Below are positions 1-64,000 of a stretch of DNA of 64,000 nt, in pieces. The DNA is from Leucobacter weissii (GTDB lineage: Bacteria > Actinomycetota > Actinomycetes > Actinomycetales > Microbacteriaceae), in contig NZ_JAGDYM010000011.1 in NCBI RefSeq assembly GCF_017565745.1, positions 124,001-188,000 of the forward strand. Direction: 5' to 3'. Numbering within the stretch: the stretch's first letter is position 1; each line of letters begins with the position of its first letter. A program made the position numbers and the translations under genes. The notes below the pieces were generated by a model. The model worked only from the letters and a program-made list of their open reading frames with translations, was not told the origin of the DNA and did no database searches.

Positions 1-352
1 CTATTCAGGTTCAGAACTTTCCGCGTGTGCGGAAATCACTGCCAGGCTGTGCATAGTCACTCGGAACCGACCCCGGAGCTCTCCGGAGGGCGATCCGGAT
101 CTCGATTAGGCCGCGGGCAGCGAACGCCCTCCCGCTCGACTTCACCGGCCCCGGCCGGTCGATGATCCGACAGGCTCCGGCCGGTCGGATGCTGCTGCGC
201 GGGTTTTGACAGGTGAACAGAGACCCAGTGCGACGTGCGTCCGCGTGCGCGTGCCAGGGCGCTGATACGCAAGACGTCCAATGCCGGATTCCGGTCCTCG
301 ACTCGCTCGGGGGACGGGACGAGGTACGACGCAACCAGAAAGAGAGAGTCCT
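1..352 (+). promoter_or_regulatory. Leader and promoter region of the S10 ribosomal operon
   Basis: No gene is visible here. A hairpin with 7-base arms TTTCCGC/GCGGAAA (18-35) may be the end of an upstream transcript, although no T-run follows. A second hairpin CCGGAG/CTCCGG lies at 73-86. An 11-base direct repeat CCGGCCGGTCG occurs at 151-161 and 177-187. The best -35 candidate for the operon is TTGACA at 206-211, but no good -10 is seen at the right distance, so the promoter is a guess. The transcript leader would be about 120 bases and ends in a purine-rich ribosome-binding stretch before the rpsJ ATG. Confidence 0.35.
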
Positions 353-661
353 ATGGCGGCGCAGAAGATCCGCATTCGACTGAAGTCGTACGATCACGAG
401 GTCATCGACAACTCCGCACGCAAGATCGTTGACACGGTGACCCGCGCGGGCGCCTCCGTGATCGGCCCCGTGCCGCTCCCGACGGAGAAGAACGTGATCC
501 CCGTGATCCGCTCTCCGCACAAGTACAAGGACAGCCGCGAGCACTTCGAGAAGCGCACGCACAAGCGTCTGATCGACATCGTCGATCCCACGCCCAAGGC
601 CGTCGATTCGCTCATGCGCCTCGACCTGCCGGCAGACGTCAACATCGAGATCAAGCTGTAG
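353..661 (+). CDS. rpsJ: 30S ribosomal protein S10 (uS10)
   Basis: Protein of 102 residues of the small-subunit head; free S10 also pairs with NusB in transcription antitermination. The family-typical start [19 protein letters not shown] fixes the ATG at 353, and the longer upstream reading is not used. The [19 protein letters not shown] block is the conserved S10 core. It is the first gene of the S10 operon, 10 bases before rplC. Confidence 0.98.
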
Positions 662-671
662 GGGGTCTCCG

Positions 672-1328
672 ATGTCGAAGAACGAACGCAACGTCAAGGG
701 TCTCTTGGGCACCAAGCTCGGCATGACCCAGGTCTGGGACGAGAACGGCAAGGTCGTCCCCGTCACCGTGATCGAGGTGGCCCCCAACGTCGTCACCCAG
801 ATCCGCACCGCCGAGACGGACGGCTACAGCGCCGTCCAGATCGCGGCCGGCTCGATCGACCCCCGCAAGGTGAACCAGCCCACCGCCGGTCACTTCGCGA
901 AGGCGGGCGTCACCCCGCGCCGCCACCTCACCGAGGTCCGCACCGCCGACGCCCAGGGCTATGAGCTGGGCCAGGAGCTCACCGTCGACAGCACCTTCGA
1001 GGCCGGTCAGAAGGTCGACGTCGTGGGCACCTCGAAGGGCAAGGGCTTCGCCGGCACGATGAAGCGCCACAACTTCAAGGGCGTCTCCGCCTCGCACGGC
1101 GCGCACCGCAACCACCGCAAGCCCGGCTCGGTCGGCGGCGCCGCCACGCCCGGTCGCGTGTTCAAGGGCCAGCGCATGGCCGGCCGCATGGGCAACGACC
1201 GCGTGACCGTGCAGAACCTGGTCATCCAGGCCATCGACGCCGAGAAGGGTCTGCTGCTCGTCAAGGGCGCCGTCCCCGGCGGCCGCGGCCGTCTCGTATT
1301 CGTCCGCAACGCTGTGAAGGGGGCGTAG
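672..1328 (+). CDS. rplC: 50S ribosomal protein L3 (uL3)
   Basis: Protein of 218 residues that helps build the large subunit near the peptidyl-transferase centre. The extended loop with [15 protein letters not shown] and the GQRMAGRMG segment (the region methylated on Gln in some bacteria) are present. The start [20 protein letters not shown] matches actinobacterial L3. It is followed at 3 bases by rplD. Confidence 0.98.
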
Positions 1329-1331
1329 CCC

Positions 1332-2012
1332 ATGGCAACCGCAACCAAGCCCGAGGTCGGGGCGCTCGACGTCACCGACGCCAAGGGGAAGAAGGTCGGC
1401 AGCGTCGAGCTGCCCGCCGAGCTCTTCGCCGCCGAGACCAATGTGCCGCTCATCCACCAGGTGGTCACGGCGCAGCTCGCCGCCGCCCGCCAGGGCACGC
1501 ACAAGACCAAGACCCGCGGCGAGGTCAGCGGCTCCGGCGTGAAGCCCTTCAAGCAGAAGGGCACGGGCCGAGCCCGTCAGGGATCGATCCGTCAGCCCGA
1601 GCACCGCGGCGGCGGGATCGTCCACGGCCCGGTGCCGCGCGACTACTCGCAGCGCACGCCGAAGAAGATGATCGCCGCGGCTCTGCGCGGACTCCTCTCG
1701 GACCGTGTGCGCGGCGACCGCGTGCACGTGATCGACTCCTTCGGCATCGACGACAAGCCCAGCACGAAGGCCGCCCGCGAGATCCTGAGGAGCCTCGCCC
1801 CGGGCAACCGCGTGCTCGTCGTGCTCGACCGCGAGGACGAGGTCAGCCTCCTCAGCCTGCGCAACCTGCAGAAGGTGCACGTGCTGTTCCAGGACCAGCT
1901 GAACGCCTACGACGTGGTCGTCAGCGACGACCTCGTGTTCACCAAGGACGCCTTCGACGCCTTCGTCGCCGATCGCGCAGCCGCCGACGCCGCGAAGGAG
2001 GGCGCCAAGTGA
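1332..2012 (+). CDS. rplD: 50S ribosomal protein L4 (uL4)
   Basis: Protein of 226 residues lining the exit tunnel. The tunnel loop is clear: [20 protein letters not shown]. In enterobacteria L4 represses its own S10 operon, but the leader here shows no structure I can match to that. The last codons overlap the GTG of rplW by 4 bases (GTGA), which suggests coupled translation. Confidence 0.98.
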
Positions 2013-2308
2013 GCCTGAACAAGGACGCGCACGACGTCATCATCCGCCCCATCGTCTCCGAGAAGAGCTACACCCGTATCGATACGAACGGGCAGTACAC
2101 CTTCGAGGTGCAGCCCACGGCCAACAAGACCGAGATCAAGCTCGCCATCGAGCAGATCTTCGGCGTGAAGGTCGCCAAGGTCAACACGCTCAACCTCAAG
2201 GGCAAGACGCGCCGCACCCGTGCCGGGATCGGCAAGCGCAAGGACACCAAGCGCGCCATCGTCACCCTGCGCGAGGGCACCATCGACATCTTCACGGCTG
2301 CGCTGTAG
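2009..2308 (+). CDS. rplW: 50S ribosomal protein L23 (uL23)
   Basis: Protein of 99 residues at the tunnel exit, the docking site for trigger factor and SRP. It starts with GTG inside the stop of rplD. The segments [11 protein letters not shown] and [19 protein letters not shown] are diagnostic. Confidence 0.97.
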
Positions 2309-2330
2309 CTCGAAGCGAAGAGGAACCATC

Positions 2331-3167
<837 letters not shown>

Positions 3168-3188
3168 CAGGCGGGTAAGGAGAAGAAG

Positions 3189-3470
3189 ATGCCACGGAGT
3201 CTCAAGAAGGGCCCCTTCGTCGACAACCACCTGCTGAGCAAGGTGGTCGCGCAGAACGAGGCCGGAACCAAGAACGTGATCAAGACCTGGTCGCGCCGTT
3301 CGATGATCATCCCCGCGATGCTGGGGCACACGATCGCGGTGCACGACGGTCGCAAGCACATCCCGGTGTTCGTCACCGAGACGATGGTCGGTCACAAGCT
3401 GGGCGAGTTCGCCCCCACCCGCACCTTCCGCGGGCATGTGAAGGACGACAAGAAGGGCCGCCGCCGCTGA
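3189..3470 (+). CDS. rpsS: 30S ribosomal protein S19 (uS19)
   Basis: Protein of 93 residues of the small-subunit head that contacts S13 and the A-site finger. It starts [11 protein letters not shown] after the initiator and carries the conserved [13 protein letters not shown] block. A strong AAGGAGAAG ribosome-binding site precedes it. Confidence 0.98.
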
Positions 3471-3496
3471 CGCGGAGGCGTGAAGGAGGAAGAGAA

Positions 3497-3877
3497 ATGG
3501 TGGAGTCGATCGCACGCGTGCGTCACATCCGCGTCACCCCCCAGAAGGCCCGTCGTATCGTCGACCTGATCCGGGGCAAGAACGCCCAGGAGGCGCTGGC
3601 CATCCTGAAGTTCGCCCCGCAGTCCGCGTCGGAGCCGGTCTACAAGCTGGTCGCGTCCGCCATCGCGAACGCCCGGGTCAAGGCCGACAACGAGAACCTG
3701 CGCCTCAACGAGGACGAGCTCGTGATCGCTCGCGCGTTCGTCGACGAGGGCGCCACGCTCAAGCGGTTCCGCCCCCGGGCGCAGGGCCGGGCGTTCCGCA
3801 TCAACAAGCGCACGAGCCACATCACGATCGTCCTGCAGACCGCGGACGAGCTCGCGGCTGCGAAGAAGGGAGCCTAG
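3497..3877 (+). CDS. rplV: 50S ribosomal protein L22 (uL22)
   Basis: Protein of 126 residues with a long beta-hairpin reaching into the exit tunnel near the macrolide site. [14 protein letters not shown] text ([19 protein letters not shown]) marks the N-terminus, and [18 protein letters not shown] is the hairpin. The stop codon is TAG in a CTAG, 2 bases before rpsC. Confidence 0.97.
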
Positions 3878-3879
3878 GT

Positions 3880-4638
3880 ATGGGCCAGAAGATTCATCCC
3901 TACGGTTTCCGCCTCGGGATCACCACGGACCACGTCTCGCGCTGGTTCTCCGATTCGACGAAGCCCGGTCAGCGCTACGCCGACTACCTCGCCGAGGACA
4001 TCCGGATCCGCGAGCACCTCACCGAGTCCCTCGACCGCGCCGGAGTGAGCCGCATCGAGATCGAGCGCACCCGTGATCGCGTGCGGGTGGACATCCACTC
4101 GGCGCGACCCGGCATCGTGATCGGTCGCCGCGGAGCCGAGGCCGAGCGCATCCGCGCCGATCTCGAGAAGCTCACCGGCAAGCAGATCCAGCTCAACATC
4201 CTCGAGGTGAAGAACCCCGAGGCCGACGCGCAGCTCGTGGCTCAGGGCATCGCCGAGCAGCTCGCCGCGCGCGTGGCCTTCCGCCGCGCGATGCGCAAGG
4301 GCCTGCAGGGCGCCCAGCGCGCCGGCGCCAAGGGCGTCCGGATCCAGGTGTCCGGCCGCCTCGGCGGCGCCGAGATGAGCCGCTCGGAGTTCTACCGCGA
4401 GGGTCGTGTGCCGCTGCACACGCTGCGCGCGAACATCGACTACGGCTTCTACGAGGCCAAGACCACCTTCGGCCGGATCGGCGTGAAGGTCTGGATCTAC
4501 AAGGGCGATCTCACCAACAAGGAACTCGCACGCGAGCAGGCGGCCCAGAAGCCGTCGCGCGATCGCGGCGACCGCCGCCGGGGCCCCCGTGGCGCCCAGG
4601 CCGAGGCTGCGCCCGCCGCAGCAGGAGCGGAGAAGTAA
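3880..4638 (+). CDS. rpsC: 30S ribosomal protein S3 (uS3)
   Basis: Protein of 252 residues at the mRNA entry site. An N-terminal KH domain ([14 protein letters not shown], about residues 85-100) is followed by the S3 C-terminal domain with [11 protein letters not shown]. The tail from about residue 215 is a basic and alanine-rich extension typical of actinobacteria and probably disordered. Confidence 0.98.
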
Positions 4639-4641
4639 GTC

Positions 4642-5061
4642 ATGCTGATTCCCCGTCGAGTCAAGCACCGCAAGCAGCACCACCCCGGCCGCAGCGGCCA
4701 GGCGAAGGGCGGCACCAAGGTCACCTTCGGTGACTTCGGCATCCAGGCCCTCACCCCCGCCTACGTGACGAACCGTCAGATCGAGTCCGCTCGTATCGCG
4801 ATGACCCGTCACATCAAGCGCGGAGGAAAGGTGTGGATCAACATCTACCCCGACCGTCCCCTCACGAAGAAGCCCGCCGAGACCCGCATGGGCTCGGGCA
4901 AGGGGTCCCCCGAGTGGTGGGTGGCGAACGTCAAGCCGGGTCGCGTGATGTTCGAGGTCGCCGGCGTGGACGAGGAGCTCGCGCGCGAGGCCCTCACCCG
5001 CGCCATCCACAAACTGCCGCTGAAGGCCCGTATTGTCAAGCGTGAGGAGGGCGACGCGTAA
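4642..5061 (+). CDS. rplP: 50S ribosomal protein L16 (uL16)
   Basis: Protein of 139 residues that helps position tRNA in the A and P sites. It begins [17 protein letters not shown], and the [17 protein letters not shown] block is diagnostic. The stop TAA shares its last base with the ATG of rpmC. Confidence 0.98.
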
Positions 5062-5369
5062 TGGTGATCGGAAGCAAGGATCTGGCCATCACTGAACTCG
5101 ATGCGTTCGAGAACGAGCGACTGGCCGAGGAGCTCAAGAAGGCCAAGGCCGAGTTGTTCAACCTGCGGTTCCAGGCGGCCACCGGCCAGCTGGAGAGCCA
5201 CGGGCGCGTGCGCCAGGTGAAGCGCGACATCGCGCGGATCTACACGGTGCTGCGCGAGCGCGAGCTCGGCATCCGGGCGACCCCGGCCGCCGCGCCGGCC
5301 GCCCCCGCCAAGAAGAGCAAGAAGAAGACCGAGTCGGCTGACGCCGCAGGCGAGACGAAGGAGGACTGA
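5061..5369 (+). CDS. rpmC: 50S ribosomal protein L29 (uL29), with extended tail
   Basis: Protein of 102 residues at the tunnel exit. The L29 helical hairpin ([20 protein letters not shown] ... [13 protein letters not shown]) covers about residues 12-70. It is longer than the usual 60-75 residues because of a low-complexity tail rich in Ala, Pro, Lys and Glu, as in other actinobacteria. It overlaps rplP by one base. Confidence 0.96.
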
Positions 5370-5371
5370 CC

Positions 5372-5650
5372 ATGGCTGAGACCCAGGTCGAGACCGAGCA
5401 GCGCGGTTACCGCAAGGCGCGCCGCGGCTACGTCGTCAGCGACAAGATGGACAAGACCATCGTCGTCGAGGTCGAGGACCGCGTGAAGCACCCCCTCTAC
5501 GGCAAGGTGCTCCGCCGCTCGTCGAAGGTGAAGGCCCACGACGAGCAGAACACGGCCGGCACCGGCGATCTCGTCCTCATCCACGAGACCCGTCCCCTCA
5601 GCGCCACCAAGCGCTGGCGCCTGGTCGAGATCCTCGAGAAGGCGAAGTAG
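5372..5650 (+). CDS. rpsQ: 30S ribosomal protein S17 (uS17)
   Basis: Protein of 92 residues, an OB-fold primary rRNA binder. The family text [20 protein letters not shown] and [16 protein letters not shown] is present. The first 15 residues are a variable extension. It ends the S10 part; a 29-base gap with a new ribosome-binding site precedes rplN. Confidence 0.97.
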
Positions 5651-5679
5651 GCCTCAGCCTACGGAAGAAGGAGTAGCAA

Positions 5680-6048
5680 GTGATTCAGCAGGAATCGCGA
5701 CTCAAGGTGGCCGACAACAGCGGCGCCAAGGAGTTGCTCACGATTCGCGTGCTCGGGGGCTCGAGGCGTCGCTACGCGGGGCTCGGCGACACCATCGTCG
5801 CGACCGTCAAGGACGCGATCCCGGGCGGCAACGTCAAGAAGGGCGACATCGTCAAGGCGGTCGTCGTCCGCACCCGCAAGGCGAGCCGTCGCGCAGACGG
5901 TTCCTACATCAGTTTCGATGAGAACGCCGCCGTCATCCTGAAGGCGGACGGGGAGCCCCGCGGCACCCGTATCTTCGGCCCGGTCGGCCGCGAGCTCCGC
6001 GACAAGCGGTTCATGAAGATCGTCTCGCTCGCACCGGAGGTGATCTAG
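5680..6048 (+). CDS. rplN: 50S ribosomal protein L14 (uL14)
   Basis: Protein of 122 residues at the subunit interface, also the docking point of the silencing factor RsfS. It starts with GTG (read as [18 protein letters not shown]) behind GAAGAAGGAG. First gene of the spc part of the cluster. Confidence 0.98.
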
Positions 6049-6052
6049 TCCC

Positions 6053-6415
6053 ATGGGCGCCAAGATCAAGAAGGGTGACCTCGTCGAGGTCATCTCCGGC
6101 CCCTCGCAGGAGCGGGGCGGCTACAAGGGCAAGCAGGGCCACGTCATCGACGTGCTCGCCGAGAGCGACCGCGTCGTGGTCGAGGGCGTGAACTACGTCA
6201 CGAAGCACGTCCGACAGGGCCAGTCCTCGCGGGGCACCAAGGAGGGCGGGATCGAGACGCACGAGGCGCCGATCCACGTCTCCAACGTGGCCGTGGTCGA
6301 CCCCGAGACCGGCAAGCCGACGAGAGTCGGGTTCCGCGTCGAAGAGGTCGAGCGGGACGGCAAGAAGAAGACCGTTCGCGTGCGCTACGCGAAGAAGTCC
6401 GGGAAGGATCTCTGA
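6053..6415 (+). CDS. rplX: 50S ribosomal protein L24 (uL24)
   Basis: Protein of 120 residues, an assembly initiator with an N-terminal KOW motif ([21 protein letters not shown] region). Length and the [11 protein letters not shown] segment fit the family. The last base of its stop overlaps the rplE start. Confidence 0.97.
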
Positions 6416-7002
6416 TGGCTGAAGCAGCAGTCAAGGAAGAGGCGGCGACGCAGAAGCAGCTGCCGCGTCTCAAGCAGAAGTACCGCGAGGAGATCCTGCC
6501 GGCGCTCCGCGAGGAGTTCGGCTTCCAGAACGTCCACCAGGTTCCCGGCCTCGTCAAGGTGGTCGTGAACACGGGCGTCGGCGACGCCGCCCGTGACAGC
6601 AAGGTGATCGAGGGCGCGATCAACGACCTCACCCTCATCACCGGCCAGAAGCCGATGGTGACGAAGGCCCGCAAGTCCATCGCGCAGTTCAAACTGCGCG
6701 AGGGGCAGGCGATCGGGGCGCACGTCACGCTGCGCGGCGACCGCGCCTGGGAGTTCCTGGACCGCCTGATCTCGCTCGCGCTGCCCCGCATCCGCGACTT
6801 CCGCGGCCTCTCCCCGAAGCAGTTCGACGGCAACGGCAACTACACCTTCGGCCTCACGGAGCAGAGCGTGTTCCACGAGATCGATCAGGATAAGATCGAC
6901 CGGGTGCGCGGCTTCGACATCACCGTCGTCACCACCGCGAAGACCGACGACGAGGGCCGCGCGCTGCTCCGGCAGCTCGGCTTCCCGTTCAAGGCAGAGT
7001 AA
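6415..7002 (+). CDS. rplE: 50S ribosomal protein L5 (uL5)
   Basis: Protein of 195 residues of the central protuberance that binds 5S rRNA and P-site t[23 protein letters not shown] and [14 protein letters not shown] are diagnostic. The first 20 residues are an Ala/Glu-rich extension. In most relatives rpsN follows; here it does not. Confidence 0.98.
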
Positions 7003-7095
7003 TCACCAACCCCAGCGGGCCGCACGGCCCGCGCATCACCCAGGTCGCCGGTCGTGCACCGGCCAGGCGATACCAGGCGAGAAAGTAGAGTCACT
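7003..7095 (+). other. Intergenic gap with two hairpins where rpsN is expected
   Basis: No gene for S14 is present between rplE and rpsH. Two compact hairpins fill the gap: GCGGGCCG-CA-CGGCCCGC at 7015-7032 and GCCGGT-CGTGC-ACCGGC at 7047-7063. Neither is followed by a T-run, so they look more like mRNA processing or protein-binding structures than terminators. Function is unknown. Confidence 0.5.
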
Positions 7096-7494
7096 ATGAC
7101 GATGACCGATCCGGTCGCAGACCTGTTGACCAGGTTGCGGAACGCGAACTCCGCGCATCACGACGACGTTTCGATCCCCGGCTCCAAGCTGAAGGAACGG
7201 ATCGCCGAGATCCTCAAGCGCGAGGGCTACATCACCGATTGGAAGGTCGAGGACGCCCGCGTGGGCACCACCCTGACCCTGTCGCTGAAGTACGGCCCGA
7301 ACCGCGAGCGCTCCATCGAAGGCATCAAGCGGGTCTCGAAGCCCGGCCTTCGCGTGTACGCGCGCTCCACCGAGATCCCGAGCGTGCTCGGCGGGCTCGG
7401 AATCGCCATCCTGTCCACCTCCTCGGGTCTTCTCACCGACCGCGAGGCCGAGCAGAAGGGCGTGGGCGGCGAAGTGCTCGCCTACGTGTGGTAG
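7096..7494 (+). CDS. rpsH: 30S ribosomal protein S8 (uS8)
   Basis: Protein of 132 residues, a primary binder of central-domain 16S rRNA; in E. coli it is the spc operon autoregulator. The ATG at 7096 gives [18 protein letters not shown]; an in-frame start 42 bases upstream is less likely. The C-terminal [20 protein letters not shown] block is conserved. Confidence 0.98.
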
Positions 7495-7500
7495 CCAGTC

Positions 7501-8037
7501 ATGTCACGTATCGGTAAACTCCCCATCACCGTTCCCGGTGGTGTCGACGTCAAGATCGACGGCCAGCAGGTCTCGGTCAAGGGCCCGAAGGGCGAGCTGA
7601 CGCTCGTCGTCGCCGAGCCCATCCGCGTCGCTCTCGAGGAGGGACAGGTGCAGGTCACCCGTCCCGACGACGAGCGCGACTCCCGGGCGCTGCACGGCCT
7701 CACGCGCACGCTCATCAACAACAACATCATCGGCGTGACCCAGGGGTACTCCAAGGACCTCGAGGTCGTCGGCACCGGATACCGCGTGCAGCAGAAGGGC
7801 AACGGCCTCGAGCTCGCGCTCGGCTTCTCGCATCCGGTGCAGTTCCAGGCGCCGGAAGGCATCACGCTCGCGGTCGAGGGCGCCAACAAGATCACCGTCA
7901 GCGGCATCTCCAAGCAGGCCGTCGGCGAGGCGGCCGCCAACATCCGCAAGCTGAAGAAGCCCGAACCCTACAAGGGCAAGGGCATCCGTTACGCGGGCGA
8001 GGTCGTTCGTCGCAAGGCTGGAAAGGCTGGTAAGTAA
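7501..8037 (+). CDS. rplF: 50S ribosomal protein L6 (uL6)
   Basis: Protein of 178 residues with two repeated domains near the factor-binding site. It starts [17 protein letters not shown] and ends with the conserved [21 protein letters not shown] region. It is 2 bases ahead of rplR. Confidence 0.98.
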
Positions 8038-8039
8038 CC

Positions 8040-8414
8040 ATGGCCGCACAAGTTTCCCGTGCAAAGGGGCGCTCGGCTGCGCGCATCCGTCGCCACGCCC
8101 GCCTGCGCAAGAAGATCGTCGGCACCGAGGTGCGTCCGCGCCTCGTCGTGACCCGCTCCGCCCGTCACGTGTTCGTCCAGGTCATCGACGATGCGAAGGG
8201 CTACACCCTGGCATCGGCCTCGACCATGGAGCCCGACCTGCGCGTGTTCGACGGCGACAAGACCGCGAAGGCCCGCCGAGTCGGCGAGCTGGTCGCGGCG
8301 CGCGCCAAGGACGCGGGCATCGAGGCCGTGGTCTTCGACCGCGGCGGCAGCAAGTACGCCGGCCGTGTCGCCGCCATCGCGGATGGCGCCCGCGAAGGGG
8401 GGCTGACCCTGTGA
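8040..8414 (+). CDS. rplR: 50S ribosomal protein L18 (uL18)
   Basis: Protein of 124 residues that brings 5S rRNA into the central protuberance. The basic N-terminus ([15 protein letters not shown]) and the [20 protein letters not shown] block are diagnostic. It overlaps rpsE by 4 bases. Confidence 0.98.
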
Positions 8415-9151
8415 GCACCGAGAATTCTGTGAATGACGAGACGAAGGGGCAGGACGTGACTGCTGCTCAGGCCGAGACCCAGGCCGCCGAGGCGCCCGCC
8501 CAGGGGGCCGGCCAGGCCTCCGATCACCGCGGCGAGCCGCGCGAGGCCCGGCGGGGGAGCCGCGACCGCGGAACCCGTGGTGAGCGCGGCGGACGCGATC
8601 GCAACGAGAGCCAGTTCCTCGAGCGCGTGGTGACCATCAACCGCGTGTCGAAGGTCGTCAAGGGCGGCCGCCGCTTCAGCTTCACCGCGCTGGTCGTGGT
8701 GGGCGACGGCAACGGCACCGTCGGAGTCGGCTACGGTAAGGCCAAGGAGGTGCCCCTCGCGATCTCGAAGGGCGTCGAGGAGGCGAAGAAGAACTTCTTC
8801 CGCGTGCCTCGCGTGGGCAGCACCATCCCGCACCCGGTGCAGGGCGAGGCCGCAGCCGGTGTGGTCCTGCTGCGCCCCGCCGCAGCGGGAACCGGCGTGA
8901 TCGCAGGAGGCCCGGTTCGCGCCGTGCTCGAGTGCGCCGGCATCCACGACGTGCTGAGCAAGTCGCTCGGATCGTCGAACACCCTGAACATCGTGCACGC
9001 GACCGTCGAGGCGCTGCAGCAGCTCGAGGAGCCCCGCTCCGTCGCTGCTCGGCGCGGACTCGACTTCGACCGCGTCGCTCCGGCCCGCATCGTGCGCGCC
9101 GAGGCGAAGGCCGCGGCCGACGCGGCGGCCAAGGCAAAGGCGGGAGCGTAA
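8411..9151 (+). CDS. rpsE: 30S ribosomal protein S5 (uS5) with long N-terminal extension
   Basis: Protein of 246 residues involved in decoding accuracy and mRNA unwinding. The double-stranded RNA-binding-like S5 N domain begins near residue 70 ([20 protein letters not shown]). The preceding residues are a disordered acidic then Arg/Gly-rich extension. The C domain ([20 protein letters not shown]) is intact. GTG start inside the end of rplR. Confidence 0.97.
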
Positions 9152-9345
9152 TGGCCAAGAAGAAGAGCCTGCAGATTACGCAGACGAAGTCGGTTATCAG
9201 CGAGAAGCAGAACCAGCGCGACACCCTGCGCAGCCTGGGCCTCCGCAAGATCGGTCAGACGGTCGTGCGGGAGGACAGCCCGGCGAATCGCGGGTACGTG
9301 CGCGCGGTGGCTCACCTGGTGAGGGTTGAGGAGATCGAGGCATGA
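9151..9345 (+). CDS. rpmD: 50S ribosomal protein L30 (uL30)
   Basis: Protein of 64 residues. The family signature [20 protein letters not shown] is split over its first half, and [10 protein letters not shown] follows. The ATG at 9151 shares a base with the rpsE stop; its own end overlaps rplO by 4 bases. Confidence 0.97.
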
Positions 9346-9806
9346 GCGAGAAGAAGCAGGAAGAGCGCGAGCAGGTGCTGAAGGCCCACCATCTGCGCCC
9401 CGCCCCGGGAGCGAAGAAGGCCAAGACCCGGGTGGGCCGCGGCGAGGCCTCCAAGGGCAAGACCGCGGGTCGCGGTACCAAGGGCACCAAGGCCAGGTAC
9501 CAGGTGCGGGCCGGCTTCGAGGGCGGGCAGATGCCGTTGCACATGCGCACCCCGAAGCTGCGCGGGTTCAAGAACCCGTTCCGCACCGAGTACCAGGTGG
9601 TCAACGTGGCCAAGCTGGCCGAGCTGTACCCCTCCGGCGGGGAGGTCACGGTCGACGATCTGGTCGCCAAGGGCGCCGTCCGGGCCAACCGGCCCGTCAA
9701 GGTGCTCGGCGACGGCGATCTGAGCGTCAAGCTCGTCGTGAACGTCGACAAGGTCTCGGGCTCGGCCGAGCAGAAGATCGTCGCCGCGGGCGGCGAGATC
9801 AAGTAA
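9342..9806 (+). CDS. rplO: 50S ribosomal protein L15 (uL15)
   Basis: Protein of 154 residues, a late assembly protein of the large subunit. The glycine-rich [20 protein letters not shown] and [17 protein letters not shown] segments are diagnostic. Last gene before the terminator-like gap upstream of secY. Confidence 0.97.
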
Positions 9807-9847
9807 TCGCACCGGTCGAGGCGCATCCGTGACGGCGGGTTCGAGGG

Positions 9848-9880
9848 GGCCGGGAGGATTCGCAGCGGATCTTCCCGGCC
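9848..9880 (+). terminator. Hairpin after rplO, probable (partial) terminator
   Basis: GGCCGGGA (9848-9855) pairs with TCCCGGCC (9873-9880) around a loop that can pair further. The tail TCGTTCATCT is only moderately U-rich. It would separate the ribosomal genes from secY-adk-map, at least partly. Confidence 0.55.
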
Positions 9881-9909
9881 TCGTTCATCTCAGCGTCGTC
9901 GTGGGAGTG

Positions 9910-9939
9910 TAGGCTGGTGCATTGGCCGCGCAAGCGGCC
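9910..9939 (+). promoter_or_regulatory. Candidate secY promoter and leader hairpin
   Basis: TAGGCT at 9910-9915 resembles an actinobacterial -10; no convincing -35 is seen. Just downstream GGCCGC-GCAA-GCGGCC (9924-9939) forms a hairpin with a GNRA-type tetraloop in the would-be leader, followed by an AGGAGG ribosome-binding site. Confidence 0.35.
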
Positions 9940-9966
9940 CCATAGACGGTTATCAGGAGGCACGAT

Positions 9967-11286
9967 TTGTTCAGCGCCATCGGACGGATCTTCAAGACCC
10001 CCGATCTCCGGCGGAAGATTCTCTTCACGCTCGCGATCGTGGCACTGTTCCGGATCGGGTCGTTCGTGCCCGCGCCGTTCGTGAACTTCGACAACGTGCA
10101 GTCGTGTCTGGTCGCGCAGGAGGACGCCTCCGGCCTCTACCAGATGATCAACATGTTCAGCGGCGGAGCGCTCCTGCAGCTGTCGATCTTCGCCCTGGGC
10201 ATCATGCCCTACATCACCGCGTCGATCATCACGCAGCTCCTGCGCGTCGTGATCCCGCACTTCGAGGCCCTCCACAAGGAGGGGCAGACCGGTCAGGCGA
10301 AGATCACCCAGTACACCCGCTATCTCACGATCGCGCTGGCGGTGCTGCAGTCGACCACGCTCATCACCGTGGCGCGTTCGGGCATGCTGTTCGGCACGAC
10401 CGCGAACGAGGCCTGCCAGAATCTCGTGTCCCAGGAGTGGTGGGCGATCGTCATCATGATCCTCACCCTGACCGCGGGCACCGGTCTCATCATGTGGTTC
10501 GGCGAGCTCATCACCGAGCGCGGCATCGGCAACGGCATGTCGCTGCTGATCTTCGTCTCGATCGCCGCGCAGTTCCCCGCCGCGCTGTGGACCATCCAGG
10601 TGCAGAACGGCTGGGAGGTCTTCCTGCTCGTCATCGGCGTGGGTCTGCTCATCGTCGCCGCGGTGGTCTTCGTCGAGCAGTCGCAGCGTCGAGTGCCGGT
10701 GCAGTACGCCAAGCGAGTCGTCGGGCGCCGCACCTACGGCGGCAGCAGCACCTACATCCCGATCAAGGTCAACATGGCCGGCGTGATCCCGGTGATCTTC
10801 GCCTCGGCGATCCTCTACCTGCCGATGCTGCTCGTGCAGTTCAACCAGCCGCAGATCGGCGAGGAGCCGCAGGAGTGGCTGGTCTGGATCCAGAACAACC
10901 TCATGCAGGGCGACCAGCCGCTGTACATGCTGGTGTTCTTCCTGCTGACGGTCGGCTTCACCTTCTTCTACGTGCAGATCACCTTCAACCCCGAAGAGGT
11001 CGCCGACAACATGAAGAAGTACGGCGGCTTCATCCCGGGCATCCGCGCGGGTCGCCCGACCGCCGAGTACCTCAACTACGTGCTGAACCGGGTCACGAGC
11101 GCCGGATCGCTCTACCTGGGCCTGATCGCGCTCATCCCCTTCATCGCGCTCGCGTTCTTCAACGCCAACCAGAACTTCCCGTTCGGCGGGGCTTCGATCC
11201 TCATCATCGTGGGCGTCGGCCTGGAGACGGTGAAGCAGATCGACGCGCAGCTCCAGCAGCGCCACTATGAAGGGCTCCTCAAGTGA
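9967..11286 (+). CDS. secY: Protein translocase subunit SecY
   Basis: Central channel of the Sec translocon in the cytoplasmic membrane, 439 residues with ten predicted membrane helices. FSAIGRIFKTPDLRRKILFT opens the protein, and GIGNGMSLLIF and the cytosolic loop GRRTYGGSSTYIPIKVNMAG are diagnostic. The start is TTG at 9967, supported by AGGAGG 8 bases upstream and by the family N-terminus. It overlaps adk by 4 bases. Confidence 0.98.
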   Translation: MFSAIGRIFKTPDLRRKILFTLAIVALFRIGSFVPAPFVNFDNVQSCLVAQEDASGLYQMINMFSGGALLQLSIFALGIMPYITASIITQLLRVVIPHFEALHKEGQTGQAKITQYTRYLTIALAVLQSTTLITVARSGMLFGTTANEACQNLVSQEWWAIVIMILTLTAGTGLIMWFGELITERGIGNGMSLLIFVSIAAQFPAALWTIQVQNGWEVFLLVIGVGLLIVAAVVFVEQSQRRVPVQYAKRVVGRRTYGGSSTYIPIKVNMAGVIPVIFASAILYLPMLLVQFNQPQIGEEPQEWLVWIQNNLMQGDQPLYMLVFFLLTVGFTFFYVQITFNPEEVADNMKKYGGFIPGIRAGRPTAEYLNYVLNRVTSAGSLYLGLIALIPFIALAFFNANQNFPFGGASILIIVGVGLETVKQIDAQLQQRHYEGLLK

Positions 11287-11876
11287 CCGAATCCCGTCAG
11301 ACCCGGCTCCTCATCGTCGGCCCTCCCGGGGCGGGCAAGGGCACCCAGGCCGCGCGTATCGTCGAGCGCTACGAGGTGCCCTGGATCTCCACCGGCGACA
11401 TCTTCCGCGCGAACATCAAGGCCGGCACGCAGCTCGGCCAGCGGGTGTCGCAGCTGATCGAGGCCGGGAAGCTCGTCCCGGACGAGCTGACCAACGAGAT
11501 CGTGGCCGATCGTCTCCGCCGCGACGACGTGGAGCACGGATTCCTGCTCGACGGCTACCCCCGCACCGTCGACCAGGCGCACGCCCTCGACGGGGTGCTG
11601 CAGGCCGACGCCCGCGCACTCGACGCCGTGGTGCTGCTCGAGGTGGACACCGATTCCGTCGTGTCGCGCCTGCTGAAGCGCGCCGAGACCGAGGGACGGG
11701 TCGACGACACGGAAGCGGTCATCCGGCACCGCCAAGAGGTGTACGCCGAGCAGACCGCGCCGCTGGTCGAGCTGTTCGAAACCCGCGGCATCCTCATCCG
11801 GGTCGACGGGCTCGGCTCGGTCGACGACGTCACGGAGCGGATCTTCTCCGCCCTCGAAGAGAAGCTCGCCGCATAG
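11283..11876 (+). CDS. adk: Adenylate kinase
   Basis: Converts AMP + ATP to two ADP in the cytosol. The P-loop GPPGAGKGTQA lies at about residues 13-23, followed by STGDIFRANIK and DGYPRT. At 197 residues it is the short-LID form without the zinc-binding insertion, as usual in actinobacteria. GTG start overlapping the end of secY. Confidence 0.97.
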   Translation: MTESRQTRLLIVGPPGAGKGTQAARIVERYEVPWISTGDIFRANIKAGTQLGQRVSQLIEAGKLVPDELTNEIVADRLRRDDVEHGFLLDGYPRTVDQAHALDGVLQADARALDAVVLLEVDTDSVVSRLLKRAETEGRVDDTEAVIRHRQEVYAEQTAPLVELFETRGILIRVDGLGSVDDVTERIFSALEEKLAA

Positions 11877-11904
11877 CCCGGCCGCCCGCGAGAACCGAGT
11901 TCGT

Positions 11905-12744
11905 GTGAGTCGTAGGCTGCTGCGCCGGTCCATCTACAAGTCCCCGGCACAATTGCGCCTGATGCGCGATCCCGGACTCGCTGCGGTGGACGCCCTCTCC
12001 GCGATGGCCGCCGCCGTCGGGCCCGGGATCACCACGCTCGAACTGGATGCGATCGCCGAACAGGCGATCCGCGAGGCCGGCGGTGAGCCGAACTTCATGC
12101 TCGAGCCCGGCTACCGTCACACCATCTGCGCGAACGTCAACGAGCGGGTGGTGCACGCGATCCCAGACGGGCATCCCCTCGAACCCGGGGACATCGTCTC
12201 GCTCGACGTGGGCGCCGTGATCGGCGGCTGGCACAGCGACACCGCCATCACGGTGACGCTGCCCGATCCCGCGCGTCCGGAGCGCACCGAGGCGATCGAG
12301 CGGCTCAGCCACGTCACCGAGCAGGCGATGTGGCGGGGGATCGCCAGGCTCGCGACCGCGTCCCACCTGAACGAGGTGGGCGAGGCGGTGGCGGGCTATG
12401 TCCGCGCGGAGAGCGACTACGGGATCCTCGAGGACTACATCGGGCACGGCATCGGCCGGCGGATGCACGAGAGCCCGCCGGTCTTCAACGTGCCGGTGGC
12501 GCAGCGCGGTCCGGAGGTGCGGCCCGGCCTCGTTGTCGCGATCGAACCGATCATCTCCGCCGGCGGCATCGACACGGTCGTCGAGTCGGACGACTGGACC
12601 GTGCGGATGGCGGACGACTCGCTGAGCGCCCAGTGGGAGCACTCCGTGGCGGTGCACGCCGACGGCATCTGGGTGCTCACCGCTCCCGACGGGGGAGCGG
12701 CGGGCCTCGCGCCCCTCGGCGTGACTCCGGTGCCCATTCCCTGA
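11905..12744 (+). CDS. map: Methionine aminopeptidase, type I
   Basis: Removes the initiator Met from new proteins; 279 residues. The metal ligands are visible: two Asp in DVGAVIGGWHSDTAI, His in GHGIGRRMHE, Glu in AIEPII and Glu in WEHSVAV. The N-terminus (RRSIYKSPAQLRLMR) is typical. GTG start, 28 bases after adk. In many relatives infA follows; here the transcript seems to end in a large hairpin. Confidence 0.97.
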   Translation: MSRRLLRRSIYKSPAQLRLMRDPGLAAVDALSAMAAAVGPGITTLELDAIAEQAIREAGGEPNFMLEPGYRHTICANVNERVVHAIPDGHPLEPGDIVSLDVGAVIGGWHSDTAITVTLPDPARPERTEAIERLSHVTEQAMWRGIARLATASHLNEVGEAVAGYVRAESDYGILEDYIGHGIGRRMHESPPVFNVPVAQRGPEVRPGLVVAIEPIISAGGIDTVVESDDWTVRMADDSLSAQWEHSVAVHADGIWVLTAPDGGAAGLAPLGVTPVPIP

Positions 12745-12756
12745 CTTTCGCGGCTC

Positions 12757-12878
12757 GGGGGTCGGGGTCGGGGTCTCCGGTTTCATCCCTTCGGCGCGTC
12801 TTCGCGGTGTGGCCAGGCAGCGTGCCACACCGCTCAGCCGCTCATGTGACAGAACCGGAGACCCCGTCCCCGCCCCCG
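12757..12878. repeat. Nested palindrome after map, probable terminator
   Basis: An outer inverted repeat of about 26 bases (12757-12782 with 12853-12878; core GGGGTCTCCGGTT/AACCGGAGACCCC perfect, plus a G-rich imperfect extension) encloses a second perfect 10-base stem GCGGTGTGGC (12804-12813)/GCCACACCGC (12824-12833) with a 10-base loop. The outer arms are 70 bases apart, far more than a simple terminator needs. Confidence 0.7.
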
Positions 12879-12965
12879 CCTCCGGGCGCCAGTTGTGCGT
12901 TGGCGGCCGGTTTTCCCCGGGGAATTCCCATTGGCCGCGCGGCGCCGGAGTGGGAGAATGAAGAC

Positions 12966-13403
12966 ATGAACGACTACAGCGACCCGGTGACCGTGCTCGA
13001 TGATGCCGCCTGCTGGAAGCTGCTCGGCTCGCTCACCGTCGGACGCGTGGTCACCCGCGTCGGAGAGGTCGTCGACATCTTCCCGGTGAACTACGTCACC
13101 GACGAGAAGTCGATCGTGCTGCGGACCGCGGAGGGGAGCAAGTACGCCGAGATGATCATCGGCGAGGAGGTGCTCTTCGAGGTGGACGCCTACACCGATA
13201 CCGAGGCGTGGAGCGTGGTCGTGCGCGGGAGGGCCCGCCGGATCGAGACGGAGGCCGAGATCGCCGCGGCCGAGGCGCTTCCGCTCAGGCCGCTCGTGCC
13301 CACGCTGAAACGCAATTTCGTGCGCATCGAGGCCGTCTCGGTCTCGGGGCGTCAGTTCGAACTCGGCGAGGAGCCGCCGAGGGACGGAGTCCAGCCCTAC
13401 TGA
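12966..13403 (+). CDS. Pyridoxamine 5'-phosphate oxidase-like (Pyridox_ox_2) protein
   Basis: Small split-barrel protein of 145 residues. The motif GRVVTRVGEVVDIFPVNYV and EAWSVVVRGRARRIE match the Pyridox_ox_2 group, whose members bind FMN, F420 or heme and usually lack true PNPOx activity. The substrate is unknown. ATG at 12966 behind GAGAATGAAGAC. It stands alone, with a hairpin on each side. Confidence 0.85.
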   Translation: MNDYSDPVTVLDDAACWKLLGSLTVGRVVTRVGEVVDIFPVNYVTDEKSIVLRTAEGSKYAEMIIGEEVLFEVDAYTDTEAWSVVVRGRARRIETEAEIAAAEALPLRPLVPTLKRNFVRIEAVSVSGRQFELGEEPPRDGVQPY

Positions 13404-13412
13404 GCGGCGCCT

Positions 13413-13428
13413 CCCGCCGAGCGGCGGG
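13413..13428. terminator. Terminator-like hairpin after the Pyridox_ox_2 gene
   Basis: CCCGCC-GAGC-GGCGGG, a perfect 6-base GC stem with a tetraloop 10 bases after the stop codon. No T-run follows. Confidence 0.5.
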
Positions 13429-13913
13429 ATCGGAGCAGCGGCCGCCCATCCGATGCGGCGTGCTCCAGGCGAGTTCATGGCGTCCGCCTCGGCGGCGCAG
13501 GAACCGCGCCCGCCCCCGGCCAGCGCGCTCCCCGCGAGCGAACAGTGCGTGTCGGAGCGGCGAGCTGTGCACGCGGTCATGGCGTGGAGCGCCGGAATGC
13601 GATAGTCTGAACGTGCTGTGCCGCAATCGCCGTGCCCAGCCACCATCTGCTCCACCGGCCGACGATGCCCTGCTCCACCTGAAAGAACCGGTTTCTCATC
13701 TCTTTCTTCGCATCAGCTTCCGGGTCGCTCCATTCGGCCCCCGGTGCTCCAGCCGTTCCGGCGCGCGTCATCCAGCGCACGGAGACGATCCTCTGCGCGG
13801 GTCCGCCCTCGGCCACGGCCGAGCGGCCCGCTCGCAGCAACGCTCCGCGGCGACGCCGTCGTCGCGGTTTCACGGATCACAGCCGTGGTCCCAGACACAG
13901 AAGGAATGACGTC
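13429..13913 (+). promoter_or_regulatory. Long gene-free leader region of the cold-shock gene
   Basis: No plausible gene is seen in these 485 bases; codon bias in every frame looks like noise. GATAGT at 13601-13606 is a possible -10 and would give a leader of about 300 bases that includes pyrimidine-rich stretches (around 13690-13715). Long structured leaders are known for cspA-type mRNAs. An AAGGA ribosome-binding site precedes the ATG. Confidence 0.35.
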
Positions 13914-14117
13914 ATGGCCACTGGCATCGTCAAATGGTTCAATTCGGATAAGGGTTACGGGTTCATCGCCCCCGACGACGGCTCGGCGGACGTGTTCGCG
14001 CACTACCGCGCGATCGTCGGCACCGGACGCCGCGATCTCGAGGAGAACCAGCGCGTGGAGTTCGACACCGAGCAGGGCGACAAGGGCCTGCAGGCGACCA
14101 ACATCCGCTCGATCTGA
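13914..14117 (+). CDS. Cold-shock domain protein, CspA family
   Basis: Single-stranded nucleic-acid-binding OB-fold protein of 67 residues, the standard length. RNP1 is KGYGFI and RNP2 is VFAHY (VFVHF in classical CspA); [18 protein letters not shown] is diagnostic. Probably an RNA chaperone. A strong terminator follows directly. Confidence 0.96.
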
Positions 14118-14133
14118 GGATCTGAGCGGGACC

Positions 14134-14169
14134 GACCCGGGACGGCGACTTCGGTCGCGGTCCCGGGTC
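14134..14169 (+). terminator. Rho-independent-type terminator of the cold-shock gene
   Basis: GACCCGGGAC (14134-14143) pairs perfectly with GTCCCGGGTC (14160-14169). Inside, GCGAC-TTCG-GTCGC adds a second stem capped by a UUCG tetraloop. The tail is CTTCCCGTCT. Confidence 0.8.
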
Positions 14170-14263
14170 TTCCCGTCTCCGCCCTGATAGGGTTTTCTTG
14201 TTCCAGGACCCGTCGGCGCGGGTCGCTGGTGCGGCCGCAGAACGAGCGAGTGGAGGCGCCTCC

Positions 14264-14986
14264 GTGATCGACCGCTACGATGCCTATCTCTTCGACCTCG
14301 ACGGCGTGCTGACCCCCACGGTGGAGTTGCACCGACGGGCCTGGCAGGAGACCTTCGACCGGTTCTTCGCTCGCGTCGGGCAGGAGCCCTACCGCGAGAG
14401 CGACTACTTCGACTGGCTCGACGGCAGACCGCGCTTCGCCGGCGTGGCGGCTCTGCTCGCCTCGCGGGGCCTGGAGCTGCCGGAGGGACCGGAGAGCGAG
14501 TCGGACTCCGACTCGCTCGACGATCCCCGCACGATCCGAGCGCTCGGGGATCGCAAGAACCGGGCCTTCACCGAGGTGCTCGAACGCGACGGCATCGACC
14601 CCTACCCCGGCTCGATCGAGTTGCTCGATCGCCTCGAGCGGATCGGCCGACCGCTCGCGGTCGTGTCGAGCTCCAAGAACGCCGAGGCGGTCCTCCGCGC
14701 CGCCGGACTCCGCGACCGCTTCGTAGCGGTCGTCGACGGCGTGGTCGCCGAGGAGGAGGGGCTGCCGGGCAAGCCCGCTCCCGACACCTATCTGCGGGCC
14801 GCCGAACTGCTGGGGGCGGCCCCGGGGGCCTCCGTCGTATTCGAGGACGCCGTATCCGGTGTGGCCGCGGGCCGCGCGGGCGGCTTCGGGCTGGTGGTCG
14901 GCGTCGACCGCGGTGCGGGCGCGGAGGCGCTCGCGGAGGCGGGCGCCCAGGTCGTCGTGGCTGATCTCCGGGAGCTGGCGCGATGA
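14264..14986 (+). CDS. Beta-phosphoglucomutase-type HAD phosphatase
   Basis: HAD-superfamily enzyme of 240 residues. The motifs are DLDGVLTPT (nucleophile and acid/base Asp), SSSKN, KPAPDTYL and FEDAVSG. The neighbour it overlaps, a GH65 phosphorylase, makes beta-glucose 1-phosphate, so conversion to glucose 6-phosphate is the likely reaction. The GTG at 14264 has GGAG 8 bases upstream; an earlier TTG in frame lacks support. The same pair order is known in mycobacteria (Rv3400-Rv3401). Confidence 0.88.
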   Translation: MIDRYDAYLFDLDGVLTPTVELHRRAWQETFDRFFARVGQEPYRESDYFDWLDGRPRFAGVAALLASRGLELPEGPESESDSDSLDDPRTIRALGDRKNRAFTEVLERDGIDPYPGSIELLDRLERIGRPLAVVSSSKNAEAVLRAAGLRDRFVAVVDGVVAEEEGLPGKPAPDTYLRAAELLGAAPGASVVFEDAVSGVAAGRAGGFGLVVGVDRGAGAEALAEAGAQVVVADLRELAR

Positions 14987-17565
14987 GCGCGGATGAGTTC
15001 GAGGGCCTCGCCCACGAGTCGGCGCGCGACTTCGCTCATGAGTCGGCGCGCGACTTCGGCGACGACCCCTGGCGCATCGTGGTGGACGGCATCGACCCGG
15101 CCCGCGCCGGCCAGGACGAGACCGTCTTCGCGCTCGGCAACGGCTATCTGGGGATGCGCGGCAACCACGAGGAGGGGCTGCCGCTCGGCAGCCACGGCAC
15201 CTTCGTGAACGGCCTGCACGAGACCTGGCGGATCCGCCATGCGGAGCACGCGTACGGCTTCGCCGAGCACGGCCAGACCATCGTGAACGCGCCGGACGCC
15301 AAGAGCATCCGGATCTACGTCGACGACGAGCGCCTGAACCTCTCGTCCTCCGACATCCTCGAGGTGCGCCGCACGCTCGATCTGCGGGCGGGGACGCTCT
15401 CGCGCACGCTCCTGTGGCTCACGCCCACGGGCAAGCGCGTGCGGGTCGAGACCCGGCGCATGGTGTCGTTCGCCTCCCGGCACATGGCGACGATCGAGAT
15501 GCGGATCACGCTGCTCGACGCCGACGCCGATCTCACCGTCGGCAGCCTCATCATGAACCGTCAGGATCTCGGCCGGGTGGAGAACGGGAACTCCCTCCCC
15601 GCGGAGCGCGTGGTGGACCCCCGCAAGAGCGAGGAACTGGGCGGGCGCACCCTGGAGGCGGGCCCCGTGCTGCACGAGGGCGGCCGCAGCGTCCTGAGCT
15701 TCCGGGTGAAGAACTCCGGGATGACGCTGGGCGTGGGCGTCGACCACGAGTTCGACGGCGGCGGCACCTCGTGGCGCAGCCGCGTCGAGACCTCTGCGGA
15801 CCGCGTGCGCCATCTCTTCCAGGGCGTCGCCACGCGGGGCCGCACGGTGCGACTGGTGAAGACCGTCGCATACCACGCCTCCGACACGGCCACGCTCTCC
15901 GAGGTGCTGGACCGCTGCGTGCACACGCTCGAGAAGGTCGGCGCGGAGCCCGAAGGCGAGCGCTGGGAGGCGCAGCGCCGCTTTCTCGACGGCTTCTGGG
16001 AGCGCAGCGACGTCGAGGTCGACGCGGAGCCCGGGGTGCAGCAGGCGATCCGCTGGAATCTCTTCCAGCTCGCCCAGGCCGCGGCCCGCGCCGACGGGCA
16101 CGGCATCGCCGCGAAGGGCCTCACGGGCTCGGGGTACAGCGGGCACTACTTCTGGGACTCGGAGATCTACATGCTCCCGTTCCTCACCTACACGACCCCG
16201 CTCTGGGCGAGGAACGCGCTGCGCTCGCGGCAGCACATGCTGCCGAAGGCGCGGTCGCGGGCGGTGATGCTGAACGAGGACGGCGCGCTCTTCCCCTGGC
16301 GCACGATCAACGGCGAGGAGGCGAGCGCCTACTACGCGGCGGGCACCGCGGCCTACCACATCAACGCCGACATCACCTTCGCGATCGCCCGCTACGTCTG
16401 GGCCTCGGGCGATCGCGAGTACCTGCTGACGGGCGCCTGCGACGTCGTGGTCGAGACCGCGCGGCTCTGGAGCAGCCTGGGCTTCTGGGGCTCGGGCCTC
16501 GACGGCGAGCAGCGGTTCCACATCCACGGCGTGACCGGGCCGGACGAGTACACGACCGTCGTGAACGACAACCTCTTCACCAACGTGATGGCGAGGTTCA
16601 ACCTGAGCTACGCGGCGGAGATGGTGCGCTCCATCGAGACGGCGGAGCCCGAGGCGTATGCGGCGCTGCGCGAACGGCTGGCACTCGAACCGGCCGAGAT
16701 CGAGGCCTGGGAGCGCGCTGCGGCGGGTATGCACGTGCCCTACTCGGAGCGGATGGGGATCCACCCGCAGGATGCGCACTTCCTGGAGCGCGAGCTCTGG
16801 GATCTCGCCGCGACGCCGCCCGAGCAGAAGCCGCTGCTGATGCACTTCCACCCGCTCGTGATCTACCGCTTCCAGGTGCTCAAGCAGGCGGACGTGGTGC
16901 TCGCCCTGCTGCTCGCGAGCGACGAGTTCAGCCGCGATGAGAAGCGCCGCGATTTCGAGTACTACGATGCGCTGACGACCGGGGACTCGACGCTCTCCGC
17001 CGTCGTGCAGTCGATCATCGCGGCCGAGGTGGGGTATCGCGAGCTCTCCTACCGCTACTTCGACCACGCCCTGCACGTGGATCTCGCGGATCTGCACCGG
17101 AACTCCGCGGACGGCGTGCACGTCGCGTCGGCGGGAGGCGTCTGGATGACCCTCGTGCAGGGCTTCGCGGGCATGCGGGACTCCGGACGCCGGCTCAGCT
17201 TCGATCCCCGGCTTCCGGCGCACTGGGGAAGCCTCGCGTTCCCGCTCGAGTGGCGGGGGAGCAGGATCGGCGTGCGGCTCGAACGGGAGTCCATCCGCTT
17301 CGAACTGCTCGAGGGCGACGAGCCGGTGACGGTACGCGTGCGCGGCACGGAGATCGAGATCGGGCCGGGGCGGCCGAGCACGGTGCCGCTCGCGGACCAG
17401 GGGCCGGAGCTCGGGGAGTTCCGCGGGCTCTCGGCGGGGATCCTGCCGAGGGACGGCGAGGCGAGCGGAGGGCTCGAGCCGGTCACCGAAGTGCCCGTGC
17501 TCACCGGCCCCGTGCCGGTCAGCACGGGGCCCGTCCCCACGCTGCCGCCGACGGACCGGGGGTGA
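14983..17565 (+). CDS. Glycoside hydrolase family 65 protein (disaccharide phosphorylase type)
   Basis: Protein of 860 residues, cytosolic. The N-terminal beta-sandwich, the (alpha/alpha)6 barrel with the family acid Glu in GVTGPDEYTTVVNDN, and the C-terminal jelly roll are all present. GH65 enzymes split maltose, trehalose or kojibiose with phosphate to glucose and beta-glucose 1-phosphate; the exact substrate cannot be read from sequence, and hydrolase members exist. Odd points: the N-terminus holds a tandem copy of HESARDF (residues about 10-25) and the tail a repeat of TGPVP. It overlaps the mutase gene by 4 bases, so the two are co-translated. Confidence 0.9.
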   Translation: MSADEFEGLAHESARDFAHESARDFGDDPWRIVVDGIDPARAGQDETVFALGNGYLGMRGNHEEGLPLGSHGTFVNGLHETWRIRHAEHAYGFAEHGQTIVNAPDAKSIRIYVDDERLNLSSSDILEVRRTLDLRAGTLSRTLLWLTPTGKRVRVETRRMVSFASRHMATIEMRITLLDADADLTVGSLIMNRQDLGRVENGNSLPAERVVDPRKSEELGGRTLEAGPVLHEGGRSVLSFRVKNSGMTLGVGVDHEFDGGGTSWRSRVETSADRVRHLFQGVATRGRTVRLVKTVAYHASDTATLSEVLDRCVHTLEKVGAEPEGERWEAQRRFLDGFWERSDVEVDAEPGVQQAIRWNLFQLAQAAARADGHGIAAKGLTGSGYSGHYFWDSEIYMLPFLTYTTPLWARNALRSRQHMLPKARSRAVMLNEDGALFPWRTINGEEASAYYAAGTAAYHINADITFAIARYVWASGDREYLLTGACDVVVETARLWSSLGFWGSGLDGEQRFHIHGVTGPDEYTTVVNDNLFTNVMARFNLSYAAEMVRSIETAEPEAYAALRERLALEPAEIEAWERAAAGMHVPYSERMGIHPQDAHFLERELWDLAATPPEQKPLLMHFHPLVIYRFQVLKQADVVLALLLASDEFSRDEKRRDFEYYDALTTGDSTLSAVVQSIIAAEVGYRELSYRYFDHALHVDLADLHRNSADGVHVASAGGVWMTLVQGFAGMRDSGRRLSFDPRLPAHWGSLAFPLEWRGSRIGVRLERESIRFELLEGDEPVTVRVRGTEIEIGPGRPSTVPLADQGPELGEFRGLSAGILPRDGEASGGLEPVTEVPVLTGPVPVSTGPVPTLPPTDRG

Positions 17566-17570
17566 TGGTC

Positions 17571-17625
17571 GGACTCGGGCGCGCTTCGGGCCGAGTCCGC
17601 GGCTCGGGAGGATCCTCTGCCCGAG
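17571..17625. terminator. Bidirectional terminator region between convergent sugar genes
   Basis: Two hairpins in a row: GGACTCGG (17571-17578)/CCGAGTCC (17591-17598), then CTCGGG (17603-17608)/CCCGAG (17620-17625). They lie between the stop of the GH65 gene and the stop of the leftward kinase gene. Confidence 0.65.
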
Positions 17626-17647
17626 AGCATCAGCCCGAGCTGTGAAC

Positions 17648-18427
17648 TCAGCCCGAAGCGCGGCCGGCGAGCCAGGCGGCGCCCACGATGCCGGCGTTGT
17701 TCCGGAAATGAGCCGGGACCACGGGCGCCGAGACGCCGGGGAACGGAAGATACCGGTCCGCGTCCTTGCTGATGCTGCCGCCGAGCACGAAACGATCCGG
17801 GTTGAGCAGCAGCTCGAGGTGCGCGACATAGCGCGCCGCGCGAGCGGCCCACTCCGGGAGAGCGATGTCCTCCCGTTCGATCGCCTTGGCCGAGGCGTAC
17901 CGTTCGATATCGGGGTGGCCGTCGAGTTCGAGGTGCCCGAGTTCGAAGTTCGGCACGAGCGCACCGTCCATGACGAACGCGGTGCCGATCCCGGTGCCGA
18001 AGGTGAGGACCATCGTGGTGCCGGGAAGGTCCTTCGCCGCGCCGAGGGCCGTCTCGGCGAGACCCGCGGCGTCGGCGTCGTTCACCACCGCGCAGGGCGC
18101 GCCCGTCGTCTCGGAGAGGAGCGCGCGGGCGTCGGCGCCGATCCAGCTCGCGTCGACGTTCGCGGCCGTGCGCATGACGCCGTCGCGCAGGACCCCCGGC
18201 AGCGCCACGCCGACCGGGACCGGCCCGGACGGCATGACGGGACCGCCCAGCTCCTCCCGGATCGCCGCCACCATCGCGCCGACCTCACGGGCGATGTCGC
18301 CGGGCCGGCCCCCCGTGGGCGTGAGGACCTTGTGCCGCCGGGTGATCGCCGCGCCGCTCGCCGGATCGATGGCGGAGCCCTTGATCCCGGTCCCGCCGAC
18401 GTCGATGCCGATCGCCGCTCGTGTCAT
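17648..18427 (-). CDS. ppgK: Polyphosphate glucokinase (ROK family)
   Basis: Phosphorylates glucose with polyphosphate (often also ATP); 259 residues. GIDVGGTGIKG is the phosphate-binding motif, LTFGTGIGTA and NDADAAGLAE frame the active site, and ELGHLELDGH is the PpgK-type sugar-binding segment. Faces the GH65 gene and would use the free glucose released there. Confidence 0.95.
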   Translation of the reverse strand: MTRAAIGIDVGGTGIKGSAIDPASGAAITRRHKVLTPTGGRPGDIAREVGAMVAAIREELGGPVMPSGPVPVGVALPGVLRDGVMRTAANVDASWIGADARALLSETTGAPCAVVNDADAAGLAETALGAAKDLPGTTMVLTFGTGIGTAFVMDGALVPNFELGHLELDGHPDIERYASAKAIEREDIALPEWAARAARYVAHLELLLNPDRFVLGGSISKDADRYLPFPGVSAPVVPAHFRNNAGIVGAAWLAGRASG

Positions 18428-18493
18428 GCCGCCCAGCCTATCCGGCCCCGCCCGGGCCGCTCCAGCGGGCGGGGGATCTCCCCGCGGCCGAGC

Positions 18494-19147
18494 TCAGACC
18501 GACTCCGGTTGCCGCGTCATGACCTCCAGCTGGAAATCGCGGGCCCGCGCCATGTGGGTCATCATGCGCTCCCTTGCGAGGACCGGGTCCCGTTCGAGGA
18601 CCGCCTGCAGGATGGATTCGTGCTCCGCCTGCGAGTCGTCGTCGCCGGCGATGGTGACGTCCCAGGGGCGGCTGTGCAGCCGGATCAGGGTCTCCGCACG
18701 TTCGATGAAGCCGATGATGGCGTCGTTGTGGGAGGCGCGGTGCAGCGCGCGATGCCAGTCGAGGTGGATCTCCGCCTTGCGGGCGTGATCCGTCTGAGCC
18801 GCCGCGCTCTCCAGCAGCCGGGACATCTGCGTGCGCTCGAGCTCGGTCGCGCGCTCGGCGGCGCCCTCCGCCGCCGCCGCCTCGAGCGCTCGCCGCACGT
18901 CGAAGTAGTCCAGGATCTCCTGCAGGGTGCGCTCCCTGACGCGGTAGCCCCGTCGCTCCCGGCGGAGCAGGCCGTCCTTCTCCAGCATCGTCAACGCCTC
19001 CCGGATGGGCGTCCGGGAAGTGCCGAGCTCGGTCGTGAGGGCGCTCTCGTACAGGCGCTGCTCGGCGTCGATCGCCCCGCTGAGGATGCCCTCGCGCAGC
19101 GTGCGGTAGTGGGACAGCGCGGCCGTCTCGGTGCTACCGTCTCTCAT
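18494..19147 (-). CDS. GntR-family regulator, FCD type
   Basis: DNA-binding regulator of 217 residues. An N-terminal winged helix (YESALTTELGTSRTPIREAL, EKDGLLRRERRGYRV) is followed by a helical FCD ligand domain (DYFDVRRALEAAAAEGA ... HRALHRASHND). ATG 19147 is chosen because GGGAGGG lies 6 bases upstream; a 30-residue longer reading is unlikely. It lies downstream of the ABC/monooxygenase operon in the same direction, 194 bases from the last ABC gene, and probably controls it. Confidence 0.9.
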   Translation of the reverse strand: MRDGSTETAALSHYRTLREGILSGAIDAEQRLYESALTTELGTSRTPIREALTMLEKDGLLRRERRGYRVRERTLQEILDYFDVRRALEAAAAEGAAERATELERTQMSRLLESAAAQTDHARKAEIHLDWHRALHRASHNDAIIGFIERAETLIRLHSRPWDVTIAGDDDSQAEHESILQAVLERDPVLARERMMTHMARARDFQLEVMTRQPESV

Positions 19148-19341
19148 CGAACCCTCCCACTCTCGCCGTCTCCTCGACCCCGTGCCGGAGCACGGGTCTC
19201 CGCCGTGCTGCGCGGTCGGGGACGAGGAGCCGCACATCGCTGTGCCGAGGCGCCGTCGGCGACCGCGGCGTCGCGCGCATGAACGTCATCGGTATCCTAT
19301 CCGCGTCGTGCTCCGAGGGGCTTCACAGAGCGTCACGAACC

Positions 19342-20106
19342 TCATCGGGCGGCCGCTCTCGCCGCGAGGAGCAGCTCACGGGTGTAGGGATGCCGCGGGG
19401 CGGTGAGCAGCTCGTGCGCGGGCCCCTCCTCGACGACGACCCCGGAGCGGAGCACGACGATGCGCGACGCGAGCTGCGCCGCGACGGCCAGATCGTGCAG
19501 CACCACGATGGAGGTGAGCCCCTGCTCGGTCCTGGTCTCGTCGAGCAGTTCGATCAGATCCCGCTGCACGATCACGTCGAGCGACGAGACGGGCTCGTCG
19601 AAGAACACGACCTCGGGCCGCAGCACGAGCGCCCGGGCGATGTTGACCCGCTGGCGCTGGCCCCCCGACAGCTCGTGCGGCAGACGGTCGTGCAGCTCGT
19701 CCGCGATGCCGAGACGGGCCAGGAGGTCGGCGACGCGTCGGGCGCGCTCCGAGGGGAGCCCTTCGCCGTGGACGTCGAGCCCCTCCCGCACGGCCTGCCG
19801 CACCGTGAACCGCGGGTCGAGCGTCGAGCTCGAATCCTGGAACACCATCTGCAGGCGGGCGCGGAGCCGGCGGAGCCTCGACGGGCGCGCCGCCGCGACC
19901 GGTTCGCCGAACCAGTGGATCTCCCCCTCGTCGGCGCGCTGCAGCCGGGCGAGCGCGCGCAGGAGCGTCGACTTCCCGCTGCCGGACTCGCCGACGACGG
20001 CGAGGGATTCGCCGCGCTCGAGGCGCAGATCCACGCCGTCGAGGACGAGCTGCGGACCGTAGCGCACGCGCAGCCCCCGTGCCGATACCACCGTGCCGTC
20101 GCTCAC
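19342..20106 (-). CDS. Peptide/opine-type ABC transporter ATP-binding protein (DppF-like)
   Basis: ATPase of 254 residues. Walker A GESGSGKST, signature LSGGQRQR, Walker B VVFFDEPVSSLD and the C-terminal HPYTRELL of the oligopeptide/nickel group are present. GTG start overlaps the stop of the preceding ATPase gene by 4 bases. It drives import with the second ATPase and two permeases of this operon. Confidence 0.93.
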   Translation of the reverse strand: MSDGTVVSARGLRVRYGPQLVLDGVDLRLERGESLAVVGESGSGKSTLLRALARLQRADEGEIHWFGEPVAAARPSRLRRLRARLQMVFQDSSSTLDPRFTVRQAVREGLDVHGEGLPSERARRVADLLARLGIADELHDRLPHELSGGQRQRVNIARALVLRPEVVFFDEPVSSLDVIVQRDLIELLDETRTEQGLTSIVVLHDLAVAAQLASRIVVLRSGVVVEEGPAHELLTAPRHPYTRELLLAARAAAR

Positions 20107-20963
20107 CGCGCCCCCTCGCCTTCGGAATCGGAAGGGCTCCCCGGCAGGACGGGGATGGCCTCGATCAGTCGCTCGGTCACCGGCGAGCTCGGCGCGTCGA
20201 GCACGGCGCGCGTGGCCCCGGAATCGACGATCCGCCCGCGATCCAGAACGATGACCTCGTCGCAGAAGTTCCGCACGAGGGCGAGGTTGTGGGTGATCAG
20301 CATCAGCGCGGAGCCGCTGACCGCGGTCTCGTGCTCGAGGACGCGGAGCACGGCCTCCTGGTTCGTGACGTCGAGCGCGGTGGTCGGCTCGTCGGCGAGC
20401 AGCACCCTGGGCCGCGAGGCGACCGCGACCGCGATCATCGCGCGCTGCAGCATGCCGCCGGACAGCTCGTGCGGGTACTTTCCGAGCGCGGTCCCGGGAT
20501 CCTGGAATCCGACCGTGCCGAGCAGTCGCGCGCACTCCTCCCGCAACTGCCGTCCCGATTCCCGGCGGTGCACCCGGAGGAGGCTCACGAGCTGCCTGCC
20601 GAGCCGCCGCCGCGGGTCGAGCGCCGCCTGCGGATTCTGGTAGACGAGCGAGAGCTCGGCGCCCCGGCGCCGGGCGAGCTGGGAACGGGAGAGATCGGAC
20701 AGGACCGTGCCCTCCAGCTCCACGGTGCCCGAGACCTCGGCGCCATCCGGCAGCAGGCCCAGCAGTGCCAGGGCGAGCGTGGACTTGCCGGTCCCGGAGC
20801 CGCCCACCACGGCGAGCCGCGCGCCGCGGGCGAGCGAGAACGAGAGATCGTGCAGCACCGGCGCCTCGGCCCCGGGGTAGCGCACCGTCAGGCCCGTGAC
20901 GGTCAGGGTCGCCCCCGTCGCGTCCCGCTGCGCGGCACCTGCGGAATCCATCGCGCTCCTCAT
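20103..20963 (-). CDS. Peptide/opine-type ABC transporter ATP-binding protein (DppD-like)
   Basis: ATPase of 286 residues. Walker A GGSGTGKST, signature ELSGGMLQRAM and Walker B VLLADEPTTALD are present. ATG 20963 overlaps the permease stop in a TGATG; an in-frame ATG at 20951 with AGGAG close by is an alternative. Partner of the downstream ATPase. Confidence 0.92.
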   Translation of the reverse strand: MRSAMDSAGAAQRDATGATLTVTGLTVRYPGAEAPVLHDLSFSLARGARLAVVGGSGTGKSTLALALLGLLPDGAEVSGTVELEGTVLSDLSRSQLARRRGAELSLVYQNPQAALDPRRRLGRQLVSLLRVHRRESGRQLREECARLLGTVGFQDPGTALGKYPHELSGGMLQRAMIAVAVASRPRVLLADEPTTALDVTNQEAVLRVLEHETAVSGSALMLITHNLALVRNFCDEVIVLDRGRIVDSGATRAVLDAPSSPVTERLIEAIPVLPGSPSDSEGEGAR

Positions 20964-22000
20964 CACATCCCCATTCGCACGACCGCCTGGGCGGAACGCG
21001 GGTCGAGGCGGGACACGATCAGGTCGGCGATCAGGTTGATGGCGATGTAGCCCGCGGCGGTGAGCAGGATGAAGGACTGCACGACGGAGTAGTCCTGCGT
21101 CTGGATGCCGGTGACGATCAGCGAGCCGATGCCGGGCCACTGGAAGACCGACTCGACGAGCACGGCGCCGGCGACCAGCTGCCCCAGGGTGATGCCCGCC
21201 GCCGCGATCGTGGATCCCATCGCGTTCGGCAGTCCCGAGCGCCAGAAGGCGCTCCAGCGGGTACGGCCGAACGCCTGATGCACCAGCAGGTAGGGCTGAT
21301 GGGCCACCTCCAGCAGGTTCGAGCGCAGGAGCCGGGTGAGATAGCAGTAGGAGAACAGGCCGAGCGCGATCGCGGGCAGGATCAGGTGGTGCAGGGCGTC
21401 GAGGAAGAGCGGCGCATCGCCGCTCAGGATCGCGTCGACGGTGGTGAAGCCCGTCACCTCGGGCGGCGGCGCCGCGCCCTGGCTGAGGCGTCCCTCGGGC
21501 AGCGGGAACCAGCCGAGCCGTTCGCTGAACACGACCAGCAGCAGGGTCGCCAGCCAGAACTCCGGCATGCCGAGCCCGACCGCGGTCCCGCCCTGCACCG
21601 TGCGGTCGAGCCACTTCCGGCGGCGATAGCTCACCAGCAGGGCGGTCAGGGCCGCGCCCACGAGCGCGCCGGTGAAGGCGAAGAGGCCGAGTTCGAGCGA
21701 GGCGGGGAGGCGCGACAGCAGCAGCTCCCGCACCGGCACCCCCGCGGCGTAGGAGTGCCCCCAGTCGCCGGTGACGAAGTCGCCGATGTACTGCAGGTAC
21801 TGCTGCCAGGGCGGAAGATGGAGCCCCAGCTCCCGCTCCAGATCGGCGATCGCCTCGTCCGAGGCGAAGCGGCCCAGGATCAGCCGCGCGGGATTGGAGG
21901 GAAGCGCCCGGAGGAACACGAACGAGATGAGGGAGGCGCCGAGCAGGGCGACGAGCGCGGCTCCGATCCGGCCCGCCACTCGGAGAACGGCGGCGGTCAC
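20963..22000 (-). CDS. ABC transporter permease (DppB-like)
   Basis: Membrane protein of 345 residues with about six helices. The first helix followed by FVFLRALPSNPARLILG and a large periplasmic loop is typical of the DppB/NikB type, and FQWPGIGSLIVTGIQTQDY is the conserved EAA-region end. GTG start overlaps the partner permease by 4 bases. Confidence 0.93.
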   Translation of the reverse strand: MTAAVLRVAGRIGAALVALLGASLISFVFLRALPSNPARLILGRFASDEAIADLERELGLHLPPWQQYLQYIGDFVTGDWGHSYAAGVPVRELLLSRLPASLELGLFAFTGALVGAALTALLVSYRRRKWLDRTVQGGTAVGLGMPEFWLATLLLVVFSERLGWFPLPEGRLSQGAAPPPEVTGFTTVDAILSGDAPLFLDALHHLILPAIALGLFSYCYLTRLLRSNLLEVAHQPYLLVHQAFGRTRWSAFWRSGLPNAMGSTIAAAGITLGQLVAGAVLVESVFQWPGIGSLIVTGIQTQDYSVVQSFILLTAAGYIAINLIADLIVSRLDPRSAQAVVRMGM

Positions 22001-22896
22001 GCGCGCCCTCCCACCGAGGAGAGGGCGCGGATGCGCTCGGAGAGCAGGTGGGCCGACGCCGCGAACACCACGAGAGCCAGGCCGGGGAACAGGACGACCC
22101 ACCATTGCCCGGTCAGCGAGACGCCGATGCCGGCGGTGATCATCGCGCCCCATTCCGGGGTCGGCAGCGAGGCGCCGAGGCCGAGGAAGCTCAGGCCCGC
22201 GAGCATGACCGCGCCGGCCCCCAGGACGGAGGCGGACTGCACGAGCAGCGTCGGCACCGTGTGCGGCAGCACGTGGCGCAGCACCACGTGACGCCTGGTG
22301 GAGCCCAGCGCGAGCGCCGACTCCACGAACGGCTGCGCGGTGATGCGGACCACATCGCTGCGGATCAGGCGGCCGTAGTAGGGCACGCAGGAGAGCGCGA
22401 TGCCGACGATCGCGCTGCCGATCCCCGCGCCGAGGCCGATCGAGACGCAGATCGCGAGCACGATGGTCGGAAACGCGAGCAGCGAGTCGAGCGCGCGGAG
22501 GATCAGCGTGTCGGTCGCGCCCCGGGCCAGCCCGGCGATCAGGCCGAGCGCGCTTCCGACGGCACCGGCGATCACGGTGATCGAGAGCGATGCCCCGAGG
22601 GAGATCGCGCTGCCGTAGAGCACTCGGGCGAGCAGATCCCTGCCCTCCGCATCCGTGCCCATCGGGTGCGACGGCGACGGCGGGAGGTAGGAGTCGGCGA
22701 TCGAGGTGGCGAAGGCCCGGTCGCTCCACAGCGTGACGCCGAGGACCGCCGCGACGGCGAACAGGCCGAGGACCGAGAGGCAGACGATCGCGGACGGATC
22801 CCGCAGCAGCGCGCGGGCCGGGCCCGAGCGCCGTCGACCGCCCCGCGACCCGTCTCCTCCGGTCGCGGGATCGGCCGAGGCGCTAACCGCGGACAA
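21997..22896 (-). CDS. ABC transporter permease (DppC-like)
   Basis: Membrane protein of about 299 residues. HPMGTDAEGRDLLARVLYG is the DppC/NikC signature; the GLSFLGLGASLPTPEWGAMI block follows. The start is uncertain: the TTG at 22896 has GGAGAG 7 bases upstream and overlaps the DUF1684 gene by 14 bases; no ATG or GTG fits before the first helix except one far upstream at 22980. Confidence 0.88.
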   Translation of the reverse strand: MSAVSASADPATGGDGSRGGRRRSGPARALLRDPSAIVCLSVLGLFAVAAVLGVTLWSDRAFATSIADSYLPPSPSHPMGTDAEGRDLLARVLYGSAISLGASLSITVIAGAVGSALGLIAGLARGATDTLILRALDSLLAFPTIVLAICVSIGLGAGIGSAIVGIALSCVPYYGRLIRSDVVRITAQPFVESALALGSTRRHVVLRHVLPHTVPTLLVQSASVLGAGAVMLAGLSFLGLGASLPTPEWGAMITAGIGVSLTGQWWVVLFPGLALVVFAASAHLLSERIRALSSVGGRA

Positions 22897-23659
22897 CGGC
22901 GGTCTCTCCGGCGCGGACGGGCACCGTGATGCGGTTCTGCGGCGGCGCGAGCGGGCAGTCGAACGCGTCCGAGAAGGCACAGGGCGGCAGGAACGCGCGG
23001 TTGAAGTCGATCACCGCCCGACCCTCGGCGTCGAGCTCCACCGGTGCGAACCGGCCCCGCGCATAGGTCTCGGCACCGTTCGTGGCGTCGGCGAACACCG
23101 TCTCGAAGCCGCGGGCGCCCTCGGTCACGACGATGCGGTACTCCTCGCCGCCGATGGAGATCAGGGCCCGCCCGACGGTCTCCCGCCGCTCCACGCGCCC
23201 GCCGTGACCGAGATACTCGTAGTCGAGGCCCGCGCGCTCGGGGGAGAACGCCCCGGACAGCCGCCACTCGGGGTCGTAGGAGAATGCGTCGACCCGGGCG
23301 ACGTCTCCCGCCGCGGCGTCCCAGACCCGCAGCGCGCTGCCGATGCCCGGCCATCGCACGGGAGTCACGGCCCGCCCGTCGAAGCGCGCCGTGAAGGTCC
23401 CGGGCAGGACCAGCCCGGCGTCCTCGGGCTCGTCGGCTGGAGGCGCCTCCGCGCTCGGGTCGAAGCGCGCGGCGGCCAGGCCGGGGCGGTGACGGATGCG
23501 CCCCGCGGCGTCGATTCGCCATTCCCCCGGCGCGTCGGGGAGGGGGACCCAGCCCTCGCCCAGCCAGGTGGTCGAGACCAGCGTCGCATCGCCGAGCAGC
23601 GCGTTGAGATCGGCGAGCCGATCCGCGCGCCAGCGCTCCCACGCGTCGGAAGCGGTCAT
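22883..23659 (-). CDS. DUF1684 family protein
   Basis: Cytosolic protein of 258 residues. The C-terminal text VIDFNRAFLPPCAFSDAFDC followed by PLAPPQNRITVPV is the hallmark of DUF1684. Function is unknown for the family. Here it is translationally coupled (TGATG) to the flavin monooxygenase and precedes the permease, so a role in handling the imported compound or its product is likely (inference). Confidence 0.85.
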   Translation of the reverse strand: MTASDAWERWRADRLADLNALLGDATLVSTTWLGEGWVPLPDAPGEWRIDAAGRIRHRPGLAAARFDPSAEAPPADEPEDAGLVLPGTFTARFDGRAVTPVRWPGIGSALRVWDAAAGDVARVDAFSYDPEWRLSGAFSPERAGLDYEYLGHGGRVERRETVGRALISIGGEEYRIVVTEGARGFETVFADATNGAETYARGRFAPVELDAEGRAVIDFNRAFLPPCAFSDAFDCPLAPPQNRITVPVRAGETAVVRG

Positions 23660-25038
23660 CAGAAGCCCTCCGTCAGATCGTTGTCGGTGAAGGCGCCGCG
23701 GAACTGCGCCCCGAAATGCCGGGGGTTCAGCCGGTGCGACCCTGCGCCGAAGATCTTCTCACGGAACGTGCCCGGCGCGTAGTCGCGCTGGGCGAGGCCG
23801 CGATCCTGCAGCACGGGGATCAGATGATCGACGAAATCGCGGTAGCCGCCGTGGAACTGGTAGTCCTCGACGTTGATGCCGTCGATGCCGGCGTCCTGCC
23901 AGCGCTCGAGCTCATCCGCCAGCCGCTCCGGCGTGCCCACGAGCGGGTGCGCCTCGCCGAGGAAGGCGAGATCGCGGATCGTCGCCGGAGCCTGCCCCTC
24001 GACGCCGCGGAAGACCGGCGCCTCGGCGAAGTGCGCGGTGCTCGGATAGGCCGTGAGGGGCGCGTCGGGATCCAGGCCCCCGAGATCCACGCCGAACACG
24101 CCGCTCGCGAAGGCGAGCCTGGCGTCGGTCGACTCCCGGTCGAGCAGCTCCCGATGCTTCCGCTCAGCCTCCGCCTCGGTCGACCCGATCACGAACTTCA
24201 GCCCGTTGAAGATCTTCACATCCCCGGGATCCCGGCCCGCGGAGACCGCGTGCGAGCGGACCGACTCGACGATCCGAGCCGCAGCGTCGGGCCCGGAGCT
24301 GACGATCGTGGCGGCCTCCGCGCGCCTCCCGGCGACCCGCTGGGCGGCCGTGGAGACGCCGGCCAGGAACAGGAACGGCGAGACCTGCGGCGAAGGCTCG
24401 GAGAGATGGGGGCCCTCCACCGAGAACTGCTCGCCGACGTGATTGATCCGGTGGATCCTCGTCGGGTCGGCGTAGACCCCGTCGCGCTTCACGACCGCGC
24501 CGTCGTCCCACGATCCCTCCCAGAGCTTGTAGAGCACCTCGAGGAACTCCTCGGAGCGCCGATAGCGCTCGTCGTGCTCCACCACCCCGTCGTGCCCGAG
24601 GTTGCGGAACGCGTTCGGCAGGGAGGAGGTGACGAGGTTCCAGCCCGCCCGCCCGCCGCTCAGGTGGTCGAGGGTGCTGGAGAGTCGCGCCAGCTCGAAC
24701 GGGTGGTTCTGGAAGATCGAGCTGGTGAAGATGAGGCCGAGGTGCTCGGTGACGCCCGAGAGCGCCGCGGCGATCAGGATGGCGTCGTTGTCCGGGAAGC
24801 AGATCCCCTCGCGCACGTTGGTGGCCATCGACCCCTGGTAGCCGTGGTGGATGCCGAGGTGGTCGGCGATGAACAGTCCGTCGAACCGGCCGCGCTCGAG
24901 CGTCTGCGCGATGTCCTGCCAGGTGTCGAAGCGGTTGAAGTCCATCGGGTGCTCGGATTCGCGCGACCAGAGTCCCATGCGATGGTGCGACGGGACGATC
25001 TGCACGAAGGCGTTGAAATGCAGGCGGGGGCGGGTCAT
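23659..25038 (-). CDS. FMN-dependent monooxygenase, NtaA/SnaA/DszA family
   Basis: Luciferase-like enzyme of 459 residues. The N-terminal LHFNAFVQIVPSHHRMGLW, the HLGLIFTSSIFQNHPFELAR and GRAGWNLVTSS segments and a long C-terminal part mark the NtaA/SnaA/DszA group, which oxidises amines, sulfones or sulfur heterocycles with reduced FMN and oxygen. It needs a separate flavin reductase, and none lies in the operon. Substrate unknown. ATG at 25038, 50 bases after the glyoxalase-like gene. Confidence 0.93.
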   Translation of the reverse strand: MTRPRLHFNAFVQIVPSHHRMGLWSRESEHPMDFNRFDTWQDIAQTLERGRFDGLFIADHLGIHHGYQGSMATNVREGICFPDNDAILIAAALSGVTEHLGLIFTSSIFQNHPFELARLSSTLDHLSGGRAGWNLVTSSLPNAFRNLGHDGVVEHDERYRRSEEFLEVLYKLWEGSWDDGAVVKRDGVYADPTRIHRINHVGEQFSVEGPHLSEPSPQVSPFLFLAGVSTAAQRVAGRRAEAATIVSSGPDAAARIVESVRSHAVSAGRDPGDVKIFNGLKFVIGSTEAEAERKHRELLDRESTDARLAFASGVFGVDLGGLDPDAPLTAYPSTAHFAEAPVFRGVEGQAPATIRDLAFLGEAHPLVGTPERLADELERWQDAGIDGINVEDYQFHGGYRDFVDHLIPVLQDRGLAQRDYAPGTFREKIFGAGSHRLNPRHFGAQFRGAFTDNDLTEGF

Positions 25039-25088
25039 CGTGGGCGCTCTCCTCGTTCGGGTCTCGGTCTTGCTGGGCCAGCGGGGTC

Positions 25089-25739
25089 TTACAGGGTCAG
25101 CGAGCCGCCGGGGCCCGCGATGGTCACGGAGAGCGGCGAGCCGGCGCCGCCCGCCGGGGGGAGGGCGACGCCCGCCGAGCGAGCCGCGAGCCGCTCCGTC
25201 TCGGCGACGTCGGCGTGGAGGGCGATCAGTCGCACCGGCGGCGCGTCGGCGGACGGATGCGGTGCGCCGCCCCAGTCGATGAGGAACGGGAAGGCGCCGC
25301 CGAACTGCGGTTCGGGAGCCCGGGTGAGGCGCCAGCGCAACTCCGTCCCGTCGTCCCGGCGGCGGCCGAGCGACTGGACCCGGCCGACCTCGATGCCCGT
25401 CGCACGGATGCGTGCCGCCTCCGCCTCGATGTCGTCCGAGCGCCTGGCCCACGTGAGCACGCGGCCCGGAACCGGTTCCCGTCGGAGGTCGATGCCGAAG
25501 AAGGTCCGCTCGGGAGGGAGGTCGCGCGTCTCTTCGGGGTCCGGACCGAGCACCTCGAGGTAGGCCCCGCCGCCGGCACCGGTGAGCGCGAGGATCAGAT
25601 TGGCGGATCCGTTGCCCGGATGCCGCCCGCCGAACGCCGGGCGCACGCCGACGGCGGCCGCGATGCGATCCGCGGCCGCCCGCAGGGAGCCGGTGACGAC
25701 GACCACGTGGTCGAGGTCGCCGTCACCGAGGGCGCTCAC
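25089..25739 (-). CDS. Glyoxalase-like (VOC superfamily) protein
   Basis: Protein of 216 residues. It opens with LDHVVVVTGSLRAAADRIA and has HPGNGSANLIL and YLEVLGPDP, as in Glyoxalase_3-type VOC proteins: metal-binding folds used for lyase, dioxygenase or binding functions. The start GTG at 25739 overlaps the stop of the binding-protein gene by 4 bases. Probably acts on the imported compound; the reaction is unknown. Confidence 0.82.
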   Translation of the reverse strand: MSALGDGDLDHVVVVTGSLRAAADRIAAAVGVRPAFGGRHPGNGSANLILALTGAGGGAYLEVLGPDPEETRDLPPERTFFGIDLRREPVPGRVLTWARRSDDIEAEAARIRATGIEVGRVQSLGRRRDDGTELRWRLTRAPEPQFGGAFPFLIDWGGAPHPSADAPPVRLIALHADVAETERLAARSAGVALPPAGGAGSPLSVTIAGPGGSLTL

Positions 25740-27322
25740 TTGCCCCACAGGTGGAACAGGGTGTTGCTCTGGCCGGAGGCGAAGCTGCTCAGATCCGCTC
25801 CGACCACGACGACGTCGTCCTGCGCGTAGAGGGGGATGCGCGGCACGTCCGCGATCCAGAGCTCCGCGATCTCGTTCCAGAGCTCCTGCCGCGCGGCCTC
25901 GTCCGCGGTGTCCGCGGCTTCGGCGAGCAGGTCGTTCGCCGCCTCGTTGCTCGTGTAGTCGTAGCTGAGCAGCCACTCGGGGTCGACGACCGCCGGGCCG
26001 TCGGTGCCGATCAGCGCGTAGTCGACCACGTCGGAGCTGATCGCCTCCTGGTAGGCGGAGGCCGTGAGGATCTGCACGTCGAGTTCGATCCCCAGATCCT
26101 TCCAGGCGCTCTGCAGGATGGTCGCGACGTTCTCCTGATCGGTCTGGCCCGACCGGATGTAGACGGGCAGCTCGACCGGGGTGTCGATGCCCGCCTCGTC
26201 GAGCAGCTCCCGGGCGCGGGCCAGGTCCTCCTCGCGCGGGGCGCCGATCGTCTCGTCGTAGGCGCTGAACTCCGGGGGGTAGGGCCCGAAGTAGGTCGCC
26301 CCGTACCCGAAGGCCACCTTGTCGAGGATCTCCTGGTAGGGCACGGCGTAGGAGAGCGCCTCGCGCACGCGCACGTCGTCGAAGGGGGCGTGCGCGAGCG
26401 GGAAGTCGAACTTGGTCCACTGCGGCGCGGGGGTCGACACGATGCGGACGTTCTCGTCGCCCTCCAGCGAGCTCACGGCCTGCTTGCTCAACCCCAGGGT
26501 GACGTCGGCCGTCGAGTTGCGGGCCCGGAGCAGCAGGGAGGCGTCGTCGGAGATGAAGTTGATCTCGACCCGGTCGCTGATCGGCGCGGAGCCGGAGTAC
26601 GCGGGGTTCGCCGTGTAGACCGCTCGTTCGCCCGCGCTGTAGCTCTCGAGCGTGTAGGGGCCGCTGCCCGCGGAGTGGGTCGCGAGCCAGGTGCTCTGAT
26701 CCTCGGCGGTGTCCCCGCCCTCGGCCTCGAGCACGGTCCGGTCGATGATCCCGGTGTTGACGTTCGTGAGCGCGGGCAGGAAGTTGTTGGCGCGCTCGGT
26801 CAGCGTGACCACCACCGTGCGATCGTCGGGAGCGGTGATCTCGTCGATGGGGCTCTCGGACTTGCCTGAGGAGAGGAAGTAGGCACCGCACCCGCCGAGG
26901 TCGAAGGCGCGGTTCCACGAGTAGAGCACCGCCTCGGCGTCGACCGGCGCGCCGCTCGGGAATTCGACGCCCTCCTGCAGGGTGAAGGTGTAGGTCAGCC
27001 CGTCGTCGCTCACCTCCCACTCCTCGGCGAGCGCCGGCACGATCTCGTTCTGATCCTGCACCGCGGCCGAGGGATCGGAGTCGTCCACCTCGTAGGTGAC
27101 GAGCGTCTGGTAGAGGTCGGAGAGCAGGCTGATGTCGACGAGGTTGCAGGCGATGGCGGGGTCGAAGGTCGAGGGCGCGGTCGCGGTGTCGACGACGAGG
27201 GCGCCGGTGTCGGCGTTCTCGTCGCTCTGGCTGGGCGAGGCGCAGGCGGTGAGGAGCAGCGCCGCGCCGGTGAGCGCGGCGGTGATGGCGGAGAGGCGCG
27301 AGGCGGGGGTGACGGTTTTCAT
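25736..27322 (-). CDS. ABC transporter substrate-binding lipoprotein, family 5
   Basis: Lipoprotein of 528 residues. The signal peptide ends in the lipobox LLTAC (Cys near residue 27), then the SBP_bac_5 fold (ALAEEWEVSDDGLTYTFTLQ, ...DVRVREALSYAV). First gene of the leftward operon and specificity subunit of the importer; ligands of the family include peptides, opines, nickel chelates and alkyl compounds. ATG 27322 lacks a Shine-Dalgarno and lies inside a palindrome, which suggests a leaderless message; an ATG 18 bases earlier is also in frame. Confidence 0.93.
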   Translation of the reverse strand: MKTVTPASRLSAITAALTGAALLLTACASPSQSDENADTGALVVDTATAPSTFDPAIACNLVDISLLSDLYQTLVTYEVDDSDPSAAVQDQNEIVPALAEEWEVSDDGLTYTFTLQEGVEFPSGAPVDAEAVLYSWNRAFDLGGCGAYFLSSGKSESPIDEITAPDDRTVVVTLTERANNFLPALTNVNTGIIDRTVLEAEGGDTAEDQSTWLATHSAGSGPYTLESYSAGERAVYTANPAYSGSAPISDRVEINFISDDASLLLRARNSTADVTLGLSKQAVSSLEGDENVRIVSTPAPQWTKFDFPLAHAPFDDVRVREALSYAVPYQEILDKVAFGYGATYFGPYPPEFSAYDETIGAPREEDLARARELLDEAGIDTPVELPVYIRSGQTDQENVATILQSAWKDLGIELDVQILTASAYQEAISSDVVDYALIGTDGPAVVDPEWLLSYDYTSNEAANDLLAEAADTADEAARQELWNEIAELWIADVPRIPLYAQDDVVVVGADLSSFASGQSNTLFHLWGK

Positions 27323-27340
27323 GTACACGACCGTATACAT
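27321..27340 (-). promoter_or_regulatory. Palindromic operator overlapping the start of the monooxygenase operon
   Basis: ATGTACACGACCGTATACAT is nearly a perfect inverted repeat (half-sites ATGTA-ACG/CGT-TACAT). On the minus strand it ends on the ATG of the lipoprotein gene and contains TATACG as a possible -10. TGTAtAC-type sites are common for GntR/FCD regulators, and such a gene lies at 18494-19147. Confidence 0.6.
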
Positions 27341-27454
27341 TATTTGAGGCGAGCGCGAAGTCGTTTGCGTAGTGTTACAGTCGCGGGTCCACCGGTGCGC
27401 AGGGGAGGTGGATTCGTCGAGCGCCTCGGCCCGGGCGGACACGGCAGGAGTGGT

Positions 27455-27521
27455 CAAAAAAATGAGATAATTTTCTCTTTTTAGGTGACGAAGCGGTGTG
27501 GATGCTGTTTTAATGAGGGAG
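27455..27521 (+). promoter_or_regulatory. AT-rich promoter region of the large secreted protein
   Basis: An island of A and T (27455-27483) unlike the rest of the window contains a weak hairpin GAGA/TCTC flanked by A- and T-runs. Downstream, GTGACG (27485-27490) and TTTAAT (27509-27514, preceded by TG) can serve as -35 and -10 with an 18-base spacer. GGGGG acts as ribosome-binding site before ATG 27550. Confidence 0.4.
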
Positions 27522-27549
27522 CATCGTTCGTTCACACCTTGGGGGAATC

Positions 27550-30500
27550 ATGGCGTCGAGAGATCTCGCGGCCGTTTCGAATGGCGCGCGCCGGTTCTGG
27601 TCGCGCCCCGTACTTCGTTCGGCGCGGACCGCCGGGCGGGCGCTCGCGGGAGTGCTGGTGGCGGCGCTGCTCGTCACCGGGCTGCCCGCGGCTCCGGCGC
27701 TCGCGGACGACGAGGAGCAGGGGACCGGTGGCGAGGTCTTCGAGGACGACAACACGACCACCGAGACCACCGAGATCGACTTCCCGGTCGTCATCGACGG
27801 GAACCTCCTCTCCTCGGGCGAGAACCCTTTCCGAAATGCCGTCCTCTCCACCATCGTGCTCAAGGGGGGAGTGATCAATGAGAGCCAGAGCCTCAACCAC
27901 ACGGTAGACGTGGCAGCCTGTGGACAGGGGCTCCGGATCGCCGGGACGGGGAGTTCCGGTCTGAGCGTCGGAGGGAGCGCCTGCACCGGTCAGACGATCC
28001 AGGAGCCGCTGACGATCTGGAACCCGAACCCGGTCGCCGGGGTGAGCGACGTGTTCGCCGATCCCGAGGCCGAGGCGGCGCTCGGCTGGCTCGTGCCGCG
28101 CGCTGAAGAGGCGCTGCGGATCACCTACGACCTGCCGGCCGACGATCGGATCCGGAAGTACGCGAAGCCGCAGATCGTCTCGCACGTCGTCTCGGAACTG
28201 CAGAACATCATGACCCGCTACGTCTACGGCGTCCCGCTCACCGGCCAGGAGGAGAAGGCGCTGACGTACATCGTCCATCAGCTCTCCGACTCGTCGGGCA
28301 GGGCCGCGGCGCGGGCCCTGCAGGAGTACAAGGCCTTCACCGCGAGCCCGTGCACCTACAACCCTCCCTCGGCACCGGCATCGGTGCCGGCCTCCGACGC
28401 GGTGCGTCTCTCGTCGTCGGTGACGAGATGGTGCATGACCCGACTCGCCCAACTGTTCTGGGGGCCGCCGGTGCCGAGCATCGAGAGCTTCCTCGCCTGG
28501 GGCGCGTATCGTGCGCAGGAGGAATCCGGTCTCGATGAACTCACGAAGAATGCGGCTTTCGCGGAGAAAGCACGCATGGAGTGGATAGCCACGGCCTCCG
28601 GGGTCTCCTTCGGCGCGGCAGCGGTGAGCGCGGCGGTGTCCGGCGCGATCGTCGGCTCCAGCGCGGCGATCTCGACGACGCTGGTGGGGGCGATCGCGCC
28701 GCACGCACTCACCGCGAGCGCGGTCACGGGCGCCTCCGGGGCGAGCTTCGCCAGCATCTCCCTGGCCACCGGCCCCGTCGCCATCGCGGTGCTGGCGATC
28801 GGAATGATCGTCCTGGCGTCGAAGCAGTTCGCCCTTGAGCAGGCGGTCGGGCCGACCCTCAGCGAGATGGCCGCCTCGGACGGAGACACCGGCCTCGATC
28901 TCGATCTCGAACGCATCGCCAGGGCGAGCGTCGACTTCGAGGAGAACCTCGCCGAGTTCGAGCACTTCCAGCAGAATCCTCCCGTGCACACGCAGGCGGA
29001 GGCGCGCGACCGCATCAGCGGGCTGCTCTACACGAAGGCGTTCGTCGACACGAGCGGAACGGTGCGCGCGGATCCCGCGCTGTGGGACGTCTCCGGCAGC
29101 ACGGGCGTGTTCACGGACTACCGCTGGACCGTCAACGGCCAGGAGGCGGACGTGGTGCAGCTGCGCCTGCCGCACGGACGCGGCACGCAGGAACTGAAGT
29201 TCCGCGACGGCTGGCTGCTCTCCCGCACGAACGGCGGTGCCTGGACTCCGATGACCTCCTTCGAATACGTCGACACCCGCTTCACCAGCGCAACGCAGGC
29301 GGCGCGCATCGCCTCGCGGCTCTGGTGGACGGACGAAGCGACGCCGGAGGTGCGGCGCGGCGGTTTCGTGACGGCCGGCAGCGCAGCCGACGGGACGTTC
29401 GAGACCGGGGCGAGAGTCGGTGCCCTCAACGTCAGGCTCGCCGACGGCAGCAGCGCCCTGCTGCGGGTGCTGCCGCCCGAGTCGACGGAGGCGAAGATCA
29501 CGCCCTCTGTCGGCGGGGTCTTCCTGCCCGACCGCTCGGTGTTCTTCGGGGCGAATCCGATCGATGGGCAGGGTCGCTACCGTCCCGATCTCTTCGAGGA
29601 CGACGACACGTTCCGCTACGAGTGGAAGGTGTACGCGCCGGGCGTGAGCGCGCCCATCGAGTTCACCGGCTTCCGCAAGGGCTTCGTGCCGGACCGGCCC
29701 GGCGCATACCGGGCCGAGGTGAAGATGACCCGGGTCGACGGGGCCGGGGATCCGGTCTACGGCGAGGTCATCTTCAACGTGGCCACCCCCGACATCGACG
29801 CGCCGACGGTCGTGCTGCACGACAACGGCAACGACGAGATCGAACTGGAGCTGCAGCTCGGCGCATCGGTGCCCGAGGACGAGTTCGACGTCGAGGTCGT
29901 CTGGCCGAAGCGCGAGAGCGAGGAGACGGCGCCGAGCGCCGCGCTGCGGCTGCCCTGCGGCGGCGGCCTCGACTGCGCCACGGTCAACACCTCCGACCAC
30001 TCCTCCATACGGTCGCAGCTGACGCACGCGCTGCACCCCGACACCGACCTCTCCCAACCGGTGACGGTGACGGTGACGAACAGCTGGGGCGTGTCGCTCA
30101 CCCGTTCGCTCCGGGTCGAGAGCCCGAAGCGCTTCGCGATCGAGCCGCTCGAGGCGGGAGCCGCGGCCTCCGCCAAGCTGACCTGGACCGACAATCAGAC
30201 GGCGCACCTCCAGATCCCCATCGAGACCGAAGGCACCACGGCGATCGCGCGCCTCGCCGCGGGCGACGCACCGCTCGCGACCTCCGGATCGCCCGGTGAC
30301 GGGCTGGGCTTCGTGTGGGGCAACGGTCAGAGCAATCAGACGCTGCAACTGCTCGGCGGCAAGGGGCAGCTGTCGGTCGTGTCGCGCGACGGGCAGTGGG
30401 AGATCGGCTATTGGGGCAGGCTGACGGCGAACGAGATCGGGGTCACCGAACGAATCGTCACGGTGCAGTCGAACGCCTCGGGCGAGGTGGTGCGCAACGC

Positions 30501-31755
30501 CTTCCGCCTCGTCGTCGAGGTGGTGCCGGCGATCGACGAGAAGCGCATCCCCCTGCTCTACGACGCCGCGGCCGACAACGAGGCGTATCCCGACACGAAC
30601 CTCTTCCACGCGAACCCCTACGTGCCCGAGCTGCTGGTCGACGTGCTCGGCGGGGTGGCCGATGAGGAGGAGGAGCCCTACGACGGGCAGATCTGCTTCT
30701 GGATCCAGAACAACACGACCGGGCAGCAGGATCAGCTCTGCGACTCCTACGCCGCGCTGGTGACAGCCTCCGCCGGAGGGGACGAGGCGCTGCCGTCGAT
30801 GCCGCTGCACCGTCTCCTCCCGGACGGGGTGCGGGGCACCAGCTTCCGTGTGGAGGCCTGGCTGCCCGGGGAGGGGACCGCGCGCAGCAAGTACCTCTTC
30901 ACCGTGACCGGCGGCACCGTGCCGCCGCAGATCTCGGACCCGGTGCTCCACGAGTCGAGCGGCCTGATCAGCCTGTCGGTCGACACGCCGTCGGGCAGGC
31001 CCATCGTCGGGGCCGACTGCTACGTCAAGACGGGCTCTGGGCCCGTGCGGCATGTGGCCTGCGGCGACGCCGAGGGCGCGGATCCCGGCAGCGGGACGCT
31101 GGTGCTCGGCGATCTCGGCCCGGGGGAGCACACGATCACGGTCGTCGTGCGCGACGAGGCCGGCAACTTCGACACGTACGAGTTCACGTCGACCGTGCTG
31201 GGCGAGTTCAGTGCGCTGGGCAAAGCGACGATCGCCGGGACCGCGCGTGCGGGGGAGGCACTGACGGCGAGGGTGTCGGGCCAGCAGCCGGCGGCCACGC
31301 GCGTGAGCTATCAGTGGAAGCGCGAGGGGCGGGCGATCGCGGGCGCGACCTCGTCGCGTTACGTGCTGCAACGGGCCGATGTGGGCAAGCGCGTGACGGT
31401 CGAGGTGAAGCTGCAGCGCGCCGGCCTGCACGATGCGGCGGTGATGTCGTCGGCCGTGCGGGTGCGGAAGGCGAGCGCGAGGGCGACGTTCACGACGCGC
31501 ACGCGCACGATCGGCAAGACGAAGCGCACGCAGGCGCTGGTTCGGGTGACGAGCAAGATCTCTCCGGCCGCCAAGGTGCGGATCACGGTCGGCAAGCGTT
31601 CGGTGACGAAGACGGTGAACGCCGCGGGACGGGTCACCGTGACGCTGCCGAAGAAGATGCGCTCCAAGAAGCCGGTCACGGTGAAAGTGCGCTACCTCGG
31701 GAACGCCTACGTCGATCCGGTGAACGCCAAGAGCCGCAAGGTGAGGATCCGCTAG
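27550..31755 (+). CDS. Large secreted protein with internal hydrophobic domain and Ig-like C-terminus; family not recognised
   Basis: Protein of 1401 residues. A signal peptide (twin basic N-region, hydrophobic core, cut after about PALA, residue 52) is followed by an acidic start. Residues about 343-424 are a Gly/Ala/Ser-rich hydrophobic stretch ending in ATGPVAIAVLAIGMIVLAS-like text, long enough for two or three membrane passes. The middle (about 490-1150) is beta-rich with paired cysteines. Near 1210-1310 there are Ig-like units (SYQWKREGRAIAGATSSRY resembles the repeat of many actinobacterial surface proteins), and the last 80 residues are Lys/Arg-rich. No LPXTG signal is seen, so it is probably released or held by charge. 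Function is unknown; a pore-forming or adhesion role is only a guess. Confidence 0.8.
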   Translation: MASRDLAAVSNGARRFWSRPVLRSARTAGRALAGVLVAALLVTGLPAAPALADDEEQGTGGEVFEDDNTTTETTEIDFPVVIDGNLLSSGENPFRNAVLSTIVLKGGVINESQSLNHTVDVAACGQGLRIAGTGSSGLSVGGSACTGQTIQEPLTIWNPNPVAGVSDVFADPEAEAALGWLVPRAEEALRITYDLPADDRIRKYAKPQIVSHVVSELQNIMTRYVYGVPLTGQEEKALTYIVHQLSDSSGRAAARALQEYKAFTASPCTYNPPSAPASVPASDAVRLSSSVTRWCMTRLAQLFWGPPVPSIESFLAWGAYRAQEESGLDELTKNAAFAEKARMEWIATASGVSFGAAAVSAAVSGAIVGSSAAISTTLVGAIAPHALTASAVTGASGASFASISLATGPVAIAVLAIGMIVLASKQFALEQAVGPTLSEMAASDGDTGLDLDLERIARASVDFEENLAEFEHFQQNPPVHTQAEARDRISGLLYTKAFVDTSGTVRADPALWDVSGSTGVFTDYRWTVNGQEADVVQLRLPHGRGTQELKFRDGWLLSRTNGGAWTPMTSFEYVDTRFTSATQAARIASRLWWTDEATPEVRRGGFVTAGSAADGTFETGARVGALNVRLADGSSALLRVLPPESTEAKITPSVGGVFLPDRSVFFGANPIDGQGRYRPDLFEDDDTFRYEWKVYAPGVSAPIEFTGFRKGFVPDRPGAYRAEVKMTRVDGAGDPVYGEVIFNVATPDIDAPTVVLHDNGNDEIELELQLGASVPEDEFDVEVVWPKRESEETAPSAALRLPCGGGLDCATVNTSDHSSIRSQLTHALHPDTDLSQPVTVTVTNSWGVSLTRSLRVESPKRFAIEPLEAGAAASAKLTWTDNQTAHLQIPIETEGTTAIARLAAGDAPLATSGSPGDGLGFVWGNGQSNQTLQLLGGKGQLSVVSRDGQWEIGYWGRLTANEIGVTERIVTVQSNASGEVVRNAFRLVVEVVPAIDEKRIPLLYDAAADNEAYPDTNLFHANPYVPELLVDVLGGVADEEEEPYDGQICFWIQNNTTGQQDQLCDSYAALVTASAGGDEALPSMPLHRLLPDGVRGTSFRVEAWLPGEGTARSKYLFTVTGGTVPPQISDPVLHESSGLISLSVDTPSGRPIVGADCYVKTGSGPVRHVACGDAEGADPGSGTLVLGDLGPGEHTITVVVRDEAGNFDTYEFTSTVLGEFSALGKATIAGTARAGEALTARVSGQQPAATRVSYQWKREGRAIAGATSSRYVLQRADVGKRVTVEVKLQRAGLHDAAVMSSAVRVRKASARATFTTRTRTIGKTKRTQALVRVTSKISPAAKVRITVGKRSVTKTVNAAGRVTVTLPKKMRSKKPVTVKVRYLGNAYVDPVNAKSRKVRIR

Positions 31756-31909
31756 CCGCACCGCGAACCACAGGCGAGGCGCCCCGTGTGTGCCGTTCGT
31801 CGCGCGGATCATGCCGTCCGTCGCGTCGCAACGGCCGCCGGGGTGCGCTTCGTTCGGGAAGGAGGCATATTCGCAGGGGTCATGCAACGACGCACACAAG
31901 GAGGATCCG

Positions 31910-34165
<2,256 letters not shown>

Positions 34166-34202
34166 GGCCGGGAGCGCTCCTCCGAGACGGGATACTGAGA
34201 AG

Positions 34203-34448
34203 ATGACGGACCAGTCGGATGCCGCGCCCGCGCCGCGCGGGACGACGCGGGCGCTGGGCGGGATGATCCTGCGCGCCGGGCGCGGCGTCCGCTGGTACCT
34301 GACCACGCTGATGGGCGACCACGCCTACCGGACCTACGCCGATCACCATCGGGCCGCTCACCCCGGCGAACCCGTGATGAGCGAGCGGGAGTTCTGGCGG
34401 CAGCGGTACGCGGATCAGGATCGCAACCCGGGCTCGCGCTGCTGCTGA
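34203..34448 (+). CDS. YbdD/YjiX family protein (CstA partner)
   Basis: Small protein of 81 residues. MGDHAYRTYADHHRAAHPGE and MSEREFWRQRY are the family signature. Genes of this type almost always follow cstA/btsT and are thought to be needed for transport. The usual ending in two Cys (SRCC) is present. Confidence 0.92.
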   Translation: MTDQSDAAPAPRGTTRALGGMILRAGRGVRWYLTTLMGDHAYRTYADHHRAAHPGEPVMSEREFWRQRYADQDRNPGSRCC

Positions 34449-34456
34449 GCCCGGGC

Positions 34457-34575
34457 ACTTCCCGTCTTCCCTCCCTCTCCTGCGCGCCCGCCCCTCCTGC
34501 GTCCTTGCGCCCTTCCCCCTCCTTTCCTTTCCTTCCCCCTTCCCCTCCTCCCGGTATTCCCTCTCCCTTCCGCCG
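34457..34575 (+). repeat. Polypyrimidine tract
   Basis: About 120 bases are almost only C and T on the plus strand; 34509-34551 is an uninterrupted run of 43 pyrimidines with mirror-like CTTTCCTTTC units. It separates the cstA-ybdD genes from the kinase gene. Such tracts can form triplex DNA or, as RNA, be unstructured C/U-rich sites. Two small hairpins (34577-34590 and about 34594-34608) follow. Confidence 0.8.
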
Positions 34576-34685
34576 TCCGGGTGTAGACCCGAATCGCCCT
34601 TTGCGGGGCGTGAAGGGGCATGAAGGGACCACTCGTGCGCGGGGGCGGGCGCAGCGCGATGCGGAGGAGCCCGCGCTCGGCCAGA

Positions 34686-35945
34686 ATGGTGGACATGCCG
34701 GACACCGCCCTCATCTCAGCCGGCGCCGGCTTCGCCGCCGGCGTGGCGATCACGCTCGCGCTGGTCATCGCGCGCCGGATCGCCCGGGCGTCGCGGGAAC
34801 TCGGAAGCGACGCGGATCGCGCCGCCTATACGACGCTGCACATCGCGGGCCTGGCCGCACAGGCCCTCCGCGGCGGACGCCGCTCCACCGGGAGCGTGCG
34901 GGCGGCGCGTCATCTGCGCACGCTGCTCGGAGCCGAGGCGGTCGCGATCGTCGTGGGGGAGGAGGCGCACGTCTCGAGCGCGTCGGCCGAGCGGGAGACC
35001 GAGGCCGGAGCGGCGCTGGAGGCCGAGGCGCTGCGCTTCGCGCGGCGCGTCGAGCAGAGCGGCCGGCGGCAGGTGTCCGCGCGCACGGGAGTCGAGGGGC
35101 TCGAGGCGGTCGGGGCTCCGATCGCGATCGAGGGCGAGCCCTGGGGCACGCTGATCGCCTTCGACCGGAGCGTCCGGGCGCCGCTGGTGCGTGCGGCCAC
35201 GGAGGCGGCCGAGTGGTGCGCGGGACAGCTCGCGATCAGCGCGCTGGAGGCATCCCGCTCGGCGCTCGCCGAGGCGGAGCTGCGCGCGCTGCGCGCCCAG
35301 ATCAGTCCGCACTTCATCTACAACGCGCTGACGGCGATCGCCTCGTTCATCAGCACGGATCCGCCGCGGGCGCGCGAACTCGTGCTCGAGTTCGCCGACT
35401 TCACCCGCTACTCGTTCCGCAGGCAGGGGGAGTTCACCACCCTCGCCGACGAGCTCGGCAGCATCCGCTCCTACCTCGAACTCGAACAGGCCCGCTTCGG
35501 CGATCGTCTCCGCGTCCGGCTGCAGATCGCGCCGGAGACGCTGACCGCGGTCATCCCGTTCCTGAGCGTGCAACCGCTCGTCGAGAACGCGGTGCGGCAC
35601 GGGCTCGAGAAGGGGGAGCGCGGGGGGACGGTGCGCATCTCCTCGGCGGATGACGGTACCCACACCGAGATCACGGTCGAGGACGATGGCGCGGGCGCGG
35701 ATCCGGAGTCCCTCGCCCGTCTCCTCGGCGACACCGCCCCGATGCAGCACGTCGGGCTGCGCAACGTGGACACGAGGCTCCGCCAGCTGTACGGTGACGG
35801 CAGCGGCCTCGTCGTCGAGACCAACGTCGGCGCGGGCACGCTGGTGCGCATGCGCATCCCGCGCTCGCAGCCGCTGCACGAGGTCGAGCGCGTGGAGACG
35901 CGCGAGGACGCCGATCGGACGAACGGCGGGGGAGGCGCGAGATGA
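34686..35945 (+). CDS. LytS/YehU-type sensor histidine kinase
   Basis: Kinase of about 419 residues. One N-terminal membrane helix (ALISAGAGFAAGVAITLAL), a GAF-like sensing region (about 65-180), then the His_kinase domain with ISPHFIYNALTAIA (phospho-His 209) and an HATPase_c domain (PLVENAVRHGLE, VGLRNVDTRLRQLYG). The start is uncertain: ATG 34686 or 34695 fit the membrane helix; earlier ATGs exist at 34620 and 34659. It overlaps its regulator by 4 bases. Likely to sense an extracellular carboxylate such as pyruvate (inference from neighbours). Confidence 0.9.
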   Translation: MVDMPDTALISAGAGFAAGVAITLALVIARRIARASRELGSDADRAAYTTLHIAGLAAQALRGGRRSTGSVRAARHLRTLLGAEAVAIVVGEEAHVSSASAERETEAGAALEAEALRFARRVEQSGRRQVSARTGVEGLEAVGAPIAIEGEPWGTLIAFDRSVRAPLVRAATEAAEWCAGQLAISALEASRSALAEAELRALRAQISPHFIYNALTAIASFISTDPPRARELVLEFADFTRYSFRRQGEFTTLADELGSIRSYLELEQARFGDRLRVRLQIAPETLTAVIPFLSVQPLVENAVRHGLEKGERGGTVRISSADDGTHTEITVEDDGAGADPESLARLLGDTAPMQHVGLRNVDTRLRQLYGDGSGLVVETNVGAGTLVRMRIPRSQPLHEVERVETREDADRTNGGGGAR

Positions 35946-36667
35946 GCATCGAACTCCTGGTTGCCGACGACGAGCCTCCGGCGCTGACCGAGCTGACCGC
36001 GATGCTCGCGGCCGATGCCCGTGTCGGCGAGATACACGCCGCCCGCAACGGAGCCGAGGCGATCGAGGTCCTCTCCACGCGGCCGCTCGGCGGCGCATTC
36101 CTCGACATCCACATGCCCGGTGCGGACGGCTTCGCCGTCGCCCGGGCGATCGAGGCGCTTCAGGTGCGGCCGGCGATCGTGTTCGTGACCGCTGACGAGG
36201 CCGGGGCGCTCGACGCGTTCGAGGTGCGCGCCGTCGACTACGTGCTCAAGCCGATCCGGGCCGACCGCGTCCGCCGCGCGCTGGACCGCGTGATCGAGGC
36301 GAGCGCGCTCGCCGCCGAGGAGGCATCCGACGGTGCGGCCGACGAGACGGTGCCGGTGACCGTCGGGTCGACGGTCCGCCTCGTGCGGCGCAGCGAGGTG
36401 CAGTGGATCCAGGCGCAGGGGGATTACTCGCGGCTGTGGACGAGCAGCGGCAGCCACCTTCTCCGCGCGCCCCTCTCCGAGCTCGAGAAGCGCTGGGGCG
36501 AGGCGGGCTTCGTTCGCGTGCACCGCTCCTACCTGGTGCGGCTCGACGCGGTGACCGAGTGCCGGCTCGGCGGGGCCGCGCCCGTCATCGAGGTCGGGGC
36601 GGCGCGCATCCCCGTCAGCAGGCGGATGGTGCCGAGCGTACGTGAGGCGCTGCGATGGCTGCGTTAG
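35942..36667 (+). CDS. LytTR-type response regulator
   Basis: Regulator of 241 residues: receiver domain with acidic pair VADDEP and phospho-acceptor D55 in FLDIHMPG, then a LytTR DNA-binding domain from about residue 135 (RRSEVQWIQAQGDYSRLWT, HRSYLVRLDAV). Partner of the upstream kinase. Its 3' end overlaps the DUF485 gene by 13 bases, tying regulator and transporter together. Confidence 0.95.
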   Translation: MSIELLVADDEPPALTELTAMLAADARVGEIHAARNGAEAIEVLSTRPLGGAFLDIHMPGADGFAVARAIEALQVRPAIVFVTADEAGALDAFEVRAVDYVLKPIRADRVRRALDRVIEASALAAEEASDGAADETVPVTVGSTVRLVRRSEVQWIQAQGDYSRLWTSSGSHLLRAPLSELEKRWGEAGFVRVHRSYLVRLDAVTECRLGGAAPVIEVGAARIPVSRRMVPSVREALRWLR

Positions 36668-37071
36668 CCGACGAGACGGCCGATCCGCCGCCACGGGTGC
36701 GCGTGCGGACCGGCGGCGAGCGGCGGAGCGCGCCACCCGCCGCCGGGGCGGGAGCGGAGCCCGCCGCCACGATGCGCGAGGACGGCGCCGTCTATCTCCG
36801 CGGTCTCGCCCGCTCGCAGTTCCGTCTGGCGCTCGGCACCCTCCTCGCCTTCCTGGTGGTGATCCTGGCCTTCACGGCGGTGCTCTCGCTGCTGCCGGAG
36901 TGGGGCGACCCGGTGATCCTCGGCGTGCCGCTGAGCTGGTTGCTGCAGGCCTACGGGTACTACCCGATCATCGCGGTCTTCGCGATCGCCTACGTGCGCG
37001 GCGCGCACGCCAATGAGCGGCGGTACCGCGAACTCGTCTCGGGCCCGTCGAGCGGGACGGAGCGGCGATGA
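36655..37071 (+). CDS. DUF485 membrane protein (small subunit of the symporter)
   Basis: Protein of 138 residues with an Ala/Pro/Arg-rich N-terminus and two membrane helices (LALGTLLAFLVVILAFTAVL and AYGYYPIIAVFAIAYV). DUF485 proteins are encoded just before ActP/MctC-type symporters, as here. The start ATG 36655 lies inside the regulator gene; an internal ATG at 36772 (MREDGAVYLRG) is a possible alternative. Confidence 0.85.
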   Translation: MAALADETADPPPRVRVRTGGERRSAPPAAGAGAEPAATMREDGAVYLRGLARSQFRLALGTLLAFLVVILAFTAVLSLLPEWGDPVILGVPLSWLLQAYGYYPIIAVFAIAYVRGAHANERRYRELVSGPSSGTERR

Positions 37072-38549
37072 ACCCCGTGTTCGATCTGATCGCGGTCGGA
37101 CTGCTCGTGGTCGCCACCGCGGTCATGGGGTTCGCCGGGGTCCGCGTGAGCCGGACCACGGGGGACTTCTTCGTGGCGTCCCGCAGCGTGCGCCCGGTGT
37201 GGAACGCCTCCGCGATCAGCGGCGAGTACCTCTCGGCCGGAACCTTCCTGGGGCTCGCGGGCCTCGTCCTCCTCTCCGGCAGCGAGGGCTTCTGGTTCCC
37301 CATCGGCTACGCCGCGGGCTACCTGCTCGTGCTGCTCTTCGTCGCCGCCCCGCTCCGGCGCAGCGGGGCCTACACGATCCCGGACTTCGTACAGGCGCGG
37401 CTGCGATCCCTGGCGGCGAGGCGGATCACCTCGATCGTGGTCCTGGTGATCGGATGGCTCTACATCGTGCCGCAGATGCACGGCGCCGCCCTGAGTCTCG
37501 GCGTGGTCGCCGGGATGCCCCGCTGGGCGGGCGCGGTGGTGATCGCGGTCCTGGTCGCCGCGATCGTCGCCGCCGGGGGCATGCGCGCGATCACCGCGGT
37601 GCAGGCGATGCAGTACTGGATCAAGCTGACGGCGCTCGCGCTCCCGGCGATCGTCATGCTGATCGTGCTGTTCGGCGCGGACACGCGGATCGACCCCGCG
37701 GAGGCATTCCCCGTCGAGGCGGGCCCGGCCGGCACCGATGCCTATGCGACGCTCTCGCTGCTGTTCGCCCTGCTGCTCGGCACGATCGGACTGCCGCACG
37801 TGCTGGTGCGCTTCTACACGAGCCCGAACGGCGCGTCGGCGCGGCACACCACCGTGCTCGTGATCGTGATGATCGGGCTGTTCTACGCCGCCTCCAGCAC
37901 GATGGGCCTCATCGCCCGGGTCGTCGCTCCGGAGATGGCCGAGGCGGGCCTCGCCGACACCGTCGTGCTGGCGCTGCCGACGAAAGTGCTGCCCGGCCTC
38001 GCCGGTCAGCTGCTCACGGCGCTCATCGTCGCCGGCGCCTTCGCCGCGTTCCTCGGAACCGCCTCCGGGCTCGTGGTCTCACTCGCCGGCGTCGTCAGTC
38101 AGGAGCTGTTCGGCGGCACGGTGCGAGGGTTCCGGATCTCGGCGGTGCTCTGCACCCTGGTGCCCCTGGTGTGGTCGCTCATCACCATCGGGGAGGGGCT
38201 GGTCTCCAGCGTGGGGACCGTGTTCGTGTTCGCCGCGTCGAGCCTGACTCCCGTGATCCTGCTGGGGGTGTGGTGGTCGCGATTGACCGCGCGCGGGGCG
38301 ATCGCGGGCATGCTGGTGGGCGCCGCCTCCTGCGGCGGTGCGCTCATCGCCTTCCGCATCGTCGGGCCCGATCACGGCCTGTGGTCGTCGCTGCTGGCGC
38401 AGCCCGGCGCCTGGACGATCCCGCTGTCGGCCCTGGCGGTCGTGGTCGTCTCGCTGCTCGATCGCCGGCGGCGCCCGCCGAGCGAGGGGTTCCTGTCGCG
38501 GTTGCAGCGCCCCGACCCGGCGCCTCGCGGGATGGGCGGACGCGACTGA
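37068..38549 (+). CDS. Sodium:solute symporter, ActP/MctC-like
   Basis: Transporter of 493 residues with about 13 helices. TTGDFFVASRSVRPVWNASA and SGEYLSAGTFLGLAGL match the acetate/monocarboxylate symporters (MctC of Corynebacterium takes up acetate, propionate and pyruvate). ATG overlaps the DUF485 stop by 4 bases. The position behind a LytS/LytTR pair suggests substrate-induced uptake of small carboxylates. Confidence 0.93.
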   Translation: MNPVFDLIAVGLLVVATAVMGFAGVRVSRTTGDFFVASRSVRPVWNASAISGEYLSAGTFLGLAGLVLLSGSEGFWFPIGYAAGYLLVLLFVAAPLRRSGAYTIPDFVQARLRSLAARRITSIVVLVIGWLYIVPQMHGAALSLGVVAGMPRWAGAVVIAVLVAAIVAAGGMRAITAVQAMQYWIKLTALALPAIVMLIVLFGADTRIDPAEAFPVEAGPAGTDAYATLSLLFALLLGTIGLPHVLVRFYTSPNGASARHTTVLVIVMIGLFYAASSTMGLIARVVAPEMAEAGLADTVVLALPTKVLPGLAGQLLTALIVAGAFAAFLGTASGLVVSLAGVVSQELFGGTVRGFRISAVLCTLVPLVWSLITIGEGLVSSVGTVFVFAASSLTPVILLGVWWSRLTARGAIAGMLVGAASCGGALIAFRIVGPDHGLWSSLLAQPGAWTIPLSALAVVVVSLLDRRRRPPSEGFLSRLQRPDPAPRGMGGRD

Positions 38550-38608
38550 GCGGGCCCGGCGGTCCCGCCCCGACCTGAGCCGGTGCGGCGCTCGGGTATC
38601 CTGACCCC

Positions 38609-39130
38609 ATGTCGCGCACCCTCTTCGTCATGCGTCACGCCAAGTCCTCCTGGGAGACCGGGGAGACGGATCATCGCCGACCGCTCAACCTCAGGGGCGA
38701 ACGGGACGGAGTCGTCGCCGGCGCGTATCTGGCCGAGCGCTGCCGGCGGATCGATCGGGTGCTCTGCTCGTCGGCGCGGCGCACCGGGCAGACGTGGGAG
38801 CGCGCGGTCGTCGGAGGCGCCGCCGCTCGAGAGGTCAGCCATCACGACGAGATCTACGAGGCGTCCCCGTCCGACCTGCTCCCACTGCTCCGGGGGCTCC
38901 CCGCCGGCACCGCCACCGCGCTGGTGCTCGGCCACCTTCCCGGCGTCGCGCAGCTCGTCGACCTCCTCGCGGTGCGGGAGGAGACTCCGGCGCGGGAGCG
39001 ATTCGAGGAGAAGTTCCCCACCAGCGGGATAGCGACGATCGAGTTCGCGGGCGACTGGACCGACCTCGCCCCGCAGTCGGGTCGGCTCGTCGAGTTCGCG
39101 GTCCCTCGCGCCGACCGGAACCGCGGCTGA
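38609..39130 (+). CDS. SixA-type histidine phosphatase
   Basis: Phosphatase of 173 residues of the histidine-phosphatase superfamily. The catalytic RHAKSSW (RHG-type motif), SSARRTGQTWE and the second His in LVLGHLPGV are visible. SixA of E. coli dephosphorylates a phosphohistidine protein; the substrate here is unknown. It converges with the following kinase gene, 13 bases apart. Confidence 0.93.
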   Translation: MSRTLFVMRHAKSSWETGETDHRRPLNLRGERDGVVAGAYLAERCRRIDRVLCSSARRTGQTWERAVVGGAAAREVSHHDEIYEASPSDLLPLLRGLPAGTATALVLGHLPGVAQLVDLLAVREETPARERFEEKFPTSGIATIEFAGDWTDLAPQSGRLVEFAVPRADRNRG

Positions 39131-39143
39131 GGGGGCGCCGGGT

Positions 39144-41126
39144 CTAGCCGAGCGGCAGGGTCGCGCTCACGCGGAACCCGCCGGAGGCGGTGGCGCCCGA
39201 CTCGACGGAGCCGCCGAGCGCGGTCGCGCGCTCCCGCACGCCGGCGAGGCCGAGCCCCGCACCCGGGACCACCGGCTGCCCGTCGGGAGGATCCGCCGGG
39301 CCGTTCTCGACATCGAGGACGATCCGCTCACCGTCCTCCGTCACGACGACGCCGATCGCGGATCCGGGCGCGTGCCGCATCGCGTTGCTGAGGGCCTCCT
39401 GAACGATCCGGTAGGCGGTGAGTCCCGTCGCCGCCGGGATCGCCGACGCCTCCGCTCCCTCCGCATCGCGCCGTCGCGTCACGTCGAGGGAGATCCGGGC
39501 GCCCGAGCGCCGGGTCGCCTCGACGAGCGCGGGCAGATCGTCGAGCGTCGGGCGCGGCGCGAGCGGCGCCTCGCGGTCGTCGCCGGAGGAGCGCAGCAGG
39601 GCGAGCAGGCTCCGCATCTCGCCGAGGGCCTGCCGCGAGGAATCCGCGATCGACGCGAACTCCGTCTCGGCGGCCGGATCCAGGCCGTCGAGGCGGTAGC
39701 GCGCGGTCGTCGCCTGCACGCTGATCACCGACATGCTGTGCGCGACGACGTCGTGGAGCTCCTGGGCGATCCGGTTGCGCTCTTCGAGCTCGTGCCGCCG
39801 GGCGCTCAGCTCGGCGCTCGTGCGGCGCTCCTCGCGCAGCGCGCCCCGGCTCGCATGCAGCTGGCGCGTCACCACGGCGACGACCAGCACCCCGCCGGTC
39901 ACGGCGGAGGAGGTGCTGATGCTGCCCCACCCGCCGCCGTCGAGGCCGAACGGCAGGGCGGTGGCGGCGACCGCCGCCTGCGGCAGCAGCCAGCTCGCGA
40001 GCGCCCAGCCCCAACGGCGGCGCAGCCCGAGCAGCAGGATCAGCATCGCCTGCGCGATCAGCGTCATGACCGGCCAGGGCCAGGGCCATTCGGAGCCACC
40101 GGCGGTCGCCAGCGCCGTGGCGGTCGCGGCCGTCGTCAGCACCGCGATCCCGGCTGCGGGCCAGCGGACGGCGAGCAGGAGCGCGGCTGCGGGGGCGAGG
40201 GCGAGGATCATGGCGATGACGACGGGCACCCCGTACAGGGCGGCCAGCAGCGGCCAGGCGACCGCGACCGAGACGACAGCCCCCGCGGTCGTCGCGATCC
40301 AGGCCCAGCCGTCCCCGGTGACCGCGGGATCGGAGACCACCGCCTGCGGGGCGACGGGCTCGTTCGCGGCGGAGCGCACGGGATCGCGGCCCGGAGGCGA
40401 ACCCGCCGGGCCGGTCCCGTCGGGGACCTCGGCGCCGCGCTCCGTTCCGGCCGGAGCGGAGAGCCCGGACCCGCCGAGCGCGGTCGCGGTCGTCGCCGCG
40501 TCGAGCCGCGCGAGGCCGCGCAGCACCGCGGGCAGGGTCACCAGGAAGAGGCACCCCGCCACGAAGTTGAACCCTGCTTCCAGCAGGTGCGAATGGGCGA
40601 GCGCGTCGGGTGCCGCGCCCGCAGTGAGCCCCTCGAGGATCAGGCCGGCGAGGGTGAGATCGTCCTGCGGCAGGAAGACGCCCCAGATCACGTGCGTGAT
40701 GCCGCCCACCGCGACCCCCGTCCAGGTGACCGCCGTGACGAAGGTGAAGGTGCGCAGCGGGAACGCGACCAGCGTCTCGAAGGCGAGATCGAGCCAGCGC
40801 CGCGGGTCGATCATGGTGCGCAGGTGCCCCGCGAGGCCGGGGCGTGTCGCAGCGTACGCCGGAGTGGGCACGTCGACGCCGTAGGATCGCACGCGGGTGC
40901 GCGAGAGCTCGGCGAACACCGAGGCGAGGCGCAGCGCGACGGGCAGCAGCAGGGCGCCGACCCAGACGACGAGCGTGCCGAGCGACAGCGCGGTGAGCGG
41001 CACGAGCAGCACGAAGGCCAGCAGCGAGACGAAGAACCCGGGGAGCACGAACGCGTAGTCCCGGCCGATGCGCGAGATCGACCAGAGCGGGGCGTTCCGT
41101 CCGGGGGTCGAGGGGGTGGTCACCAT
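39144..41126 (-). CDS. NarL-type sensor histidine kinase with Sensor domain
   Basis: Kinase of 660 residues. An N-terminal membrane domain of the actinobacterial 'Sensor' type (RDYAFVLPGFFVSLLAFVLL, about residues 20-185) is followed by a Pro/Gly-rich linker, a second membrane block (about 275-420), HisKA_3 with ERNRIAQELHDVVAHSM (H458) and HATPase_c (IVQEALSNAMRHAPGS, GLGLAGVRERATALGG). ATG 41126 has AGGAG 8 bases upstream. Divergent from its regulator gene. Confidence 0.94.
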   Translation of the reverse strand: MVTTPSTPGRNAPLWSISRIGRDYAFVLPGFFVSLLAFVLLVPLTALSLGTLVVWVGALLLPVALRLASVFAELSRTRVRSYGVDVPTPAYAATRPGLAGHLRTMIDPRRWLDLAFETLVAFPLRTFTFVTAVTWTGVAVGGITHVIWGVFLPQDDLTLAGLILEGLTAGAAPDALAHSHLLEAGFNFVAGCLFLVTLPAVLRGLARLDAATTATALGGSGLSAPAGTERGAEVPDGTGPAGSPPGRDPVRSAANEPVAPQAVVSDPAVTGDGWAWIATTAGAVVSVAVAWPLLAALYGVPVVIAMILALAPAAALLLAVRWPAAGIAVLTTAATATALATAGGSEWPWPWPVMTLIAQAMLILLLGLRRRWGWALASWLLPQAAVAATALPFGLDGGGWGSISTSSAVTGGVLVVAVVTRQLHASRGALREERRTSAELSARRHELEERNRIAQELHDVVAHSMSVISVQATTARYRLDGLDPAAETEFASIADSSRQALGEMRSLLALLRSSGDDREAPLAPRPTLDDLPALVEATRRSGARISLDVTRRRDAEGAEASAIPAATGLTAYRIVQEALSNAMRHAPGSAIGVVVTEDGERIVLDVENGPADPPDGQPVVPGAGLGLAGVRERATALGGSVESGATASGGFRVSATLPLG

Positions 41127-41253
41127 GTCAGCTTCTCCTATTCCGCCGGACGACGCCATCCGGCGCCGTCGCGGCCGCGTGCGGGCGGCGGTGCGGCCGG
41201 CCGCTGTCCGGCGCCGGCCGCGCCACGGATCACGCTAGGCCCGGGTCCACCCC

Positions 41254-41286
41254 TCACGCGTCACTCCACGGGGTGATCGCGCGTGA
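41254..41286. promoter_or_regulatory. Palindromic site in the divergent kinase/regulator promoter
   Basis: TCACGCG (41254-41260) is inverted as CGCGTGA (41280-41286), and inside TCAC (41261-41264) is inverted as GTGA (41273-41276). A site of this kind, midway between divergent genes, suits the dimeric NarL-type regulator encoded next to it. TAGCGT on the minus strand (41232-41237) is a possible -10 of the kinase gene. Confidence 0.4.
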
Positions 41287-41321
41287 TACGGGAGAGGGAT
41301 CCCGGATCGTTCTTCGCTCGC

Positions 41322-41327
41322 TATCAT
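41322..41327 (+). promoter_or_regulatory. -10 element giving a leaderless regulator message
   Basis: TATCAT ends 7 bases before the ATG of the response-regulator gene, so transcription would start at the A of the start codon. No Shine-Dalgarno is present, which fits. No clear -35 is seen. Confidence 0.5.
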
Positions 41328-41334
41328 CGGCTCT

Positions 41335-42036
41335 ATGGCGTCATCCGAGACCGACGGGCCACCAGCGACCGGGCCTGTGATCAGGGTCGCGATCATCGAC
41401 GATCAGGCGATGGTGCGCCAGGGCTTCGGCGCGCTCCTGGACGCTCAGGGCGATCTCTCGGTCGTGGGCAGCGCGGCGGACGGCGACGAGGCCGTCGCGC
41501 TCGTGCGCCGGACGCGGCCCGACGTCGTGCTCATGGACATCCGCATGCCCCGGATGAACGGACTCGACGCGACGCGGGCGATCCTCGGCATGCCGGGGCT
41601 CGAACACCCCAGGGTCATCATGCTCACGACGTTCGACGCGGATGAGTACGTGTTCTCCGCACTGCAGGCCGGAGCGAGCGGGTTCCTGCTCAAAGACGCG
41701 ACCGCCGAGGATCTCGTGGCGGCGGTCCGCATCGTCGCCGGGGGCGACGCGCTGCTGGCCCCGTCGATCACGAGCCGGCTCATCGCGGACTACGTCGCCC
41801 GCCCGCCCGCGCACGCCCGATCCGCGACGCTGGCGCCGCTCACGGAGCGCGAGCTCGACGTCATGCGGCTGGTGGCCGGCGGGAGTTCGAACGCCGAGAT
41901 CGCGCAGCAGCTCTTTCTCTCCGAGCAGACGGTGAAGACGCATGTCTCGCGCATCCTCGGCAAGCTCGGTCTGCGCGACCGGACTCAGATGGTGATCGCG
42001 GCCTACGAGTCCGGGCTCGTCGGCATCGGGCGCTGA
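41335..42036 (+). CDS. NarL/FixJ-type response regulator
   Basis: Regulator of 233 residues. Receiver domain with DDQAMVRQGF, D68 in VVLMDIRMPRMNG and K in FLLKDATAEDL; C-terminal LuxR-type helix-turn-helix (LTERELDVMRLVAGGSSNAE, QTVKTHVSRILGKLGLRDR). Partner of the divergent kinase. Likely leaderless. Confidence 0.96.
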   Translation: MASSETDGPPATGPVIRVAIIDDQAMVRQGFGALLDAQGDLSVVGSAADGDEAVALVRRTRPDVVLMDIRMPRMNGLDATRAILGMPGLEHPRVIMLTTFDADEYVFSALQAGASGFLLKDATAEDLVAAVRIVAGGDALLAPSITSRLIADYVARPPAHARSATLAPLTERELDVMRLVAGGSSNAEIAQQLFLSEQTVKTHVSRILGKLGLRDRTQMVIAAYESGLVGIGR

Positions 42037-42049
42037 ACGGCGGACGGGG

Positions 42050-42691
42050 TCAGCCCGGCGGACCGAACGCGGTGGCCGAGGCGATCAGATTGCTCCGCGG
42101 CGGGCGGGCGCCGTCTCTGACGGCCGCGATCCAGGCGTCCGCCTCGGTGACCGCGGCGAAGTTCGACTGCAGCAGCACCATCAGCGTCCGGTGCAGATGC
42201 TCGGCCGAGACGCTTCCCGCCTCGTTGGAGAGGTGGACGGCGCCGCTCGCGTCCGACACGACCTCGATGTCGAGCCCCAGCGGGGCCGCGGCGGCGGCCG
42301 TCGCGAGGAGGCAGTTGTTGGTCATGTAGCCCACCAGCGTGAGGGTGTCGATGCCGAGCGCGCGGCTCCAATCGAGGAGTTCGGTGCCGTCGAAGGCGCT
42401 CGCGAAGCGCTTCGACACCCGCTTCCACTCCGGCCGGAGTCGTCGCGCGAGCTCCGGGTGCAGTTCGTGGCCGGGGGATCCCAGGGCGAACGCCGGTGCG
42501 CCGACCGGGTTCTCGTGCTGGATCACCGCGACCGGCATCCCGGCGGCGTCCGCAGCCCCGAGGAGATCGATGATCCGGGCGAGGCTCTGCTCGCGGGGCG
42601 GGTACTGGATCCCGAGCCGCCCCGAGAAATACTCCTGCTGGACATCCACGACGACGAGGGCGCGGCGCGCGGGGCGGGGCGCGCTGCTCAT
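42050..42691 (-). CDS. Isochorismatase-family cysteine hydrolase
   Basis: Hydrolase of 213 residues. The triad is visible: Asp in LVVVDVQQEYF, Lys in PEWKRVSKRFASAF and Cys in VGYMTNNCLLAT. Members hydrolyse isochorismate, nicotinamide, ureido or similar C-N/C-O bonds; this type is not assigned to one substrate. ATG overlaps the HxlR stop by 4 bases, so the two form one transcript. Confidence 0.92.
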   Translation of the reverse strand: MSSAPRPARRALVVVDVQQEYFSGRLGIQYPPREQSLARIIDLLGAADAAGMPVAVIQHENPVGAPAFALGSPGHELHPELARRLRPEWKRVSKRFASAFDGTELLDWSRALGIDTLTLVGYMTNNCLLATAAAAAPLGLDIEVVSDASGAVHLSNEAGSVSAEHLHRTLMVLLQSNFAAVTEADAWIAAVRDGARPPRSNLIASATAFGPPG

Positions 42692-43050
42692 GGGGAGACC
42701 GTCCCGCGCTCGCGCGCCGGGGAGGCCTCGAGATGCTCCGAGGCCCAGGCTCCGAGCTGCTCGAGCACCGGCAGCAGCTGCGCGCCGCCCGGCGTGAGCG
42801 CGTAGGAGACGGCCACCGGCGGCCCCGGATCCACGCTGCGGGAGACGAGCACGGCCTCGGCGAGCTCGGTGAGGCGATCCGAGAGGACCGCATCGCTGAT
42901 GCCGGAGACGGAGCGACGCAGCGCCGCGAAGGAGAGGGGGCCGCCTCCGAGGGCGTCGATGATCATGCCGTTCCAGCGCTTGCCGAGGATCGTGAAGGCG
43001 AGACCGACGGCGGCATCGCACTCGTGCCTCTCGCGGTCATCGGCTTCCAT
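42688..43050 (-). CDS. HxlR-family transcriptional regulator
   Basis: Winged-helix regulator of 120 residues. FTILGKRWNGMIIDALGGG and SDAVLSDRLTELAEAVLVSR are the HxlR signature. A Cys near the N-terminus (HECDAAVG) matches the position used for redox or electrophile sensing in YodB/HypR-type members. Divergent from the reductase gene; likely represses it and itself. Confidence 0.92.
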   Translation of the reverse strand: MEADDRERHECDAAVGLAFTILGKRWNGMIIDALGGGPLSFAALRRSVSGISDAVLSDRLTELAEAVLVSRSVDPGPPVAVSYALTPGGAQLLPVLEQLGAWASEHLEASPARERGTVSP

Positions 43051-43080
43051 GTCTCGATCCTATCGTGCTACACTCTCGAT

Positions 43081-43111
43081 AGTCGCTAATAATTTACTAG
43101 TGACTTATACT
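43081..43111 (+). promoter_or_regulatory. HxlR operator and reductase promoter
   Basis: AGTCGCTA (43081-43088) is inverted as TAGTGACT (43098-43105) with one mismatch and a 9-base spacer. TATACT (43106-43111) directly behind it is a good -10, so a bound repressor would cover the -35 and spacer. GGAG precedes the GTG of the reductase gene. Confidence 0.6.
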
Positions 43112-43128
43112 TTCAGATCGGAGTTCTC

Positions 43129-43788
43129 GTGACACTGTTCCGCCTCGACGCCAGCATCCTCCCCGCGACGTCGGCCAGCCGCGCGCTCGCCGACCTCGTC
43201 GAAGCGCAGTGGACGGCCGCCCACCCGGATTCGACGGTGACGCGTCGCGACCTCGCCGCGGACCCGATCCCGGCCACCGCCTGGCAGAACGCGGTGATCG
43301 GCGGACTCGCCGAGGAGGCGGATCGCAGCGATGCGCAGCGCGAGGCGCTCGCACTCGCCACGGCGCTCGCCGACGAGCTCGTCGATGCCGATGCGCTGCT
43401 GTTCGCCGTGCCGCTCTACAACTTCGGGGTCTCGCAGCACTTCAAGACCTGGTTCGATCTCGCCTACACGGACGCGCGCATCAACCCCGAGGGGACCGCG
43501 CTGCAGGGCAAGCCGGCCACGCTCGTCACGGTGCTCGGCGGCAACTACGATCCGGGCACGCCCAAGGAGGGCTGGGACCATTCGACCGGTTGGCTGCGCC
43601 GGGTGCTCGAGGACGTCTGGGGTCTCGACCTCCGCGTGGTGCAGCGCCCGTTCACGCTGGTCGGCGTCAATCCAGCGCTCGACCCGTTCACCGAGCTGGC
43701 CGCCGGACTCAAGGCGAACGCCGAGGCGGACGCTCAGCGCTCCGGGCGCGAGCTGGCCGAGCTGCGCGGGGGCACGGCCGCAGCCTGA
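43129..43788 (+). CDS. FMN-dependent NADH-azoreductase-like quinone reductase
   Basis: Flavodoxin-fold protein of 219 residues. FAVPLYNFGVSQHFKTWFD is the AzoR/AcpD-type motif, and VLGGNYDPGTP the second flavin loop. Such enzymes reduce quinones, azo dyes and free flavin with NAD(P)H and are often controlled by HxlR-family sensors of electrophiles. GTG start at 43129. Confidence 0.9.
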   Translation: MTLFRLDASILPATSASRALADLVEAQWTAAHPDSTVTRRDLAADPIPATAWQNAVIGGLAEEADRSDAQREALALATALADELVDADALLFAVPLYNFGVSQHFKTWFDLAYTDARINPEGTALQGKPATLVTVLGGNYDPGTPKEGWDHSTGWLRRVLEDVWGLDLRVVQRPFTLVGVNPALDPFTELAAGLKANAEADAQRSGRELAELRGGTAAA

Positions 43789-43831
43789 GCGGCGACCTCT
43801 TCCCACGGCGGACCCCCGGGCAGCCGGTCGC

Positions 43832-45172
43832 TCAGGAATCCCAGATCGGCCCGAACGCCGGCACCCCTCGCCGCTCGAACTCGCCGACGACCCGGCTGGT
43901 GACCGGGCGGTTCGATACGCAGATCACCGCGTCCGCGCCGGACTCCACATACGCGTCGTGGGAGAGCGCGAAGACGTCGGGCTTGCCCTGCTCGGACGTG
44001 TTCCAGATCACCGCCGCGGGCTGCGCCGCCATCACCTCGTCGACCAGATCGTCGCCGTAGGTCGTCCGCGGATCCTTCGTGACCCACACCAGTCGGGCGC
44101 CCTGCGTATCGGTCAGCAGATGCCCGAGGGCGGGACCGATTCCGCTTCCCGTGGTCACGTAGAGCACCCGGTTGAAGAGGCGCTTGGCATTCGCGACGCC
44201 CGCGGTCGGAAGGCCGCGCACCCAGATGCGCGAGGGCGGGTCGTCGATGAAGCGGGAGGTCCAGTCGCCCGCGCGCGAGACGACCATCCGATAGCCCGAT
44301 TCTCCGGCCGGTGCGGGCACGCAGGCGAAGGGATGCCAGCCGAACAAGGGATTCCTGCTGATCGCGCGGGTGGTTCCGACCGGGGGCACCACGCCGTAGT
44401 CCAGGCGCACCACCGCCGCATGACTCGAGGGGCGTTCCACCGTGATCGGTACCCGGCGCAGGAGCAGCCACGGCCAGATCGCGAACACGGTCGAGACCGC
44501 GAGCATCCAGAACACCGGAGAGGCGAGCAGCGCCTCCCAGAAGGTGCGCGCGGGCGTCTGCAGGTGCGCCAGGACGAGCGCGTTGCCCCAGGCCAGCAGG
44601 AGCACGGTCCAGGTTCCGAAGCGGTGCGAGGCCTCGAACAGGTTGTGATGGCGGGTCCGGAGGCCCGGCGCCGCGAGCACGCAGATCGCGAGGAGCATGA
44701 GCACGACGAGGATCGCGATCGCCACGGAGACGTCGTCGTAGCCGGCCTCCCCATCTGCCCAGGCCGGTGCGAGCAGCACGACGTAGACGAGGTACCAGGC
44801 GGTGCCCGCGATCGCTCCGCCGACATGCAGCCCGCCGACGTGGTAGTACTGCGCGAGCCTCCAGCGCAGTCGCAGCGGCCAGGAGGTGGGAGCCCGCGTC
44901 GCCAGCCAGGAGAGGAAGTTCACCATCCAGTGCTGCCGGGGCAGGATCGCGAAGAGGAGGTTGAACTGGGAGATCGCGGCGATCACCTGCAGATTGCGTG
45001 CGTGCGGCTGCCACCATCCTGCGAAGGCGCCCCACGCGAAGACCGCCGCGTTCACCAGGAGCACACCCGCCAGCAGCACGGCGTAGAGCATGACGCGCGC
45101 CCGCCCGCGCTTCGCGTCCTCCGCCGTCTCTGTCGTCGATGACCTCGCCGTCTGCCCCCCAGTCGGATTCAT
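43832..45172 (-). CDS. TmpA-like membrane flavoprotein (ferric reductase-like)
   Basis: Protein of 446 residues. The first 270 hold about six membrane helices with several His (ARNLQVIAAISQFNLLFAIL, QYYHVGGLHVGGAIAGTAWY, HHNLFEASHRFGTW). The C-terminal part looks like a ferredoxin-reductase module: RMVVSRAGDWTSRFIDD for flavin and RVLYVTTGSGIGPALGHLL for the nicotinamide. The whole resembles fungal TmpA-type proteins rather than classical FRE. ATG 45172 is chosen; a longer reading lacks support. The likely role is transmembrane electron transfer. Confidence 0.75.
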   Translation of the reverse strand: MNPTGGQTARSSTTETAEDAKRGRARVMLYAVLLAGVLLVNAAVFAWGAFAGWWQPHARNLQVIAAISQFNLLFAILPRQHWMVNFLSWLATRAPTSWPLRLRWRLAQYYHVGGLHVGGAIAGTAWYLVYVVLLAPAWADGEAGYDDVSVAIAILVVLMLLAICVLAAPGLRTRHHNLFEASHRFGTWTVLLLAWGNALVLAHLQTPARTFWEALLASPVFWMLAVSTVFAIWPWLLLRRVPITVERPSSHAAVVRLDYGVVPPVGTTRAISRNPLFGWHPFACVPAPAGESGYRMVVSRAGDWTSRFIDDPPSRIWVRGLPTAGVANAKRLFNRVLYVTTGSGIGPALGHLLTDTQGARLVWVTKDPRTTYGDDLVDEVMAAQPAAVIWNTSEQGKPDVFALSHDAYVESGADAVICVSNRPVTSRVVGEFERRGVPAFGPIWDS

Positions 45173-45254
45173 GCCTTCATTTTCGCGGGCGGGGACGGAG
45201 TGCACAATTCGACGCGCGCAGCCGAGTGCGCGGGGCTTCGTCCCGGGGCATCTC

Positions 45255-46070
45255 CTACGGGGCCTGGGGGCCGGAACCACCGCGGCTTCTGCCGCGTCGG
45301 TGGCGCCTCCGCCGCGGCTTCGTCGGCGTCTCCTGCTCGTCGGGCTGGGGCTGCGGCAGGGCGATCGGCACGGTGAGCATCCCCGTGTGCAGCGCCTGGT
45401 CGATCGCCTCCTCGACCTGGCGCTGCTTGCGGAGCCTGATCCTGCTCAGCGCGCGCTGCTCCGGCAGGCTCCAGCCGAATCGCACCGCCAGCAGACGCAG
45501 CAGCGTCGTCACGGCGACGCAGACGCCGCCGGCGACCATCACCGGAACGTCGAACGCCAGGAGCACCGCGAGCACCGTCACGCCGAGCAGCGCCGCCACC
45601 GCGTACAGCGACCCCACGTGCATCAGCGCGATGGGGATGTTGAGGATCACGTCGCGCAGCACGCCGCCGCCCACGGCCGAGACCACGCCGATGAACAGCG
45701 CCGGTGCGATCGGCAGCCCGAACGCGAGCGCCTTGGTCGTGCCGATCGCGCCGAACAGGCCCAGGCTGAGCGCATCGAACAGCGTGATGACGGGGTCCGC
45801 CTTGCGCAGGAGACGCTGCAGGAGCATGCCGATGAATGCCGCCCCGGTGGCGACGATCAGATAGAGGTCGCTCGAGAACGCCGCGGGGGAGACGCCGAGC
45901 AGGATGTCGCGGAGGAAGCCGCCGCCGATGCCCGAGGCGATGCCGATGATGGCGACGCCGAGCAGGTCGATCCGCTTGAACCCGGCCGCGAAGAGGGCGC
46001 CCTGCAGGCTGCCGACTCCCACCGCCACGAGGTCGACGGCGATCGGCATCTCGAAGGTCTCTACGGGCAC
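45255..46070 (-). CDS. TRIC-type cation channel family protein (UPF0126/YicG)
   Basis: Membrane protein of 271 residues with seven helices in two repeats. The paired motifs GIASGIGGGFLRDILLG and VSAVGGGVLRDVILN are diagnostic for bacterial TRIC channels (potassium). The C-terminal 40 residues are Pro, then Arg-rich and cytosolic. The start is uncertain: GTG 46070 or ATG 46049 (MPIAVDLVAVGV). Confidence 0.9.
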   Translation of the reverse strand: MPVETFEMPIAVDLVAVGVGSLQGALFAAGFKRIDLLGVAIIGIASGIGGGFLRDILLGVSPAAFSSDLYLIVATGAAFIGMLLQRLLRKADPVITLFDALSLGLFGAIGTTKALAFGLPIAPALFIGVVSAVGGGVLRDVILNIPIALMHVGSLYAVAALLGVTVLAVLLAFDVPVMVAGGVCVAVTTLLRLLAVRFGWSLPEQRALSRIRLRKQRQVEEAIDQALHTGMLTVPIALPQPQPDEQETPTKPRRRRHRRGRSRGGSGPQAP

Positions 46071-46116
46071 CCCTCTATTCTGCCCCGTGCGGCAGGCGGA
46101 GGGCGCCGAGACCCGA

Positions 46117-46311
46117 TCAATCCGCGGCGGGCTCGTTCGCCTCCGGGGAGCGATCCGCCGTCGCCGGTCCGTCGGCGGTCGCTCCTCCCTCATCCACCCA
46201 GTCGGAGCCGAGGCGGTCGTCGTGGGCGGGATCGCTCGTCACGTCCTCGTCGGCATCCGCGGCGCGGTCGTCCGCGGAGGGACGCCTTGCCGCCGGCTGT
46301 GGGGCGGTCAT
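46117..46311 (-). CDS. Small acidic disordered protein coupled to the GlsB-like gene
   Basis: Protein of 64 residues, rich in Asp, Ala and Glu (ADDRAADADEDVTSDPAHDD) and without hydrophobic stretches. No family recognised. Its ATG overlaps the stop of the GlsB-like gene in ATGA, the same coupling as for real gene pairs here, which supports it as a gene. Confidence 0.6.
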   Translation of the reverse strand: MTAPQPAARRPSADDRAADADEDVTSDPAHDDRLGSDWVDEGGATADGPATADRSPEANEPAAD

Positions 46312-46577
46312 TCCGCGCGCTTCCGGCCACCGACCAGCACGCCGTAGACCAGCAGCACGAGGACGGATCCGCCGATCGCCAGCAGCCAGGACTCAAGCGA
46401 CCAGAAACGGTCGAGATCCGCGTTGAAGAGCAGCGAACCGAGCCAGCCGCCCACGATCGCGCCCACCACGCCGAGGATCAGCGTGGCGATCCAACCCCCT
46501 CCCTGCCGTCCGGGCAGAATCGCCTTGGCGATGGCACCGGCGATGAGGCCGAGTAACAGAAATGCGAGAAAACCCAT
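46308..46577 (-). CDS. GlsB/YeaQ/YmgE family membrane protein
   Basis: Protein of 89 residues with three helices. MGFLAFLLLGLIAGAIAKAI and GGGWIATLILGVVGAIVGGW are the family signature (transglycosylase-associated, stress-induced). GAAGGAGCAAGAC precedes the ATG. It heads a two-gene unit. Confidence 0.93.
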   Translation of the reverse strand: MGFLAFLLLGLIAGAIAKAILPGRQGGGWIATLILGVVGAIVGGWLGSLLFNADLDRFWSLESWLLAIGGSVLVLLVYGVLVGGRKRAE

Positions 46578-46690
46578 GGTCTTGCTCCTTCATCGATCGG
46601 ACGACTCCCGGGAGGCCCCGGGCGCTCATCTCAACGCTAGGCGTCGCACCGCGGAGCTTCCAGGGGCTTGCGTACGGCGCCGCGCATGCG

Positions 46691-47164
46691 TTAGGGGGAG
46701 GGGCGGCGCGACCCGCCCGCCGTGTCCCGCCCGGCGTCGAAGAAGGTGCGATAGCGGTCCTCGGCCTCCGCGATCAGTTCGTCGGAGAGCCCGGCCACGG
46801 GCAGGACGTTCGCGAGCAGCGGCTCGCCATCCGGGCCTCGGCCGACGAACTGGCCGGTCAGCACCCAGGCGATGCGGTCGGGCTCGCGATCGGCGAGCTG
46901 CCGGTATCCGCGGAGCTGCCGCGCCAGCCAATCCGCGACGGGGCGGTGCCACCAGTCCTCCGGGTCCAGCGGATCCGCCGAGAGGCCGGGCAGCTCGAGC
47001 CCGCTTTCGAGATCGACGTTCGGGCCGCTCGCATCGACGAAAGGCCCTGGGGAGTGGCGCACGTGCAGCCCGGGAAAGCGTCGCACGGCGGTCTCCAGTT
47101 CGTACATGGTGCGCAGGATCCCGAGCTCGAATTCGTCCTGCTCTTCATCGCGTCCACGGTGCAT
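46691..47164 (-). CDS. DUF6098 family protein
   Basis: Cytosolic protein of 157 residues. GLHVRHSPGPFVDAS, LESGLELPGLSADPL and RIAWVLTGQFVGRGPDGEPL are characteristic of DUF6098, a small actinobacterial family of unknown function. ATG 47164 follows GAGAGGAAG. No partner gene is evident. Confidence 0.8.
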   Translation of the reverse strand: MHRGRDEEQDEFELGILRTMYELETAVRRFPGLHVRHSPGPFVDASGPNVDLESGLELPGLSADPLDPEDWWHRPVADWLARQLRGYRQLADREPDRIAWVLTGQFVGRGPDGEPLLANVLPVAGLSDELIAEAEDRYRTFFDAGRDTAGGSRRPSP

Positions 47165-47479
47165 TCCGCTTCCTCTCCCATCACTGATTCGACCTGCCGG
47201 TGGTCGAGCCGCAGTCCACTGCTCCGTGAGGCTATCCTCTCCGGGATCGTATGACCGCGCCGCGATGCACGGGAGCCCCTTGCAGAACACGTCGCTCTGT
47301 GCGATCGGCACGACGGGCGCGGTCCGCGGAGGAGCGTACCCGCCGGCCCCGCGGATGTCGAGGGCCTCGCCGCTGTTCAGACGGCGGCCTACGCTGCCGC
47401 TGAGCGCGCTGCCGTCGAAACCGAGAGGAGACGGGGAGGTCGCGCCGTCCCGCTGTCGAAACCGAGGAGTGTGAACATC
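47165..47479. other. Divergent intergenic region with a 12-base direct repeat
   Basis: No gene is seen. GTCGAAACCGAG occurs at 47414-47425 and again at 47455-47466, each followed by GGAG; the second copy supplies the ribosome-binding region of the next gene. A stem-forming sequence was not found. TAGCCT on the minus strand (about 47231-47236) may be the -10 of the DUF6098 gene. Confidence 0.4.
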
Positions 47480-47737
47480 GTGCCGAATCCCCGGCTGAAG
47501 GATCCCGAACTGTACGACCGTCTCCGCGAGGAGGGCGCCTCGCAGGAGAAGGCCGCCCGGATCTCGAACGCCGCCGCGAAGGACGGGCGCGCCGCGCTCG
47601 GCCGCCGCGGCGGCCGAGCCGACGACTACGAGGACCGTACCGTGGCGGAATTGCGCGGCCGCGCCAAAGAACTCGGATTGACCGGATACTCGAAGCTGCG
47701 CAAGGCCGAGCTCATCGACAGGATCCGGAACCACTGA
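47480..47737 (+). CDS. Small DUF7218/Rho N-terminal (SAP-like) protein
   Basis: Protein of 85 residues. NPRLKDPELYDRLREEGASQ and EKAARISNAAAKDGRAALGR are typical of the actinobacterial plasmid-stabilisation/DUF7218 type, and the C-terminus RTVAELRGRAKELGLTGYSK is a Rho_N-like nucleic-acid-binding helix-extended-helix. GTG 47480 gives the family start (usually MPNP); GTG 47471 is three codons earlier. Probably binds DNA or RNA. Confidence 0.8.
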   Translation: MPNPRLKDPELYDRLREEGASQEKAARISNAAAKDGRAALGRRGGRADDYEDRTVAELRGRAKELGLTGYSKLRKAELIDRIRNH

Positions 47738-47871
47738 GGCGGCCGCGCCCCGGCCGCGCGTCCGTTAACACGATCCGGAGCCTCGGGCCACCCCCTTTTC
47801 CCGAGCGGAGCCGCCTGGGAGCGTGGGAGTGGACCGGACGAGAACCGAACAGGCGGAAAGGACTCGAGACG

Positions 47872-48417
47872 ATGCATCTCTCAGATTCGAAGGTGGCGTT
47901 CCTCGTGAGCGACGGGTACGAGGACAGCGAGTTGACGAGCCCGTGGGAGGCGGTGACGGAGGCCGGCGCTCGGGCGAGCCTGATCGCCCCGAACGGCTCC
48001 GAGGTGACTGGGAAGAACGGCCATCGGCAGGCGGTGGACGCGCACCCGGGGGAGACCTCCGCAGCGGATTTCGACGCGCTGGTGCTGCCGGGGGGAGTGG
48101 TGAACGCCGACCGGATCCGGATGGACGAGGCGTCGCAGCGCTTCGCGCGCGAGTTCTTCGCGCAGCACAAGCCCGTGGGCGTGATCTGCCACGGGGCGTG
48201 GATCCTCATCGAGGCGGATGTCGTGAGGGGCCGCATCCTCACCAGTTTCCCGAGCCTGCGCACCGATCTGCGCAACGCGGGCGCGGAATGGGTGGACGAG
48301 GAGGTGGTCGTCGACCAGGGGCTCGTCTCCAGCCGCACTCCCGACGATCTGCCGGCGTTCAACCGGAAGCTGGTCGAGGAGATCGGGGAGGGGCGGCACG
48401 CCGGTCAGACGGTGTGA
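47872..48417 (+). CDS. PfpI/DJ-1 family protein (type 1 glutamine amidotransferase fold)
   Basis: Protein of 181 residues. The nucleophile elbow VICHGAWILIEADVV with Cys followed by His, and LVSDGYEDSELTSPWEAV with the supporting Glu, are diagnostic. Members act as deglycases/glyoxalases or proteases in stress; the activity is debated for the family. Preceded by GGAAAGGAC. Confidence 0.93.
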   Translation: MHLSDSKVAFLVSDGYEDSELTSPWEAVTEAGARASLIAPNGSEVTGKNGHRQAVDAHPGETSAADFDALVLPGGVVNADRIRMDEASQRFAREFFAQHKPVGVICHGAWILIEADVVRGRILTSFPSLRTDLRNAGAEWVDEEVVVDQGLVSSRTPDDLPAFNRKLVEEIGEGRHAGQTV

Positions 48418-48444
48418 TCCGCCGGGCGCGGGTCGGGGTCTCTG

Positions 48445-48978
48445 ATGCGGGGCGGCGAGCGGACCGCGGGCGAGTCCCGCAGCGCCGCCGCGCTGGACGG
48501 CCGGTCGGAGACGCCGACCGAGCGCGCCGACCGCAACTGGAGCGAGATCCTCCAGGAGGTCCGCATCACCCAGACCAGCACCCAGATCCTCGGCGGTTTC
48601 CTCCTCGCGGTCGCCTTCCAGCCCCGGTTCACGGAGTTGGACGACTATCAGCGGCCGCTCTACCTGGTGCTGGTCGGGTTCGCCGGGCTCGCCACCGCGC
48701 TCGGGCTCGCCCTCGTCGCGCTGCACCGCAGCCACTTCGGCAAGCGACAGAAGGCCCGGGTGGTCCGTGTCGGCAACTCGCTGCTGATCGTGAACCTCGC
48801 CGTGGTGGCGGTGCTCGCGTCGGGCGTGACCGGTCTCGTCTTCGACTTCGCCTACAACCGGACGGCCGGACTGATCGCTCTGGCCGCCGGCCTGATCGTC
48901 ACCGCCGGGCTCTGGACGCTCGTCGTCCTCGCCGGCGGGGCGCTCAGCCCTCGCCCTCGGGCTCCTCGACGATCCTGA
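48445..48978 (+). CDS. DUF6328 family membrane protein
   Basis: Protein of 177 residues with four helices. The conserved entry segment ADRNWSEILQEVRITQTSTQ, then ILGGFLLAVAFQPRFTELDD, defines DUF6328 (some members are labelled sodium:proton antiporters without proof). The last 35 bases overlap, on the other strand, the end of the next gene. Confidence 0.85.
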   Translation: MRGGERTAGESRSAAALDGRSETPTERADRNWSEILQEVRITQTSTQILGGFLLAVAFQPRFTELDDYQRPLYLVLVGFAGLATALGLALVALHRSHFGKRQKARVVRVGNSLLIVNLAVVAVLASGVTGLVFDFAYNRTAGLIALAAGLIVTAGLWTLVVLAGGALSPRPRAPRRS

Positions 48979-49237
48979 GCCCCGAGCCGGAGTTGGCGAG
49001 CGCGAGCAGGCGCTCGATCCAGGCGTGGTTGATCTCGGGGGTGGCCTCGTCGTCGAACTCGAAACGGAGGGAGACCGCGGGATGCAGCCAGATGCTGTGC
49101 TGACGCCCGTCGCCGGACCAGGTGAACACGAGGCTCTCCTGCAGGTTGAGCTTGCCGAGTATCACGGTCCTGAGGTGGGTCAGCAGGCGGTCGTCGAACG
49201 TGAACCGCGCCCCTTCGCCGTAGTAGAGGGAACCCAT
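48944..49237 (-). CDS. DUF7882 family protein, second copy
   Basis: Cytosolic protein of 97 residues. MGSLYYGEGARFTFDDRLLT, QESLVFTWSGDGRQHSIWLH and the NHAWIERLLALANS tail define the family, whose members were long mislabelled as DNA ligase. A paralogue of the gene just upstream, 4 bases away in the same direction. Converges into the DUF6328 gene. Confidence 0.85.
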   Translation of the reverse strand: MGSLYYGEGARFTFDDRLLTHLRTVILGKLNLQESLVFTWSGDGRQHSIWLHPAVSLRFEFDDEATPEINHAWIERLLALANSGSGLRIVEEPEGEG

Positions 49238-49241
49238 GGGC

Positions 49242-49574
49242 CTACTCCTGATCCTTGCGCCTCGCGAGGTGCTTCTGCGCCTCCTGCTCGGAGACGACGA
49301 TGAGCCCCCGGGGGGTGTTGGCGAGTTCCGCGAGGACCGCCAGCCACGACTTGTCCAGCTTGGGCGTCCGGCTGCCCGCGAACCTGAAGGTGAGGGGGAT
49401 GGACGGGGCGAGCCAGATCGAGACGCGGCCGCCGCCGCGCTCGGCGGGATTCACCCAGCTCATGAGGAAGCTCTCCTGCCGTCTGAGCTTGATCGTGATG
49501 GCGATCTTCAGGTGCGCGAGCGTCCGATCCTCGAACTCGTACTCCTGAGATCCTCCGTAGTTGAGAAATCCCAT
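49242..49574 (-). CDS. DUF7882 family protein, first copy
   Basis: Protein of 110 residues. MGFLNYGGSQEYEFEDRTLA, LRRQESFLMSWVNPAERGGG, IWLAPSIPLTFRF and LDKSWLAVLAELANTPRGL align along their full length with the following paralogue. Function unknown. ATG 49574 gives the family start; an ATG three codons earlier is possible. Confidence 0.85.
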   Translation of the reverse strand: MGFLNYGGSQEYEFEDRTLAHLKIAITIKLRRQESFLMSWVNPAERGGGRVSIWLAPSIPLTFRFAGSRTPKLDKSWLAVLAELANTPRGLIVVSEQEAQKHLARRKDQE

Positions 49575-49724
49575 GGGTGTCATACTCCCACTCTTCCGGG
49601 CAAAGCGACAGCGCTTCGGGGGGAGCGCCGCCGATCCGGGCGTCCGGCGGCGTCCGGGCCGGGCCGTCGAGGCCTGCGGGGGCCTTGTCCGGACGCGGGT
49701 TCGGGTGTAATCTCGGAAGACCGA

Positions 49725-49740
49725 TATCAATATATTGGTA
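49725..49740 (+). promoter_or_regulatory. Palindromic operator before the cupin/TetR genes
   Basis: TATCAATATATTGGTA is an inverted repeat with a perfect 10-base core CAATATATTG and one mismatched pair. It stands out in this GC-rich sequence and lies 23 bases before the cupin ATG, in the place expected for the TetR protein of the same operon to bind. Confidence 0.6.
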
Positions 49741-49762
49741 TTGCTCAGTATCGAGGAGGATC

Positions 49763-50122
49763 ATGGCCATCATCAGTCGCATCGCGGACGTCGAGGACGC
49801 GCAGAAGACCATCGAGCCGCTGCAGCTGCCGTTGGCGGATCCGCTCGGGGCGGATATCGAGACGAAGACCTTCAACCTCTTCTCCACCGAGGACGACGGC
49901 CTCCACGCGGGGACGTGGGAGACCGAGGAAGGCGTCTCGCGCTGGGACTTCGCCGAGAGCGGCGAGGTGATCTACGTGCTCGGCGGGAGGATGACCGTGC
50001 AGCGGGACGGCGAGGCGCCCCAGGAGGTCGGCGCCGGCGATCTGGCGATCTTCCCGAAGGGGTGGACGGGCACCTGGACGGTGACCGAGCGCCTGTCGAA
50101 GGTGTACGTCATCTACAGCTGA
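49763..50122 (+). CDS. Cupin-domain protein (Cupin_3/DUF861)
   Basis: Protein of 119 residues, a single beta-barrel. ETEEGVSRWDFAESGEVIYV, GGRMTVQRDGEAPQEV and GDLAIFPKGWTGTWTV are typical of the DUF861/EutQ-like cupins, which often bind small polyols or act with catabolic enzymes. GAGGAGGA precedes the ATG. Shares its last base with the TetR gene. Confidence 0.9.
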   Translation: MAIISRIADVEDAQKTIEPLQLPLADPLGADIETKTFNLFSTEDDGLHAGTWETEEGVSRWDFAESGEVIYVLGGRMTVQRDGEAPQEVGAGDLAIFPKGWTGTWTVTERLSKVYVIYS

Positions 50123-50724
50123 TGGTCCGAGCGGCCGGGCCGCAGCGGCGGCGGATCCTGACCGCGGCGCTCGAGTGCATCTCTGCACGCGGATACGACG
50201 GCACGCGTCTCCGCGACGTGGCGGAGGAGGCCGGCGTCTCGGTGGGAATGATCCAGCACTACTTCGGCAGCAGGGAGCGCCTGCTCGGCGAGGCGCTGGC
50301 GCACGCCAACGACCAGCTCGTCGAGCGCTTCTCATCGCTCGGCATCGCCGGGATCCCGCCGTGGGAGCGGGTGCTCGGGATGGTCCGCATCGTCTGCGAG
50401 ATGCCCGATCTGCACAGTCGGGGCCTGCTCTGGATCGAGATGGCGAGCCTGCAGCGGCGGCACCCGCAGCTCGCCGTCCGCCTGCAGGGCGTGTACGCTC
50501 TCTGGCTCGGAGAGCTGCGCGACGCGGTCGCCGACGGAGTCGAGGACGGCTCCTTCGACGTCGGGGCGGATGCGTCGCTCGACGACCTGGTCGCGATCCT
50601 CGTCGCCTTCTTCGACGGATACGAGTACGAGATCGCCTCCTCGCTCCTCCCCGCCGACGTCGCGGAACTGGAACGCCGGGCGGTGATCCTCGCCCGGCGC
50701 CTCTTCCGTCCGCGCGCGGGCTGA
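50122..50724 (+). CDS. TetR-family transcriptional regulator
   Basis: Repressor of 200 residues. Helix-turn-helix GTRLRDVAEEAGVSVGMIQH with YFGSRERLL, and a helical ligand domain of the BetI-like type. Coupled to the cupin gene (TGATG), so it most likely controls the pair through the palindrome at 49725. Confidence 0.93.
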   Translation: MVRAAGPQRRRILTAALECISARGYDGTRLRDVAEEAGVSVGMIQHYFGSRERLLGEALAHANDQLVERFSSLGIAGIPPWERVLGMVRIVCEMPDLHSRGLLWIEMASLQRRHPQLAVRLQGVYALWLGELRDAVADGVEDGSFDVGADASLDDLVAILVAFFDGYEYEIASSLLPADVAELERRAVILARRLFRPRAG

Positions 50725-50873
50725 TCCCGCCTCGCCGCGGAACCGCTCGACGGCGAGGCGCCGATGCAGGACGGCGGGAGGCGGCCCGCGCGGCGTCCTG
50801 CGCGCCATTACCGCATCCGTCGGCGCACGGGCAAGCCCCCGCGCCCGGCGGACGGCACCACGGCGACGCGCCC

Positions 50874-50940
50874 TAAACTGTTGCGAAAGCCGGGGTGAGC
50901 GCGGCTCGTTCGGTCGAACCCGCCGCCACCCCAACGGAGG
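50874..50940 (+). promoter_or_regulatory. Promoter and leader hairpin of the NitT/TauT-type importer operon
   Basis: TAAACT (50874-50879) is a good -10; a -35 is not obvious. The leader of about 60 bases folds: GGGGTG (50892-50897) pairs with CACCCC (50927-50932), with TTCG/CGAA and GCGG/CCGC inside. The stem ends 4 bases before the GGAGG ribosome-binding site. The conserved parts of a TPP riboswitch are missing. Confidence 0.4.
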
Positions 50941-50944
50941 TCGC

Positions 50945-51970
50945 ATGTCAACGCATCCCATCACCCGCCGCGCGATCCTCGGCGGCGCCGGCGCACTCGC
51001 ACTCGGCGGGATGGTCGCCTGCAGCCGCGGCCCCTCGGATCCGAGCGGTCCGTCAGAGGTCACCTACCAGCTCTCGTGGACGCATTCGGTGCAGTTCGGC
51101 GGCACCTATCTCGCGCAGGACCGCGGCCTCTTCGAGGAGCAGGGGCTGCGGGTCTCCTTCGCCCCGGGCGGACCGAACGTGGCCGGAGACGCCAGCACGG
51201 TGAGCGGCGCGGCGCTGCTGAACGTCTCGGCCGCCGACGGCGTCGCCCGGTCGAACGCGGAGGGCGCCGACCTCGTCATCGTCGGCGCGCAGTACCAGAA
51301 GAGCGCCGCCACGATCCTCTCGCTCGCCGGGGCTCCGATCGAGCGGCCGGAGGATCTGGTCGGCAAGAAGATCGGCGTCGCCACCGCGAACAACCCGGCG
51401 CTCTCGGCGTTCCTCTCGATCAACGGGCTGGCCGAGGACCGGGTGGAGTTCGTGCCGAGCCAGTACGACCCCGCGGTGCTGACCGCGGGCCAGGTGGACG
51501 GTCTCTACTGCTTCTACAACGACCTGCCGGTCGCCCTCGCCGTGCAGGGCGTCGAGGCCCACTCCATGCTGCTGGCCGACTTCGGCTACAACCCGATGAG
51601 CCAGACCTACACCGTGCTGCGCTCGAGCCTGGAGGACGAGGAGACGCGCGACCGGATCGTGCGGCTCATCCGCGCCGATGCGCAGGGGTGGCAGCTCTAC
51701 CAGGACGACCCCGAGGCCGCCGCGGAGCTCACGCTGGAGCTCTACCCCGACGCCGGGCTCGATCTCGCGACGCAGCGCGAGCAGGCCGAGGTGCAGCTCG
51801 ACATCATGTACTCCGACGCGACCGACGAGTTCGGCTTCGGATGGTTCACCGACGAGCAGATCGCGGAGAACCTGCGGCTCTTCGAGCTGCTGGGCATCGA
51901 CGGCGGCACCGAGGCCCTGTGGGACCGCACGCTCCTCGAGGAGATCTATCGGGACGGACCGGCCGCGTGA
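50945..51970 (+). CDS. ABC transporter substrate-binding protein, NMT1/THI5-like
   Basis: Secreted lipoprotein of 341 residues. A Tat-like start (THPITRRAILGGAGALAL) is followed by a lipobox-type VAC at about residue 26. The NMT1 fold shows in QLSWTHSVQFGGTYLAQDRG and KKIGVATANNPALSAFL. Family ligands include pyrimidine precursors of thiamine, riboflavin, taurine, nitrate and sulfonates; the ligand here is unknown. First gene of a three-gene operon with 4-base and 1-base overlaps. Confidence 0.92.
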   Translation: MSTHPITRRAILGGAGALALGGMVACSRGPSDPSGPSEVTYQLSWTHSVQFGGTYLAQDRGLFEEQGLRVSFAPGGPNVAGDASTVSGAALLNVSAADGVARSNAEGADLVIVGAQYQKSAATILSLAGAPIERPEDLVGKKIGVATANNPALSAFLSINGLAEDRVEFVPSQYDPAVLTAGQVDGLYCFYNDLPVALAVQGVEAHSMLLADFGYNPMSQTYTVLRSSLEDEETRDRIVRLIRADAQGWQLYQDDPEAAAELTLELYPDAGLDLATQREQAEVQLDIMYSDATDEFGFGWFTDEQIAENLRLFELLGIDGGTEALWDRTLLEEIYRDGPAA

Positions 51971-52776
51971 ACGATCCCGGCGCCGCGGGCGTCGGCGCAC
52001 CTGCGGCCGTCGGCGCTCCCGAGGTCGTCTGCCGCGGTGTCGCGAAGACCTTCGCCGCGGATTCGCGGGATCCGCTGCGCGTGCTCGAGCCGCTCGACCT
52101 GACGCTCGCGCCCGGCTCGGTGACCGCGCTCGTCGGGCCGTCCGGGTGCGGCAAGTCGACGCTGCTGCGGATCGTCGCCGGCCTGGAGGAGGCGGATCGT
52201 GGCGGCTCGGTGCGCATCGGGGGAGATGCGCCGCAGGAGGTGCGCCGGCGCGGCGAGCTCTCGATCGCGTTCCAGGACGCCTCGCTGCTGCCCTGGCGCA
52301 CGACGGCCGGCAACGTCGCGCTCGCGCAGAGGCTCGCGCGGCAGCCCGTCGATCACGCGCGGATCTCGGAGCTGCTGCGCACCGTCGGGCTCGCGGGCTT
52401 CGAGCGGGCGCGGCCGGCGCAGCTCTCCGGCGGTATGCGGCAGCGCGCGGCGATCGCCAGATGCCTCGTCACCGAGCCGCGGCTGCTGCTGCTCGACGAG
52501 CCGTTCGGCGCCGTCGACGAGCTGACCAGACGGCGGCTCAACATCGAACTGCCGCCGCTGTGGTCGAGCGCCTCGACCACCACGCTGCTCGTGACCCACT
52601 CGATCTCAGAGGCGGTGCTGCTCGCCGATCGCGTGCTCGTGATGTCGCCCAGGCCCGGCGGGATCATCGCCGATCTCGACGTCGGTCTGGAACGGCCGCG
52701 ACGCATCGAGCACCTCCGCCGCCCGGAGTTCGGCGAGCTCGTGGAACGCATCGGCCGGCTGCTCGGCATCGACTGA
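51967..52776 (+). CDS. NitT/TauT-type ABC transporter ATP-binding protein
   Basis: ATPase of 269 residues. Walker A GPSGCGKST, Q-loop AFQDASLLPWRT, signature QLSGGMRQRAA, Walker B LLLLDEPFGAVDE and the H-loop VTHSISEA. GTG start overlapping the binding-protein stop. The AFQDASLLPW text is typical of the SsuB/TauB group. Confidence 0.95.
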   Translation: MNDPGAAGVGAPAAVGAPEVVCRGVAKTFAADSRDPLRVLEPLDLTLAPGSVTALVGPSGCGKSTLLRIVAGLEEADRGGSVRIGGDAPQEVRRRGELSIAFQDASLLPWRTTAGNVALAQRLARQPVDHARISELLRTVGLAGFERARPAQLSGGMRQRAAIARCLVTEPRLLLLDEPFGAVDELTRRRLNIELPPLWSSASTTTLLVTHSISEAVLLADRVLVMSPRPGGIIADLDVGLERPRRIEHLRRPEFGELVERIGRLLGID

Positions 52777-54356
52777 TGAGCGCGCGCGTCGGAGCCGCCC
52801 CGCTGCGGGCGGTGCTCGCCGGGGCGGCGGTGCTCGGCCTCTGGGAGCTGCTGGGCCGCACCGTCCTCGCCGACCGCTATCTGATCGGCGTGCCCTCGGG
52901 CATCGCGGCCAAGCTCGTGGAGAACGCCGGCACGTACGGGCGCGGGCTGCTCTACACGACGGGCGAGGCGTTCGCCGGGTACGCGCTCGGCAACCTGGCG
53001 GCGATCGTGCTCGCGCTGCTCGTGGTGCTGCTGCCCGGACTCGAACGGTTCGTCCTGCGCATCGCCCTGGTCGTGTACTGCCTGCCGCTGGTCGCTCTGG
53101 GGCCGCTGCTCCGGCTCGTGTACGGCTTCGGCGACGGCCCGCAGATCACGCTCGCCGCGCTCGCGGTCTTCACCCTCACGCTGGTGCCGCTGCTCGTCGG
53201 CCTGCGCGCCGTGCCGCGCAACTGGCTCGAGCTGACGGCCTCGTACGGACGCGGGCGGTGGACGACGCTGGTGGCGGTGCGCGGGCGGGCGGCGCTGCCG
53301 TATCTGATGGCGGGGCTGCAGGCATCGGTGCCGGCGGCCTTCCTCGGGGCGCTGGTCGGGGAGTTCACCGGCGCGGAGCGCGGCCTCGGGGTGCTGTCGA
53401 TCCTCGCGATGCGGAGCCTCGACACCGATGGCCTCTGGGCGCTCATGGTGCTGAGCACCGCGGTGTCGTTGATCGGCTACGGTCTCGTCTCGCTCGCGGC
53501 GCGGCGCCTCACGCCGGATCAGCCGACGGTGCTGCTGACCCCGCCCTCGCCGATCGAGCGGCGATCCCTGTCCCAGCGCTGGGCGCGGGCGCTCGGCGGC
53601 GCGGCGGCGACGGTCGCGCTGGTGCTCGTCATCTGGGTGGGGCTCTTCGCGGCGCTCGGACTCGACCCGTTCTTCGCCAAGATGCCATGGGACGTGTGGG
53701 ACTGGCTGGTGTCGGGGCCCGCGGCCTCCGAGCACCGTGCCGAGCTGCTCGCGGCGCTCGGGCAGACGGCGGCGGTCGCGATCCCCGGCTACTTCGCCGG
53801 GCTGCTGGCCGGTGTGCTGCTGGCCGCGGCGTTCTCCCTCTCGCGTCGGGTTCGCCTCGCGCTCACGCCGGTGGCGGTCGCGCTGCGCTGCGTGCCCATC
53901 ATCGCCATCGCCCCGCTGCTGGTCGCCGCGCTGGGGCGCGGCGCGCTCGGCACGGCCGTGGTCGTGGCGATCATGACGTTCTTCCCGACCCTCGTCTCGT
54001 GCCTGGCCGGCCTGCGCCAGCTGCCCGGTCAGGTCGCCGACCTCTTCGCGAGCTACGCGACCCCGCCGGGCCGGGTGCTGCTGCTCGGGCGCCTGCCGGC
54101 GATGGCGCCCGCGTTCTTCGCCGCAGCGCGCATCGCCGCCCCCACGGCCGTGCTGGGCGCGACCGTCGCCGAGTGGCTGGCCACGGGCACCGGGCTCGGC
54201 AATCTGATGGCCGTCGACGCGGCCACGAGCCGCTACACCTCGCTGTGGTCGACGGTCGTGGTGGTCACCCTGGTCTCCCTGCTGGCGTACCTGATCGTGG
54301 AGCGGATCGAGGCGCGCGTGCTCGCCGTGGTCGCCCCCGAGCAGCGTCGCTGGTGA
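52776..54356 (+). CDS. Fused double-domain ABC transporter permease
   Basis: Membrane protein of 526 residues made of two BPD_transp_1 domains: the first about residues 5-240 (EAA loop LELTASYGRGRWTTLVAVRG), the second about 265-520 (loop VADLFASYATPPGRVLLLGR). Usually two copies of one TauC/SsuC-like protein pair up; here both halves are in one chain and are diverged. ATG in the TGATG of the ATPase gene. Confidence 0.93.
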   Translation: MSARVGAAPLRAVLAGAAVLGLWELLGRTVLADRYLIGVPSGIAAKLVENAGTYGRGLLYTTGEAFAGYALGNLAAIVLALLVVLLPGLERFVLRIALVVYCLPLVALGPLLRLVYGFGDGPQITLAALAVFTLTLVPLLVGLRAVPRNWLELTASYGRGRWTTLVAVRGRAALPYLMAGLQASVPAAFLGALVGEFTGAERGLGVLSILAMRSLDTDGLWALMVLSTAVSLIGYGLVSLAARRLTPDQPTVLLTPPSPIERRSLSQRWARALGGAAATVALVLVIWVGLFAALGLDPFFAKMPWDVWDWLVSGPAASEHRAELLAALGQTAAVAIPGYFAGLLAGVLLAAAFSLSRRVRLALTPVAVALRCVPIIAIAPLLVAALGRGALGTAVVVAIMTFFPTLVSCLAGLRQLPGQVADLFASYATPPGRVLLLGRLPAMAPAFFAAARIAAPTAVLGATVAEWLATGTGLGNLMAVDAATSRYTSLWSTVVVVTLVSLLAYLIVERIEARVLAVVAPEQRRW

Positions 54357-54366
54357 ACCGTCGCCC

Positions 54367-55419
54367 TCAGCCCGCGAGCGCCGCCGCGACCGACCGGGCG
54401 GCCCGCTGCCAGGAGGGCAGCGCCCGCCGCTGCTCCGCGGCAGCCGCGCGCCAGCGCTCCCGCAGCCGCGCGTCGCTCAGCCAGTCGCGCAGCGCGCCCG
54501 CGAGGGCGGCGGCATCGCCGGGAGGGAAGCGTCCGCCGGCGCCCTGCTGCGCCTCGACCGCCCCCGTCCCGGCCGGCACGACGCTCGGAATACCGCGCGC
54601 GAGCGCCTCGGTGACGACCATGCCGTAGGCCTCCGAGCGGGCGGTGTGCACGAGCAGATCGGTCTCCGCCCAGATCGATGCGAGTGCGTCGCCCTCGCGC
54701 GCGCCGAGCACCGCGACGCGGTCGGCGAGGCCGAGCTCGGCGATCCGCCCGCGCACCTCGCGGCCGAACGCCGGGTCGATCGTGTCCGGGCCCACCAGGC
54801 GCGCGCTCCAGCCGAGATCCCGCAGCCCGGCGAGCGCGTCGACGAGCGCGAGCGGATCCTTCGTGCGCGTCACCCGCGCCAGCCAGAGCAGCCGAGGGGA
54901 TCCTCCGCCGCCGCGCCGCGCACCCGGGGCGAGCCCGGCCGGCTCGACGCCGGGAAGCGCGACGGCCACGTCGGTGCGTCCGTACCGTCGAGCCACCTCG
55001 CCGGCCGTCCAGGCGCTCGTCGCGACGATCGCGCTCGCCGCGGCCACCGCCTCCGCCTCCGCAGCGGCGAGGCGCGCGCGTTCCTCGGCCGGGATCGCCC
55101 GCTCATCGGCTGCGAAGAAGTGCATGAGCATCGACACGCGTCGCCCGTCCGACGTCGCCTCGCGAATGATCTCGGGCGCCGCGGAGCCGACGATGTTGTC
55201 GATCAGCCAGTGCTCGCCCGGGGTGCCCGGGTCGGCCAGCAGCAGCTCGCGGAGCCGAGCGCGATCCGCGGCCCCCGGCGCGGGCCAGGAGCCGGGGACG
55301 GGATGCTCCCGCACATCGAAGCCCTCGGCGCGGAGCGCTGCGGTCAGCTCGTCGTCGTACCGGTTGCCGCCGCTCGGCACGTCGCTGCGCCAGCGCGCGA
55401 AAGCGATCCGGGTGGGCAT
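54367..55419 (-). CDS. Family 4 glycosyltransferase
   Basis: GT-B enzyme of 350 residues. RLLWLARVTRTKDPLALVDA (start of the second Rossmann domain), DLLVHTARSEAYGMVVTEAL with the E-x7-E motif, and VVPAGTGAVEAQQG are typical of GT4. Donor and acceptor are unknown. It stands alone, converging with the permease gene 10 bases away. The next 246 bases upstream hold no gene. Confidence 0.92.
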   Translation of the reverse strand: MPTRIAFARWRSDVPSGGNRYDDELTAALRAEGFDVREHPVPGSWPAPGAADRARLRELLLADPGTPGEHWLIDNIVGSAAPEIIREATSDGRRVSMLMHFFAADERAIPAEERARLAAAEAEAVAAASAIVATSAWTAGEVARRYGRTDVAVALPGVEPAGLAPGARRGGGGSPRLLWLARVTRTKDPLALVDALAGLRDLGWSARLVGPDTIDPAFGREVRGRIAELGLADRVAVLGAREGDALASIWAETDLLVHTARSEAYGMVVTEALARGIPSVVPAGTGAVEAQQGAGGRFPPGDAAALAGALRDWLSDARLRERWRAAAAEQRRALPSWQRAARSVAAALAG

Positions 55420-55665
55420 CCCACCACCCTAGACGATCGACTCCCAGGGGCTCGCGAGGGCGCAGAGCCTCCGGCGCGGGTCGGCACCGGTCAGCGAGGG
55501 TCCGTCATCGGAGGTTCGTCACTCCGCCTGACGCGCAGCCGCGGGCGTGTCAAGGGCCTATCAGCCGGGGGGCGAGTCGAATAGCCTGAGATCTCGCGCA
55601 AGCGGCGCCGGACGTCTCGGGACCGAGGCCCGCTCCGGTCCGCTCACCCCGAGGAGGCACACCAG
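55420..55665. other. Divergent intergenic region, no gene seen
   Basis: These 246 bases separate the glycosyltransferase and the stress-protein gene. TAGCCT at about 55583-55588 may be a -10 for the rightward genes, and CGAGGAGG is their ribosome-binding site. No SigB-like promoter pattern or repeat was recognised. Confidence 0.35.
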
Positions 55666-56154
55666 ATGACTGATTCGATCGATCTCACCGCGGCGAAAGT
55701 GGTCGAGCTGATGCGGGAGGAGCGCTTCGTCATGCTCTCGACGGTGACCGAGGAGGGCAAGATCGTCTCGCATCCGATGACGCCGCAGCAGGTGACCGAT
55801 GACGGCGCGGTGTGGTTCTTCATCGCGTCGAGCAGCGAGGCGGCGGATTCGGTCCGGCGGCATCCCGAGGCGAACCTCTCGTTCGCGAACACCGACAGCT
55901 GGCTGTCGGTCTCGGGATCCGCGTCGCTCGTCGACGATCCCGCGAAGGTCGCCGAGCTCTGGGATGCGCGGGTCGAGGCCTACTTCCCCGAGGGGAAGCA
56001 GGACCCGGACCTCGCGCTGCTGCGCGTGGACGGCGACTCGGCTCAGTTCTGGGGCGTCGACGGGGGAAAGATCGTGGGCGCCGTCCGGGTGCTCGCATCG
56101 AAGCTGCTCGGAACCGAGGGGCCGGGAGGGACGGACACGGTTGAGTTCCGATGA
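55666..56154 (+). CDS. General stress protein 26-like PNPOx family protein
   Basis: Split-barrel flavoprotein of 162 residues. MREERFVMLSTVTEEGKIVS and the WFFIASSSEAADSVRRHPEA segment match the general-stress-protein group (Pyrid_ox_like) that binds FMN. Physiological role unclear. First of three rightward genes that overlap. Confidence 0.9.
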   Translation: MTDSIDLTAAKVVELMREERFVMLSTVTEEGKIVSHPMTPQQVTDDGAVWFFIASSSEAADSVRRHPEANLSFANTDSWLSVSGSASLVDDPAKVAELWDARVEAYFPEGKQDPDLALLRVDGDSAQFWGVDGGKIVGAVRVLASKLLGTEGPGGTDTVEFR

Positions 56155-57727
56155 TCCGGCCGCTCTGAGCTTCCCCACCGGCGGGGAGGATCGGCTGCGG
56201 GCGGTTCCGGATCGATCGGGCGAGCGCCCGCGCGTGCTGGTGCTCGGGGCGACCGGGTATGTCGGCGGCCGGCTCGTGCCGCGGCTGCTCGCGGCAGGGT
56301 ACCGCATCCGGGTGCTCTCCCGGTCCGTCGACCGCGTGCGCGCGATGCCCTGGCGCGAACGGGCCGAGATCGTCGAGGGGGACGCCTCGGATCCGAGGGC
56401 CGTCTCCGCGGCCATGCGTGACGTGGACATCGTCTACTACCTCATGCACTCGATGAACGGCAGCACCCGGTTCTCGAGCGTCGACCGGCGGATCGCGCGG
56501 AACGTCGCTCGCGCGGCCGAGCAGTCGGGCGTCCGCCGCATGATCTATCTGGGCGGGCTCGCCCCCGACGGCCGCGGGGTCGCCCTGTCGCCGCATCTCG
56601 CCTCGCGCCGCGAGGTCGGGAGGATCCTCCTGCGATCGGAGGTGGCGACGGTCGTGCTGCAGGCGGGCGTGATCATCGGATCCGGTTCCGCCTCGTTCGA
56701 GATGATCCGCCACCTGACCGAGGTGCTGCCGGTGATGCCGGCGCCGAGATGGGTGCGCAACCTCATCCAGCCGATCGCCATCCGGGACGTGCTGTACTAC
56801 CTCCTCGCGTCGGCCCGGGTCGACGGAGCGGTGAACCGCGCCTACGACATCGGCGGTCCCGATGTGCTCCGGTACGGGCAGATGATGAACGGCTACGCCG
56901 TCGAGGCCGGCCTGCCCCAGCGCCGCATCCTCGCACTGCCGGTGCTGACGCCGCGTCTCGCCTCGCACTGGGTCGGCCTCGTCACGCCCGTGCCGCGGAA
57001 GCTCGCGAGGCCGCTCGTCGAGTCGCTGCAGCACGACTGCGTGATGAAGGATCGCGACATCGACGGGATCGTCCCGCCCCCGGAGGGCGGGCTCACCCGG
57101 TACCGCCGCGCGGTGCGCCTGGCGCTCGGCCGCATGGAGACGGACGTGATCGAGACCAGCTGGGTCGACGCCGCGCTTCCGGGAGCGCCGAGCGACCCGC
57201 TGCCCAGCGACCCCGACTGGGCGGGCCGAACCGTGTTCACCGACGAGCGCACCAGGCCGACCACTGCGTCCGCGGAGCGGCTGTGGGCGGTGATCGAGGG
57301 CATCGGCGGCGCCAACGGCTGGTACTCGCCCGCCCTGCTGTGGAGCGTGCGCGGCTGGATGGACCGGCTGGTCGGAGGGGTCGGGCTGCGCCGCGGCCGC
57401 CGCAGCAGGGCCCGGCTCGCCGTGGGCGACGCGGTCGACTTCTGGCGCGTCGAGGCGATGGAGCCGGGCCGGATGCTGCGTCTCCGGGCCGAGATGAAGC
57501 TGCCCGGCACCGCGTGGCTCGAGATCGGATGCGTCGTCGACGACGACGGGGGCGTGGTCTACACGCAGCAGGCGATCTTCTTCCCCTCGGGTCTGACCGG
57601 CCGGCTCTACTGGCTCGGCGTCGTGCCGTTCCACGGGGTCGTCTTCTCCGACATGGCGCGGAGGATCGTGGCGCTCGCGGAAGAGGAACCGACCTCCGCG
57701 GTCGGCTCGGCCGGGGGGTCGCGGTGA
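56141..57727 (+). CDS. NAD(P)-binding SDR protein with DUF2867 domain
   Basis: Protein of 528 residues in two parts. The first 310 form an atypical SDR (VLVLGATGYVGGRLVPRLLA; VRRMIYLGGLAPDGRGVALS). From about 350 comes DUF2867, a START-like lipid-binding fold (AERLWAVIEGIGGANGWYSP, WFFPSGL-like end). Such fusions are common in actinobacteria; the substrate is unknown. The best start is TTG 56141 with GGGAGGG about 10 bases upstream, overlapping the previous gene by 14 bases; it is not certain. Confidence 0.85.
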   Translation: MSSDDPAALSFPTGGEDRLRAVPDRSGERPRVLVLGATGYVGGRLVPRLLAAGYRIRVLSRSVDRVRAMPWRERAEIVEGDASDPRAVSAAMRDVDIVYYLMHSMNGSTRFSSVDRRIARNVARAAEQSGVRRMIYLGGLAPDGRGVALSPHLASRREVGRILLRSEVATVVLQAGVIIGSGSASFEMIRHLTEVLPVMPAPRWVRNLIQPIAIRDVLYYLLASARVDGAVNRAYDIGGPDVLRYGQMMNGYAVEAGLPQRRILALPVLTPRLASHWVGLVTPVPRKLARPLVESLQHDCVMKDRDIDGIVPPPEGGLTRYRRAVRLALGRMETDVIETSWVDAALPGAPSDPLPSDPDWAGRTVFTDERTRPTTASAERLWAVIEGIGGANGWYSPALLWSVRGWMDRLVGGVGLRRGRRSRARLAVGDAVDFWRVEAMEPGRMLRLRAEMKLPGTAWLEIGCVVDDDGGVVYTQQAIFFPSGLTGRLYWLGVVPFHGVVFSDMARRIVALAEEEPTSAVGSAGGSR

Positions 57728-58218
57728 AGGAGTTCGACTATTCGCTCGACTTCGCGCGGATCGATTTTCGCGAGCGCCCCGATCTCTATCGCATCGGCCG
57801 CGGGGAGCAGGGCGTCCTGAAGGTGGAGCCCTACAAGTCGGAGATCCTGCCGCACTGGAGATTCGCGACGCCGGAGCAGGCGCGCCGGTCGAGCGAGGAG
57901 ATCTGGCAGCTGTTCTCGGAATATCTCGACGCGGAGGACTTCGTCGGCGCCGATATGTCGCGGAAGTTCCTCCAGATGGGGTTCACCCGTGCCCGCAGAT
58001 ACGCGAATCATCGGGGCGGGAAGAAGTACATCGGCCCGGTGCCCGACGATCGGAAGGGACGCAGCGGAGCGCACGGCCGGGCCGAGGCGCCCCGCGGGCC
58101 GGAGGATCCGGTGAAGGCCGAGGCGGCCCGGATATTCAAGGCGGCATGGGACCGCGCGGCCCGGGATCCCCGGTACCTCGCGCTGCGCGCGCGGCATCGT
58201 GAGCGTCATGAGGGGTGA
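57724..58218 (+). CDS. DUF4385 family protein
   Basis: Protein of 164 residues. FRERPDLYRIGRGEQGVLKV followed by EPYKSEILPHWRF and SRKFLQMGFTRARRYANHRG are the DUF4385 signature. Function unknown; members often neighbour DNA-repair or stress genes. GTG start overlaps the stop of the SDR gene by 4 bases. Confidence 0.9.
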   Translation: MKEFDYSLDFARIDFRERPDLYRIGRGEQGVLKVEPYKSEILPHWRFATPEQARRSSEEIWQLFSEYLDAEDFVGADMSRKFLQMGFTRARRYANHRGGKKYIGPVPDDRKGRSGAHGRAEAPRGPEDPVKAEAARIFKAAWDRAARDPRYLALRARHRERHEG

Positions 58219-58295
58219 GGCCGTGATGCGCGTTCGCCCGCAGCGACCGGCCGAGCGCGCGCGGGCCGCGACCCGTGCCACGAGCGGCGGGCCCG

Positions 58296-59324
58296 ATGGG
58301 AGGTGAGACGAGGCCGCGCTCCCGGAAGCGCCGCGCCGAACGGAGATCGCTGACGATCACGCGGCGCCGGGAGGACGACGCGTTCGTCTACCTGCGACGC
58401 GGACGCCGCATCCGATCCCGGCGCGAGATCGAACGGATCGAGGCCCTGGTCATCCCGCCCGCGTGGGAGGAGGTGCGCATCGCGCACTCGCCTCGGGCGA
58501 AAGTGCTCGCGATCGGGGTCGATCAGGCGGGAAGACGGCAGTCGATCTACCACCCGTCCTTCCGTCGTCGCCGCGAGCGGGAGAAATACGCTCGCCTCAC
58601 CGAGTTCGCCGATGCCCTGCCGAAGCTGCGTGCGCGCGTCGACCGGGATCTGCGGCGGCGCGGGCTGCCCAAGGACCGGGTCGTGGCGTGCGTGATCCGG
58701 CTGATCGACCTGCACTACTTCCGCGTCGGGAACCACCGGTACGCGGAGCTGCATCAGAGCTACGGCGTCACGACGCTCACCGAGGAGCACGTCGAGGCGA
58801 GCGCCGGCGGCCTGCGGTTCGACTTCACGGGCAAGAGCGGGAAGCGCCAGCGCGTCCGGGCGCGCGACGCGCGCGCGGCCCGGGTGGTCTCGCAACTGCT
58901 CGAGATCCCGGGCCCGGAGGTGTTCCGCTTCTTCGACGAGGACGGCGTCCTGCGCCGCGTGCGCAGCCGCGACGTCAACGCCTACGTGCGACGGCACACC
59001 GGCGGGGGAGCGTTCACCGCGAAGGACTTCCGCACCTGGGGCGGCACGCTGATCGCGTGCGCCGAGCTGTTCGCCTCAGACGCCGAGTCGTGGGCGAGTC
59101 CCGAGTCGCGCGCCGCCGCCACGCGGGCGATCGTCCAGCGGGTCGCGGAGCGACTCGGCAACACGCCGGCCGTCGCGAAGGGCTCGTACATCGCGCCACG
59201 GCTGCTCGAGCTCTGCGAGGATCCGGAGGCGATCGAGGCGGCGAGACGCGAGCGCAGCCGTCTTCGCGAGCGCACCCACTTCTCGGTCGACGAGCAGTCG
59301 CTGGTCCGGATCCTCCGGAGCTAG
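58296..59324 (+). CDS. DNA topoisomerase IB (poxvirus-like)
   Basis: Relaxes DNA through a 3'-phosphotyrosine; 342 residues. DFTGKSGKRQRV holds the active Lys, FTAKDFRTWGGTLI an active Arg, and the C-terminal AKGSYIAPRLLEL the Tyr nucleophile. ATG 58296 is chosen; GTG 58275 is in frame. Its TAG stop lies in the CTAG that bounds an inserted element, and the last codons form the left arm of the older hairpin. Confidence 0.93.
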   Translation: MGGETRPRSRKRRAERRSLTITRRREDDAFVYLRRGRRIRSRREIERIEALVIPPAWEEVRIAHSPRAKVLAIGVDQAGRRQSIYHPSFRRRREREKYARLTEFADALPKLRARVDRDLRRRGLPKDRVVACVIRLIDLHYFRVGNHRYAELHQSYGVTTLTEEHVEASAGGLRFDFTGKSGKRQRVRARDARAARVVSQLLEIPGPEVFRFFDEDGVLRRVRSRDVNAYVRRHTGGGAFTAKDFRTWGGTLIACAELFASDAESWASPESRAAATRAIVQRVAERLGNTPAVAKGSYIAPRLLELCEDPEAIEAARRERSRLRERTHFSVDEQSLVRILRS

Positions 59325-59609
59325 GGCATGTCTCGCAGATCCTGCGTCTGCTGCGCGAGCCCTGGCGGCACGTCTTGCTGCGTTGTCGTCAGTCGACGGC
59401 GCGGCAGAGCGTTGCTCTGCCCTGGGCGCCTGCACCGAGGGCCGCATACGGCCCTCGGCACGTGGGCGCGCAACGCGATGCGTTGCTTCGAGCGCCCGGT
59501 GCGAGCCTTCCGGCATCGCCTCTCTCCTCCGCCTCGCGATACGCACCGCCGGGGCTCTGCTCGCGACGACGAAGATCTACGAGACATGCCCTAGCTCCGG
59601 GGGATCCGG
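59306..59609. terminator. 15-base terminator-like palindrome split by an insertion
   Basis: CCGGATCCTCCGGAG (59306-59320) is inverted as CTCCGGGGGATCCGG (59595-59609), 14 of 15 pairs matching. Joining the flanks with one CTAG rebuilds a hairpin with a CTAG loop between the convergent topoisomerase and mgtE genes. The 266-base element sits at the apex. Confidence 0.7.
59325..59590. mobile_element. MITE-like element 1 (266 bases), CTAG on both sides
   Basis: Inverted ends GGCATGTCTCG-x-AGATC (left 59325-59341) and its complement (right 59574-59590), with weaker similarity for about 45 bases. CTAG stands at 59321-59324 and 59591-59594 like a target duplication. Inside are strong hairpins: GCAGAGC-GTT-GCTCTGC (59404-59420), CCGAGGGCCG-CATA-CGGCCCTCGG (59435-59458) and GCAACGC-GAT-GCGTTGC (59470-59486, extended by GGGCGC/GCGCCC). 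No protein is encoded. Likely a non-autonomous transposon relic or a structured repeat. Confidence 0.65.
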
Positions 59610-59612
59610 CGT

Positions 59613-60971
59613 TCACAGGCCGAGGACGGCGCGGGCGATCAGGAAGTAGATGATCAGCCCGGTGGCGTCCACGAAGGTGGTGATGAACGGGTTGGAGAAG
59701 ACGGCGGGGTCGACGCGGATCGCGCGCGCGACGAGCGGCATGATCCCGCCGATGGTGGCCGCCGCGGTGCACACGGCGAGCAGGGTCAGGCCGATCACCA
59801 GGCCGACCTGCGGCGCGTAGACCAGCGCGGTGATCGCGAAGCCGATCGCGCCCAGCAGCAGGCCGAGCATCGCACCGACGCGCATCTCGCGGGTGAGGAC
59901 CTTGAGCACGTCCGGGGGCCGCACGTCGCCCAGCGCGAGGGCGCGGGTGACGGTCGTGGCGGCCTGGTTGCCGGTGTTGCCGCCGGTGCCGATCAGCAGG
60001 GGCACGAACAGGGCCAGCACGGTCAGCTGCTCCAGGGTGGCCTCGAACACCGAGAGCACCTGCACGGTCAGCGTCGCACCGATCGCGAGGACCAGCAGCC
60101 ACACCACCCGCGAGCGCACGATGCTGAGCACCGGCGTGGAGAGGTACGGTCGGCGCAGCGGCTCCACGCCGCCCTGGCGGGCCGCATCCTCGCTCTCCTC
60201 GTGCTCCAGGATCCGCACCGCGTCGTCGATCGTGAGGATGCCCACCAGCCGCGACTCGCTGTCCACCACCGGCAGGGCGAGCACGCCGAGGTCCGCGCAG
60301 CGACGGGCGGCGAGCTCGGCGTCCTCGGTCGCGCCGGCGGTGTGCGCGTCGCGCATCACCGATGCGACCGCCGCGGTGTCGTCGGCGCCGAGCAGGTCGC
60401 GCAGGCTGACGACCCCGACGATGCGCCGTTCGTGGTCGAGGACGGGCAGGGTGTAGACGGTCTCGGCGTCGTGAACGCGCGGCCGCAGGCGGGCCAGCGT
60501 CTCGCCCACCGTCCGCTCCGGATGGGTGGTGAGCACTTCGGGGCTCATCCGCCGCCCGATCGAGCCGTTCGGATACCCCAGCACTTCGGCCGTGAGCTGA
60601 CGCTCGTGCTCGGGCAGCCCCCGGAGCAGACGCTGGGCGACCAGCGCGGGCAGCTCGTCCAGCAGCCACACCCGGTCGTCCGGATCCAGCTCGGCGAACA
60701 GCGCCGCGACCTCGCCGTCCTGCAGCCCCGCCACCAGCTCGCCCTGCAGCGTCGGCGGGAACGCCTCGAACACCTCGAGCGCCTGCTGCTTCGGAAGCAG
60801 CCGGTACACTACCGCGCGCTGCCGGGCGTTGAGTCGCTCGAGCGCCGCGACGAGCTGTCGCGTGGTCAGCTCCCCGATCGCCGCCGCGAGTCCGCTCAGA
60901 TCCCGGCTGTTCACGGATTCGGTGATCGTGTCGATCACAGCGGTCGGGGGACGGGTCTGGTCATCGGTCAT
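59613..60971 (-). CDS. mgtE: Magnesium transporter MgtE
   Basis: Channel-like Mg importer of 452 residues. N domain (ALFAELDPDDRVWLLDELPA), two CBS domains (LPVLDHERRIVGVVSLRDLL; LPVVDSESRLVGILTIDDAV), then five membrane helices with PLLIGTGGNTGNQAATTV, the conserved selectivity segment. ATG 60971 is chosen by the MTDDQ start; a longer frame is open upstream. Preceded by a long structured leader. Confidence 0.95.
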   Translation of the reverse strand: MTDDQTRPPTAVIDTITESVNSRDLSGLAAAIGELTTRQLVAALERLNARQRAVVYRLLPKQQALEVFEAFPPTLQGELVAGLQDGEVAALFAELDPDDRVWLLDELPALVAQRLLRGLPEHERQLTAEVLGYPNGSIGRRMSPEVLTTHPERTVGETLARLRPRVHDAETVYTLPVLDHERRIVGVVSLRDLLGADDTAAVASVMRDAHTAGATEDAELAARRCADLGVLALPVVDSESRLVGILTIDDAVRILEHEESEDAARQGGVEPLRRPYLSTPVLSIVRSRVVWLLVLAIGATLTVQVLSVFEATLEQLTVLALFVPLLIGTGGNTGNQAATTVTRALALGDVRPPDVLKVLTREMRVGAMLGLLLGAIGFAITALVYAPQVGLVIGLTLLAVCTAAATIGGIMPLVARAIRVDPAVFSNPFITTFVDATGLIIYFLIARAVLGL

Positions 60972-61369
60972 GATGCTGCTCTCTCTGGGTCGGCATGCGT
61001 CGCTCCCGTGCGGACGGGGTGCCGGCGGCACGCGCGCCCGCACGGGAGCGGGCGGCGCGCCTCGATGCGCGCCAGCCGCGCGTGCGGAAGGAAGGAAACG
61101 GTGTGGGGAACCTCGCCGGGTGTCCGCGCGGGTCCGCTTCCTCCGGCTCAGCGGGAGAGCAGGGCAGAACGCGGAACGGGCGCGGTGCCCGGACTATGAT
61201 CGTCGCTCGACAACAGGCACTCACCTCGCTTCGGCGTCTGGCGCCGGCGCGCCACCCCAGCAGATCGACTGGCGTGAGCACGGCGGCGCGGAATCGCTCC
61301 CAGTATATATACGAAGGATCGCGAGCGGGCGGCCTTCGGCACGCGTAGAGTCGTGTGCGGGAGGGTGGT
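60972..61369. promoter_or_regulatory. Divergent region: structured mgtE leader and shared promoter
   Basis: No gene is seen. Toward mgtE (minus strand) the leader contains GGCGCGC-CTCGAT-GCGCGCC (61054-61073) and a perfect 12-base stem GCTCCCGTGCGG (61002-61013)/CCGCACGGGAGC (61038-61049) with an inner GTGCC-GGC-GGCAC, ending 31 bases before the start. AGGTGAGTGCCT (minus, 61226-61215) recalls the first block of the M-box but the rest of that riboswitch is missing. A palindrome GTATATATAC (61303-61312) can supply -10 elements in both directions (TATACT leftward). Confidence 0.5.
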
Positions 61370-61897
61370 ATGGACTATGCGGCTCTGCTGCGCGGCGTGA
61401 ACGTCGGCGGCATCACGATCCGGTCGGCGGATCTCCGGGAGACCGTCGCCGCGCTGGGCCTCGGCGACGTCCGCAGCTATCTCGCGAGCGGCAACGTGCG
61501 GTTCACCGCGGACACCGGAGATCGCGCGGAGCTGAAGGCCGCGATCGAGCGGGCGCTCGCCGAGCGGTTCGGCTACGACGCCTGGATCGTGCTGGTCACG
61601 CTGGACGAGTTGCGCCGAGCACGAGACGAACTGCCCTTCGACGCCGCCGACACCGGTCATCACTCCTACGTGATCTTCTGCGCGGACGGCGAGACGCGGG
61701 ACGCGCTGATCCAGAAGTGCCGCGACCTCCCGCGCGGGGACGATCGCGTGCAGCCCGGTCCGGGGACGGTGGTGTACTGGAACGTCCCCGTCGGCGACTC
61801 GACCGATTCGCCGTTCGGCAAGGAGCTCGGACGCGCGGTCTGGAAGCGCACGACCACCAATCGCAACATCCGCACGGTCATGAGGATCGCCGCCTAG
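61370..61897 (+). CDS. DUF1697 family protein
   Basis: Protein of 175 residues. MDYAALLRGVNVGGITIRSA and VRSYLASGNVRF are the family signature, and the C-terminal WKRTTTNRNIRTVMRI is conserved. Function unknown. ATG 61370 behind GGGAGGGTGGT. The TAG stop lies in the CTAG flanking element 2. Confidence 0.93.
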   Translation: MDYAALLRGVNVGGITIRSADLRETVAALGLGDVRSYLASGNVRFTADTGDRAELKAAIERALAERFGYDAWIVLVTLDELRRARDELPFDAADTGHHSYVIFCADGETRDALIQKCRDLPRGDDRVQPGPGTVVYWNVPVGDSTDSPFGKELGRAVWKRTTTNRNIRTVMRIAA

Positions 61898-62054
61898 TGT
61901 CCCGCGTCTTAAATTCGCTCCATAACTCGCGCACCGGGCCGACACCTCGCAGCGGCGCACTCGCTCGACTTGCCACCGGCGAGCCTTCGCTCACTTGCCT
62001 TGCGATGCGCCGACTCCGCACACGATCTATAGAACGAATTTGCGCCGCGGGACA
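61898..62054. mobile_element. MITE-like element 2 (157 bases), CTAG on both sides
   Basis: Perfect 9-base ends TGTCCCGCG (61898-61906)/CGCGGGACA (62046-62054), then AAATTCG-x-TC-x-ATA shared by both ends after a 4-base gap. CTAG at 61894-61897 and 62055-62058. It is more AT-rich than its surroundings and encodes no protein. The flanks CGCCGC (61888-61893) and GCGGCG (62060-62065) would form a small hairpin without it. TGT...ACA ends and CTAG targets recall IS481-family elements (inference). Confidence 0.65.
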
Positions 62055-62139
62055 CTAGCGCGGCGCTCGCCGCCGGAAGGATCTTCGCCCGCCCCGAGGC
62101 TCGACCGGGTGTGCCGGTTCCCATGCCGCGCGCACCCCC

Positions 62140-62805
62140 TCAGCGCTGCCAGGGGGTGAGCTTCTCGGGGTTCCTGATCGTCCAGAGGCGCGAGATCCTG
62201 CGCTCGTGCAGCGCGAGCGAGATCACCGCGAGGATCTCGTCGCCGGTGCCGGTGCCGGTGCTTATGCCTGCGACGAGCCCGGGTTCGCCGTTGACGAGCT
62301 CCTCGCGCAGGAGCAGACCGGGTTGCCGCTCGAACACCCCGAGCAGGAAGCGCGCGATCGGCCCGGCGCCGCTGAGCGGTTCGAGCGCCGCGGAGACCAG
62401 TCCGCCGCCGTCGACGATCGCCATCGACACCGAGTCGTCCATGCTGATCCGGTCGGCGGGGTCGTCGGCGGATCCGCCGCCGCCCTGGCTGTTCCAGAGC
62501 CCGGATCCCGGCACGGGCTCGGGCAGCCACTCCCCGATGTAGCGCTCGCGGCGGGCCCTGGCGGTGGTGAGCATGTCGAGGCCGATCCGGCTCGCCGTCG
62601 TGATCAGCCACGCTAGCGGCGAGGAGACCCCTCGGCGCTCCTCCTCGTCGAGGCGGTACCAGCGGATGTAGGTCTCCTGCACGCAGTCCTCCGCGTCGGC
62701 GACCGAGCCGAGCAGCCGGTAGCTCAGGCCGAGCAGGATGCGCCGTTCGCGCACAGCCTCCGCCGGCGGCGGATCCGGCATGCCCGGGTGCTCTGCAGTG
62801 CTCAT
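62140..62805 (-). CDS. ECF41-like sigma factor lacking region 4
   Basis: Protein of 221 residues. Sigma-2 is intact (RILLGLSYRLLGSVADAEDC, ETYIRWYR, PLAWLITTASRIGLDMLTTA), followed by the ECF41 linker YIGEWLPEP and ADRISMDDSVSMA. At that point, where sigma-4 (-35 binding helix-turn-helix) should begin, the sequence jumps directly to IVDGGGLVSAALEPLSGAG of the SnoaL-like C-terminal domain, ending LWTIRNPEKLTPW. Some 80-90 residues are missing in frame near base 62420; normal members have about 290-330. ATG 62805 follows GAGAGG. Either inactive or working without -35 contact. Confidence 0.8.
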   Translation of the reverse strand: MSTAEHPGMPDPPPAEAVRERRILLGLSYRLLGSVADAEDCVQETYIRWYRLDEEERRGVSSPLAWLITTASRIGLDMLTTARARRERYIGEWLPEPVPGSGLWNSQGGGGSADDPADRISMDDSVSMAIVDGGGLVSAALEPLSGAGPIARFLLGVFERQPGLLLREELVNGEPGLVAGISTGTGTGDEILAVISLALHERRISRLWTIRNPEKLTPWQR

Positions 62806-62978
62806 CCGACCTCTCGCTCCTCTCGTCAGCGTAGTCCAGGCTGCCGCGCGCACGGGCGCGGATCCGGTGCGCGCTGCCCTCTGAGAAGAAGACGATGCAG
62901 CCGACCGATCCGTGATCCCCGCGCATCCGCTCCGATCCGCGGCTCACGCTTTCCGGGGCTGTCTCGTCTGTTCACCGA

Positions 62979-63024
62979 GGCGGTACCGCACCGCCTGGTT
63001 CGGCGGATCCTCGTTCCGCCGAAC
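62979..63024 (+). promoter_or_regulatory. Two hairpins in the leader of the ABM gene
   Basis: GGCGGT-ACCGC-ACCGCC (62979-62995) is followed by a perfect 9-base stem GTTCGGCGG (62998-63006)/CCGCCGAAC (63016-63024), 26 bases before the start. No typical ECF41 promoter (TGTCACA ... CGTC) was seen in this divergent region. Confidence 0.5.
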
Positions 63025-63050
63025 GCCTGCCGAAGCAAAGGAACACCGTC

Positions 63051-63380
63051 ATGGCCGCTCCCGTCACGTTCATCAACATCATCGACGTCGCTCCCGAGAC
63101 GCAGCAGGAGGTGATCGACCTGCTCAACGAGGGCAGCGAACGGGTGATGGTCGGGCGCCCGGGGTTCGTCTCGGCGACGATCCTGGCGAGCCTCGACCGG
63201 ACCCGCGTGGTCAACGTCGCGCGCTGGGAGAGCGCCGACGACGTGACGGCGACGCAGGCGGACCCGGCGGCGGCCGAGTTCGCCCGGCGCACCGCGGAGA
63301 TCGCCTCGCCGCACCCGGGCCTCTACGCGGTCGCCGGCCGGCACCTCGCCGCCGACTCCGGGGCGGGGTCCGATCGTTAG
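63051..63380 (+). CDS. Antibiotic biosynthesis monooxygenase (ABM) domain protein
   Basis: Small ferredoxin-like dimer protein of 109 residues. VTFINIIDVAPETQQEVIDL, RPGFVSATILASLDRTRVVN and WESADDV match ABM proteins, which oxidise quinone-like compounds or heme; the substrate is unknown. Its stop overlaps that of the convergent thioredoxin-like gene by 4 bases. Divergent to the sigma gene, a usual place for ECF41 targets. Confidence 0.9.
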   Translation: MAAPVTFINIIDVAPETQQEVIDLLNEGSERVMVGRPGFVSATILASLDRTRVVNVARWESADDVTATQADPAAAEFARRTAEIASPHPGLYAVAGRHLAADSGAGSDR

Positions 63381-63736
63381 AGCGATGCGGCGCGGGCCGC
63401 GGCGTCGAGGACCTGCGCGATCGTGGGGACGCCCGTCGCGCGCAGCGCCTCCGCACCAGCGGGGGAGCGGACGATGACCGTCGGGGTGGCGACGATATTC
63501 TCGCCCTCCGCCCGTTCCGGCTCGAACGCGACGTCGTGCTCCGAGATCCTGCTGCCGGGAAGGCGGCGCGCGGCCTGCTCCAGCACGGCGCGGGTCTGGC
63601 GGCACGCGCCGCAGAAGGAGGAGGAGAACAGCTCGAACTCGATACCGGCCTCGACGTCGCGGATCGCCCCGCTCGCACCGGTGCCGGATTCGCGGCCCGC
63701 GCGGCGTCCGGTCGGGATGATCGCACCGATCCCCAT
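63377..63736 (-). CDS. Thioredoxin/glutaredoxin-fold protein
   Basis: Protein of 119 residues with a redox motif CGAC (ELFSSSFCGACRQTRAVLEQ) and the cis-Pro in VATPTVIV. An Ala/Gly-rich stretch precedes the fold. ATG 63736 has GGAGG 8 bases upstream; other ATGs at 63754 and 63769 are in frame. Cytosolic thiol-disulfide exchange is likely; the partner is unknown. Confidence 0.88.
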   Translation of the reverse strand: MGIGAIIPTGRRAGRESGTGASGAIRDVEAGIEFELFSSSFCGACRQTRAVLEQAARRLPGSRISEHDVAFEPERAEGENIVATPTVIVRSPAGAEALRATGVPTIAQVLDAAARAASL

Positions 63737-63873
63737 GCGTCGATCCTCCATCTCGGGCGTGTCTCCCATGCGCGGTCGAGGCCTCGCTGTTCTCCGGGGC
63801 TCACGGTGGTGCAACGCGCTTCGCTGCGCATCTGTTCCGCTGGCCGTCTCCGGCTGGACACCGGACGAGTAAG

Positions 63874-63888
63874 GCTAATAGTATTAGC
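63874..63888 (+). promoter_or_regulatory. MarR-like palindrome at the start of the last gene
   Basis: GCTAATA-G-TATTAGC, a perfect 7-base inverted repeat, ends 3 bases before the ATG at 63892. It contains TATTAG as a possible -10, so the message may be leaderless. TAATA/TATTA sites are typical of MarR-family repressors; no such gene is in the window. Confidence 0.5.
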
Positions 63889-63891
63889 TTT

Positions 63892-64000
63892 ATGATCCGC
63901 ATCCTCTGGTCCGTGCTCGCCGTGGCGCTGCTCGCCTTCGCGATCTTCGAGGGGGTGAAGTACGGCTGGGTCGCCGCCACTGTTCTGATCCTCTTCGGCC
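63892..64000 (+). CDS. Membrane protein, partial (cut by the window end)
   Basis: The first 36 residues start MIRILWSVLAVALLAFAIF and continue hydrophobic (YGWVAATVLILFG), giving two helices. The family cannot be told from this piece. No Shine-Dalgarno is seen. Confidence 0.6.
   Translation, partial: MIRILWSVLAVALLAFAIFEGVKYGWVAATVLILFG

What the first reader, a model, noticed from the sequence alone, without database searches (positions are those of the whole stretch)
59306..59609. A 266-base element sits exactly at the apex of a terminator palindrome
The flanks CCGGATCCTCCGGAG and CTCCGGGGGATCCGG are inverted copies (14 of 15), and with a single CTAG between them they form a perfect-looking terminator hairpin. 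The element splits it at the CTAG loop and leaves CTAG on both sides. This reads as insertion with 4-base target duplication at the tip of a hairpin, i.e. a target chosen by structure and CTAG. The element itself has three strong internal hairpins.
Basis: partly seen in the sequence, partly recalled or inferred. Interest (0 to 1): 0.78.

Follow-up and report, generated by a model that had tools for sequence, protein, structure and literature searches.

The report
Mobile hairpin with swappable ends
A short gene-less mobile DNA element jumped into the four letters CTAG at the tip of a gene-end hairpin; the tip itself looks like coincidence, but the element carries a small core sequence that turns up, with different ends attached, in distantly related bacteria.

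Summary
In detail: a CTAG-flanked 266-bp element (59325-59590) splits a 14/15 palindrome. It is a MITE, a non-autonomous IS5-family derivative: its ends recur in this genome and in 10 of 53 congeners, four of which hold 921-940 bp IS5-family elements with those ends. Structure-chosen targeting is not supported: of 32 paired insertions only this one has palindromic flanks (the others 1-8 of 15). The target is CTAG, 17-fold depleted here and often a stop codon (18/32 insertions, 17/72 background).

The unexpected part is inside. A core, GCGTTGTCGTC-(covarying hairpin)-CTCCTCCGCCTYGC, recurs in at least 119 stretches of public genomes, mostly Actinomycetota, also Bacillota MAGs, with unrelated ends. 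In 13 elements found by ends and length, core halves are 93-96% identical, arms 63-64%. The window copy is a chimera: 151/154 interior bases match a copy whose arms are only 62-65% alike. Some cores lack mobile ends and follow housekeeping genes. Best reading: a MITE whose hairpin core is a conserved, end-swapping module, probably a gene-end structure. No Rfam match; function untested; three CTAG-flanked relatives lack the core.

The parts
58275..59324 (+). DNA topoisomerase IB gene; its TAG stop lies inside the left CTAG
   Evidence: ORF; Pfam Topoisom_I 1.6e-34 and Top1B_N_bact
59306..59320 (+). left arm of the interrupted gene-end palindrome
   Evidence: 14/15 inverse match
59321..59324 (.). 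left CTAG, target duplication
   Evidence: direct reading; CTAG on both sides of 23 of 32 paired copies
59325..59590 (.). 266-bp MITE
   Evidence: partial and complete relatives in the same genome and in congeners
59325..59343 (+). left terminal inverted repeat, shared with autonomous IS5-family elements of the genus
59380..59390 (+). conserved core, left half GCGTTGTCGTC
59399..59506 (+). extra segment (net about 105 bp) at the core's apex, absent from the 161-bp copy on contig C14, present in the copy on C19 that has other arms
59403..59421 (+). internal hairpin 1 GGCAGAGCGTTGCTCTGCC
   Evidence: direct reading, fold
59435..59458 (+). internal hairpin 2 CCGAGGGCCGCATACGGCCCTCGG
   Evidence: direct reading, fold
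59470..59486 (+). internal hairpin 3 GCAACGCGATGCGTTGC; similar palindromes occur alone elsewhere
59524..59537 (+). conserved core, right half CTCCTCCGCCTCGC
59572..59590 (-). right terminal inverted repeat (17 of 19 identical to the left one)
59591..59594 (.). right CTAG
   Evidence: direct reading
59595..59609 (+). right arm of the interrupted palindrome
59613..61043 (-). mgtE magnesium transporter gene, convergent with the topoisomerase gene
   Evidence: TIGR00400 5e-108

Best explanation
SHOWN from sequence: the 266 bp are a MITE whose ends match those of IS5-family insertion sequences of the same genus, sitting in a CTAG that was both the stop codon of the topoisomerase gene and the loop of a hairpin between two convergent genes. 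INFERRED: an IS5 transposase recognises the ends and CTAG; the hairpin tip is incidental. SHOWN: the MITE is built around a hairpin core that is more conserved than its ends, occurs with many different ends in Actinomycetota and some Bacillota, and has been recombined with other arms inside this genome. INFERRED: the core is a functional module, probably a gene-end (terminator or mRNA 3'-end) hairpin, since copies without mobile ends stand right after stop codons of housekeeping genes; selfish elements keep it because it lets them sit at gene ends harmlessly, and exchange ends around it to use whichever IS5-type transposase is present.
For: Same ends with CTAG elsewhere in this genome: 7 exact end matches from 5 elements. 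Ends in 10 of 53 congeners, reversed-pattern control 0. 921-940 bp elements with those ends and CTAG; their two frames match IS5 model NF033580 (110.6 bits, cut-off 110, and 92.9 bits for the second half alone), DUF4096 and DDE_Tnp_1. Palindromic flanks 1 of 32. Stop-codon enrichment 18/32 versus 17/72, Fisher p 0.0017. Core identity 0.93 and 0.96 versus arms 0.64 and 0.63 in the 13 elements of 158-161 bp found by their ends. Chimera: interior 151/154 identical to C19 copy, arms 36/51 and 40/52 aligned bases, while arms to the C14 copy are 53/55 and 56/57. Core spread: at least 119 stretches, 35 of 396 genomes of the phylum sample, 25 of 151 of one family, own included where it belongs. Only about 62 central nt of a 231-bp Lachnospiraceae query match, in the 10 of 17 Streptomyces plasmid records listed, best E 8e-13. 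Apical stem 91% paired, 85 doubly changed cells versus 26 shuffled, 2 G-U of 222. Cores without ends follow EF-Ts, S15, hibernation-factor, lipoyl-ligase, glutaredoxin genes.
Against: No transposase relative in this draft assembly (the same query matched 11 of 12 other genomes), so present mobility here is not shown; no empty site. Of 20 short paired elements of this end-family, 14 have both core halves and 6 do not; three of those six (67-75 bp: L096, L103, L126) have CTAG on both sides, so the core is not needed to be inserted. The 119 stretches were picked by an exact pattern, so invariance there is partly by selection. Two of five covariation measures do not exceed shuffles (pairs with double change 5 versus 5.0; further pair types 12 versus 14.5), and relatedness inflates the others. 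The consensus fold gave only the 5-bp apical stem and a 3-pair local helix, no arm pairing. DNA folds of two end-less copies (L230, L255) are no more stable than shuffles, z 1.33 and -0.82. The gene-end class is 13 of 75 end-less matches, and 8 frames end equally close on the other side, so orientation is only suggestive. No expression or termination data.
Confidence: 0.72

Rival explanations
1. Ordinary MITE family; the core is only an old interior that spread by horizontal transfer with its element, has no function, and looks conserved because exact patterns were used to collect it.
For: Patchy distribution (11 of 54, 35 of 396, 25 of 151 genomes); collection by exact pattern; core-less CTAG-flanked relatives exist.
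Against: Core far more conserved than arms in elements found by ends; divergent but recognisable core in other classes with unrelated ends; covarying apical stem; gene-end copies without mobile ends.
Confidence: 0.2
2. Structure-directed insertion: the transposase prefers CTAG at hairpin tips.
For: One clear example, 14/15; REP-targeting insertion sequences exist (PMC1525189, passages seen).
Against: 31 of 32 insertions are not at palindromes and lie in the range of 72 background CTAGs.
Confidence: 0.03
3. The core is a mobile hairpin tip that itself inserts at the apex of pre-existing palindromes (MITE arms, terminators), so the arms are targets and not ends.
For: Same core on unrelated stems, both MITE arms and gene-end stems; extra apical segment in the window copy.
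Against: Left arm length is nearly constant (52-54 nt in 40 of 46, though many of these are related Streptomyces elements) and bases near the core are semi-conserved, which random target stems would not show.
Confidence: 0.05
4. The flanking palindrome was not a pre-existing terminator but arose after insertion by template switching that copied one flank as an inverted repeat.
For: The left arm is coding sequence of the topoisomerase gene; no relative shows the empty palindrome.
Against: Hairpins overlapping stop codons between convergent genes are not unusual (general knowledge); nothing in the sequence requires the copying.
Confidence: 0.1

Closest known systems
IS5-family-derived MITEs (IS427-like parents)
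   Same: Short, no transposase, terminal inverted repeats shared with autonomous IS5-family elements, CTAG duplication, several copies; the parents have two overlapping frames, as IS427-group elements do (PMC3281130, passages seen, which also gives 2- or 4-bp duplications for that group)
   Different: Here the interior is more conserved than the ends and recurs with unrelated ends across phyla; usual MITEs share ends and vary inside (general knowledge). Assignment to the IS427 group itself was not tested
REP / BIME / REPIN palindromes
   Same: Small extragenic imperfect palindromes with conserved unpaired bases, non-autonomous
   Different: REPs are 20-40 bp, tagged GTAG or CGTC, predominantly in gamma- and alpha-Proteobacteria, GTAG types with RAYT tyrosine transposases (PMC3733652, passages seen); here ends shared with DDE-type elements, CTAG duplication, Actinomycetota and Bacillota
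REP-targeting insertion sequences (IS1397, IS621, ISPpu9)
   Same: An element inside a palindrome (PMC1525189, passages seen)
   Different: They hit palindromes repeatedly; this family does not (1 of 32)
TRIT terminators of mycobacteria (RNIE model)
   Same: Conserved actinobacterial gene-end hairpin family (recalled; PMC3526491, passages seen, only mentions the model)
   Different: Could not be compared: the RNIE paper is not held
TIMEs and mosaic non-autonomous elements
   Same: Modular miniature elements (PMC4133298, search listing and start of abstract only)
   Different: Tn3-derived by its title; not compared further

Membership tests
MITE of the IS5 family | no transposase coding capacity, under about 300 bp | tested here: met
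   266 bp; both 88-aa frames without Pfam match
MITE of the IS5 family | terminal inverted repeats shared with an autonomous IS | tested here: met
   same end pattern on 921-940 bp elements in G005, G010, G064, G066; transposase frames of the G066 element match NF033580
MITE of the IS5 family | short target duplication, CTAG | tested here: met
   CTAG both sides in the window copy and in 23 of 32 pairs; the other 9 have one changed side
MITE of the IS5 family | several copies in the genome | tested here: met
MITE of the IS5 family | mobilising transposase in the same genome | tested here: not met
   no match in the own draft assembly of 29 contigs; the same query matched 11 of 12 other genomes. 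Not strictly defining, since copies can outlive their transposase
MITE of the IS5 family | empty site in a close relative | tested here: inconclusive
   gene neighbourhood not shared by any of 53 genus relatives searched
hairpin-apex-targeting IS | repeated insertion at palindrome tips | tested here: not met
   1 of 32
intrinsic terminator (the interrupted palindrome) | stem-loop followed by a T-run | tested here: not met
   stem present, no T-run at 59610-59620
REP element | 20-40 bp, GTAG or CGTC tag, RAYT association | not tested
   size differs; tags and RAYT not searched
Rfam family | match at gathering score | tested here: not met
   0 matches in the window; only weak matches far below gathering scores at loose thresholds

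The most novel reading that the evidence does not exclude
A conserved gene-end hairpin module of Gram-positive bacteria, not in Rfam 15, serves as the shared heart of a superfamily of miniature transposons that change their ends, and with them their transposase, while keeping the core; the same module is fixed after housekeeping genes. Selfish element and host 3'-end signal would be two states of one sequence.
Probability: 0.33. Interest if true: 0.8.

Novelty: new variant of a known kind. Interest (0 to 1): 0.6.

Why it matters
MITEs are usually defined by their ends. Here the ends are the replaceable part and a small hairpin core is what persists across two phyla. That makes testable how non-autonomous elements outlive the transposases that move them, and whether bacteria recruit them as gene-end signals. 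The core also gives a handle to annotate many unlabelled repeats in Streptomyces and other actinomycete genomes.

Tried and rejected
Tried: exact end pattern in genome contigs, 0 stretches (records near the own genome may be left out there); Rfam at gathering and loose thresholds; phages with the own core, 5 records, E about 4, chance; viral contigs, 1 stretch for the main core and 2 stretches of one contig for the variant core; literature on MITE cores, CTAG, REP targets, terminators: nothing in the listings describes this core; core strings in papers: 0 papers with two of six strings, 5 papers with one of six, judged unrelated from listing and abstract starts only. Gene order around topoisomerase IB and mgtE gave no empty site; several reading frames were misread, so I rest nothing on it beyond a few legible protein tails. 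My first automatic end-detection mixed true CTAG ends with chance short repeats and was replaced by a YTAR-restricted one. Considered and dropped without a test: integron attC-like site, IS200/IS605 hairpins, CsrA or anti-Shine-Dalgarno RNA roles.

Rows dropped before counts: locus L110 and unpaired single ends were left out of the 32 insertion pairs. One search used 13 of the 20 short pairs (those of 158-161 bp); of the other 7 the window copy has both core halves and 6 lack a full core. Alignment A1 holds 38 of the 50 references plus 7 from the genus. Class counts rest on a simple stop-to-stop frame rule. The 18/32 versus 17/72 comparison sets insertions from several genomes against background CTAGs of the own genome only. 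Model matches at E up to 0.001 include coding sequence and other doubtful ones (for example L342, L383, L389), so genome tallies are upper-side estimates.

Full report
THE SITE. The element (59325-59590) is bracketed by CTAG and by a 14/15 inverted repeat. The left CTAG contains the TAG stop codon of a topoisomerase IB gene (58275-59324; Pfam), and the right palindrome arm ends three bases before the stop of a convergent mgtE gene (59613-61043). Without the element, the 34 bases fold into a 15-pair stem with a CTAG loop: a terminator-like hairpin between convergent genes, without a T-run.

WHAT THE ELEMENT IS. Own-genome search found related pieces: a 161-bp copy on C14 with CTAG on both sides, a 120-bp one on C25 with one changed side, single ends on C19, C28 and C29 and a 38-bp one on C12. 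The end pattern occurs in 11 of 54 genus genomes, the own one included, at up to 2 mismatches (reversed control 0), and in 15 of 54 with a looser pattern (2 control matches in all). Of 32 paired insertions, 12 are elements of 921-940 bp in G005, G010, G064 and G066 and 20 are short (38-266 bp, thirteen of them 158-161 bp); 23 of 32 have CTAG on both sides. The long element examined, in G066, carries two overlapping frames that match the IS5-family model NF033580 (first frame just above the cut-off, second below it on its own), DUF4096 and DDE_Tnp_1. The own assembly has no such transposase, while the same query matched 11 of 12 other chosen genomes (not G047), so the local copies are orphans in this draft. 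The genus is probably Leucobacter: G041 contig C2 has the same length, 415189, as Leucobacter chironomi record NZ_ATXU01000002.

THE TARGET. CTAG occurs 72 times outside element ends in 464 kb of this genome, against 1241 expected from composition; no background CTAG has more than 8/15 palindromic flank matches. Of 32 paired insertions, 31 score 1-8 and only the window site 14. Eighteen of 32 insertion CTAGs are stop codons of coding-like frames, against 17 of 72 background CTAGs (p 0.0017; background from one genome only) (all). So the rule is CTAG, and surviving insertions tend to lie at gene ends; one of them happened to be a hairpin tip. No empty site could be found: 25 relatives have the topoisomerase gene, 18 of these also mgtE, never side by side.

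THE CORE. The C19 copy (136946) shares the window copy's interior but not its ends: 151 of 154 interior bases identical, arms 36 of 51 and 40 of 52 aligned bases (0.62 and 0.65 of columns; 95% of shuffles below 0.58); the C14 copy shares the arms (53/55, 56/57) and the core (48 of 49) but lacks the 105-bp apical segment. The window copy is therefore a chimera of one arm set and another interior. In the 13 genus elements of 158-161 bp found by their ends, mean pairwise identity is 0.93 and 0.96 for the two core halves, 0.64 and 0.63 for the arms, 0.67 for the apex and 0.71 and 0.77 for the very ends used to find them. Six of the 20 short elements lack a full core; three of these, of 67-75 bp, have CTAG on both sides, so the core is not required for insertion. 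A scan of GTDB genomes for GCGTTGTCGTCN{12,40}CTCCTCCGCCTYGC stopped at its limit with 119 stretches; of the 80 record titles shown, 5 are Clostridiales, Lachnospiraceae, Gracilibacteraceae or Peptococcaceae, the other 75 Actinomycetota by recalled taxonomy. With one viral contig there are 121 matches; 46 have YTAR plus terminal repeats by my rule, 39 of them CTAG on both sides, with the core 52-54 nt from the left end in 40 of 46 (many of these are related Streptomyces elements). Arms range from GC-rich to AT-rich. With a 231-bp Lachnospiraceae stretch as query, only about 62 central nt match, in the 10 of 17 Streptomyces plasmid records listed. A covariance model gives matches in 11 of 54 genus genomes, 35 of 396 phylum genomes (24 of 237 genera) and 25 of 151 genomes of another family, some of them doubtful coding sequence; other classes carry a variant core GCGTTGCTCGTC...CTCCTCGCGCCTTGC with still other ends.

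STRUCTURE. The 5-bp apical stem pairs in 91.4% of 222 cells, with 85 cells changed on both sides against 26 in shuffles and a covariation score of 0.92 against 0.22; sliding the partners destroys it; only 2 cells are G-U. Two further measures do not exceed shuffles. Watson-Crick-only covariation fits a hairpin that must form on both strands or as DNA (inference). RNAalifold did not recover arm pairing, and single-sequence DNA folds of two end-less copies are not better than shuffles; this weakens any detailed structural claim.

GENE-END COPIES. Among 75 matches without detected ends, 13 have a frame of at least 100 codons ending 13-32 nt before GCGTTG, and 8 have one ending 2-29 nt beyond the other side. 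Twelve of the 13 left frames match Pfam families, among them EF-Ts, ribosomal protein S15, ribosome hibernation factor, cytochrome c assembly, lipoyl ligase, glutaredoxin, ABC ATPase and an S4 domain; 3 of the 8 right frames do (FKBP twice, a weak DivIVA). A preferred orientation, and with it an RNA-level gene-end role, is suggested, not shown.

NOVELTY. No Rfam 15 family matches. Text searches for core strings found no relevant paper, and topic searches listed no description. Subscription papers, ISfinder and the RNIE/TRIT model could not be checked. The site itself is a new member of a known kind; the core-conserved, end-swapping arrangement is a new variant.

Noticed in passing
L006, L009, L011, L013-L015 (own genome), L021, L023-L025 (relatives): Palindromes like GCAACGCGATGCGTTGC recur alone outside this element in the genome and in congeners; the third internal hairpin of the window element is one of them.
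   Followed up: partly
G009 (L022, L028, L030, L031, L033-L035): 17 core-model matches in one complete genome; the 7 distinct copies printed have quite different ends, close to CTAGTGTCCCGTGTCGCAA.
   Followed up: partly
L230, L238, L259, L313: Core hairpins with partly duplicated or tandem neighbouring sequence.
   Followed up: no
G050 and G058, for example C5, C6, C8, C40, C60: Another end family, CTAGGGCGTGTCTCCTATAT, lies near many contig ends, with partial IS5 transposase matches there: probably collapsed IS copies in draft assemblies.
   Followed up: no
window, whole: CTAG is about 13 times rarer in the window (13 versus 172) and 17 times rarer in 464 kb than base composition predicts.
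   Followed up: yes
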